A stretch of DNA of 64,000 nt from Cloeon dipterum (Eukaryota > Arthropoda > Insecta > Ephemeroptera > Baetidae). Each line of letters begins with the position of its first letter. Position 1 is the stretch's first letter. The translations under genes were made by a program, and so were the position numbers. Below the pieces are notes generated by a model. That model did not search any database and had not been told where the DNA came from. It worked only from the letters and a program-made list of their open reading frames with translations. Of the stretch, positions 1 through 64,000 are shown piece after piece. The DNA lies in NCBI RefSeq assembly GCF_949628265.1, contig NC_088786.1:30773681-30837680 (forward strand). Reading direction: 5' to 3'.

Positions 1-2139
1 TTCTCTCGAGTAGCAATTTCGTTTTGGAGGAGGCTTTGAACCTCATACCATATGATTCGGCAGCAGCCAAATTCCCATTCTCAGCAACGCATTCACACAA
101 GTTTCGAGTGCCCTTCAGACAAAGTTCGCCTCACTCTACATCTCATCAGAATCGATGCTTACTGTACAAAGGATTTACTAGGCACGCATTGAAATTCACT
201 TGAGGCACATAACTACCGAGTTTGTAAAACCTTAAAAAAAAAATTACGTCACATTATTTCTCTTAGCTGTCTAAAAATAAATCTAAAATTATTTCCTAGC
301 TTCCTTGAACTTTGGTTTCTTTATTTGCTCTAGAACAATATTAGCCAATTGGAGTGACAAGCGCAAGATTTGTTCAGATGTATTGTAACTCATTTACCGC
401 GTGTATGCCACGCGTCGCAAAATAAATATTCCACTACTTCGCAACTCGTTTGTTGCCTAGTCCAGTTTGATTAGATAAGAGAGGGTAGCCTCCAGGGGTT
501 GCACCTCGCGGTGCATAAAAGTGGAGCAGCAATTTCGCTCATGTGTGGTGAGTGCCTTTTATCCAAACGCGTCTTTTAAAACACTCAGTCGTATACATTA
601 TGCAAAAGTCAAACAGCTACTCAACAAGTTCGTTTCGCTGGCCACTTTTCCCGCTCGGCATGCACGGAAGGATGGATTTTGCTAGAGGGCGATGCTCGAG
701 CCACGCAGCTTTCAGAGTAATTGAAGGGCGCGGTGGATCGCAAATAAAGTTATTCATTTTGGCAAACTCGCTTTTTGGCAGAATGGACTGTGGAATCATA
801 GCCTAGAGTTGTCTATTTTAGATTAATCAAAAATTTAATTTAGTAGAAAACGTCGCGACCAACACTTGTGATTGGAAGTAATCTGCTTGTGACTTCAGTA
901 TTTTATTTTCATGAATATATATATAAATAAATAAACTCGTGATACGTCAAGTTTAGTGAGCATCACTAGTTGAGTGAATCACGAGAAATATAAATAAGAT
1001 ATTGCTTGTGATTTTGACCTTCATTGAACAATGTTTTGTTTAGAACATAAATAATAATGCCGCAACCCTTCGCGTAACACATTTCTATTGTGTGCTCATA
1101 AACAATATTATAGCTATTAAGATAGGAACAAATAATGCGTAACAAAAGCAATACGTAATGGAGAACGACGCAGAACCAATCGCTTCAGTGTAGAGTTTTT
1201 GTTTCGGACCAAATTCGATGCTCGTTTAGAATCAACGACCCAAACGAAGACCAGTTGTCACGGCACTACTTGAGGAATCGCCATCAACGCTGCCAACTTA
1301 TCCGCTTACACCCGCCATGCGCATTTTTCTCGCTCGTAATGCTTTGTTGTAACTCGCGAGCTGAACGGCGCTCTCGCCGGTAATTAATGCCCTCGCTTTA
1401 GTCAGTTCGAAGACATCAAGATTTACATTTTACCACCGTCTCGTCTATAGGAACGCAAACGCACCCACCCACTGAGCAAAGCAACTTGACCCCGTTTGAT
1501 AGCTGATTTGGACAAATTTTGAAACTACTTTTGCTTTAATTTTAATAATGACGATATTTAAAAGTTGTCAGGTAAAAGATTAACGAATCTCAAGTTAAAA
1601 TTTGTCCAAAGATAAAAAATATAATTGGCAAGTTTATACGTAGAACCAAAAATTGATAATGAGGAATAAATAAAAACCTGAAAGTTTGATTATAAAGAAT
1701 TTGGATGTTTTATGGAAAATGACCTGACGATTCAAAGGTATTTTTAAGCTCAGAGAGAGTCCAATGACACCTTCGCGTGATCAGCCGCTATTTATCGTGT
1801 TGTGCAGCTGGCTTGATCTCGCCTCCTCTAAATGATGTGACGCAGACAAGAGCGAGCCGAGTCTCGTCGCACTTTATTATCCGCGCGGCGGTCTTTTAAT
1901 TCGATCGGTCTGCGCGAATAAGATGAATCTGCGGTCTCACAGTCAAAGGAAGGTTAGGGCGTTTTGCGCTGATTCGCAGCAATCTGATGCGTCTGCTGGA
2001 AGGTGGCCAACACTTGAAAAACCGCCAGCGCACGCGAGTTTCTAGCACTTTACAAAATTTCAGACACATATACTGCTTCTTAGCGACCCATTTACGAAAA
2101 TCGCTTTTCTGCGTGATGCTCGGTTCAAAGTGTGCGCGC

Positions 2140-2171
<32 letters not shown>

Positions 2172-3183
2172 GGGGATAATAAGAAATAATAATGCACTTT
2201 CGGTAATGGACGGGTGTGGTCATTGCACGAGCAGCGAGATGACACGAGCATGGCACGCGGCCAGGTTGAGGGTGCAACACGCACTGCGTTTCGAAAGTGC
2301 TTTCGCCCAAGTTGGACTAACGCTCGTAAAACAGAGCATTTTTTTACATTTCGACGCAATATGCATCGCAAAAGCGCCTTTGCGGTTGTTTCTGCTATTG
2401 TGCGGGTTTTCGTTCGACCATTTTACGCGCACTATTTTCACAACCTTCGCCAAATTTCTGCAGATTAAATGATTCCGATTATGCATGGTAATGCACAGCA
2501 ATATTTTCAGGAATTATTGCTTCGTTGTGTTAACATTTTTAGAATGAAGATAACAACCTAAAAAAGTCAATTATTTGTCTCAAAATTAATACATATTTTT
2601 AGAATTAGTAGCATTCATTAGATAAAAATACCCATTATAAATGTTCTCCCACGGTTGCCTATTCAATTCATATTAAAACATACTATTTGAAAGTAAATGC
2701 AGTTACGCGTAGTTTCCAACATGTTTTCTAGGGAATCACGCTCACTGAATATACTGAGTTTTATGTACATAATTCAAGTATACATTTCAGTTTCGCTGAT
2801 GTGCAAATAGACTCATGTTGTTTACCTGATCCATACAATGAGGCTATTACGTTGCAGTTAAATGAATGCTTATTGATCAAGTTAGGTCTAAAATTGTGGA
2901 TGAAATTCAAAACCGTTTGTAATATATGAATTGCTATTTATTCCTCCTATAAATTTACACAGTTGGAAAAAAATTAACATTTTATTTGATGAACCAATAT
3001 TAACTAACAGAAATAACTGCTTGAAATAGGGGTTTCCATGTCTTTATGCGGATCAAAATATATAGTATCATTTTATTGTTTTTAATCACCGCAGGAAAAT
3101 TTGATCTATACATCCTCACAACCAAAAGAAATCAACACAGATCACTAAATCGGTCTAATGAATATTCTATTCGATTGTTTCAG
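1..3183. other. No confident exon; probable upstream intron or promoter region of the SLC4 gene
   Basis: I found no exon here that can be joined in phase to the exon starting at 3184. That exon needs an upstream exon ending in phase 1. In related insect SLC4 transporters the residues before this block are a basic histidine/arginine-rich stretch, and nothing like it is readable here. The start codon is therefore probably left of the window or in an unrecognised short exon. The part at about 1740-2470 is less AT-rich and contains a CT microsatellite, as promoter or leader DNA often does. The open frames here (for example 161 codons at 1987-2472) have no protein-like composition. Confidence 0.5.
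2140..2171. repeat. CT microsatellite
   Basis: An almost pure run of CT dinucleotides, interrupted once by TTT. On the minus strand it is a GA run of the kind GAGA-type factors bind, but no such function can be shown here. Confidence 0.9.
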
Positions 3184-6100
3184 TCACTCCGCCCGCTCAA
3201 CGAGTCCAGTTTATCCTGGGCGAGGACGCCGAGGAAGGAACCGGCCATGAGACGCATCCTCTCTTCTCCGAGATGGGCGAGTTGGTCCGCGAAGGGGACG
3301 ACTTCGAGTGGAAAGAGGTGAGAGCTAGTCCTGCGCGTAATCCCAGTCTAAGGCAGGTCGAGGGTGTCTTCTTGCACGGAGACGCCTCGTGGATTTATTA
3401 TTCATTCACTACAAGGAAGGGTCCTCTTACCCTCGCTGTTGGGGCGTGATTACTCTTTTATTACAGTCCAGAGAAGCCCTGAGTGTCACGAGCCACGCTC
3501 GTTTTGCCACGGAACAAGACAAAAATTCAGCCAGGGCTTAAAAGATTTTGCTCCCGCAAACAAGATTCCGTAATGATCGCGCCATTCAACAGCTGTCAGT
3601 TTCTTTTTAAGATGATTGACGTGTAAGAAAAGTGGTAGCGTCGATTTTGCTCGGCGAATCAGACGGCTAATAAAGCCGCGGTGCCTGTGTTTCTTGCCTG
3701 GCTGAAATCAATCTAGCGTGTGTGCGGCTCGTTGAGCTTCACTCTGCTGGCAAAATAGCAAACACACTTTTTGGCACATGATAGATGACGGACGCGTGAT
3801 TGGAGAGTGCGCGTCCGTCCAGCAGCCAGCTCTGGATCTAATAAAGAAGGGAATTGCAGTCCCGGATGGTTTGACACAGCAAGACTGGAGTACGGCGGCC
3901 AACTGTAAGAGGGATGGTTTCCACCGCCCACTTGATATTTCCTCTCCATCGCATCGACTTTTTCCCGTCCGCTCTCACGCTGAAGTAGCAAATTTTGCCG
4001 GCTGAGCTGAGCTGAGCGAGGACGGTGGTTCAACTGCACCCTGCTTATTTTTCTGCTAAAAGGAAAAGATGTTGTCAACGCTCAGCCAAAGGCGGTCGCA
4101 ATCTTCCTCAATATTTTTTATTTATTTCTTTTGTGAACCAACCAGATGTAAAATTAATTACCTTTTTTCTTTGTCATTTCCCAATATTTGCCTATTGTTT
4201 TTATTAACCAGGTGATTGGTCGTTTTTGCAGACGGCTCGTTGGATCAAGTTCGAGGAAGACGTGGAGGAAGGCGGCAACCGTTGGTCGAAGCCGCACGTG
4301 GCCACCTTGTCCCTGCACTCGTTATTCGAGTTGAGGGCCATGCTGTCCAGCGGCACCGTCATGCTTGACATGGAGGCCAGCAACATGGAGCAAGTGGCAG
4401 ACCTCACAATCGACGCTATGGCCTCTGCAGGCCACCTCACGCTTGAGGAGCAGAAAGAAAAGGTACAGCTTTGTTCCAATCTGCATGAATTACTATAAAA
4501 AAGCATGAATTCCCCGCAACCGGCTGTCGCAACAGTGAAATGAGAGCAACACCGTGCTTCTTGTTGCCAAATTCAATTAAACTCGCAACTATTTTCGCGC
4601 AACAGGGATCAAGGTCGGTGTAAAAATTAATGAACAAACGTGCCAGAAGAAGACATGCCCGACAATTCCGTAATTCAAGACAGAAGCAGATGCGACGTGC
4701 GCGTAAAAACAGACACCTAATTTCATCTTTGTGACTGTTGCGGCGAAATAAAAGTTTCGCTCTCGTCAGTCGCAGAAAGTCGGTAAATTCGTTTTCCAGC
4801 GCGACTGGAGTCTGAAGCAGGGCAAAGGGACCAAGTGCAGAATCCAGCTGCCGCTCTCAGTCGGGCAAAAAGGTCAAAACCAGACTTTTGGGAAAGGGAT
4901 GCCAGTGTTTTTGCTCGCTGTCAGACGTACTGGGCGCACGTAGGCGACGCAGGATTTAATTGAAAACAGCCGTTTCGCAGTGTTAAGCCCAAACGATTGC
5001 TTTTTACAAGGCTATTTTAAGGGCGAGAGTTGTCTGACGATGGAAATAATGATTTGACGCAACGCTTTGTTGGATGAAAAAGTAATACGCGGTGGTTTTT
5101 GCTCTTTTATTTTAAAGATCAAAGCTTTATCATAGTTGTTTGTTTTTAATTTATGCTCCCTGTACGCAAAATTTTTATTTCTCATTTTTATGAAATTCCT
5201 ATACTTGAGGAGGAAAATGCTGCTCTAAATTCTGCCACATGACCGATTTTCATCTCTGGCGAATTCTCTCTCCACCGATGCAGCGTCGTTATTGAATTCC
5301 AGTTCGCCGACATGGACTGATGAGTGCGCGCGTCACGTTAACGCAATAATGTCACTCGCGTATTTCACCCAGTTTTAGCTCGCAGGCGGAAACATGTGTG
5401 TGTGTCTCCCGATTGAATCTGCAGTTTCGTTTGCTGACACTCAAGTGCGCTGCGAATCGAGTCCTGACGCGTCAATACGCGCAAGAAATACACATAATAA
5501 TTGGAACTGTCGTCGGTCAGTGTCTGCAATCAATAGATGCGCACGTACAAAGTGAAGCACCAATTAATGTACACGAGCGCGTCGCTTGATTTGCTTGCGC
5601 ATTGTCGGCAGCCGAACGGAAATTCATGCTTGCCAGCCTGGCGAATTGCAAATGCAGGAACTTAATTATTGCCTCCGAGGCTTTCAAAGGTCTATTTTTA
5701 TCCTGACTCCTCGTGACTCCCTATGGAAGACCATTTTTTTATCTATCTCTCAGCATGAAATAGAGCACACAACTTAAGGAGCGTTTGTTTTCTTCTCGGC
5801 GTTTGGCAGGTGCGCGACGCCCTACTGCGTAAACACCGACATCAACACCAAAGGCGCAAGGAAGCGAGTTCGTCCAACATGGCCCGCTTACCAATCATCC
5901 GATCGCTGGCGGAGATCGGTCGCAATCATTCCTCCTCCAAAAGTGAGTAAACATAGTTTCATTTTATTCCTTCTACCTTTTCACAAAGAGCAGTCCATTT
6001 TTAGGGTTTGCCCAAAACAATTTACTTCGAAGAGTTTGGACCATTCTTGTTTCAAGTAGAACTAGATTGCCTGAACTAACAACCCCCTTTTTCAATTTGG

Positions 6101-9100
6101 AAAATTCCCTTCGTGTTTCCTACCACGCCGGAATTCAAAATATATCCCACGTCACACCCGCTCCAGCAAAAAATTAAAAGGATATGAGGCCGGTGCTGAT
6201 CCAGCAAGTATTAAACAAAAACTCCTTGTCCGTGTCCTTTATAAAAATTTCCGCGCACGCTTTTGCACTGACCGCGCCGAAGATTTCGACCTTAGCCGTG
6301 TGAAAATAATTTGAACGACTCGCCAAAGGAATCGCCTCGGAAGGGGGCAGCCGCACGCCCTCGCCGACGCATTCGACGGGCCCCCTGCTGAGCGTGCCCG
6401 GGGGTGTGACCCGCAGCAGCAGTTGCCCCACGCCCAAAACCTCCTTGCTGGAGATGCACGACTGCAAAGGGCCATACTTGACAGTGCCAGGTCAGGTACC
6501 ACGCACCCTGACACACCCTGACATAAATACTCGCATACCAAAATTAAAATTACAGTTATTATAGACACCCAACCGACAGTTTGTAGGCCCCGCTTTTAAA
6601 CCACACGCAAAATATACCCCTTTAGACGCATTGCTGTTTTGTGTTATTTAATTGAAGTTTCAATTGGAAGCTGAAGTAATTAGAGGATAATATACTTGCT
6701 TGAATTTATTAATTAGATAATCATGCAGTTAGAACATTATTAGACCAAATTATTCAGGAAGACTCAATTTAGATTTGTTTTGAACCATACCTGGACAATG
6801 TTACTCAAAAATATGTATGCAAACTCAATTTTATTGATTTCATTACCTGTTTTTAGACGAAATAATGTACTTGCAGACTTTGAATAAACATGGAGTAATC
6901 AATATTCAGGCAGTAACGAGGTGAATTATTTAAAAATAAAAATCCAAACAAGCAACGCAATTTATCAAGAGAAAAAATATATATTTATTGAACCCCACTT
7001 TTAGAAGAAAACTCATTTTATCCTTACGCCAGGCCAGATGTGCTGAAAAAACCAACAAAAGCACTCGTTAACAAAACTGTCGCTTTCCCGACATGGAACT
7101 TGGAAATTGTGCAGATCTTCCGTCGGTAGAAATATTTTGCGCAGTATAGGACTCTCACGCCCCATTGACGCTGCTGTTGCTCCCATGGCTGCGTACTCTC
7201 GGACCGAGTCATTTAGCATTGCTGTTGGCAGCCTGCATTATTATTCCCGGCCCGACAGTTTTTATTTTAGACATACGCACGAGTCGCGTTAATTATGCAG
7301 CGATTATATCATAATCTGCTGCCCGGCTGGAGTTGTAAATCCAAGCCGCGGGTGCCAGCAAAGGAGATAGCACTTTAATTTCAACAGTGCGTGCATGGAA
7401 TATTCGCGATCAGATGGTTGATCCCCTGAAAAATGTATGTTATTAAAAAAGTTTTAGGTACGAACCCAAGCGTGAAATTATTCGCGAAAATGGCGCTTGA
7501 ACGGATTTCCGGCTTAATGAGAACCCAATATTAAACCCGCCCACTGACTCTCACAATTTTGCTACTAATTCTCCCGGCTTTTCATCCGGCCCTTTACAGA
7601 GAAGAAGAAATTGCAACGTTTCCAGAAAAAGCAGCAGAAGTATTTTGAGAGAAATCTTGTTTATAGTGAGTCTAGAACAACTTGTTGTGTAACCTCTAAG
7701 TTGGTGTCACGGGAAAGTTCTGTCGTCCAAATAAAGGGCCTCTGTGACCAAAAGTTCAAAAGTTCGTCAAGCCGACGTCGTGTGTCCGGTTGTATGGTGA
7801 AGATCTATGTTTTTTACTGCACATATATCAAAGCTCCAGCCTCTCCTTGTCAAAGACACCACTCCCTGGTTGGGCAAAAAATAATAATAAATAAATAAAT
7901 AAGCTCACATGTCTCTGGATGGTAAAAAAAGATCAAATAATGGATCATTCCGCTCTTTGACGAGGAGGTTACTGGTGCAAAATGTATATAATTTGTGTGC
8001 CCATGTTCCCGATTTTGACCCGTTCGTTTTTGTCCCTTTCCGGACGTGATTTCGTGCACAGTAAACGACCGGCGGCGCAGCAGCACAACGAGCGCGCAGG
8101 ACGGGTACATGATCGACGACGGCTCCGTGGTGCCCGTGACCCCGATGTCCATGCTGGTGCAGCAGTCCATGATGGCGATGGCCGCGCCCCAGATGCACGG
8201 AGACCTCGTCCTGCAACCACCCAAGATTGTTCACCAGTACCAAAGATACCTGTCGTTGCCCGCTGGCTCCGGTTCTGGTGCGCGACCCCAACTTTCAGTT
8301 TTGGCGAATGCTGAGAAACAATTAACACGAATAATTTGTTTTGGCATGAATATCGCTGTTTTCGATTCGAAATCCAAATATTGAACGTACTCAACTAATT
8401 TTCTCCCACACGTTGTCACGATCTAATCAACCTTTTATTGGTGTTTACCGTGTTAATATTTTGATCGTGAAACGTGGAATACTCGTAATCCCTGCAGTGA
8501 ACCAGGCTGCGAAATGTTTTGGTGTAATATTTCCAGCACCAAGTAATCAAATTAATTTACCGCCTCATTTTACAGCATCCTCATCAGCCGTTATTTGTGA
8601 TTTGACGTTTGTGCCATTTTTTTTTTGTCAATTTTGTGCTGACTTGCGTGTTTTAAAATTTATATATGCTCTATCGACATGCGTGTGCTATAATAAACGT
8701 AGCTCCCGTAATTATTGTCCAGGGTAGCTATACTACAAACGAAACCCCTTTCTCGTATTTTTGGCGTTTTTCCGCCAGTTTGTGTGCTATTGCCAGTCGC
8801 CCGCCAGTTTCCTTCGAGCGGCGTCCTCAACAGCTTTTGCTTTTTGTTTCTCTTTTCCTTTCTTCCCGATCGACTTTTCTCGAGAGCGGAGACTGACGGT
8901 CTGGTTCGATTTCAGGCGCAGCCAGCGTGCCTCACGAGGGCATGGACCACAGCCCCTCGTCCGGCTCCATACCCCGAAACCAAAGTGCCACCGGACTCTC
9001 GGAAAGCGCCACCAACGGCGATCTGTCCCAGCACAAGGTCGGCAACTCGATCTAACTTTAAAATTGGGCTCGTGTTTGATGGCAGAAAAACTGTTTTTAC

Positions 9101-12100
9101 AGACAAACGTACATTTCATGCGCAAAATTCCTCAAGGCGCTGAAGCCTCAAACGTGCTGGTCGGCGAGGTGGACTTCTTGGAGAAGCCCCTCTCCGCCTT
9201 CATCCGTCTTTCGCAGGCCACCTTTATGGGTGACCTGACCGAAGTTCCCGTCCCCACTAGATTCATTTTCATCCTCCTCGGCCCAGTGGTAAGTTCCTAG
9301 TTGTGTAAAATATCAAATTTTGGTTAAGAATATCACTTTTTAATGCCGGAAATGTCAAGAATAAATCTTCTAACACATCAATCTCATTTCTCGCAACGTA
9401 AGCTTCAAGGCATTCAATTTAATTTGTTACACAAAAATTTTACTCTAATACCTCAAAGTGTGGGCAGATCAATTTGTTTATAATATTTCATTTATTTATA
9501 AAAATTACGTCACGATAATTTCAAGATTTCAAAACGACAAACATCAGCGTTTTTCACACATCACTTTTTGAATTATTCGATTTATTTTGCAATCTTACAT
9601 AAATATTAAAAAAAAAAACATTTTCAAAAGGCCACAGACCAACAAGATACTATCTTGGTCTGAATTGCATAATCAGCCATTTAACAATTTTAACCAAAAA
9701 TATGTTCAAAACTGATATTTTTGCAGTCTCTAAAAATCACGATACAACATTTTAAAAAATATTAAAGAATATAATAAAATTAGTTCTTTCAACATCCACT
9801 TTGCGTCAAACTCAAATTCTCCCCAGGGTGGCAGCTCCCGTTTCCACGAGATAGGCCGTTCGATGGCGACCCTGATGTCGGACGAGATCTTCCACGACGT
9901 GGCGTACAAGGCGCGCAAACGCGAGTACCTGGTGGTGGCGCTGGACGAATTCCTGGACGCGGTCACCGTGCTGCCACCAGGCGAGTGGGACCCGACGATC
10001 CGCATCGAGCCGCCGGCCGCCATCCCCCAGTGCACCCGCCGCAACCCTCCAGGGAGCGGCAAGGATCCCGAGGTTGACTCTATCGAGGAGGAGGAGGACG
10101 AGCAGAAGCAGCGCGAACAGGCTGGCCTCTCGCGCACAGGACGCCTCTGGGGTGGACTCAGAAACGACATCAAGCGAAAGGCGCCGTGGTACTGGTCCGA
10201 TTTCAAGGTTAGTTAAGATTAAGTTTTAAAACAGATGAATTATAATGCGATGTAAACACGCATGGAATTTCATGATAACTAATAAATTACGAAATGGCAC
10301 TACTATGCACGGAATTGACTAAGGATGAGAGGCAATTGAAGATAAAAATTAAATCACACGTCCTCGTTCTGTGCAGCTCGATGTTTTGGCATTTGGAAGT
10401 AAAAACCAAAATGATGCCCCAGTATATTTGGTGCAGTGAATCCTGATTAAATTCATAAATATTTCCCTGAACAAACACTCTACGAGTTGTAGGAGTAAAT
10501 AACAGTGGACATAATATATACACATTAAAAAGAGTGCCATTTACTTTTTATGTCAATTAGTAGCAAACAATTTTACAGTGCTGGCTGCGGGCGTTTAAAA
10601 AATAACTAGTCTAATTTTATCTATATAGAAGGTTTTTTTGTTTATGCAGGTAGTTTTTTTACCGCTCTTATTATAATTGCTTTCATCAAATTATGTTGCC
10701 CAAAACAAAAATAATTAAGCAGCTAATTTTAACTCCGCGTGCACAAAACACCAGTCGCTGCGACTAATTTGGTTTCTCAAAACATTTTGCGCTGAATTAA
10801 AAGGATTGCACTGACAAACTCTATATTATAGCGATGAAATTTGTGCTTTCTTTGATTTTTAGGACGCTCTGGCAGTTCAGTGTATAGCCTCTTGGATTTT
10901 CCTCTACTTCGCTTGTCTCTCGCCCATCATCACGTTTGGCGGCCTCCTCGGACACGCAACTGGCAACAACATGGCAGCAATGGAGTCCCTCGTGTCTGGT
11001 TTCGTCTGCGGCATGGGTTATGGCTTTTTCTCTGGACAACCACTTACCATTCTTGGCTCCACGGGTCCAGTTTTAGTTTTTGAAACCATTATGTACGACT
11101 TTTGCCAGTGAGTCTTTTTATTCTGATTTCATTGATGAGTCATGCTAAACCCATTTCCACTCGCAGGTCAATCGGCTGGGACTACTTGTGCTTCCGGTTT
11201 TGGGTCGGCATCTGGGTCGGAATTATTCTTGTGATTCTGGTAGCCATCGATGCGAGTGCTTTTGTCTGCTACATCACCAGGTTTACTGAGGAGAATTTCG
11301 CAACTCTGATCGCATTTATTTTCATCTACAAGGTATGTCACACCTGACGCAATTTAAGTTTTGTCATATTAATTAAATATTTTCTCTCGTCAGGCCATAG
11401 AAAATGTGCTGAAGATTGGCTTTGAGAATCCTGTCAATCCAATGGGAGACATGAATAATTACTTGCTCCCTCAAAACTGCTCGTGCGCTCCAGGAAACTC
11501 AACGGTCATGCAAGAGTGGAACGCAGCAAACTGGTCTAGTGTGGGGAAGCAGGAATGCATGGCTCTTAACGGCACGCTCATGGGTCCTGGTTGCGCGGCC
11601 ATTCAATATGTGCCAGACGTTTTCCTGATGTCTGTCATCCTGTTCTTGGGCACCTTCATCATCTCGGTCATTCTGAAGGACTTTAAAAACTCCCTTTTCT
11701 TCCCCTCCAGTGTAAGTTGCAATTCTCATATACCAAGATCCTTCCAGAATCAATTTATTTTGCGACATTTTTAGGTCCGCCAAGTGATCAGTGACTTTGG
11801 CGTTATCATTGCCATTTTTGCGATGACCCTTCTTGATGGCTACATGAAAATAGACACTCCCAAGCTCATGGTAATTTGAATGCGACAGTCTGAGTGATCC
11901 TCTTCTGACTCAATTTTGCTGCATAGGTACCGTCAGAGTTCAAACCAACTCTTCCCAACAGAGGTTGGCTTGTTTCTCCCTTCATCAACCCTTTTTACAC
12001 CATATTCCTGGCACCTTTGCCCGCTCTTCTGGCTACCATCTTGATATTCATGGACCAGCAAATCACAGCTGTCATCGTTAACCGCAAAGAGAACAAACTC

Positions 12101-15100
12101 AAGGTGAACATATCATTATATACAATCACGAGAACATTTTAATAGTAATATTTTCATTTACAGAAAGGAGGAGGTTACCACTTGGATCTGTTTGTTTTGG
12201 CCATACTGATCATGATATGCTCCGCCATGGGTCTGCCATGGTTCGTGGCCGCAACCGTGTTGTCTATTAACCACGTCAATTCTCTGAAACTCGAGTCTGA
12301 ATGCGCCGCGCCCGGCGAAAAGCCCCAGTTTTTGGGAGTCAGGTTAGCTTGACTAACGCATCTCACTGCTTGATCTTTTACGCACTCGTCTTTCCTGCAG
12401 GGAACAACGCGTGACCCACATCATGATATTTGCCATGATCGGTCTGTCAGTGGTTATGACTCCACTGCTTCAGCACATTCCCATGCCCGTGCTCTTCGGC
12501 GTCTTCCTCTACATGGGTGCAGCTTCGCTGAAGGGTCTGCAGTTCTTTGACCGCATCCTCATCATGTTCATGCCCCTCAAGTACCAGCCGGACTACATGT
12601 TCCTGCGGCAGGTGCCCCTGAAGCGCGTGCACATGTTCACCGCCATCCAGCTCACTTGTCTTATCGCCCTCTGGGTCATCAAGTCATTTAAGAAAACCTC
12701 AATTCTGTTCCCTCTCATGGTGAGTTAATGCTCATGATTGAGATTATTTCTGACATAACACGTGACATTCCTATTTGCTTTTGCTCTTCAGTTGGTTGTG
12801 ATGATTGGCATGAGGAAGGGTCTAGACTTCTTTTTCACGCGACGTGAGCTGAAAATTCTGGACGACGTGATGCCTGAAACGAGTAAGAGGTCTGCAGCTG
12901 AAAAGAAGCACAAGTTGGGGGTGGATGACGATGACGAGTCGGGAGATATGGTAAGAACCTGGCCTAACACGCGAGGATGGTGGAGCTACATTTTGGCGGA
13001 TTGCAGGAAGGTGGACAGGGAAAGCTGCCCATTGGGCCATCTGGGAACCTGGCTATTCCTCTGGCGAACGGCAACATCATGAAGATTCCGCTGGCGTCCA
13101 TCAACATTTCAGAAGAAGTGAACAAAAGCGGAGTATGGAAGCAAGTCAATGAAGACAATGGAATTGCGATCAAGGATGAAAAGAAGAAAAGTTCTTCACC
13201 CTCAAAAAACAGGTAATTGCAATAATCAATACTCCTGTTTTTGAAATCAATTTGTAATTTTAAATGGAATGGTGACACGCCATTAACTTTTTTGAAAGAA
13301 GATAGACTGTTGGCTCGCATTGTTAAAAGGCATTGCTTGCAGTGTCATAGCAATGGGAGAATTTTAACATTTCAGTGATATTTTACTGGCTGCCCATTGT
13401 CAGATGTGGCAAAACGGTTGTTACTTAACAACACTTGAAATGCTCAAATAGCGAGGCTGGGACTCGCCACATGCTGGTTTTTAGCCTTTTCCAGCGGATT
13501 AAGGGACAAATAAAAGACCTAGGTGCGCGAAGGCGAAAAGATGGCCATATTGGGCCCAAGATCCTCTGCGGCGGCCACTTGGTCCTCATGTAATCTGCTT
13601 GGCGGTGTTATTGCGGGACCTAGTGAGCTCATAGCCTACGGAAAGTTCTGAGCAGAGGTTCAAGAAAAAAATATGAGCTAATTATAATTTTAAATAGCTC
13701 TGTTCTTTCTCCTTTTTGCTTTAAGTTAACTGATAAACTATTTAAATGAAAATACTTATATTGGGACTTGTTTGTTACCTTATTTAACCATTAGTTAGAT
13801 AAGCTTACGCTGTTGGCGTTGGAATATTTTTGCTATGAGGATTTGCTTTTTCCGCAGTAAACCGCGAAAGAGAGGCAGTAAAAAGGACGCTTTGACGGAA
13901 GACGAGCGACACCGCTTGTCCACGATGACGGAGGAGCAGGAGGAGGACGACGGAGGCATCACCATCAAGGTGGGGATGTACCAGCTGTCGTACGATTAGA
14001 CACCTCCTCCACCACTTCTCGCTTCTATCTGTCCACCAACACACAAATGCAATTTAATTACAAAAACAAACAACAACCAACCAACCACCCCTCGCTATAG
14101 CTGTGGCTTATAGTTAAAAGAAAATTTGCTGATGGCTTTCTCAGCGGCAGTAAGTAGAAAAGGGACCTGCTTGCTGCTACAATTTTTATTTGCTGCACAC
14201 AGACGGGCTTTTGACCGGTTAGACTTTAGAGCTGACGAAAGCAACTCGCTAGTGTCCCCCTCCAGAGAGCGCACCCCTTGCCCCTTGGTTTCTTGCACGC
14301 ATACTGCTAACACGCTAACCGCGCGAAGCAGTCCGAACCCAAGGCTTTTCTGAACACACACGTTTGGGTGTCGGCTGCAGTGGTGTCGAGTACTCATTGG
14401 AGCATGTTGTGATTTTGCCAAACCTCCTGACATTTAGAAAACCCCCAAGCATGAGGCGAGCAACGGTGACAGGCAGAAAATCGCCGCCGCTACTAACAAC
14501 CAAACGGCACCGCTGGCCCCGCAAGCTTCCATGGAGGAGGACGAGGAGGAGGACCCTTTGAGCGTAACCCCGTCCACGCCCATGTTGCAGAAATCCAAGC
14601 AGCAGGAAGGTAGCCAAGAGAAAAGCAATGGTCTGCAGGAGCAGTCGTAACGGTGCCTCATCACTAGTCACCCAAATCTTTCCACTCACCACTCAAATCA
14701 TTCCTAGCCCTAGGTATGCGATCAGAAAACTACCTCCAGGGTTGCCAGCCCTCTCAAACTTGACCTATTCTTTATTATACAAATTTGGAACTGGCAACTC
14801 TTATCAAAATTAGACAAAGCGGCAAATATTTGACGACCACCTCCCTTAAATGTTCTCAAATCCCGATTCAGTGTGATATTTAGGGTCAATAGATTTTGAC
14901 CGTATTTGCTACCCCTTGCGAAGGCGTATTTTTTATTTTATCCTCTTGGTTTTTCCCGTTCTGGGCAGTGATTTTGTGTGCTCAGCCAGGTTTGATATGA
15001 CATGAGTGTTTGCTGGCTGTCTTGATGTCGGAATTAATGTTTTACTTGAAAGTCAGATTGATTGGTGTTCTTCTTCGCTTTAACAGCACTAACCAGGCTC

Positions 15101-15374
15101 ATTTTTATCTCCTTTCAAATCGCACATGCACATTTCTCAGCAAAGTCTTTCTCTATATTTGATAAATCGATCCGGAATCAATTTTTTAATGCATAAAGAG
15201 CGAATATTTTTGATGTATTTTTTTTGTAATCATAGTGAAAGTTTTACCCCAAAAGAATTTCTTCTAACCTGCGTCTTTTGTTTGCAGATCGACAGTTCAA
15301 GAAATTTGCGCATAAGTGACCCCAACCAAGCATTAAACGGGAAAAGTAAAAACGGCGCTGAGACGTCTGTGTAA
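3184..15374 (+). CDS. Ndae1: SLC4 sodium-driven bicarbonate/anion exchanger (5' partial)
   Basis: Plasma-membrane transporter that exchanges or cotransports bicarbonate and chloride with sodium. Exons read: 3184-3317, 4232-4462, 5810-5942, 8916-9037, 9103-9288, 9827-10207, 10863-11107, 11167-11332, 11394-11711, 11775-11870, 11927-12103, 12164-12342, 12401-12719, 12792-12950, 13007-13212, then alternative ends from 13858. Optional cassettes are at 6329, 7600 and 8062. All junctions keep phase. The N-terminal cytoplasmic domain is recognisable from [40 protein letters not shown] and [12 protein letters not shown]. The membrane domain starts near [19 protein letters not shown] and [16 protein letters not shown]. 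The exofacial loop at about 11440-11605 has four cysteines and four N-glycosylation sequons (NCS, NST, NWS, NGT), typical of Na-coupled SLC4 proteins. With all cassettes the readable part is about 1,210 residues. The start codon is not visible. The exact transport mode (Ndae1 or NBC-like) is inferred from insect orthology. Confidence 0.93.
6329..6490 (+). other. Ndae1: Candidate cassette exon of the SLC4 gene (Ser/Pro-rich)
   Basis: A GC-rich open block of exactly 54 codons, entered and left in phase 1, so its inclusion preserves the frame between the exons ending at 5942 and starting at 8916. It encodes a Ser/Thr/Pro-rich segment beginning [14 protein letters not shown] and ending near GPYLTVPG, suited to a regulatory linker. 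The donor (CCAG then gtcagg) is acceptable. The acceptor after CCAAAG has a poor pyrimidine tract, so the left boundary is uncertain and inclusion may be conditional. Confidence 0.5.
7600..7665 (+). other. Ndae1: Candidate cassette exon of the SLC4 gene (Lys/Gln-rich)
   Basis: A 66 bp block with a good acceptor (ccctttacag) and a donor gtgagt after TTTATA. It is symmetric in phase 1, so the frame survives inclusion or skipping. It encodes a strongly basic segment, [19 protein letters not shown], in the variable part of the N-terminal domain just before the membrane domain. A basic insert there could affect lipid or partner binding; that role is inference. Confidence 0.5.
8062..8271 (+). other. 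Ndae1: Candidate cassette exon of the SLC4 gene (70 codons)
   Basis: A 210 bp GC-rich open block, symmetric in phase 1, with acceptor gtgcacag and donor G|gttctg. It encodes a segment with [18 protein letters not shown], a Met-rich stretch and [17 protein letters not shown]. Its GC content and codon composition stand out from the flanking AT-rich intron. The donor is weak, so exact ends and usage need transcript data. Confidence 0.6.
13858..13999 (+). other. Ndae1: C-terminal exon A of the SLC4 gene, with internal donor at 13969/13970
   Basis: The exon continues from 13212 in phase. It gives a basic then acidic tail ([11 protein letters not shown], then a glutamate/aspartate cluster, then ITIK). 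If read through it ends with [10 protein letters not shown] and TAG at 13997-13999. A donor gtgggg directly after ATCACCATCAAG (ends 13969, phase 0) lets the same exon splice to either downstream C-terminal exon. Confidence 0.75.
14450..14650 (+). other. Ndae1: Alternative C-terminal exon B of the SLC4 gene
   Basis: A 201 bp phase-0 open block starting after acceptor cccccaag and ending with TAA at 14648-14650. Joined to the donor at 13969 it encodes a 66-residue tail: [14 protein letters not shown], an acidic [11 protein letters not shown] run, then a Gln/Ser/Lys-rich end. Its codon use and composition are protein-like. The reverse strand is also partly open here, but nothing recognisable is encoded. 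Confidence 0.6.
15288..15374 (+). other. Ndae1: Alternative C-terminal exon C of the SLC4 gene
   Basis: A phase-0 exon after a strong acceptor (cgtcttttgtttgcag), with 28 codons and TAA at 15372-15374. It encodes [18 protein letters not shown] and ends in GAETSV. The final E-T-S-V fits a class I PDZ-ligand consensus (S/T-x-hydrophobic), so this isoform alone might be anchored by a PDZ scaffold; that is inference from the motif. Confidence 0.6.
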
Positions 15375-18300
15375 TCCAGTGGGACAGCGCCAAAGCCGAA
15401 ATCAAACACTGAACGCATTTTAGCCAAAGTCTGCGACCCTTTTGACTCCATTTAGGTGCAGTAATACCGCAATTAATTAACTTGTTACATTGTCTCCGCC
15501 GCTTCTTCGGTTCCTTCCCAAGGAACTGTGTTGTTTATTATGAAACACGCGCGCGCTCTGCCGGTGAATCAATTCATCGGGGGGTTTTTTTTTTTATTTC
15601 TCTGACAACAACGCAGGCAACTTTTATCCAACTCTCATCCCAGTGCAATTATCCATCAACGGACGTGAGTCAGGCAGGGCGCGCACGCGGCTCGTAATAA
15701 CGTCATTTTGTTAAGATAATATTATATATCGTTGATGTGCTCATTGTGCTCTATTATAGTTTTTAAAAACTCAAAAGACAAAAAATCATACTTGTATTGG
15801 TTTCGCCAGGCTTGAAGCAAAAGTCAATTTCAGCAGTGTGTATAGTTGTTGATGCGGAATACGGCAGTTGCATTGTAAAACCGTCATTTTTACATATCTG
15901 CCATTCTGTCTCGAGTAGACGGCAGCTGTCAATTTTTCAGCAATTTCGGTGCATTTGCTTTCTCTGGAAACACAACCCCCTTCAAATAAGCAGGCAGCTT
16001 TTATTCCACAGTAGCGAAATTTCAAGCAAAGGGGCCACACACACACACACACACACTGTCGCGAGGAAACGATTTTGAAGCAGTATTTTTAAGAAGGGAA
16101 ATGTAATCCATCAACTTCGCTGTAAAATGAGCAGAAACCGAAAAACTAAACGAAGTGACAAATACCGTTGAATAATATATTTTATCACGCGTCTTTTAAG
16201 GTGAGAATAATTAGCAGTTGTAAAACGATTAACTACTACGGAATATTTAATGCGTAGTGTTTTTAGCTCTTAACATTTGGTGAACTCTTTGTTATAGAGG
16301 ACGAGATTAAGCTGAAAATCTACTTCTGTGTTTAGTTTAGTTGACATGTTTTTGAATGGTTAGCGCAATCGCCCTGTTTTGTTTTTGGCAAAATTTTCTA
16401 ACGTTACTACATGTAGGTCGGCTGAATTGTTGATGATTTTTTGGTCGATGTTTGTGTCTTTAGAATTCCAATTTAAGCGGCTGTGTGTTTCGATGCAGTT
16501 TGGTGCATTTTATCTTTTCACGTTGATAACTATACTGCGTTTTAACCCGTTTAACGTTTTTGCCGTCTCCTTAAACATTATTTGTTGACTCATGCATCAC
16601 AACAAGTTTACTTTTACAACCCTCGATAGTTTAAAAAAGTTAAGCGTTGCAACAGTAACTTTACTGCCACATGTGTATTACTCTTTTGGGTGCCAGGGTT
16701 CTATATCGATTTGAAATGTTGTGCCAAAATATGCTGATTTTATTTACATTTTTGGTACCTATTAGCAGATCAGGAACGTTTTAACTGAAGCAAATGGGAA
16801 AATATATTCAAATCGGAGCAAACTGATTGTGTAATAATTGTGCCTAAAACGCTGGTATATATATATTTTACAAGTATTACATATAGGGAATCATACCTCT
16901 GTATTACATACGAACGCATTGTGTAAATACATAATTTCACCTAGACAAGAAAATTCAAGAACCAGGTGGACAGAAATCAAAATTGCTCAGTGTCGTGAAG
17001 ATCTGAATTGTTAGCCAAATTCAATCTCCGTTTTGAAGTAAAACTCGTAAGAAACCACACGCACGCTATTACAATACAGATGAGTGTTGAAAACAGTACT
17101 GAATGATTGTGAAAACACACACACGTGAGTGTTAGTTCTTGCACTTGTAGGGTAAAATAGAGAGGAAATTAGGCTCAAAATAATCAAACACTTAATGAGA
17201 ACTGCAGTAGTAAATGTCGTTAGATTTCTGATTGACAGAGCTTTAGCGTGCAAGAAATGAGCAAGTGAATAATGTTATGTGCATTGTGTCAATTTTTGGG
17301 GGTCAGTTGAGAACGAAAATCAGCCATTTTGACTTTCCAGCATTCTGATCGAAACATTAAATTAAACATTAAAATTGAAGCATTGAAAGAAACAATGTCA
17401 TAATAAAATCGAGATGATGTATAATCACAAGGAATGTGAAAATAGTTTTATTTTGACACCGAATATATCACCTTTTTAAAACCTCATGAATTTCAGAAAT
17501 AATAAGCATATTATATAACCATTATTGCCATTTTATTTAGAAGATCAAATTTGTTGAATTCTGTCTTGATGGAGAGAAACATGAAATTTATTCTTTGGAA
17601 AAATAGTATCTTTTTCGGCAGCGTAGAAACTACGCATAGCTTAACTAACTCTTGAATTTCCATTGTCGAATTGATATGACTACTGTTGCCCTTTTCATGC
17701 AATAAATTACAGTTTGTTTTAGTTATGAGCAATTTCTATGCTGACAACAGGTTATTGTGTAATTTATGATATGCGCATTAAAGTCTTTGGATTTTCTATA
17801 TTTTATAGATCTGCAGTTTTCATTCAATAAAAATTAGCAAGATTTTTCAAGGAATTAAAGCCAATAATTGCAGTTCTCTGAACTTGGCACGATTCAGTAG
17901 TGTCAATTTCAACTAAAATCTCCCCATGACCGAAAAGTCGACGAAAAACGTGTAGGCAACCAGCGCAGCTGATGTGTTTCGCGGGTTGCAGATTAGTATA
18001 TAAATAATGTTGCTGCAACTACTTAACATCAGATTTTGCAGCAACTTTGCGTAACAGAATAGTTTTTTTTTTTAAATAAAGGTGGAGCATTGAAAAATAC
18101 GAAGTTATATCAACAATGACGACTTTCAATTATTTATTAATGGATTTCACCGAATAACAGTTTGCACTAGAGAATATAACAAAACGAATTGAATAAATAA
18201 TCTTGTGACAGATGCACAAAAATGAAAATTCAACTTTCCATCATAACGAATATTAATACTCGCGTTAAGGGTATATCAACAAAATATTTGGTGGTTTCGC

Positions 18301-19019
18301 ACTGACTACAAAAATAAAATTTCTACTTTGGCAGAAGAGGTCCTATTATTCTACAATATTATTTTCATAATGATCTTAGTAATTTGCGCTTATTATGGCT
18401 TGCAAGATGAGAAAGTCCAAAATATGAAAAGCATTTTGCAACAATAAGGGACTAAGCGATTCTCGTGTCGTAGCAAAGATGAAAACCAGATAGAATGATG
18501 TCTTTTAAAACTCAACGTGACATATGACGTTGATATAACAAATGATTGACTTTTCATGTCTCCGAATACATTGAATTCATTAACATTAATTAGTCTTTTC
18601 ATTTCAAGGATGAAATCACAAAGGGTTAACTGGTAAACAATAGATGTATACTTTCACATAATACTGTTCAATTTAACAAAAATGGTAACTTCACAAATCA
18701 GGTAACATAAAGCAATAAATTATCTAATACATGTGTGCAAGCAGGCACAGATCTGTGTAAATAGGATTGCACAGTTTCGTTCGCCGAAATCAATAAGTAC
18801 AAAAAAAGTTCCTCTCAATAATTGTGAAGTCGAATGACTGATCCCTCAAAAGAGGCAAGAATAACAGCTCTTTAGACTAAAATGAACTTCGCAGCGGGTT
18901 TGAAATTTGAACTCCTGTCAAAAGCGTAGCAAAAATGCCCTGGCTTTTGCTCCAGAATATCGACATGATATAAAAGTCCTTGAATCAGCAATGTAGATAG
19001 GAGAGATTCTCATATATAG
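15375..19019. other. AT-rich 3' UTR and intergenic DNA
   Basis: No exon recognised on either strand. The left part is likely 3' UTR of the SLC4 transcripts. The right edge is downstream flank of the minus-strand glycerol-3-phosphate dehydrogenase gene. The longest open frames (70-93 codons) lack protein-like composition. Confidence 0.6.
16036..16056. repeat. CA microsatellite
   Basis: A pure run of about ten CA dinucleotides between GGGGC and CTGTCG. Confidence 0.9.
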
Positions 19020-19025
19020 TTTATT
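19020..19025 (-). terminator. Gpo1: Candidate polyadenylation signal of the mitochondrial G3P dehydrogenase gene
   Basis: TTTATT on the plus strand is AATAAA on the minus strand. It lies about 180 bases downstream of the stop codon, giving a reasonable short 3' UTR. The motif is common in AT-rich DNA, so this is positional inference. Confidence 0.45.
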
Positions 19026-19101
19026 ACCGTCATTTGAAATGCTCCGTATAAAAAGCCTCTTTTATCAATCTATGAGTTTTTGGAGTTCAATATTGAAAAA
19101 T

Positions 19102-19105
<4 letters not shown>

Positions 19106-19134
<29 letters not shown>
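19106..19134. repeat. CT microsatellite in the 3' UTR region of the G3P dehydrogenase gene
   Basis: About 14 uninterrupted CT units. In the minus-strand transcript it is a GA run between the stop codon and the candidate polyadenylation signal. Confidence 0.9.
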
Positions 19135-19136
<2 letters not shown>

Positions 19137-19204
19137 CTGCGAAAAGCAATTAACCAGACCAGAGTGGTAAAGACAATACTGAAATGAGTTGCATTGAGTT
19201 CAAT

Positions 19205-22200
19205 TTACAACCCACCACCGCTTCGATCAACGCTGATTCCCTTCTTCAGCCGCTCCCTCTCGAGGTGCTCTTCCTCAATCTCGGCAATCGTCGCGAACCT
19301 TGAGTAAGTGACAGCACCAGATTTGATGGCAGACATCATCTGTAGATTGAAATATAGGGTTAATATACATTACGTTGGAGAAACAATAATAATTCATTAC
19401 CTGTAAGTACTCATCAAGCTCGACCTGCCCGTTCATGTTGGTATCGATTTCTCTCAAGATTTCATGCAGCTGTTCTCCAGAAACTTCTTCACCAGTGCGC
19501 TGAAAGAGATTATTTTACATGTCAAAAATGTAAAATAGCATGTTTGCAAGCAATTTAAGTTCAAACTGGTTTGAGATAAACAGTTTCAACACCCTGTTGG
19601 TATGGGTGGACGAAATTTACTGGGGGAGGGTGTTGCCCTTGTCCTAACAGTCCTATCTTGACGATATCTAAAATGTTAGGTTAAATTTCCAAAAATTGAC
19701 TGTTTTACAGGGACTCAAAAGAGCATTTCTTTTGCCTGGATTGAGGTAGATAAAAATGGTTGTTAATGCTTTAAATTTAACGCCAAACATGTTTCCTTTG
19801 GTGACCAAAATCAGGTCGAATATTAATAAATGGCATACCTTAGCCCCTAGCACATAAAATCTTGAAAATCCTAAATAGCCAAAATGTTGTCCGTTTACGT
19901 GGCAACAACTTATCAAAAATACCTTCAAACTGTTTCTGATGTCATTGATGGAGACGTAGCCCTTCTTGTCCTTGTCGATCAGGTTGAACCTCTTGATGTA
20001 CATCTGCACCTCGTTCTTGCTCAGGTTGATGGGAATCTTGTCCCTGCTGGCCCTGTTCACGTTCTGGCCCATCTCTAGCTGCAGGAACTTGAGGGCCGCC
20101 TCAAATTGCGCCTTCTTCTCGTTGGCATTCCAGCCGAGCTCCTCGCCCATCAGGTCAACGATCATGGGCAACGCCTCCTGGGCCGCCTGGACGTTGAGGA
20201 AGGCCAGGCGGAGGCGGCGGGCGATCACGTCGATGGCGGTGCACGCATACTCCTTCACAGCGTAACGCACCTCAGCATCAATGTAAGGGAACTCGGGGTG
20301 CAGACGCTTGCCAATGATGGGCCACCGCTGGCCGGTCATTGCCGCCAACCTTGCCACTGCGAAGGCGCGGTCGCCGTATGTGTTGGCCAAGTGCTGAGCA
20401 ACCTGTGGAAAGGGGAAAAGGGATTCATGATACTTTCATCAAGAATGACTAGACTTTAAGAACCATAGGCATTCCTCTTTCAAGGAACAGTCCATTAACT
20501 TGTAAAACTATTTTATTATGTTGTTCAAATATAAAAAAATATCATCTACAACTAGGAATTAAAAAAATTATAATTGCAAATTAAAGCCCAGCAAATCCAA
20601 ATTTAAATTTTAACGCAGCAACTCCCAAAATGCATGACAGTAGGTCCAAATTAGTATGATTAGTTAGGTTGAGGTCCATTAAATTTACCATCTAGATTCA
20701 CACAAGCCTCTGGATTGTTTTTTCAAAGCTCATCTGATGTACATATAATCAGTTTTGTTAAATGCTTTAAAATTGCCAAATCAACAAAGTTATAGCTTTA
20801 AATCTGCAGTGATTTACCTCGCACTCAAGACCAAAATCCTGCACCAGTCTAATATACATGGTTGGCGACCATCCCTTGCCACCTTCAAGATACAGCCCGT
20901 CGGTTTGTGTATTCTCCATAGGAGGTTTCAAGTTAAGCGCCTTGACCGCAGCATCGATGGTTTCGTACGCCATGGCTCTGTATGTGGTCCACTTTCCACC
21001 GGCGATGGTCACCAGGCCGTTCTTGGAAACGTGGACAATGTGGTTGCGAGCCAAGGATTGCGTATCAGGTTTGTTTGGGTCAGACACAAGGGGACGGATG
21101 CCGCTCCATGCAGAGAGTACATCTCCTCGACGAACTGCAATTCATTAAGTCAATAACAGAGTTTTATTCAGTTATTTATTGATTTTGTGAGTTAATCATC
21201 AGACACCAACTCCTTCAAACTTGGCTACTTTTCATTTCAACTTAGATTCTACATATATCGCTCACCTTCAACGTCAGGGCTCAGGTAGTGCTTGACCTCA
21301 TCCAAAATGAACTGAATCTCATCCTCAGAAGGGGCAGGGTGGTGAGTGATCTCGCACGGAGCGTCAGTGGTGCCAGCGATGGTCTGCTTTTCCCAAGGCA
21401 GGAAGAAGATGACTCTGCCGTCGGAGGTGGCAGGGTCAAGCAGGCCCATTTGGTCAGGGCTGTAGTAACCTGGCAGCACAATGTGCACTCCAGAGCTTGG
21501 AGCGCAGATCTCCTTAACTTTTGGGTCGTCCATCTTCCTGATTGAGTCAGTGAAGGGGCCAGTGGCGTTGATGACGCACTTGGCCTTCACTTCCCACTCC
21601 TTGCCATCGCCCATTTCGTCCCGCATTTTGGCACCGCAGACCTTGCCGTTGGCGTCCTTCAGAAGGCTGGTCACCCGCACATGGTTGGCCACGGTGGCGC
21701 CGTATCGCGTGGCAGTCAGGGCCAGGGCCAGGTTCATTCTCGCGTCGTTTTGCTGGCCTAAACCAGAAGCAAACCCGCAATTATTGATCACCCCTTTTAG
21801 TGGGGAAAGGAACACTAGAGGCTTTACCGTCATAATAAACAATGGCTCCGCAGAGCTTGTCTTTCTTCAGCATGGGGAACAACTCTAAGGCGTCTTTCTT
21901 GGACAGATAGTAAGAGCTCTTGACACACTTGGAGCCGGCGACGAGGTCGTACATTTTGATGCCAAACCAGAAGTAAGGGATTTGCCACCAGCTGTCAAGT
22001 GTTACCGTCAGTTGTTTGCAATGAATTGGAAAAAAGAAGATCGTTACGTGTAGACAGGCAGCATGATGGGCAGCGGGTGGGACAGGTGGGGCGCCACAGC
22101 CAAAAGATTGGCTCTCTCGTAGAGTGCCTCCTTGACCATGTTATACTGGTCCACGTCGAGCTGCATAATGGCCTTTTGAAGGTAGCGGACGCCTCCGTGA

Positions 22201-23008
22201 ATCAGTTTGGTGCTACGACTGCTAGTGCCAGAGCCAAAGTCGTCTGCCTCTACCATGGCCGTCTTCAAACCTGAGAGGGACATAAAAGTTGGAAGTTTTA
22301 CAATTTAATGGCATAATAGTCTGGTCCAAAATGGTGATGACAAAAATAGCTTTTCTTTAGAATAGGGCTGAACTGGTACAGGGATAAAATTTTATACTTT
22401 ATAGCCACAAATTCAATGTTGTTTATAGGTTATAATAAAATCAGCTTTTATCATTAAAATATATATGTAGAAAGCATAATAGGACCTCTTATCAAAATAA
22501 ATATTTACTAATTTACTAATTTTCATTCCTTCTAAGAGATTTTTTTAACCATTGGCACGCCAGCTACGCAACAATTAGATAATTAGCAACTCCTAACTCT
22601 ATACCTTTTAGGACAATGTTTCACTATGAAGGGCTTAAAATAGAAGCAGCTCTATAGTGAACAACAGCAAGCACTTTAATAATACCTCTTGTTGCAGCAT
22701 CCACTGCACATCCTGCTCCAGTTGCACCGCCTCCAATGATGAGCACGTCAAATGATTCTTTTTTCAGTGAATCCAACTGCTCTGCTCTAGTGGGAAGATG
22801 TCTAGTTGACTTTACCTTTGCCAGGTTGGTCTCCATCATCACAAGCTTTTAAATGCAAATTATTCGGACTGATTTCTACAAACAAGTTTAATTTTAGGAA
22901 AATAACCTTCTTTTTGCTGTTCAGGTCATCCCAGAGCCAGCTGCCCAGGACACCTGTGGTTCCCAGTAAGGCTCCTCCATAGGCCAATTTTCTCAAGCGT
23001 GAAGCCAT
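19205..23008 (-). CDS. Gpo1: Mitochondrial FAD-dependent glycerol-3-phosphate dehydrogenase
   Basis: Oxidises glycerol-3-phosphate to dihydroxyacetone phosphate on the outer face of the inner mitochondrial membrane and passes electrons to ubiquinone (glycerophosphate shuttle). Nine coding exons: 22907-23008, 22686-22845, 22048-22270, 21828-21991, 21266-21757, 20818-21134, 19923-20402, 19401-19499, 19205-19339. All phases agree, giving 723 residues against about 727 in human GPD2. The N-terminus is basic and hydrophobic (MASRLRKLAYGGALLG), fitting mitochondrial targeting. The FAD dinucleotide-binding motif VLIIGGGATGAG is at about residues 68-79. Family blocks include STKLIHGGVRYLQKA, NATGPFTDSIRKMDD and TIAGGKWTTYRAMAYE. 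Two calcium-binding EF-hand loops are intact: DKDKKGYVSIND (about 629-640) and DTNMNGQVELDE (about 665-676), so calcium activation is expected. The intron at 19500-19922 is largely filled by a dispersed repeat. Confidence 0.96.
19610..19918 (+). repeat. Diverged copy of the foldback-element arm inside a G3P dehydrogenase intron
   Basis: About 300 bp recognisably related, in the same orientation, to the left arm of the foldback element at 45084-47028. Shared blocks include gttgccct, ttccaaaaattg, ttttacaggg, aatgccaaac (here aacgccaaac), ctag-acataaaat and aaatagccaaaatg, in the same order. No matching inverted arm is visible, so it is a solo or decayed copy. It covers about three quarters of the 423 bp intron and reaches within a few bases of the donor at 19922. 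Confidence 0.75.
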
Positions 23009-24480
23009 GATTTCACGATAAATTTAGATCCAACCTGCAACAGAGCAAATCCACTCTTTGAGTTTACATTAAGCACGAAATTCAAGCATGATTCAAAAAT
23101 AGAACTAAAAATAAAAGATTCGTATTTGGACCCTACAAGAACGCCGGGTTTCGTGTTTACTGTCGGACCTGTGTGGGAACGCATGCCAACAGAGGGTTTT
23201 AACACCAATTTGGTTAAATGATGCTGTTGTGAAAAGCACAAAAATTTGGCATCGGATCAATTCCTAGCGCCAGTTGGCATTAATATAGTAGTCTGTGACG
23301 TTAAAATCGTCTCACGGCAGCCGCCACAGGCCAGAGTGCGGTGTCACGTTTTTCGAGCATGATTTTTTCGAGACACCTTTCTTAATCATACAAGTCGTTG
23401 CAAAATACGAAGTGTAAATAATGACAAGGAAACGAGCGATAAAAAAGGCTTTTGCAATAAGCCGCAAACCAAATAGAAAAAAGGCTTGGGAATAAGCAAT
23501 ATATATGTTTGTCAAGATATTACCAGAACTATTTCGTGGTTACCATAGCATTGGTAAGAGATAATTTTTTATATAAGACCAATAAACTGAACAAAAAATT
23601 TGAAAAACACAATAATATAGCTCACCAAATATAACAAAATAATTAACTTACAGTAAGTTCACATTGAGTATAGCAAAAGAGCGACTACAACTAAAGTCAT
23701 TGCTGATCAGGATAATTGCATTGCATAACAAACAATAAATATATGCAGGGCTGCATTGTCATTTTTTTCTGCTGGGAGGAAAATTCAATAACCATATAGG
23801 TTTCTAGCAAACCTAACAAGGTGTTATCCTTGGCTCCAATTACAGTGCGCTCTAAATGCATTTGACAGCAGCACTGCACTACTTGACGAAATGCACCCGC
23901 GGCAAAGGCCAAGAATCACGCGCGCGCACATTGGGAACATTGTATTACACCAGCAAAAATAAAATCAGTGCACTCACCCCTGTAGCTTCTATGAATAAGG
24001 TCCAAGTGCAAAAACGGTCTTATTTTGGATAATGCTAGCCTGTAGCACAAAAGTGAACAAAACTGTCAGAAGTAGCAGAACGTACTGTTCAATTCAGCTT
24101 TCTCCAGCAATTTACTAGTCGAAACCGCAATTAGAGATAATTATTAAGGTCCGCGAGAGCCAGTTGCCCAACACCCGTCGACTGAGGCTGTTTCTCCGCG
24201 AGACAAAGATTTAAAGGTGCACACACGGCTGCCGGCAACCACAGGTCGACCCCGATTTGCAAGCCAAATTGTCCAAAGGGACTTACCTTTCAAATAACCA
24301 ACGGCCTGCAGACAGTGGAGGCGTGCAATATTGTATTTTCACGGGCGGTTCGATTTCATCGCCCTCTTATCGTCCTCAGAGAGCACCGAAAAGGCAGATC
24401 AGAGGTCGCAGCTGGGTCGAGGCAACCGCGACTTCGACGACAACGGCCTCTCTTTGCTGAGCGTGCGAATAACGTCGACT
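23009..24480 (-). promoter_or_regulatory. Gpo1: 5' UTR and probable alternative leader exons of the G3P dehydrogenase gene
   Basis: The start-codon exon appears to begin at 23034: on the minus strand ctgttgcag precedes GTTGGATC. Two minus-strand donors upstream could join it. One is at 23978, where exon sequence ending CTACAGGG meets gtgagtgc. The other is at 24287, where TTATTTGAAAG meets gtaagtcc. Two separate non-coding first exons would imply two promoters, as known for mammalian GPD2. Transcription starts are not determinable from sequence. Confidence 0.5.
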
Positions 24481-26992
24481 ATCGTATAGAGTTGAACCGC
24501 TAGATGGGCCTGAAAAGTTTCAAAACGCTCATTTACTACAGTTGAAATTAGATTCGCAAGTCGCAATCATATTAGGGTACAACAGTGTACAAAATTATGC
24601 AGCATATTCAACTTTTCACAACACGAAGTTAAAAGTGAAGGAAGAGGAATTTTCGGGAATTAATTAAATTAATATTTTTGGCTCAGAAAATCATAAACAT
24701 TAAATTATATTTATATTGTTATTACTTTTACATTTTTCAGAAGGGAGTTAAAATGTGTGCTACAATGTTAAATTTTTAAGGTGCATCAGGTTCATAATTT
24801 TTATTTTGAATAAATAACCAATTATGTTACTTCAATGTGGTGAATTTAATTAGATATTAAATTATTTTGTTCAGGTGGCTGAGTTCCAAAAATTTGGCAA
24901 TGAATGCCGGTTGTGGTTCATTATATCGTTAAATTATTCTAAAAATTTCCAAAATGAGCCAGGGTCACTCTCCTTCCAGCATGTATATCGCACAGTCTGC
25001 GCTGGCCAAGCAAATCGATTCTGCTCATCAGTGATCAAAATTCATAAAGTATAGTGAATGTTTTCATCCCGAATGACCATTGGGGCCGTAGTGATTCAAA
25101 AGCGTTTGAGCGGCAACTTCCGAAGTCCCACCCATGAGTAATGTGGGTGTGTTCATCGATTAGACACCTTTTCAAGCCCTCTTTGCCACCGCAGACAAAA
25201 TATAAGGCGGTGGCGAGGGGCGGGGGGCCTCTGAGTTAATGGGCTGGCGCACGGTTGAAGGCCCAGCTCCGCCCTGACTCTGCCGCGCACTTCGTCTCGT
25301 GGAGCAGGAAAACACGAGGCTGATACACTCCGAGAAACGACACAGCTCCGGCCAAGCTCCGGCAACGAGAGACACACAGCTCTGGCATCACCTAGAAGGA
25401 AAAAGAAATTTGGAATGAATATACGTTTATGTTAATAGAACAAGAACATGAAATAAACTTATCAATAGCTATAGCATAGCTTATTTTTGCGCTTAAAAAT
25501 TTATATATAAACTTAATATAAAAAGAGATATAGGGAGGGATTTGCTTTTTGTGACCTCATGCAGAGTCTATTGGGTCCCTTCGAATCCACATGATGTAAT
25601 CCTTAAAAAAATCATGTAATAGGCAGTTTTTTCAAGGTTTGACCCAAACCTTAAGACCTGTCGCTTCTGTAAGACTGATTTCGGAGTGGGTCCAGAATTG
25701 AAGCCGGACAGGAAATTGAATAGAAAAAATATCAGCATGATCTAAGTATGGATCTGTTTATATAAGCAGGAATCTGACCTATCACTTTTAAAGAAATTAA
25801 TCCACTCCAAACAATATCAAATTTCAAATGTCCCCTCATGTATTCCTCATGAAAGTTGGCATGAAAAATTTGAATTTAGGAACAACATGCTGTGATGCAA
25901 CCCCCATATCAAAACAAACCCACGTGGATTCAAGTCCAGCCTCCTAAGAAACTGTGGGTTTATCAAGACGTGTAAGGTGCAATAATTTATTTGATGAAGG
26001 GGTGTGCTTGGAGGCGAACCCGAGAGGGTTGTATTTTTCTGCGAACCCTCCCTTTATATCGCACCCTCAGTGGCACCCGGCGCTCAACCCCCGTGGAGCG
26101 ACCGCGAGTCTAGATCGGGGGCCGGACGGGGTGCATTTGAGTGTGTGTCTCCACCCTTGTTGCACCCCCGAAACAAGGGAGGCGACCCTCCCTCTATGCA
26201 GCTGAGGGCCGCAACGCTAGGGGTGCCAGTACTGTTGGTCTAAGGGGAGGTCTTTGCGAACCAGCTTGGTCTGAGGCCGCGCCGACCGGCCGCAGAGCAT
26301 CTGTTATTGCTTCGACGGCAACGCCCCAAAAATTTCCGACATAATTTTTACCTTTCAAAATTCTTGTTGATTGGGGTCAATTGAAATTATTTGAAGACTG
26401 GTGATGGATTTTTCACTTGCCGGAGTTTCCAAACCGGACATGCCACATAAATGTCAGAATTTCCAAACATCGAAGTGGCCTAGGGCGTTGAGAAATAGCA
26501 CGCCACCGTGCAAGTTATCATACGTGATTCAAAGCCATGGCTGAAAATAGGACTGGAATTTGAGAAAAAATCATGAAATAACCTATTCCAATAAATGTTT
26601 AAGTTCGACACGTGTAGTCACTGATGAATCTTGTTTCGCGCGCTTCGTATTGATTGCTCGCGCGGAGCAGCGCGGAGGGATACAACAATAAGCAGAGCAT
26701 CGCAAGCGGAGAGACCGACGATCTAGCAGTCGTGAGCACGCTGATCTCCACTTGGCCGAACAAAAAGCTTCGTTTCAGCCGAAATCGGCCTCTCTGTCGG
26801 CCGTGCGCTTCAATTTTACGTACAGTTGTTACACCCACTTTCATCCACGTAAGGTTCGGACGGACCACGTGTATTTTGGCGGCCAAATCGAGCAAAATTG
26901 GATCGAGGGCCGTCCAAACTGTAGGCAAGGCTTAATCATTCAGGGGGCGGGCGGTGTCGTCCGTTGTGGGAGTCTTTCATGTGTCCGTGAAT
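24481..26992. other. Intergenic region between G3P dehydrogenase and the Sp-factor gene
   Basis: No coding exon recognised. AT-rich DNA at 24540-25000 is followed by mixed-composition DNA. The part at about 26590-26990 is GC-richer with many CG dinucleotides and directly precedes the Sp-factor start codon, so it is the likely promoter and 5' UTR of that gene. Confidence 0.55.
25985..26340. other. GC-rich block of unknown origin, possible repeat fragment
   Basis: A sharply bounded GC-rich stretch with clusters of GGGGCC, CCCCCGTGG and GGCGAACCC in AT-rich surroundings. Short internal inverted matches occur (cgaacccgagaggg against gcgaaccctccct). No coding frame gives a recognisable protein. 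Its texture resembles the minisatellite block in the neighbouring intron, suggesting a shared repeat source, but I cannot identify a family. Confidence 0.4.
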
Positions 26993-33087
<6,095 letters not shown>

Positions 33088-33429
33088 AATCATCATGTCT
33101 CTTTTTCACGTTAGTGCTATCAATCAGGCAAGACGTTTCTTGTATTGTACATGACGTACCTTGTATCATAATGCAATGGCAACTGCAAATTCTACAACTG
33201 TTATAGAACTGTTACAAGATTTTGCTCTTTGATGCCCATTGCACTCTTGTTAGGAGTCTGAGGATTGTCTTGAAGACTTTCATACGCTTGTCCAATTTTA
33301 TCATTATTTTCCTCTTCAACCGGATGCCATTCATTCTTTTCCTACAATCATGTTTTTTCGCCCTCTTATATCTATATTTTTCACTACAGTAGCTTGTATA
33401 AGTTTTGTAATCAAAATCTGAAACTTATC

Positions 33430-33435
33430 AATAAA
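33430..33435 (+). terminator. Spps: Polyadenylation signal of the Sp-factor gene
   Basis: AATAAA about 340 bases after the stop codon, in a context (atcaataaaatc) matching the canonical hexamer. Confidence 0.6.
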
Positions 33436-36400
33436 ATCTAACAACGAAGTACAAATTTTACTCAAAGGACGGTTTAATTTATTTTTGTACAAAAATTAAT
33501 AATAGAAGTTCATGACAGAACAGAGAAGGAATCCTACATCAAGAGAGCCCAGCCAGTGCGCATGTGTGGAGGAAGGAAGGATGGGGAAGACTCAAGACAG
33601 GCTCAGGCTAGCAAGATCTTTCTCTGCTTTGCGACGTTCATTCACATTCAGTGTGGCCGCAGCCGCAGCACAAAACACTCAAAACACTGAAGGTATTGGG
33701 AGTTGGCTGGTGTTGCCGTAATCTGCCGGCTTAGATTCTCTTCGCCTAATTTTAGGTAAGCTTGCGTTTAAATTCTATTCTAACAACCCTACAACAACGA
33801 ACAAATTGACGCTTAAATCTTGCGTATAAATTTAGCAACTCTGGCTCCAAATTGTTTGTCACAAAACATACTATCATACATTATGTATACATAGTTTCGC
33901 ATGAATTTCAGCACCACTTATAAAACCTTCATATCATCTTCAAGACTGAAAATTTTGAAAAATCTGCATAAAATTAAATTTTATAATATAACACAGCGTA
34001 CATACTAAATAAATCAGAAAAATAAAGAGATCCGGCGATTTCAATGCTTGCAGCTTTGATCTTTTCGTTTACAAGTTTGATAAAATAACAATAAAATATG
34101 TAATCAGTAAAGGGGTGCCATTCTTATGTTTTTATGGTTTCTTTTGCGTCTCAATATCACGAAAACTTGGTTATTGTTTGTATTTGCATAATTTTATGTA
34201 ATACAGAGTCAAAATTTAATTCAATAGAATCGTGCATGTACAATTAAAAAACACTCTTCACTATACTATTATTTTCATAATTGGAAATGGAAAGAAATTA
34301 ATTAATAAATGCACACAAAGTATTTTGTAGTACTAAAACAGCAATACAATAAAATATATTATTTTGAATAAAAAGATATGAATTCAATCAATTCTCGTCG
34401 CACTGCGATTGAGTCCTTTGACGCGCACATAAATAAAGTAGCAAGTTAATTTTAAATTTTTTATTAGATCCTCGTTAATGCCGTCAGGAACATTAAAATA
34501 CTGTTGGCCGTTTTTATCATCTCTACTCTCTTGGTATATCAAATGAATTATTTTATTACTTTGCTAACTATCCTCCACATTCTCCTGACATCGAGCATAA
34601 GTAAGAGCATATTCAATAACTAATTACCAGCTGCAAGTTTTAATGTTATGGGTTAAGGCAAGAGTGCGAGATCAATGAGATCATGCGCGACCTTGACGCG
34701 GACCACCGGCACCGACAGTCGCATGATCACAATAATACCAAAGTGATGTGAAGTCCGGAAATCAAACAGCACATTATTTGGTGCTGGATTTTATTTCACG
34801 CGGTGCGGTCCAGCACACCGTGATGCGCACGCAGAACGTCACTAAAACGCGGAGAGCGATAAACAGTCATGAGCGAGGGACACATCAGCACACTACTCTT
34901 CATCATTTCTGCAACTTTGTGCTTTCATTACAGTGCGTGCAATTAGGACATTGCAGTTTCAATATATAGCTAACCAAGTGCCTATACTCTTTTTCTTGTC
35001 TCTGACTAACTGACAGTGCTGAGATTTCTCGCGGCCGTGAACCTCGGAGCTCAGAGCGTCGCAGTGTTTTTCGCAGTACTTTATATTGTGCACCACTCTT
35101 CGTCTCCACTCATTTGTTTCGTTTTGAGTGACAGCTTAATAGCAAAGACGTATACGTGATTAAATTTATTCCAGAGATCAGCAGCAGCCACGCACTCAGC
35201 TGCAGGTAATTAGCGTTCCTTTTATCAGGAAAAATATATCTCTGTGCTGCATAATACCGCAGCCATTTAAATGTGCTGAAGTGCAAACCCTTCGTCCTTC
35301 AAACGTTAATGTTTATTTACACGTTTCCATATTACAATTGACACGTGCGTTTCTAATGAAGACAGTAAGGTGATTGGTGACCCTGTTCGTAACAGAGACT
35401 TTGTGTATGATTTTTAATTAATTGCCCGCAAATTCAAGTATTTTAAATTCTTCAAATTGGCAAAGCTTGAAATTTTGGCTACAAAACCTGTTAATTTTTG
35501 CAACTTGAATTCCATACTCGCGCAAATTTTTTTGTTTTAAAAACTGTCCCAGGCCTAAAAATAAAATATAGTGTATTGAGAAAAAAAATACAAATTTTCC
35601 GTCCAAATCATAAATTTTTACAACATGTATTTTAAATCTAACGTGGAAATTTAACTCTGTATACAGTTAGGTAATTGCAAATTCTATGAGGAAAAATTAA
35701 ATTACCCGTTCTCATACTGTACAGCAGCTGTTTCGTCTCCACAGCCCTCATCAGCAGTACTTTAACCTCCAAAAAGAAATTCATAACCGCAGTACGAGAA
35801 CGCGTTATTTAATTATTTCCTCATAGAATTTTTTGCTATTAACTAACTGTACAGAATTAATTTTCCTCACAAACCAAAGCCATTCAGTTTTTCTTAAATT
35901 TAAAGATTAAACCTGTGTGTGTGTTTCTTTCTTTGTCTTATAATTCGTGTAATTTAAAAAGAGCCGGTTTGCTAACAGGACAAAATATTTAGCTGATTGT
36001 GAGGCTGACGAAAATTGCATTTGCCGTTCTTTTTTGTCCTCCTCTAAAATTATCAGAGCTTGTCACCAAAACAAGCACGCGCGCCGATGTACGATCTTTT
36101 CGTTTCGATCTCTCTTGGCTGGGCTCCACAGTGAAGGCGAAGAGCAGGCGTTGACACTGCGCCTGCTGTCGTGAGAGAGAAACACGTACTATTATTATTT
36201 TTGAAGCTGAAAGGAGATGCATCCTCTCTCTTTCTGCCTGGAATTGTGATTTTCATTCGCACTGCTGATTGGAAACAAATGACCATGGTATTCGGTCCTG
36301 TGCATCTGTCGGTCAGTGCCTGACACACTCGGTCCTTTTCTTCTCTCGCGCTTCCAACTCTGTGCGAGAAAGAACACCTGGGTTGCTAACTCGCCTTAAG

Positions 36401-38982
36401 AAAAAAGCGTTTAGCTTCGGTTTTTGCCTGCATTTTGCATTTTCGAGGCCACCACAGTGAGGGGGATAAATTACAGTAAGTGATTTAAGGATTTATGAGA
36501 CTCTTGGAGACGGCGACCTGTTGTCTTTAACAATAAGTGCTAACAAATCAGGAATTCAATATTAAAATTTAGTCATTTTTAATGGCTGAATGTCAGTGAA
36601 AAATTTCCTCAATGCATGGCCTTAGTCTTAAGTTATCTTTTCATAAAATGCACTGATCATGATTTAAAATTATTTATTAACTAACAACACTTAAACTCCA
36701 TCGCTAAATTTTTGACTATCTTGCTCTTACATACTATTTTAGCAACATAATTTTTGTATCGGCTTTAATTTGAACGACTACAAATATTCCATTTATTGGA
36801 GTTAACGGTTCTAAAGTTTTTGGCCGTTAACTTTAAGTATAATCAATGAATTTTTAAAAAATGCACATAATAATAAAGCAATATTATGCTGCATGGTGAT
36901 TTTCTGTGTCGTGTCTTCATCCACTCGTGCCTTTCTTTTCTAACTGGATTGATAAACGCTCGTTCAAGCTGTGCAAAGCGTGTCTGATGGAAAAATAATC
37001 CCCTGCGACGTGCGACTTTTTCTCTCCCACATGTTCTTTTCTGACATTCGCGCCGCGTGCATTTTTAATGCCAGCGTGTCTTTGTCTACGCTCTGCCAGC
37101 TTTGTATTTTGATAATTCCCTTTCTCAGCATTGTTCCTGGAGTAATGACCTTTTTTCAAGCCCTTTTTAAGTGCGTAAAGTGCTTTGCATTTTCGGAGAT
37201 GCCATTGTTTGCACTCGTTGATAAGCGATATATTATAATACACACACGAGGAATGACCTAACCGCGAAATTGGTGCACAGAATTGTTTTATCAACACGTC
37301 ACTGGGAAACATCTTAACTCCCATAATTATTTTTTTTCATACTACTTGCGTGTGATGTGCAAATTGGAGATTTATATACATAATTATGTCGTAACACTGC
37401 TAATTTTAAGTTGTTTACAGTTTAATACAAAGCAACCAGCTGTCTCATCGTACAATTAAGAGCTGTAACTTGAAATTTTGGTTTTATTTTTTGTTTCGAA
37501 AATTTTTGTAAAATTTTGTGGCCCGTATGCGTATTATTTTAAAACTCAAATAATATCACAAATACAATGCAGGCAGCAAGTTAAGTATTGGATTCTCTCA
37601 TCATTCAGTCAATTATATTTAGACAAAAAAAACACCATCTCACATGTCTGCGCAAAAAACCATATAAATTTCAATTCCTTTATAGTTGTGTTATTTAAAG
37701 AAAAATCACTGAGGTTTAACTCCTGTTCAGTGCGTTGGCTCACTCTGTATAAAGAAATTCAATCAAACTCTCTGAGAAAAAAAAATTTGATTCCAAGTCA
37801 GGATGAAATAAGCAATTATTTATCCTTTTCGAGTGATTTTCTCACAATTTTAAAGAGCTGAGTTTCGCATGCGTGAAAAGAGCGTGACGGAAAAAATTAA
37901 AGGTGAATTGCAAACGCCGCCGGGTTCTCTTCTCTCGCGGCACTTGCAGTCCGCAGCTTCTTTCTGCTCTGCTCACTATCCATCATAAAAGCGAGTGGCG
38001 GCAGGATATATAGGAGGCTGAACCTTTTTGCCAGGGGTCACAAACACACACACTCAAATCGGCGGATGTGTCTACCGGTATTTAAAACGCTGAGCAGCAA
38101 TTCACGATGCAAAACGTGCAGCGATCAAATAACCTCGGAAGACGTTCATTCGCAGACTGAATTTAAAAATGCCGGATGAACATTTAAAGTGGTTTGCCAA
38201 ATTTATTTTGAACCAATAAATATCAAATTTTATCTACATTTTCACCGTTTTTATCACAAACGAGAGAGTTTAAAACAAGAATTTATTGCTCCATGCATTC
38301 ATGAACGTTAAATCTGATAATTTATTAAAAAAATTTCGCCGCATGCTAAGTTTTTAAGCGTGCGGGCACACATAAAAAAGATTCTAAGATTATTGAAAGT
38401 TCGACGACCCATGTTGTTTTTTCCTCGTTATACAAGGGTTTAAATTACACGCTAAGAAAATGTTATTAAGCGGGCGTTCTTATAACAAGAAATGCAGAAT
38501 ATAAACCGCTGCTAAAATAAATGAAACAACTCTCGTTTAGAGCATTTATTCGTGATTATTGTAATATGTAGTTGCACCGTCAGGCGTGGCAGCTTGGAGA
38601 GCTTCCTGGAAAACAATTATCAAAAGTGAGAAATCAACTTTGGTAAACTAAGAGGGACTCTTTTTCATCGCACTTTATTGCTTTGTAATATTTCGCTCCT
38701 CTTACCGACGTCAGCAGGAGGCAATTATCGCGCTCAGTGAATTCTCTGTGTTGCACTAACTGCATTTTTTAGACAATTACTCCGGACCACACGTACACAA
38801 TATATTTGTCTGCTGAGCAGAACCTCAACCTTTTCATTTTTCACAGGAGATGCAGTAATCAGGAAGCTAGCCGAAAACCGCACGGGAGCTCAGAGTGAAC
38901 GACACCACGCCACGATCTAAGGGGATATTGACGGAAGTGGCCATTTCGATCGTCTGCTATTTTGCTAAACGTGCCTAGCAAG
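33436..38982. other. Long intergenic and putative 5' regulatory region
   Basis: No coding exon recognised. AT-rich DNA dominates, with GC-richer patches at about 34990-35110, 36020-36340 and 37900-38160 that could be promoter or leader exons of the FN3/ZP-N gene. A TATA-like ggatatatagga lies near 38005. The sequence just before the start codon (38860-38982) is probably 5' UTR. None of this can be settled without transcripts. Confidence 0.45.
35656..35855. repeat. MITE-like element with about 60 bp imperfect terminal inverted repeats
   Basis: The left end (tctgtatacagttagg, then tctatgaggaaa and cgttctcatactg) is matched in reverse complement by the right end (cagtacgagaacg, then tttcctcataga and taactaactgtacaga). 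The arms at about 35656-35719 and 35792-35855 flank a spacer of about 70 bp. No coding capacity. Size and structure fit a short non-autonomous DNA transposon or a hairpin-forming transcript. No clear target duplication was seen. Confidence 0.7.
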
Positions 38983-41900
38983 ATGAAGTGGGTGTTCATT
39001 ACTCATTTCCTCACCTTCGCGGCACTCAATTCTGCGACAAAAGGTAAGGCCGCAGAAATTTCTACCACCCAAAAAATTAGTTTTAATTTTCAGAAAAATT
39101 GGAATATATATAGAGATAAGAGAAAATGCAAAACTTGACATGATGACAAAATTTAAAATCCCCCTTTGAAATTTATCAAAATTAAGACACATATTAAGAT
39201 AACTTAGCGGTAACTCATTATCATCCATCTTCGTCTGGATTTTATTTTATTCCGTCAAGGCTTTTGTTTAAAAGAAGCTGCTCAAGAATATTATTTATGA
39301 ATTATGAGCATTATTAGAATCTGAAACGGTACAAATCCCGCACAAGTGAAAATAATGTGCGGAATTGTTGAATGCACATTCACACTCCAGCGCATGGTTG
39401 CAGTGCTCTTACACTGCAACAAAGTAATTTGTCCTTGAGCTCTACAATCGATAATTAAGTTTTAATGGTCAGCTTCGAGCGGTGACCAATTAACTGAAGC
39501 ATTACATGGTGCGTGAGGGAGAATAAAAGAGAGATTATATATGTGAAGTGCAGTGACTTCCTGCTCTGCACCGACTATATAAATGCGATTGAAAAGTCAT
39601 GTTTGCTCGGGGATATATGACGGTGAATGCGGAGGCGCCTGTAACGGCTGTAACGTCTTTTCTCACAAAATCCAGCGTCACCTCACAATCAGCGGATTAA
39701 TGCAGCAGCACCGGCACCTATAGCGGAGCAAGTGCTTCAATAGCATAATCATCAAAGCAGTTTGTTATAAAATAGACACAAAAGTGCACATCACCGCGCT
39801 TATTATCTCATTTTGCTAGGAGCCGCAGGAGGAAGATACGGCACGTCTTTCGTGCAGAAAAGCCCGTCCTGTTAGTTCTCTCATTACTCTTGAAGCCTCG
39901 AAAGAAGTCATGATGCTCGAATTTTCACTCGCAGCCGTTATCTCGTTCTTCATTATTCTGCCGTGTGTATGTGTAGCATTTCAAGTAAATCCCAGCACAA
40001 TCCGATGAAAAAATTGTCTGGCGGTAGTTAAAAATTCTCTTCATCATCTATAAGAAAAAAATGACCCAAAGATGATTTGCTATTTGAATTGATATTATAA
40101 TTTCGTACGTTGATATCTTATTGAATACGTGTAGTCTAAATTTTTCTCTAAATTTTGAGGCAAACGCAATTCTTTAAAAATTCCTTTGACATGGTGATCG
40201 GTTTTGGCAGTGTAATTTTTGAAGCTGATAAGTAGAGCTTCTTAAATTCAATTTCATGCTCTCTTCACGGCTAATTTTCTCGTAAAATTGTTTTTTACGT
40301 CAGGCACATTTTGAGTGAAACGTTAATTTCCTCCTGCTATCAGCACGACTCAGAATTTTCGTTTACGTTCTCTCCATACTCTCATAGCGGCCCTGACCAA
40401 TTTAATGCTGCTCTAGATTTTTACAGTTCTTCGTAGTGTGATTTCGATCTCAAACTTGCTCGCGTGCACACTTCCGCTGTAAAAGCGCAGGCGATGAAAT
40501 AACGTAAACACGCGTTGGATTTTGACTATAACTTTAAAGCAGAAAGCTTCAAGAGAAGAGATAATTAAATTGCCCTTTGTCCGGATATAACCCAAAACAC
40601 GGCCGCAAAGGAGGATATTTAAGACAATGGTTCTGTGCGCCTTTAATTACGAGTGTATAAAATTACGTGGGATATTTTGAGAGCGTGATTGATAATCATT
40701 GAGTAATACTTATAAATGAGAATGTATAAACCTACTTATTAAGTAATTGAAGTTGTATGTGAATGAGGGAATTATGCTGTGTGATTTTCATTGGTGTACA
40801 ACAAATATTTTCATTTTCATTCATTTAAATTTAATGAATCCCTCTTATGCACTGCATTATTTAACTCATCTCTAAGTCAGGTCAAGGTGTACGCCTCTAT
40901 GCAGAATTAATAATCCGAAATATTATGGAAAGCCGGAGAAATATCGTAAAATTTACCTTGGGATAAATTTGATAGCAAAACTAGATAAGCGCGGCCACTA
41001 ATTAAAATTCTGATCTGATGGTCGATTACTTGCATCGTTTGAAGCCGGTCCAAATGTCCACTAAAGCGTGGCTTTGCGCGTTTACCCGTGAATGATGCGC
41101 GTTGAGCCTTTGCACACATCAATGCTTTTATTGTCCATATCTATATGCAAATCGTGTGTTCCGCTGATTGGTAAAGAGATACAACATAACCGATAAGAAA
41201 ATTACACGCTAATTATTTAACTGAAATGCTCTGAAAAACACTATGCTCTCGATTTACATATGGTACAAAGAGACGGTGCAGTATAGAAAGAAAGAAAATC
41301 CATTTCAACAGGATCATCCTGGATTAAAAAAGTAATTTAGCGATAGCTACTGTTCTTGACCGCGGGAAGACGTGAGATTGGTGAAAGAAGGAGTTTCAGA
41401 AGCAGTGGCATTTAAATTGAATTGTGCATTGATTCGTGTAATTTTATGATCTGAGAAATATTTTTTATTCTTGTTTTTTTTATTGAACACATGCGTTTGA
41501 TCTGTTATTCTGTACAAAAAATTTTAACCTTATTTTACAATCTGTACTGTCAGAGGCCTAATTGTTATTAAAAATACGGCAAAAAAAATTGTGCTCTGAA
41601 CCGCTAGTTTCCGTAAATTTACACATGAGGGGTCGATACTCTAATACTCGTCGTTAAAATGTATTTCTTGCCAGAAGCCAGAAGCGAAATTAAAGATGAT
41701 GGCGTTGAAAAGTAATGTACGAGCCAAGCAAGCAGAAAAGTGCATGTCTGGTGCGTTGTTTCAGAGAGTCACTTACCTTTTCTCTTCTCAAGTGAGGAAC
41801 ATTAAAATGTGGTCTAACGTGTGCTGGAATTTCATGTACATAATTTTTTGCCACTCACCAGTTTTACTTTCGTGTAAAAGCAGAGCGCAATGCTCCTTTG

Positions 41901-44900
41901 GGAAAATCACAAGATTCACAAGGGCAACAACTGCCTCTGAACGAGAATTTATCCAAACGGCAAAAAATGGTATCTACAACATGAAAGCAGATTAATAACT
42001 AGAGTTTTGCTGTAAATTTTTAACATTAATTTAGAATATGACAGAGAAAATATCAAACTCTCAAATCGAAAAATATGTATTTTTCCAATTTATATTATTT
42101 AGTCGATCTTGTGCTACATTCAATCCAATTTAAGTATATTTTAATAGACCGTGTAAGAGTATTTGAAGAATGCGCAGTTCGTTGGCCTGTGTTAAAATTT
42201 TTCGAAAATATAAAAGAACAATTTTATTTCAACGTAGAGCAATTTAATTTTCGCTGCGCGTCGTTAGACACAAAAGCAATCAAACTGCGTGCAGCAAACA
42301 GACCATTAGCCGTCAAGTGGAGAAGCATGCAAGGTTAGAGTGTATACTATGCACTCAATTACTCGTCGTGCACACTCTAATAGTCGCGACGAGCAGCTTC
42401 CCTTCGTTTTGATCTCGCCTGTTCTGCCACTCAGTCAATGTGTCACGCGAAACAATCTTATAGTTCAAACAATAAAACTGTGCCGCGCAAAAGTCGCCGT
42501 CGTCTGTCGAGGATCAAAAACACGTCTGCGAGTACAGTTTCGGAGACAGCAGCAATCGCCTTTCCCAATAATGAAATCGCGGCCAAAGCAAAATAATGAT
42601 CCTTTGTCCAACTCCGCGTTCCGCGTACAGCTTGCGTCTCTGCTTCACTCTGAATACAAAGAATTGATCATTCAGAGCGACATGCCACATTCAATGAGGG
42701 GCGGGATGTGTGTGTGTGTGTGTGTATAGTGTGCAGGGCACAAAATAAATAAAAGAGTGCAGTGTAAATGTGGGTCGTTAGATGCGAACGAACTCACCAA
42801 ACTAAAACTGAGCCATTCCTTGCACTTCCCTATCCTGACTCATCACCAGAAATGTGCGCAGGTCGTTAAACTTTTAATTATGAAAATGTTATCAATGAAT
42901 TTTTCCAAATAATGTACAAGAAAAATAATTCGTGAACCAGCTGATGAAATTTAAAAGAATTTCGAAAGTTATTTGAAAATATTACGATTCACTATGGAAT
43001 ACGATAAATTTTTACTTTTACTTTATCAATACTTTTCAATGAATTTTGCATGGTCAAAATCAAAGAAATTATCTCTCAATCCATTTACTTTCAAATTTTC
43101 ACCAATTTCACTAATTCGCTTCATATGGACAATTCAATTATTGAATGTATTTAGTTTTAATTAGCGTTCTATATTTATGATTGTTACACTTTCCAACCTA
43201 TACTAATAACGCTACTTTTTCGTTATGCTCTACTAGTCTTTGGCGTCTTTATTCCCACGATTCCCACATTAAACTATTAATCCACGCGCACGGTTTCCTC
43301 TATTCTCTCATCGCAAATAATAGAGATCTTGGTTTTCTGACGATTATGACAAACAGTTATCACGAGTAGAGATTCTGCTGCTCGCATAATATATATGCAT
43401 TTGTCACAGTGGCGATGGACTTTAATGGATTTTTTTACACGCTCAGCGGGATTAGCAGGTTTTGATCAGCTCTAATTAACTTGCTTCGCTCCTATTTGCT
43501 TATTTGCTGCCGTCCAGAAATGCTAAGAATCAAGCTTTGCAAATTCCAAGCTTGCTCCCATAATTTAAATTAGGTGTTAATTTTTACAAAGCAACAGTTT
43601 AAAGCAGCTAAATTAGATATAGGGAAAATAACAAAAATTTTAATTAAAATCCCTTTTTACTTAAAACTAATTTAAGAGTATCTTTTTCATTTCTGTAATA
43701 CGGAATTCTGTGCCACCATATTAGCTAAATCGAATTTCTAATTCATTTGAAAATATCGGAAATCTATCAAAAAATTTTGAAATAATTTTTTATTCTCTTG
43801 TTTCATTTTAGGTGAGGATTTGGAGGTAAATCCTGACTTCCGCAGCGTTGTCCTGCAATGGGGAAGCACCCCTGAATTGAGAGACCAAGTTGAATCCGTG
43901 GAAAGAGTCGGCAAAGTGCTTGTATCCTATTGCGAACTGCAGGCCTGGGGAACCCAGAGGTGCAGGGAAAAGGTGAGAAAATTAATCCGAATAATGTACA
44001 AGAAAATTAATCAATCCGTAAACCAGCCGATGAAATTTTAAAGATTATTGAAAGTTAATTTGAAAATATTACGATTCGCTATGAAATTCTAGTTCCGTGT
44101 CCACCACTCATTTACTCTCAAAATTATAATGTTGTAGATTTTATTATTAAAATTTACAAAATGTATTATAAGGTATTAGTTAGAACGCTGTAGTGATTAT
44201 TTGAAGTGCCTACTGCCGCGCTCTACCTGTGACTCATCTCTCCGTACTGCAATGGGAAGGGAGCAACGATTGGCGCTTGCAGCGCTGCCGTGGCCAGCGT
44301 TGAAATCAGAGAGAAATATTGCCTCTTAATTTGAGTAGAAAAAGCTGAATATAAAATCGTGCATAATTAGAAAATGAATTTTATTTAATTCAAAATTTGG
44401 AAATAACTTAGATAAAATGAGTAATGAAAACAAATTAGTTGATCCGATTCAGTGAAACTAAGCATCGTTTGAAAACTCTAGCATAGCGCGACGCGAAGTT
44501 TGCTTTTTGTTCACAGTGGGTTTCTATACTAAACCATGATGAAGTTAGCTTTGCGCAGTGGCATTATCGTACCCAATGAGGTTTTACCGAGGGGCGATTA
44601 TTGCTAGTTGAAAACTAATCCCAATACCCCGTCTAGTCCTCATGAAATACTGAGGGCTAAGACAATTTTTGAATGACCCTACCGGGTCTAATGATTAAAC
44701 CCAATAATAGCCCTTGTCCCCTCAAGCTGAAGAGCACTCTGTGGATACAGATGATGCTTTTTAGATCTAAATTCCCGATTGTGACTTACACAATTATTAT
44801 TCGCCAGATATGAGTGATAGTCTGGGAAGATGCGTGATTTTTCCGTAAAGTTCACTTAACCGATTTTTTACATTCCCTACTCTCATCCCATGAAGTCAAA

Positions 44901-47900
44901 ATGTGTGCATTCAGCAGTATGAAGATGGCATTGAATATTTGAAATTTAAACTGAGCTCGCTCACCTACAATATTTTCAAGTTTTGTTTGGTTTGACTATA
45001 TTTAATAAATCGATGCACACGTCAAGTCTAGTTAAATTTAACCTCATCCTTCTTCCACCATTCTGGAAAAATAATAATGTGATGGAAGGATCTAAATCAA
45101 GTGACACCCCCCTTGGCAAGTGGTCTTCAGATTTTGATAAAATTCGGTGGAGATGTTGCCCTAGGGGACCTAAGTTGAACCCTAAAATATTAGGTGAAAA
45201 TTCCAAAAATTGCCCATTTTACAGGGGTTAAAAATTTGAGATTTTTGAAAAAGGTGATGTTTTCGGCGATTTGTAACTTTGACTCTGTTTGTGGTAAACA
45301 CAAAAATTTGGTATCCAAAATAATCTACGTTTAATGCCAAACAACTTCCCCACGACAACCAACTTCGTAGGTCAAAGGTCAAGGTCACTAAATTCGGGTC
45401 AAATTTTTCAAAAAAATCCCACATACCCTAGTACATAAAATTTTGAAAATTCAAAATAGCCAAAATGTGCCTCATATTCATGGTAACAACATATAAAAAA
45501 TTGGCGAGACTTATTTTTTTCTTTTTCGAGATATTTTGAATTGAGTGTTAAAAACCGGTGTTTTCCGGGTCTTCTGATCGCAAATAAAAACACGTTTTCC
45601 GCTTAATCTCAGCTTCTATGGGTCCGATTTAGAAAAACCGCACACCATTTGATACGTAATGACCTCCCCTAGGTAATGCAAGGGATCATAAGGGTGCCCA
45701 CCCCCTTCAAACCCTTAACCACCCCCTGGAAATCCGAAAATTTTTTTTTCAAATATTTACTCTTGAACTCGATTAATTAAGCAAAATACTAATCAAACGT
45801 GTTTTAAAATAATTAAAATATAAAATATTTTCATTTACTTTGTAGAAAAATAACTTTAAAAAAGTAAAATTGCTATTAATAAAATAATTTAAGTTTATTT
45901 TAAATATATAATTATTTTCGGTTTTTGTTTATTCAAAATAGCTGATTTTTTTATTTTTTTAAAGAATCTTAAAATATATTTAATATTCTAGAGTTTTCTT
46001 TTATTATTATAATTAAATGCAACCATTAATATTTGTTAAACCATAAGCATTTGGTGAAAATTGTGTGTTTAACAAATTATTGGTATTGGTTGCATTTATT
46101 TATATTTATAAAGAAACACTGTAAATTATAAAATATATTTTAAAATTCTTTAAAAAAAATAAAAAATCAGCTATTTTGAATAAACAAAACCCCAAAATAA
46201 TTATATATTTAAAATAAACTTAAATTATTTTATTAATAGCAATTTTACTTTTTTTAAATTATTTTTCTACAAAGTAAATGAAAATATTTTATATTTTAAT
46301 TATTTTGAAACATGTTTGATTAGTATTTTGCTTAATTAATCGAGTTAGAGAGTAAATATTTGAAAAAAAAAATTTCGGATTTCCAGGGGGTGGTTAAGGG
46401 TTCGAAGGGGGTGGGCACCCTTATGATCCCTTGCATTACCTAGGGGAGGTCATTACGTATCAAATGGTGTGCGGTTTTTCTAAATCGGACCCATAGAAGC
46501 TGAGATTAAGCGGAAAACGTGTTTTTATTTATGATCAGAAGACCCGGAAAACACCGGTTTTTAACACTCAATTCAAAATATCTCGAAAAAGAAAAAAATA
46601 AGTCTCGCCAATTTTTTATATGTTGTTACCATGAATATGAGGCACATTTTGGCTATTTTGAATTTTCAAAATTTTATGTACTAGGGTATGTGGGATTTTT
46701 TTGAAAAATTTGACCCGAATTTAGTGACCTTGACCTTTGACCTAAGAAGTTGGTTGTCGTGGGGAAGTTGTTTGGCATTAAACGTAGATTATTTTGGATA
46801 CCAAATTTTTGTGTTTACCACAAACAGAGTCAAAGTTACAAATCGCCGAAAACATCACCTTTTTCAAAAATCTCAAATTTTTAACCCCTGTAAAATGGGC
46901 AATTTTTGGAATTTTCACCTAATATTTTAGGGTTCAACTTAGGTCCCCTAGGGCAACATCTCCACCGAATTTTATCAAAATCTGAAGACCACTTGCCAAG
47001 GGGGGTGTCACTTGATTTAGATCCTTCCTGATGAATTTCAGCTTGTAAAAGCAACTCGCGCTGGCCGAGTGTTCACTGCCCAACTGAGCGGTTTGCGGAT
47101 GGCCACTAAATACACCTTCCGCGTCGCTCCCGACCCTGAAGAGCCGAGAACCATGCAAGAGGCCAGCATCCCTCTGCCTGCTGACAGTGCCACTGCTCAA
47201 ACAAAAGGATGTGAGTTGCCATTTAGACATTTAGTGTTAAACAAAAAACGCAATTAATTGGCTGAAATATTATAGTCTCTGCGAGAGCCACTCAATGTCT
47301 TGCTAACAGCACTGAGGTCGAGGTGGACACTGGCCCCTACTTCGGAGGAAGAATTTCAGTTGAGAGCCTCGGAGGACAGCCCGGAGAAATTTCCCCGGCT
47401 TCAGACGACGAATGTAATTTCACTTTTATCTTTTAGTTTTGATGTGAATAATGAAATGGTTTAAAATTTCCGCAATAGATTTTCTGCAGCAAAAAAATAG
47501 GCTTCGCCTAAATTTGTATTATCAGTGGTTAAAGGGTATAGAACAATTTACTAACGTTCTTTAATATACGACAGTGAATGTTTATGTTTAAATTAAAACT
47601 CCGCAGCTTCCTCCTGCTCGGTTTGGGGCAACGCTAATAGTCCGCAGAGCACCTACAAACTCCGATTCGACCACAACATCTGCGGAGGCACCAAGGCGCT
47701 AAATGAGTCAGCAGTGGCCACGTTTCTGCTTGTCCAAGAAAACCTGCCCATTCTGACGCACAGTACCCGGCGCTTCCTCGTCTTGTGCACTGCCCAGCCT
47801 GACACACTGACCGTCTCCGCTGGGTAAGATCCACTTGATTGGCAAAGCCAAAGAGCCCTCACTGTGAACTTCTCCTTTTCACAGAATCAGTCTTCCTGGA

Positions 47901-48676
47901 GGAGTCCACCCACACGTCCAAGGGGACAACAGCGTGGGCACAGGCGAAGCTGAGGCACAGTCCCGAGGCGCCAGGCTGCTGAGGAACCCTGCCATTCCCC
48001 CGGCCCTGCTGCGCCACTCGAGTTCGCTCCAAGCCCAAATCCAGCTGCCATACCAAACGAGACTTTCCGGTAAAAATAATCTTTAAAAGCAGTGGAAAAT
48101 TTTGTTCATTGTTTATTTCTAGGCTCGTCTGGTGCTCAACTGGTCATGATGTTGGCTCTGGTGACCACGGTGGCTATCGGGAGCGGATTCGCCGCTTGGT
48201 GGGCCATTCGTAGGCACAAACAAATCGCAGAAGCCACAGCTATTTCAAGGAGGAATCTGGACGCCTGCTCAGCAAGTAATTCAATGCATATTTCTTGATT
48301 TAATATGGGTGGTAGTTCTCTTGAGAATACTAATAATATTTTCTCTCCTCGAATAACACCGCTGAAAGGCATTCCATAATTTCTCAATTATTTTTCAACA
48401 GCTGCAGTGTCTATGAGCCGGTCTTCGAGCTTCTCTAGTGCCGATCTGGATGACCTTTCCATCAATAGTTATGAACAGTTCGCGACAAGGCGCAGCATTA
48501 ATAGCGATTTGAGCGTGATTTCCTCGGCCATTCGAGGCGATGCGACCTCCTGCAGTTCTCTTTCGACCGATACTAGCGCTGGATCTCTGTCTAGCCACCA
48601 TTATGGCTCCAATCAACAATCCCCGATTTATTCTGTTGTCATCAAAAATATCGATGATAGATCTTCTGACGCCTAA
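38983..48676 (+). CDS. FN3-like / ZP-N-like single-pass membrane protein, function unknown
   Basis: Eight coding exons: 38983-39043, 43812-43972, 47042-47210, 47276-47413, 47607-47823, 47885-48069, 48123-48275, 48402-48676; phases agree, 452 residues. A signal peptide (MKWVFITHFLTFAALNSATKG) is encoded by exon 1. Residues about 28-125 resemble a fibronectin III fold (SVVLQWGS, VLVSYCELQAWG, AQLSGLRMATKYTFRV). Residues about 133-250 match the four-cysteine ZP-N layout: TQCLANSTEVEV, then SCSVWGN, YKLRFDHNICGG and RRFLVLC. No ZP-C half follows. A dibasic-type RLLR site lies between the ZP-N and one transmembrane helix (LVMMLALVTTVAIGSGFAAWWAI, about 317-340), followed by a basic stop-transfer and a Ser-rich cytoplasmic tail. 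The protein is likely at the apical surface or in extracellular matrix assembly, by analogy with ZP proteins; this is inference. Introns 1 and 2 are long (4.8 and 3.1 kb), and intron 2 hosts a U4 snRNA and a foldback element. Confidence 0.82.
39044..42700. other. Intron 1 of the FN3/ZP-N gene, left part
   Basis: AT-rich DNA with no recognised exon, RNA gene or obvious repeat. Open frames of up to 129 codons near 42340-42729 lack protein-like composition. Confidence 0.55.
42707..42727. repeat. TG microsatellite
   Basis: About ten TG units within intron 1 of the FN3/ZP-N gene. Confidence 0.9.
42907..43000 (+). repeat. Duplicated intronic segment, copy 1
   Basis: About 94 bp that recurs at 43989-44087. 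Shared in order: aataatgtacaagaaaa, aaccagc(t/c)gatgaaat, gaaagtta and tttgaaaatattacgattc followed by (a/g)ctatg. This copy lies in intron 1, about 0.8 kb before exon 2. Confidence 0.8.
43989..44087 (+). repeat. Duplicated intronic segment, copy 2
   Basis: Second copy of the 42907-43000 segment in the same orientation. It starts 16 bp after the donor of exon 2 (exon ends 43972), so the two copies flank exon 2 as direct repeats. Small indels and substitutions separate them. Confidence 0.8.
44547..44690 (+). ncRNA. U4: U4 spliceosomal snRNA
   Basis: About 144 nt, the normal U4 length, nested in intron 2 of the FN3/ZP-N gene on the same strand. It begins AGCTTTGCGCAGTGGCA, the stem II strand that pairs with U6. 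The 5' stem-loop keeps the 15.5K kink-turn (CCAATGA with CCGAG). The stem I segment ATTATTGCTAGTTGAAAAC and the CCCAATACCCCG block follow. A central stem pairs about 44620-44631 with 44651-44662. The Sm site AATTTTTGA is at about 44664-44672, then a 3' hairpin GACCC-TACC-GGGTC. Compared with the human sequence, a G-C pair in the 5' stem is replaced by C-G on both sides, so the structure is maintained by compensatory change. This argues for a functional gene over a pseudogene. I did not find a convincing snRNA promoter element. Confidence 0.9.
45084..47028. mobile_element. Foldback (long inverted-repeat) element, 1.95 kb
   Basis: The left arm (45084-46041) and right arm (46067-47028) are near-perfect reverse complements around a 25 bp spacer. 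Outer ends read GGAAGGATCTAAATCAAG and its complement. TGAT occurs immediately outside both ends, a candidate 4 bp target-site duplication. The arms are so alike that an 80-codon open frame on the left arm is identical to its mirror on the right, and a 61-codon one differs at a single residue. No transposase is encoded. The element lies in intron 2 of the FN3/ZP-N gene and ends 13 bp before exon 3. Transcribed as part of the intron it would form a hairpin of about 950 bp of double-stranded RNA. Confidence 0.9.
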
Positions 48677-48790
48677 TTTAGGGCCTAATGTGTTATCTAG
48701 AAAGGGTTGAGGGACTGGTAATTTTATACTAACTATTTTTAATGTAAATATTTGCACTTTTATCAAGAGTGAATGCTTTTGATTGTGAAG

Positions 48791-48796
48791 AATAAA
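48791..48796 (+). terminator. Polyadenylation signal of the FN3/ZP-N gene
   Basis: AATAAA 115 bases after the stop codon. It lies 31 bases from the convergent Utp23 stop codon, so the two 3' ends must overlap or nearly touch. Confidence 0.65.
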
Positions 48797-48826
48797 TTGA
48801 TTGAAAAACATTCTTGCGATTTAATT

Positions 48827-49859
48827 TCACGATTTTTCAACCTGCAATTTAATGTGTTCTTTGACATGCTGAGGGATTTTAACTCTTTTCCTTGTTCTTT
48901 TCTTTTTGACTTGTCCTTCACTCACTGTTGCTGGCGCTGGAAGGTTCAGTTCTGCAGCCTTTTTCTTTTTCTTGCAAGAAAGAGGATTTGGGCCTTTGAT
49001 TTTCTTCTTGAAAATTTTTTCTGTATTCTCTTCAATTCCCAGGACTCGTCGCTTGATTTCCGCCACACTTTCTCCGGACTGCTTTTCAGGCAAAAACCTA
49101 CACCGTATCAAACATAAAATTTACAGGTCAAATCCAAACAAAATGAAACTCAAATCTCACTTTTGCTGGCTTATTTTCTCTGATCTCTTGGTGCTTGCAG
49201 CGGATGGAGCTTCAAGGGTCGGGGCTTTGTTGTGAATGTAAAGAAGGGGCGCTCCAGGCACTAATCTGAGCTTTTCCTGCAACTCTCTGTCCTGGGTGCC
49301 AATGATATATCTAGAATTTAAATTGGAGCGAACACCTTCATTAAATTTTTGTAAGAATTACCTGTCCTTGTTATTTTTGTTGACCATAGAACGAAGACAT
49401 TTAGAACCAGAAACAGGATTTCCGTCGTGACCACAGCGATGTGTGGGAAATTGCTTAGCAATTAGTGTTGCACCAAAGAGAGCTGGACCTGGAGTAGAGA
49501 ATATAATTTCAATAAATAGATACATAGTTTCATGGAAAAATTAACAAAACTTGCCTAGTTTTTCTGCCTCAATTATGACACATGGGGTGGTCAGCAATTT
49601 GACTTCAGCACCAAAATATTTTGGCAGCTGCTCTTGGAGATTGACCTTGTTCTGCAAGAAAATATTTAAACAAACATGATTCAAAAATAAATTTTCTGGA
49701 AAAATGGCTCATGGCACATTACGACAACATTTTACGTACCTTCAAAGCGTAAAAGCACATTGTTCCGTCAAGTAAAACTTGATAAGGCTTTCGGAAACCA
49801 AAATTGTTTGCATAGAAGCTCAGGGTTTTACTCACGCGCTTAGAGCGTAAAATCTTCAT
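48827..49859 (-). CDS. Utp23: rRNA-processing protein UTP23
   Basis: Nucleolar small-subunit processome factor with a PIN-like domain, needed for early 18S rRNA maturation and release of the snR30/U17 snoRNA. Exons: 49740-49859, 49555-49651, 49362-49488, 49161-49310, 48827-49097; phases agree, 254 residues against 249 in human. The start is set by family alignment: MKILRSKRVSKTLSFYANNF, followed by the signature YQVLLDGTMCFYAL. The putative zinc-binding cysteines and histidine are present (TTPCVI, RCGHD, GSKCLRSM). YIIGTQDRELQEKL corresponds to the family's conserved TQD segment. The C-terminus holds IKGPNPLSCKKKKK and a basic nuclear tail. An in-frame ORF runs upstream of this ATG but is not family-like. 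The intron at 49489-49554 has a GC donor (CTAG then gcaagt). Confidence 0.95.
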
Positions 49860-49999
49860 GTTTTTTAGTTTTTCGTCCTCGTGGTGGATTTGTTTACAGA
49901 TTTGACTTCTGTCTAGTTTCCAGTTCTGCCACCAGAGCAAACCTCCACAAAAGTGCCACGCCCACAACGAAGCAGCCGGTCTCAATACTCTCAATAACA
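49860..49999. promoter_or_regulatory. Bidirectional promoter between Utp23 and mRpL15
   Basis: Only 140 bp separate the two divergent start codons, so both 5' UTRs and core promoters must lie here or overlap. No TATA box is visible. Sharing a promoter between a nucleolar ribosome-biogenesis factor and a mitoribosomal protein suggests constitutive, growth-linked expression (inference). Confidence 0.75.
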
Positions 50000-51267
50000 A
50001 TGGCCGTGAATAGAAATGTGGTTGACAGGGCTCTTGCGGTCCTTCGTGCCCTGCCAAGGGTGTCCCTGTATAATATAAGAGATCACGATCATCGGAAAAA
50101 GAAAAGTAATTAATTTACTCTTATTAATTCCGATTGATTGTATGAAGAACCATTCTGTTTTGCTAGGTGCCCGTGGACAACATGGTGGAGGAACACATGG
50201 TCACGGCAAGAAATTTAGACAAAATTATTTGCCGCTGGGGTTTGAAAGTGGCAACACACCGTTTCATTTGAGATTTGGCATGGAGAAATATTACAAGAGA
50301 TACCGGTAAAATTAAAATATAAATGGTGACTCAATAATGTAGTACCCAATGCCCCCAGTTAGTGCCAAAATTTCGTTCTTGCTATTGCAAGACAGATAAT
50401 AACCTTTTTGTTAAGTCGCCCCTAATTGAGTCACAAAAAGAACATAGACGCTCATTGAGTCCACAGTTAAAAATTCACGTATACTGAAATAATTAACACA
50501 TAATTATATAATTTTGCAGCTTGGAAAGAGAGTATCCACCTGTGAGTCTCTTGATGCTGCAGAAGATGATCGACACAAATCGACTGGACACAACGCAGCC
50601 GATTGATCTTTCTTCCATTTGTAATACTGGAGTCTATTCTATGAACATTAATTTCAACCATCATGGTGTCAATTTGACTGATGAAGAGGTCCGAAATTTG
50701 ACCAGTTTTGTATTTACGTGACATTGAAACCATCTCTTATTGTTAATGACAGGGGTTTGACCAATTTTGTGCTAAAATCAACATTGAGGTGCAGTGGGCA
50801 TCAGAAGGTGCGATCGCTGCTATTGAGAGGAATGGTGGGGTCATAACAACTTCGTATTACGATCCGTTGTGCCTCCATGCAGTGACTGATCCTGCAAGGT
50901 TCTTTCTGAGAGGTTTGTGTGCATTAATTATAATAATATTAAGTCATAAATTAAACTCATACCAGGTGATCCGATTCCAAAGAGGATGATTCCCCCTGAA
51001 GACGCGATCGAATACTACAGTTCAGCTGACAACCGGGGTTACCTTGCTGACCCTGAGAAAGTTTCACTGGCCCGACTCGCGCTAGCTCAAAAGTATGGTT
51101 ACGAGCTGCCCAAAATTGAGGATGATCCTGATTATACTATGCTCACAATGAGAAAAGATCCCAGACAGATTTTCTATGGACTTGAGCCTGGCTGGGTCGT
51201 TAGCTTGAAAGATAAAGCAATTTTGAAGCCAAAGGACAAAGAATTGCTGGAATATTACAGAACATAG
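50000..51267 (+). CDS. mRpL15: Mitochondrial large ribosomal subunit protein uL15m
   Basis: Structural protein of the mitochondrial 39S subunit. Exons: 50000-50105, 50167-50305, 50520-50688, 50753-50912, 50966-51267; phases agree, 291 residues, close to the animal norm of about 295. The N-terminus is basic and amphipathic ([20 protein letters not shown]), fitting mitochondrial import. The uL15 core follows with [14 protein letters not shown] and [15 protein letters not shown]. The mitochondrial-specific C-terminal part includes [51 protein letters not shown] and [17 protein letters not shown], all hallmarks of the family. Confidence 0.96.
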
Positions 51268-51295
51268 GAATGGTTAACAATGTTAGTTGCAGAAG

Positions 51296-51301
51296 AATAA
51301 A
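51296..51301 (+). terminator. mRpL15: Polyadenylation signal of mRpL15
   Basis: AATAAA 29 bases after the stop codon. Minus-strand AATAAA hexamers at about 51314-51319 and 51331-51336 could serve the convergent Dlic gene, so the two transcripts would end within tens of bases of each other. Confidence 0.7.
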
Positions 51302-51769
51302 AACTATTTGGCATTTATTTTGGCATATTCTTTATTATTCATTTAGCTGATCAGTAAATTTAATTTACAAATAAGTTAAAAATTAATAGTTTGCCTTAGC
51401 ATCCAATTGCCCAAATGAAATGTAAGATTTTGTGTTCTGGGTATCGCCTTATAAAAGCATAGTGAACATATTATTGCGAAAACTACACTCTACAACATCT
51501 GGAAAAGGTTCTGCTAAAAGATTTGCTACGGATCAAATAAATTAGACTTTGGAATAAATAAACAAGATTTCAATTCCACTAGCTAGTTGTCCATTGTGCT
51601 ATTTTTACAATGTGGGTAATCGCAAATCAAGACAGACCTTTGGATGAATGAAAAAATTGGAGAAAAAACTAGCTCTCATCAGGATCTCTTGGTCGACAAG
51701 GAATCCTCAGAGGGAAGAAAGAGAGATGTTTGGTGGTACTTGATACGAGAAACTATCACAAGTCAAGAC

Positions 51770-54700
51770 TCAGCAATCAGTAGATGACGGCGGCTGCTCC
51801 AAACTCGAATTGGCCGAGGAGTCCGGAGATCCTGTCGGAGAGGGCGGCTTTTTGTTCCTGGTTAACCGGTCCAGTTCTGCAGCTGCGTCAGAACGAACAG
51901 CAGCTTTATCCATACCTATAAAGAGCAATGTAAAAAGTTTTAACATTTCACGCCAGATAAACTGATCGCAAAAGCCAGTAGCTAATTACAATGTTTGACG
52001 AAGGCTGAATCAGATTTCAATTTACGCAACGTCATTCTACGGATAATTCACATTAAACCTCTGCAGATTTCAATTTTGTTGGTTAAAATAGTGAAACCTG
52101 AGTGTTAAATCCTTTAGAAATAATCTGAAACAAATCTAAAACTGTGCTATTGAAACTGCATCACAGATATCAGATATCCAAAAATGTTAGTATTACTGCC
52201 AATAACAAAATGATTAATACTTTTATTGTTTAAATCAACTACTTCTTTAAGATGGCCACATTGATTGTTACGAATATAAACTGCAAAAGCGTTTTTAATC
52301 TTTTTAGACAAGTGTGACTAACTACATTCAACAAGAAGAACTGCTTACAGTGTCACGAGACCCACCATTAACACACAAAACTCGGAAGTCACACCATGCC
52401 TAAAAGGGGAATGCGCTGTCTGCCCTACCTTGCACTTTACCTGGGGAGGGAGAGCCTGTTTTCTTGTGCAAGAGCGAGTTGAAAAAGTTGGCTAAAACAC
52501 CCTCCCCTCCAGCTGCCGCACCCACTTTGGCTCCATCCATCTGCATCAAAAGGGTAGAAAACAGATTTGTGATAATATCACCTTACAAAAGTGGTTTCCG
52601 ACTGAGAACTTCGAAAGAAGCCAAACATCTGCATTTTGATTGTCAACCTCTACACTCAACGTGAAGTTAAAATTTACCTTTTTCGGGGAACCCTGCGACC
52701 CAGGCGTAGCGGATGTGCGTCTGTCACTGGTTTTCGAGCTGGTCGGAGTTCTCATAGGAGACTCCTGTCTCGTCATGCCGAGGGGGGCGGACGGGGTGCC
52801 ACCCTGCTGCAGGAGCTGCTGCTGTTTTATCAGGAATTGCTGCTCATCTTCAGCGTGAATCTCAGTTTCTCTCGTAATAGGCTGCGCACGTTTCCAATTA
52901 CAATGGTGGAACGGTTAATTGAGACTGTTAGATGCACACCTTTCTGGTTTGTGGTCTTGATATGACATCGGTGTAGTAATCGTCTGGTTTCATTGACTGC
53001 ATGTTTTCATAGAGGATGCTGATTTTCTTCATATTATCCCAACCGGATGGTCTGTTCAACATAAAAAATTAAATGATTAGGGGACTGATTGTGATCGATT
53101 TAGAAAGTTAACATAATTAATGTATAGCTTAAGTTCATAGTAAATTTTAAAAAATAAAATTTAGGCCCTATTCAATGATGCATAGATCAAATCACCAGGC
53201 ATTTTTTAATTTAAGATATTATGGAACTTCAAAGAAATAGGACCTTATGAGATTTTACATGGTAATCATCTTGAAATTAAATTTTAGGTTAGTTTTTGTT
53301 TAGTTACAAACCACTCTCTCTTCAATTATTAATGTGTATTTTATTTTTTTGGTTAATATCCTATTTTGTTGAATTATTAACCTTAAAAACCACAAATAGC
53401 TTGTCTATGGCTCTAAGTAGTTGCTCTGTAAAGGAGATTTTATATCTCCAAAAATGTTAACAAAAGTTAATTGATTCGTAAATTAAAATTTGCTGTCAAA
53501 AAATCCAATATTTCCATAACTAAAACTAAAACTGTATTATTAAATCAATTTTAGAATAGTCAATTATTGTTCTTCAAACATCAGAACAATCGTGAAAAGA
53601 TTAAACAAAAAAACTAATCTCCATTACAGCAGGCTTCTTGTGTAACTTTCATTGAACACAGGAGCCAAAGAGCCAAATGCCAGAAATAATTTATTAACCA
53701 ATTTCAGGTTTAATACAAGATAGCATTTAAGTATTGGGTATATTATATTTTGCAATAATGTACTACTTACATGAGAACTGCATCCTTTTCTACAACTAGC
53801 GCTGGGGTGCGGAAGGGCAAGTGGTAAATTCTGTGCACCAGATACTTATACAAAAGGTCACAGTTCTTGTCCTCTTTCACTGAAGTGTAAAACAAAGCTG
53901 CCCCATACTGAAGGCAAAATCTCCGAATCCACTGCTGAATAAAATCAAAATGTTCATCTCGATAGTCCATGTCTTTTTCTAGAGTTCCCATGTAGTCAGT
54001 CTGGAAGAAAGTTGCAATCGTGACAAAATCATTGTAGTGTTTGATCACAAAGTTTACCTTAGTTACGACAACGACCATATCAAGACCGAGGTTTCGTGTG
54101 AGAGTTCCCTCACCGAGGGGCAATTCTTCATCCAGCAGATCATCCTCCAGAGTCCTTGTCGAGTGCCTCATTGGCGAACTAGCCTCTAGTTCATCCCCTG
54201 GCTCCATGTACTCTTGCCACCTCTTCAGAACTAAATTCCAAAATTAAACTGGAGTTAAATATTTGCATTTTCTGTTGCTTTTGCTTGCTTCCATAGAATA
54301 TACATTTAAAATAAAATCAAGCAATGAAAGCAATCTACACTTACCTGATTGTTTGCGTTCTTGAATGAAGTCTGCTGATAGGTTTAATTTATCGATGTGG
54401 TCCTGAAGAATGGTGGCCCAGTTTTGAAGCTGGTCAAGCATGGCCCAGGGCGAGGTCATTGACACCGAGAACATAATCATGGTGTCAGGGAAGGTCTCCT
54501 CATTGAGAGCAAATTCGAGCAGGTGGGAATGTTCGGGGTCGCCATCAAGAACCCAAACTCGCAGTCTTGTGTTATCTAGAGTTTAAGGTTTAATTCTGCT
54601 GTTTCTGCAGGAAACTGACTAGATACTGACCATCTCTATATTCATCGCGCACATCTATATAGGCATACTCTAAGCCAGAACCTTTTTTGGGGTCTTCGAC

Positions 54701-56044
54701 ACCTTGCAGTTTGGCGATTAAAGTGGTCTTGCCGCTCTCATTTTCTCCTGAAATTTGACAGTTAGTTTTAAATTGAAAAAGTCTCAAGTGGGCATAAGCA
54801 TACCTAGTACAAGAACTGATTTAGTAGTTGGCAACTTTGTGTTACCGCGCGATTGTACTTCACTTAATATAGCTGCCCTGTGAACAAGAATACACATACA
54901 AACTATAGTTCGTAGAAAATCATTTAAACAATTTGAAGCTAAAAGAGGCGAGTTTATTTTGTAGTTATCGATAAAATAAATAATATAAAAACTTGGCTGC
55001 TCAAAACACGAAAAGAGCCATTTTCGCAATGCGTTAAAAACTTGAATTTTTAATAAAAAATGAAATAAAAACCATTTATCTTGTGATTTTCCCTAACCAC
55101 GCTAAACCAGGAAGGAAAGCAATAATATTAGCTTACAGATTAATGTATTTTAATACATTATCAATTTTAAATTTATATTTTGAGCTGGAGCTGGTCGTTG
55201 ATTAAATTTGTCTAATCCTGCAAGGCTATAGCTAAAAAAATAGAATATAATAATTGTTTTTACCTAAATTTGGTACGAATAGGATAAAAATAATTATGCA
55301 TGATGAAACTTTGCTACATTATTTATTGCTGGAATTTTATGAAAATAATAAAAATAAGCCATGACCTCCAGCCCCTATTCGTAACTAATTTAGGTGCTAA
55401 TGCTACGAATAGTGCCACCCAAAAATTATTTGTTTGCCTGTTGTTTTGGACTCTGGACCTGACGTTTGATTACCAAAACCTATGTTATTTTGAGTAAGAA
55501 TTAGGGACGATAATGGCAATTTATAAAACGTTTTTTCTTCACTGTCATATGATGTGTACATCTTCCGCAATAAAGCGTTTAGGCACAAAAAAGGAATTGT
55601 GTCTGTATTCTGTAGACTGTATTAAAGGAGAGAAAGGGTTATTCCAAAGTGGGCGGCCCATCCCATTGCATTGACGCATGAAAACTGGCTGGCCAGACTC
55701 TAAAATGATATACGATTATTTCATGAATACGCTTTTCCTAGATCTCGAAATTACACGTGTCTAGATAAAAATAGACGTTGTTTAGGCCAGGACTGACAGG
55801 TCTAGCGTAAACCCCAGACCAATTTATCTACTTTAAGGCATTGACCCTTCCTTGCAGGCGTCACAAAACAGATCCGTTTTTAAGTATTTGGAAACACATG
55901 TACTACGAAAATGAAAGCCGCGTGATAGCAAAACAATTTAAAATGCGATTTAATTTACCATAGGTTTTCCTTGTTGTCTGGTTCGTCTTTATTTTTAGGT
56001 GTAACCCCGGTGTCACTGATTTTTTCGCTGATGGGCGCCATCAT
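51770..56044 (-). CDS. Dlic: Cytoplasmic dynein light intermediate chain
   Basis: Subunit of cytoplasmic dynein 1 that binds the heavy chain through a Ras-like domain and cargo adaptors through its C-terminal helix. Exons: 55959-56044, 54804-54877, 54631-54747, 54345-54575, 54058-54230, 53771-54000, 52940-53051, 52678-52881, 52441-52540, 51770-51915; phases agree, 490 residues. The conserved N-terminal block is [14 protein letters not shown]. The P-loop GENESGKT (about 54-61) is split by an intron after its first base. Other family blocks are [51 protein letters not shown] and DAVLIPSGWDN. The tail carries [20 protein letters not shown], which matches the adaptor-binding helix, then AELDRLTR. 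Two adjacent ATGs occur at 56044 and 56041; the first is used here. An upstream in-frame ATG at 56137 looks non-homologous. Confidence 0.96.
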
Positions 56045-59000
56045 TGACAAGACGTACACCGGGGCGGAAACAAACGAACTACGACGACACGCCTCAAACA
56101 AAGAATAAGTGGCGCGAAAAAAGTGGTTAACTCTCATTTCTTCATTAAGCTCGTTCAGAAATGGCTTAAATCTAAAAATGTGGATGAGAATAATTGGAAT
56201 TATTTGGCAATTTTATCCTTCCCAAATAATTTGGTTGATTCCTTGTAAGAATGAGAAGGCATTGATAGAGATAAAATAAATAATAAAATGTAGACGTGTT
56301 TTCCTGAATTTATTAATTTTTATATGTTTAAGACACAAATGACTAAATTATATTTTAAGTAAGAGGATAAAATTAATATTTCAAAAAATGTCATTTTTTA
56401 TTTTTGTGAAAATTGGGTGATTCCTATTTTAGAGCGAAGGGATCAGCAAATAGGTAGATTGGGTTGGTAGAACGGTAGGAGACACAAAGAAAATGACACA
56501 AGAATGTTGAGATTGAGACCTTTTACCTCTCAAAGGCGTAAAAGAACATTAAAATCGTTAAAATCCCTCTGATCTTCATTTTCTCTCGATCCTTCCCGTC
56601 ATTGTTTAAACAAATTAAAATATTAATTTTTAATTCATTCTTTTAATAGAGGGCAAAGTTACAATTTTTTAATTAATCTTGAGATAAAAAAGGTCACAGC
56701 TAGTCTTTCTAATTTAATTTTGGTGTTTTGTTCATCAATTTGGAGAGTATAAAATTTGGTTTTAAATTTTGCGTGTTGCACTTTGTTGCGTTGAGGGTAA
56801 TTAAATTAAATACCAAGGTCTATAGTACTGAAAAATTTAGCACCGAAGTAAAAGTATAATATCCAACACGTGCGTCTTCTACAGTTCCTGTTATTTTATC
56901 AAAGGTATAGCGATATGCTCACTAAAGCGCATTCATCGCACGCTAAGTAAGTGTTTAAAAATAACGTATCACTCATATGCATTATTTGGTCGCACCCAAC
57001 ACCTCTTTGGTGACCATGAAAACCATTAATCTTCCGATATATCTGAATATTTCGGGGTTTAACAATAGAGCGGTGTTTTATTTTTGAGTATTGAGTAGTG
57101 CGGGGCACGCTTTAACTGTGCTGTATCATCTCTAACAATTTTGACAGTGTGCGCACGCGATGACATCATCCCATATGTCAGCTATTTATTTTGCACTCGT
57201 AAAACAAGGTTCCCTTGACCATGCATAGAGGCTCTATAGTTTATGAACACAGGATAGAGTGACGGAATGAGTCGACATACTGACTGATAATAAAGGCTCG
57301 CCACGTTGGAATACACGATAGCCGAGATTTTAATTTGAATTTTGCAAAAAGCTCCAATTGGTTTAGTTAATTTTTATATGAACTTGTATTGAAATTTTGT
57401 ATTTTTCATGGAGGTATTGTTTGTATATGGCTATTTTTTTAAATTAAAAATAAAAATATTGACTAGTTTTGTCTGCGTGAGATTTAATTCAACGTTAAAA
57501 TAAACTATTTTACAATTGTTACAAACTGTGGAAAGTTAGTTCCTCTTCTCTTAGCCAAGGAAAAACAAAATTTGATGGAGGAGCGGTGATTCTTTAGGAA
57601 AGAGCACCGCGTTTAATTATTTTCCTCGAAACCACAAACAGCTAACAATTTCTCGGCCTACACTGATTATTTTAAAATAACAAAATAAGATATTTCTTCA
57701 CAACTTGACACGCATAGATAGGGACAAAATTTATTTCCAGCTAAATGCTGGATGGGATGAGTCAAGTCGTGTGAGCGGAGAGCCTCCAACAGGCGGCCAA
57801 AATTAGCTAATACATAAACACACAAGCCGCGCGCGAGACGTATATCCTGCCTCGCCCCTCGTGACATCTCGTTGCCCTTTTTAAATTAAAGTTGAATGCA
57901 AATCGATCAAAGTATTCCCAGCAGAGGACAATAATTTATTTACGATGCTTTTGGTGCGCACAGAAATTAAAGCGAGGCAAAGAAAATTTTGGGAAGACAA
58001 CTCACCAAATGGAGCTTTTGACGTCCTTTAAGCAGGTCATGCCGCCGTCGGTGGAATTCCGCGGATCGCTCATAAAAAGTTGTCACAGCACACAGACACA
58101 CGCGAGCAGAGAGAGTGAATCAGACGTGCATGCTGCGGCCATCAGCCAGCCAGCCGGCGGTGCTGCAGCTCGTCGCCTCGTTCTACGCACACTGACGATG
58201 ACGACCTTTTTTAATACCATAACTCAGTCAGCAGCAGCGCTCCGATCACCAAATTCCTCCGTGCGGCGCCTCCTGCGCGTGGGAGAAACAAAAATTGGAA
58301 AAATTAAATTAAAAAAAACACACGCCCAATTTTATCAACAAACCTGCACCCACGCAATTAGGAAACCTTTTTCTCCGACTCGGCTCTCGCGAATGACTGT
58401 GACTGCAGAATGAATTTTTTAAAAGGCGCGTCCACACGACGACACTACTTCTTGCTCGCGGGATGTGACAGGGCGCGCGGCGCTTCGCTTTTATATGGAT
58501 GTTTGCCTTTTAGAAAAGGAAGAAATGCTGTGCCCAGCATTTTAATTGTCGCTGCTTTTGTGATGAGCGTGTACTGCTTTATATGGAATCTGGCTCTGTT
58601 TGCGCCGCGTGCACTAGCCATACACTGCTCCGGGCAAATTTTGTTGTTTTTCTATTTAATGACTTATTTAAAATTTTAAACCTAATTATAATGACCAGTT
58701 TGCACTAGTAATGTCCAATCGCAGTATATTTAAAATCGCAAGCAAAGCGAGGAAAGGCTATATCTTATCTTTGTCGTATTAAATTGTTATCTCTCAGTCA
58801 ATGAAAAGAAAAATCCATTGTTAAGTTAAAATCGCGAGAGTGATGCATGAATGAATAATAAAATAGTATTACGTTAAATGCTGTAATTTTATTAATTTTA
58901 TCCAATTATATATTGTAAAAAAATAAATGTGGAAAAAAATCCTATTTTATATTAAGATCATTAATCTTAATTAAAAGAAACTGTATTTAATATTAAAAGT

Positions 59001-59295
59001 GAAACTAGCATGTTGGGAAGATAAAATTAATTTAATATTCAAGGCCATTTTTATGCCCAAATTTGTTTACCAGCGCCTATTGATCTAATAGACACTAGAC
59101 AGTACGGCGCAAGATATGAAGTACATTGTAGAGCACTAGATGGCGCAGCTGTACACCAAGAAGTGTGACTCACTCTTCCCTCTCATTGCATTGCTCACAT
59201 CAGCTGTGGAGGAAAACAATTATATCGGAATCTGACACAAGTGGCCGTTAAATCCGGAAATTAGACGATTTTTCTGTGTTAGCAAATAGAGAACC
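56045..59295. other. Intergenic region between Dlic and lgd promoters
   Basis: No exon recognised. AT-rich except at about 57750-58650, which is GC-richer with CG dinucleotides and a 173-codon open frame (57892-58413). That frame reads as low-information sequence with a final stretch of lysines and has no recognisable domain. The patch may be a distal promoter or leader exon of an unidentified transcript. Immediately upstream of lgd, 59200-59295 is probable 5' UTR. Confidence 0.5.
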
Positions 59296-62200
59296 ATGTT
59301 CGGCTGGAGCAAAAAGGAAGAGAAGAAGCCGGCAAAACCACGGAGAAAGGCAAACCTTTCGAACGTGAGTCTTGAACTTTATTATTTTTATTGCAAAGGT
59401 TTTATTATTCGTTATTGTGGTTAATTTTATTGTATGTATCATAGCTTGGGCTATTTGACATACCTGGAGACTACGACCAAATGGGTGCTGATGGAGATGG
59501 TGACACTGACGATGAAGACCTGGAGGCCGAACTAGCCAAATTGACCACTGCCGGAGCAGCAAAGCCGCGCCCGAAGAAAAAGCCTCCTCCGGCTGTCGAT
59601 TTGGACGCGATGATTGCAGCCAGCATGAAGGACATCCCTTCAGATGAGGAAATTGGCTCTGACGATGATGATCCTGCTCTCTTGGTAATATTATTATCAA
59701 TTTACATGTATCATTTTATAGAACTGACATGTTTTTTTTCTAAAAAATATTTGTTTATTGCTCAAATGAAAATATTTATCAGATATGTTCGATTTCACAA
59801 GCTTGAATTGTTCTATAGCATCAACACAGTGTTTTAGTTTCAAAATAAACTCATATGTTTTGATGCTCAATCATGTTTCTTGAAAATTCAGGAGGAACTT
59901 GGAGATTTGCTGTCTGACGGAGATGAAGATGAAGCTCAGCCAGTTCCCGTTGCACCTCCACGAAAGTCATCTGCGCCTGCGACACCAGCCCCTACTCCTG
60001 CAACCCCAGCTACCTCCAGCGCTGGAAGTTTGGTTGGAATTCTGGAGGAACGGTTAGACATGTACAGAAAGGCAGAGGATGCTGCTAAACAGGCTGGAGA
60101 TTCATCCCGGGCTAGAAGGCAAGAGGCTAAACTAATGTTCTCTCATCAATATTAAGGGTTGAAATGACTGTTGCAGATTTAACAGAGGGTTCAAAACTTT
60201 GACGGATCAGATAAAGCAGGCGAAAGCTGGCAGAAATGTGCCTGAAGACGAAATTCCACCACCTGTGTCGGTGACAGCTGGAAATAAGCCTGCAACACCT
60301 GCATCACCTCCTGTTAAAGTGACTGATGCTTCGCCTGAAGAGATCAAACCACCGCCCATTCAAGGTAATTTTAAGCAAGAAATGTACATGTTAATAATAG
60401 TACTTTATCTCTTTCCCTCCACAAGCATTAAATCCTGAAAAAATATGCATGACTTTATGGTTAAATTTAACATTGAAACGCACTGGGGTAAAGCTCGTGT
60501 AATTTCCCTGCAAATTTTTTTAATTATTTGAGAAAATGTAAGGATCAGATTTCAAACGTTTTGGTCAGATACAAGCATGTTGGCGTTGCAGGAAGGCCCA
60601 TAATTTTTTTGGTTCATTCCAGTGCTTTCTTGATATAAGTTTAGCAAATTTTGCTTTTATCTAGATATATTATACTTTGTCACATTGGTTTGTATTGCAT
60701 GAGAAAATCTACCCAAGTAAGCATAAATTCAGATTTATTTTGATAATTTACCAAAGTTAACACTTAAATTATATGGTAATCATCATTCTTTTGTTACGCA
60801 CAGAGCCACTTCAGCCGACTCGAGCGCCACCTCCTGTTCCACCTGCACCAGTGACTGTTGTACCAAAGGTTGCTGAAGAGAACAGCGCTCTGGTGGAATT
60901 GCAACGAAGACAAAATCTATTTAAACAGGCTGCATTGAGCGCCAAAAGAAGTGGAGACACTGAATCGGCTGTGAAATATTTGAGAATATCGAAGGTAGAT
61001 TATTTTTCTCACCGATTTTCCTCAACCCTTTCTTACACTTTCAACTTTCAGCAATTTGACTCTGTAATTGCCGCAGTGAAAAGTGGCAATCCAGTTGATC
61101 TCTCTGAGATGCCAGATCCGCCTTCTAGTGAAGCAGCCACCATCTTTGTAAAACCAGCTGCTCCGAGACCCCCGCAACCTGTTGTGGCTGAAACGCAGGC
61201 CTCAAGTGAACCAGCTGATCCAGAGTCTATGCCCGAGCCATTGTCCACGCCAAAGGTCCCCAGTCTGCCGGCTGAGCTGCTTGAGCCTCCTGCTCCAACT
61301 TCTGTGGCGGAAGCTCTCAATCAGCGGTTGGCCAGGTACCAGGCTGAAGAGCAGCTGGCCAAGGAAGCAGGAAACACCAGCAAAGCCAGGAGGATGGGCC
61401 GCATAACCAAGCAGTACCAGGATGCCATTAAAATGCATAAAGCGGGGAAACAGATTCCTGTTGATGAGCTGCCTACCCCTCCAGGTAAGATTAAATTTTG
61501 GCCGTTGGAGCATTAAATTCAGAAGATAAAAAATGTGTATCTTGCGAGTATATCTCGTCATAATTTTTGTTTTGATGATTTTTTCGTGGTTTAAATAATT
61601 TTCAATGCTAATTTATAATTATAAACGCAAAATAAGTTAAAAATTCTTGTTATGTTTACTTCCTGTTTGTAAAAAATATTATATTTAAAAATCAGTCAGA
61701 AAAATTAGTAACCCCTTCCAGAATTCAAGCAATTGATTCTTGGTATTCATCTAAGGAAAAACTAACCGAGGAAATAGTTTTATTTGTATAAAACCGCGAA
61801 AATTTTTATTTTAATAGGAATTTGCAAATATTTATTGTAAGACCAATTGCGGGATTAAGCATAATAAGAAATTTTACTGATTCAAAATAATGATTTAGCA
61901 AAAAAATGGTGACAAATTCCCCTGTTGGAGGTGAAAATTTCAATTATTTGCTTCTATAGTTAGGAAAATGAAATTTAAATATTGAGCAAGAAAATAAGTA
62001 ACAGAATAAATTGATGAACTGGTTTTGTGATTGATTCTTTTATGGATCTTCTTACGCAACTTTTAAATTTCACATCCTGACTGATCAAACGAATAGATGA
62101 TTCCCACCTTGAACTAAGGATTTTTTTACGTTTGTTTAAACATCTTTTTTAGACCTTTCCAAATTGATCCAGGTATCATTCCACAGCCTCGTGCACAAAT

Positions 62201-63828
62201 GGGCAAAAATAGAATTATCAACCTAAATTTAACAATTTTTTTTAACCTTCTATGAAAAATTTATTATTTTGCTCAAGCTTACTTTACCAAGGAAATGTAG
62301 GAATTCGCGCCTCTGCTCCACCAAAAAATATTGAAGGCTTACAGAGAAGACTAACTACTGACCCGCCAATAATAAAATAGCCATATGAAATTCCTTGGCC
62401 TGATCCTGGGAAAATAAACAAATAAATAGACATCACGCTTATGTGTCAAACCATTGTATGGTTTTAGGCTATGCGCCCATCCCTGTTCCCGGTGCAGCCG
62501 CACCTGCAGCTCCCCCTGCACCAGCGCTTCCTGCAGAGGAAGAAACGCCACATCCCCCAAAAGTCGCAAGGCCGCCGAGACCAGACGTGCCTCAGGCAGA
62601 ACCGCAGCCGCCACGTAATAAACCTTTACTGTAAAAATCCTTCAAAACTGCCTTGCAGATTTTATTGCTTGTCCTCATGCCGGACCACACAAGTTACGAT
62701 TGCGAATGGTTGTTATTTCAGCTCGCAAAAACACGCAGACGAGGCAAGAGAAACAAACAATGGAGCTGCTTGCCAAGCAGAAGGAATTTAAAGAAGCTGC
62801 GCTTACTGCCAAGAAGCAGGGCGATCTTGAAGCCGCGCGTGAGCTCCTTCGGCAGGCCAAGGGTTTTGACCTGGTGATCCAGGCGTCCCAGTCAGGTCTG
62901 CCTGTCGACTTCAGCTCTTTGCCCGTTCTACCCAGCTTGAACGACTCCACTGACAGCGAGTTTGAGTACATCTCGCAATCAGAATGCACTGGAGACGATG
63001 CATCCGAGATCTACCTCAAAATCGAAGAGGATCTTAAGAAGCAGTTAAAAGTGCTGATCAATTTATTATTTCTGGTCCTTGAGTAAGACTGAAATAAATG
63101 TTTCAGCTTTGTATCGCTACCAGAGATCATTTCAAAGCGACTGGTGATGTTGCTGGAGCAAACAGATTCGAGCAGCTGGCCTTACAAACCAAAAGAGACT
63201 ACAGTATGGTCAAAGCGTGTCATTTGAGGGGCGAGACTTTGCCTCGATTCCGCTACGAAAACCGTGCCTTTCAAATTTTACAGTGAGACACTCAATCTAT
63301 ATTGGTAGGAGTTACATAATCATTTACTTATATATTTTAGATGCAACACCGACCTTGGCGAGAATGATTTGGAGCTCGTAATTGTGCAGGGCATTAGCTA
63401 CACTGTTCCAAATCCAAAAGAGATTGACACATACGTAAAATTTGAATTCCCGTTTCCTTCAGTGAGTTCATCCCTTCTCTGTAAAGATTATCAACTGAGA
63501 TACAAAAAATTTGCAGGAGAATCCACCCAAAGATAAGACTGCGTTAATCAGGGATACGAACAATCCTCAATACAATCATAATTTTACTCTGGCCATCGCC
63601 AGAAATTCACGACCATGTCAAAGGATGTTCAAAAGACACGCCATCAAGCTTGAAGTTTGGTCCAAAGGGTATGCTAAAAACTGATCGAAATAATCTTGCT
63701 TCATTCCAATAAGTGGGTGCTCCTGGTGTTGTTGCAGGGGATTCTTGCGGGGCGACACTCTCCTTGGAACAGTACTCGTTAAGCTGTTGCCGTTAGAAAC
63801 AAAGTGCACTATTCACGAAACATTCCCA
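59296..63828 (+). CDS. l(2)gd1: Lethal(2) giant discs / CC2D1 endosomal ESCRT-III regulator (3' partial)
   Basis: Cytosolic protein that binds the ESCRT-III subunit Shrub/CHMP4 and limits ligand-independent Notch activation in endosomes. Exons: 59296-59364, 59445-59684, 59892-60118, 60177-60364, 60804-60994, 61052-61484, 62468-62614, 62722-63050, 63107-63282, 63341-63461, 63517-63668, 63738-63828; phases agree, 788 residues before the edge (Drosophila about 816), so only a short end is missing. The N-terminus MFGWSKKEEKKPAKP and GLFDIPGDYDQM is typical. Four DM14 modules follow at about 153-220 (ILEERLDMYRKAEDAAKQAG), 268-330, 395-455 and 503-565, separated by Pro-rich linkers. A C2 domain begins near residue 650 (FQILQCNTDLGENDLELVI, YVKFEFPFPS, LEVWSKGGFLRGDTLLG). 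The intron at 60119-60176 is 58 bp and uses a GC donor. Confidence 0.95.
61485..62467 (+). other. AT-rich intron of lgd
   Basis: The longest lgd intron (983 bp), between DM14 modules 3 and 4. It is AT-rich, and no exon, RNA gene or repeat was recognised in it. Confidence 0.7.
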
Positions 63829-64000
63829 GTAAGTATTCTTCTTAATAATTAAGCGGTTGATTAGTTTTAGGGCTGCAAGATGGGAACATGGTCAATATTT
63901 TGATCTTCCTCTAGGGAGAAGGAAATTTTTTGGTAGTTTATTAGGAACACAATACTATGGGTACAAATTCAAGAATAATTCTAGTTTTGGTTGCCCTTCC

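Follow-up and report, generated by a model that had tools for sequence, protein, structure and literature searches.

The window that we analysed, a stretch of 64,000 nucleotides of Cloeon dipterum DNA, contains at 45084-47028 an inverted repeat of 1,945 bp (Table 1), the sole pair reported when the full window was scanned for inverted repeats (minimum length 30 bp, exact seed of 14, partners no more than 5 kb apart). Its ungapped arms (45084-46028 and 46084-47028) are 945 nt long and 97% complementary, while the gapped arms measure 960 and 962 bp, are 96.8% identical and make up 1,922 of the 1,945 bp, leaving the short middle of a foldback element. The preliminary description of a near-perfect foldback of about 1.95 kb that has no coding capacity of its own was therefore accurate, except that the spacer, put there at 25 bp, is 23 bp in the gapped alignment; TGAT, which it read as the outer flank on both sides, is exact on either side of the element and acts as a target duplication. 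Tandem Repeats Finder (score 50) reported no array within 45084-47028. Each arm carries three tandem AGGTCA half-sites (AGGTCAAAGGTCAAGGTCA, at 45369-45387 and 46725-46743), which we take to resemble nuclear-receptor response elements; the half-site stretch is also present in the related coding element L053 and is apparently altered in a second one, L054, judged by the translation of the latter. Elsewhere in the window, several short arrays of 18-bp repeats (27995-28519) are perhaps coding, 18 being a multiple of three.

Table 1. Features of the foldback element and its surroundings, in window coordinates
Feature	Coordinates	Strand	Remarks
Predicted host intron, 3,069 nt	43973..47041	+	phase 0/0, in frame by reading
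Left target-site duplication TGAT	45080..45083		
Left foldback arm	45084..46043	+	
Outer left arm, subfamily-A ends	45084..45513	+	groups with cognate coding element
Foldback-lineage core (both inner arms and spacer)	45552..46560		from transposase-upstream end of coding element
Central spacer, 23 bp	46044..46066		
Right foldback arm	46067..47028	-	
Outer right arm	46599..47028	-	same subfamily-A ends
Element terminus with branch-point-like TTGAT and short CT-rich stretch	47005..47028	+	putative function
Right target-site duplication TGAT	47029..47032		

The element is likely to be intronic, in a predicted intron of a predicted gene. Subtracting the element and one target-site duplication leaves a putative intron of 1,120 nt, and only 13 nt separate the end of the element from the 3' splice site. 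In the element terminus, the branch-point-like A of TTGAT precedes the final acceptor base by 26 nt; another branch-point-like motif, CTGAT, extends into the duplication at a distance of 10 nt. In the reconstructed empty site (69 nt examined) the only such motif is 51 nt away and now lies beyond the insertion. Splice signals now in use may thus have arrived with the element itself. The joined exons matched Pfam below the curated cut-offs only (fn3, 14.3 bits against 25), and Pfam and PDB together gave weak fn3-like hints for the host gene. The same putative intron holds a U4 snRNA gene or copy (44547-44687, +; Rfam RF00015, 129.5 bits) about 400 bp before the element, on the strand of the host gene. 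The very long hairpin that had been expected on transcription agrees with the predicted RNA fold, which has 939 pairs, perfect stretches of up to 283 pairs and -1524 kcal/mol; the inner part of the element was folded separately too.

A genome-wide search with one arm had been proposed, an absence of related copies being named as counting against the preliminary description; searching the genome of the species itself (190 Mb in 10 contigs, the five contigs met being 33-43 Mb), we found at least 78 arm matches with E values no higher than 0.001. Allowing a single mismatch at most, a scan with a degenerate 18-bp pattern of the ends hit 113 places (55 + 58) versus 1 for a reversed control. Sixty loci were fetched by region, 44 of them (L009-L052) in a first set and then 16 (L053-L057, L068-L078). 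Both ends were located in 36 of the 44 first-set loci, with an exact 4-bp duplication in 32 of these 36, and L053, L054 and L055-L057 had one in 5/5, which makes 37 exact duplications among 41 two-ended elements, the window copy included. The remaining four are L012 and L047, with three matching bases beside the ends, L014, whose terminus is altered, and L039, which has one mismatch. The 37 exact duplications, from which alone the target consensus was built, are AT-rich with a weak consensus ATAT and symmetrical A/T preferences flanking them. Such duplications of constant length at dispersed sites mark a non-autonomous cut-and-paste DNA transposon. L055-L057 (883, 1,160 and 1,625 bp) are internally deleted foldbacks that retain both ends and their duplications. 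Recent movement is evident from the most similar pairs of foldbacks, which are 99-100% alike; the nearest relative of the window copy is 99.0% alike.

Some of the fetched sequences stand apart from these complete copies. Among L068-L078 arm homology was present in 9/11; L069 and L078 had the end motif alone, blastn against the arms and coding elements finding nothing beyond the 18-bp motif in the approximately 970 bp fetched, and the motif may there belong to different elements that have just the termini in common with this family. In L035 a 71-bp segment (3253-3323), about 500 bp past a complete foldback, is 75% like arm positions 519-589 and is perhaps the relic of an older copy. Since U4 adjoins the window copy, we considered a target preference for small-RNA genes but obtained no support for it: in an Rfam scan of 40 loci from the 60 fetched (L009-L048), each with roughly 0.8 kb of flank or more, the window copy was the only one with such a gene. 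Viral or bacterial relatives did not turn up: viral contigs had no match to the exact end or arm patterns, transposase alignment found no relatives in viral contigs and genome contigs, and two degenerate motif scans picked out 8 and 2 contigs, on which tblastn gave one chance stretch (E 0.62).

Two pairs of family ends lie 4 kb apart and delimit coding elements, L053 (4,003 bp, duplication AAAT, terminal inverted repeats (TIRs) of 764 bp that are 99.7% alike) and L054 (3,987 bp, duplication ACAT, TIRs of 715 bp that are 100% alike). The foldbacks have their terminal inverted repeats in common with both, so the ends, in which no familiar transposon had been recognised at the outset, are those of a family that also has coding members in this genome. 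The stop-to-stop frames are 619 codons in L053 and 621 codons in L054, and the two main frames are 80% identical, with dN 0.105 and dS 0.66 (NG86, 613 codons; dN/dS near 0.16) or dN 0.107 and dS 0.54 by YN00, as expected if the protein has been under selection. A short upstream frame that starts with MGR and has several Cys occurs in both, and in L053 a putative 68-bp GT-AG intron would fuse it in-frame with the main frame. The frames had no relevant match in Pfam or among the solved structures of PDB, and we therefore read the enzyme from the anatomy of the elements. D392, D476 and D517 of the L053 frame are kept in L054 (a comparison of two sequences only, 80% alike), and their order, by reading of the two frames, would suit a DDD enzyme, the triad looked for in a Sola transposase, although two such similar sequences make this a weak indication. 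Presumably, the protein resembles that of Sola2.

By their anatomy, the coding elements appear to resemble Sola transposons. Sola elements, as described in the parts of PMC10741241 and PMC3627910 used here, have 4-bp target duplications and TIRs of 11-1124 bp, and are mostly 2-9 kb long (PMC10741241); the 4-bp AT-rich duplications, the 4-kb coding elements and the TIRs of 764 and 715 bp fall within these ranges. The AWWT duplication of some Sola2 families fits only 8 of the 37 exact cases (hand count). Galileo of Drosophila, a member of the P superfamily, has long TIRs, TIR-only copies, TIR1-F1-F1-TIR2 structures and chimeras, for which conversion was proposed (PMC3573991, as excerpted). Galileo shares with our foldback the long TIRs, the TIR-only copies, the recruitment of inner sequence into the TIR and the chimeric copies, but its duplications are 7 bp, as in the P superfamily, against 4 bp here, our transposase frames have no THAP or P-element match, and its chimeras, as far as that excerpt describes them, combine two unlike TIRs without matching duplications whereas ours have ends of the same type on both sides. 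Tetris of Drosophila virilis likewise consists mostly of long inverted repeats without coding capacity; according to the excerpt of PMC4079207, it has 8-10 bp duplications, tandem repeats in its TIRs and no coding partner found, unlike the 4-bp duplications, the lack of an internal tandem array and the two coding partners here. Duplications of 4 bp also differ from the 8-10 bp of Mutator-type foldbacks. MITEs are similar in being non-autonomous, with ends common to a coding element and AT-rich targets, but the length limit of about 800 bp given in the consulted part of PMC5199201 contrasts with a near-complete palindrome of 1,945 bp. Within a limited literature search, transposon databases lying outside it, there was no match to the end sequence or transposase motifs, and a Sola foldback was not found, which says little given that coverage.

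When the arms were compared with the coding elements, positions 1-649 matched both ends of L053 at about 92%, and the inner arm matched the transposase-upstream end only (L053 812-942, at 72%); on the upstream side of L054 the match extends to arm position 942, at 83% overall. Both arms contain a TTATTATAAAT..GCAACCA-like stretch, which in the coding elements is located just before the start codon. We conclude that the promoter end was duplicated in inverted orientation to give the two arms. An origin of the palindrome from the two unlike ends of a coding element was rejected, both inner arms aligning with the upstream end only. The centres of the two foldback types, A and B, look homologous by eye, which suggests a single origin.

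The arms of these palindromes evolve in concert, most strongly at the outer ends in subfamily A. We analysed 35 of the 44 first-set loci, complete or nearly so (28 A-type, 7 B-type), and excluded L023, L024, L027, L028, L039, L040, L043, L049 and L050 as incomplete. Within elements the arms were 97.4-100% identical in the outermost 690 columns and 83-93% identical closer to the centre, the lowest values coming partly from misalignment since the innermost columns of the half-element alignments include the spacer. As a concerted fraction, we set the columns in which arms agree within elements but elements differ against the columns in which arms disagree. For the A-type this fraction was 0.75, 0.78, 0.76 and 0.71 in columns 1-600 and, beyond column 600 towards the centre, 0.61, 0.59, 0.35, 0.42 and 0.14 (901-950), as computed from 378 non-independent pairs of the 28 elements. 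Between A and B types it lay at 0.87-0.97 as far as column 700, at 0.74-0.90 in columns 701-900 and at 0.35 in columns 901-950, part of which signal may stem from the end exchange described below. The B-type (n = 7) gave, from the outer end to the centre, 0.73, 0.70, 0.33, 1.00, 1.00, 0.57, 0.88, 0.90 and 0.00, without a clean gradient (0.33 at 301-450, 0.88-0.90 at 801-900). The two arms of an element formed an exclusive clade in 18/35 elements over columns 1-650 and in 8/35 over columns 690-900, and those of the window element did so in neither range. Arm differences near the centre are common to several copies, so the palindrome predates the copies. Of the recent origin or ongoing conversion that had been read from the arm similarity, there are signs of both, but the similarity is not simply a matter of youth, the outer arms of this older palindrome being kept alike.

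The arms are also mosaic: their outer approximately 435 bp group with the cognate coding element, while the inner arm groups foldback with foldback. In columns 1-670, 24 sites, none beyond column 435, place a foldback type together with the coding element of its own subfamily (cognate sites), and 9 sites unite both foldback types, all at or after column 475, with 1 crossed site (Mann-Whitney p 1.4e-5). Over the whole arm there were 27 cognate, 19 foldback-uniting and 5 crossed sites (p 5e-6), and tree support was 0.999 for the cognate split in columns 1-400, and 0.964 (431-670) and 0.884 (671-955) for the foldback split. The window element alone, with either arm set against L044 or L051, gave nearly the same mosaic in all four comparisons (23-24 cognate, 10 foldback-uniting and 3-4 crossed sites; one cognate site at 670 in one comparison). 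Divergence of the left arm from the cognate coding element was 3.0-5.8% at columns 1-435 and 14-20% at 475-670. Ends and core are of the same type in the 35 elements (56 arms A/A, 14 arms B/B), on which the A and B site classes were themselves defined. L050, a diverged fragment, represents one locus and one arm and is B-type at 8/9 terminal sites; between columns 61 and 435 it is a mixture (6 A, 7 B, 2 other), and its core is A-type at 34/39 sites (33/39 on realignment). The diverged B-type loci L068, L072 and L073 have B at 9/9 terminal sites and are mixed at 61-435. These patterns suggest that foldbacks originally had B-like ends, and that A-type ends were a later acquisition of the lineage with the A core.

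We hold it to be highly probable that the element is a Sola-like foldback that arose by duplication of an upstream end, is moved in trans, has arms that convert each other and has exchanged its outer ends with coding elements. Its arms derive from an inverted duplication of the end that lies upstream of the transposase frame in a 4-kb cut-and-paste element of Sola-like anatomy, and they stop just before the start codon. The transposase of coding relatives elsewhere in the genome would then bind the foldback ends and move the element, leaving 4-bp duplications; the two similar arms would undergo gene conversion against one another, chiefly towards the termini, and the outer 435-475 bp would have been swapped with those of coding elements, giving the foldback the ends of its cognate coding subfamily. 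More tentatively, and with somewhat less than an even chance of being right, we suggest that a foldback takes over, by exchange of the outer 435-475 bp, whatever ends an active coding element has at the time, and that arm conversion copies the captured end across, starting a new wave of copies.

Other readings of the palindrome itself fare poorly. Long palindromes are generally prone to assembly artefacts, and a wrongly joined hairpin read could have produced one, but the many copies with distinct flanks and duplications, together with near-centre arm differences that are shared between copies, leave this a negligible chance. A hairpin RNA locus used by the host, in which Dicer-2 or ADAR acting on the 939-pair dsRNA keeps the arms matched, would suit the predicted hairpin within a putative intron; we consider it very unlikely, as the same anatomy recurs at dozens of sites with their own target duplications and the family explains the palindrome.

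With regard to the mosaic, the likeness of the outer arms to the cognate coding element could reflect parallel selection on transposase-binding ends instead of exchange, and within the outer 660 columns it is indeed the first 50 that differ most between subfamilies (16-24%), a pattern that diverging enzyme binding would produce. Yet 15 of the 24 cognate sites are beyond column 60, the switch between columns 435 and 475 is abrupt, and the divergence of the left arm from the cognate coding element rises there as given above, so that parallel selection appears improbable. The exchange could also have run in the reversed direction, the coding A element acquiring its ends from A-type foldbacks. This we judge unlikely, though the least so of these alternatives: in the outer arm the A-type foldbacks are not a clade apart from the coding A element, and foldbacks outnumber the two coding elements found, whereas L050, with an A-core and B-type ends, indicates that the A-core lineage apparently changed its ends at some time, an argument that leaves room for a second, opposite exchange.

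The element is of a known kind, a foldback and non-autonomous DNA transposon, and it is as a variant that it is worth following up, for its coding partners, the promoter-end origin of its arms, their graded concerted evolution and the switch of ends. The coding partners set it beside Tetris, for which none was found according to the excerpt of PMC4079207. The authors who described Galileo proposed, in the part of PMC3573991 drawn on here, that recombination and conversion are drawn to long TIRs, which would thereby favour the emergence of new subfamilies. For the question why some unrelated transposons carry very long inverted repeats, the genome of C. dipterum offers a direct test, with a palindrome whose end switch is located, a diverged locus (L050) that looks like its precursor from before that switch, and a pair of candidate enzymes with open frames. 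The copy in the window, if intronic as predicted, is a natural setting in which to study how a gene copes with a 2-kb hairpin 13 nt from a splice site. Further, if end capture is true, the family would exemplify a transposon parasite that keeps pace with the host enzyme by acquiring two matching ends at once.
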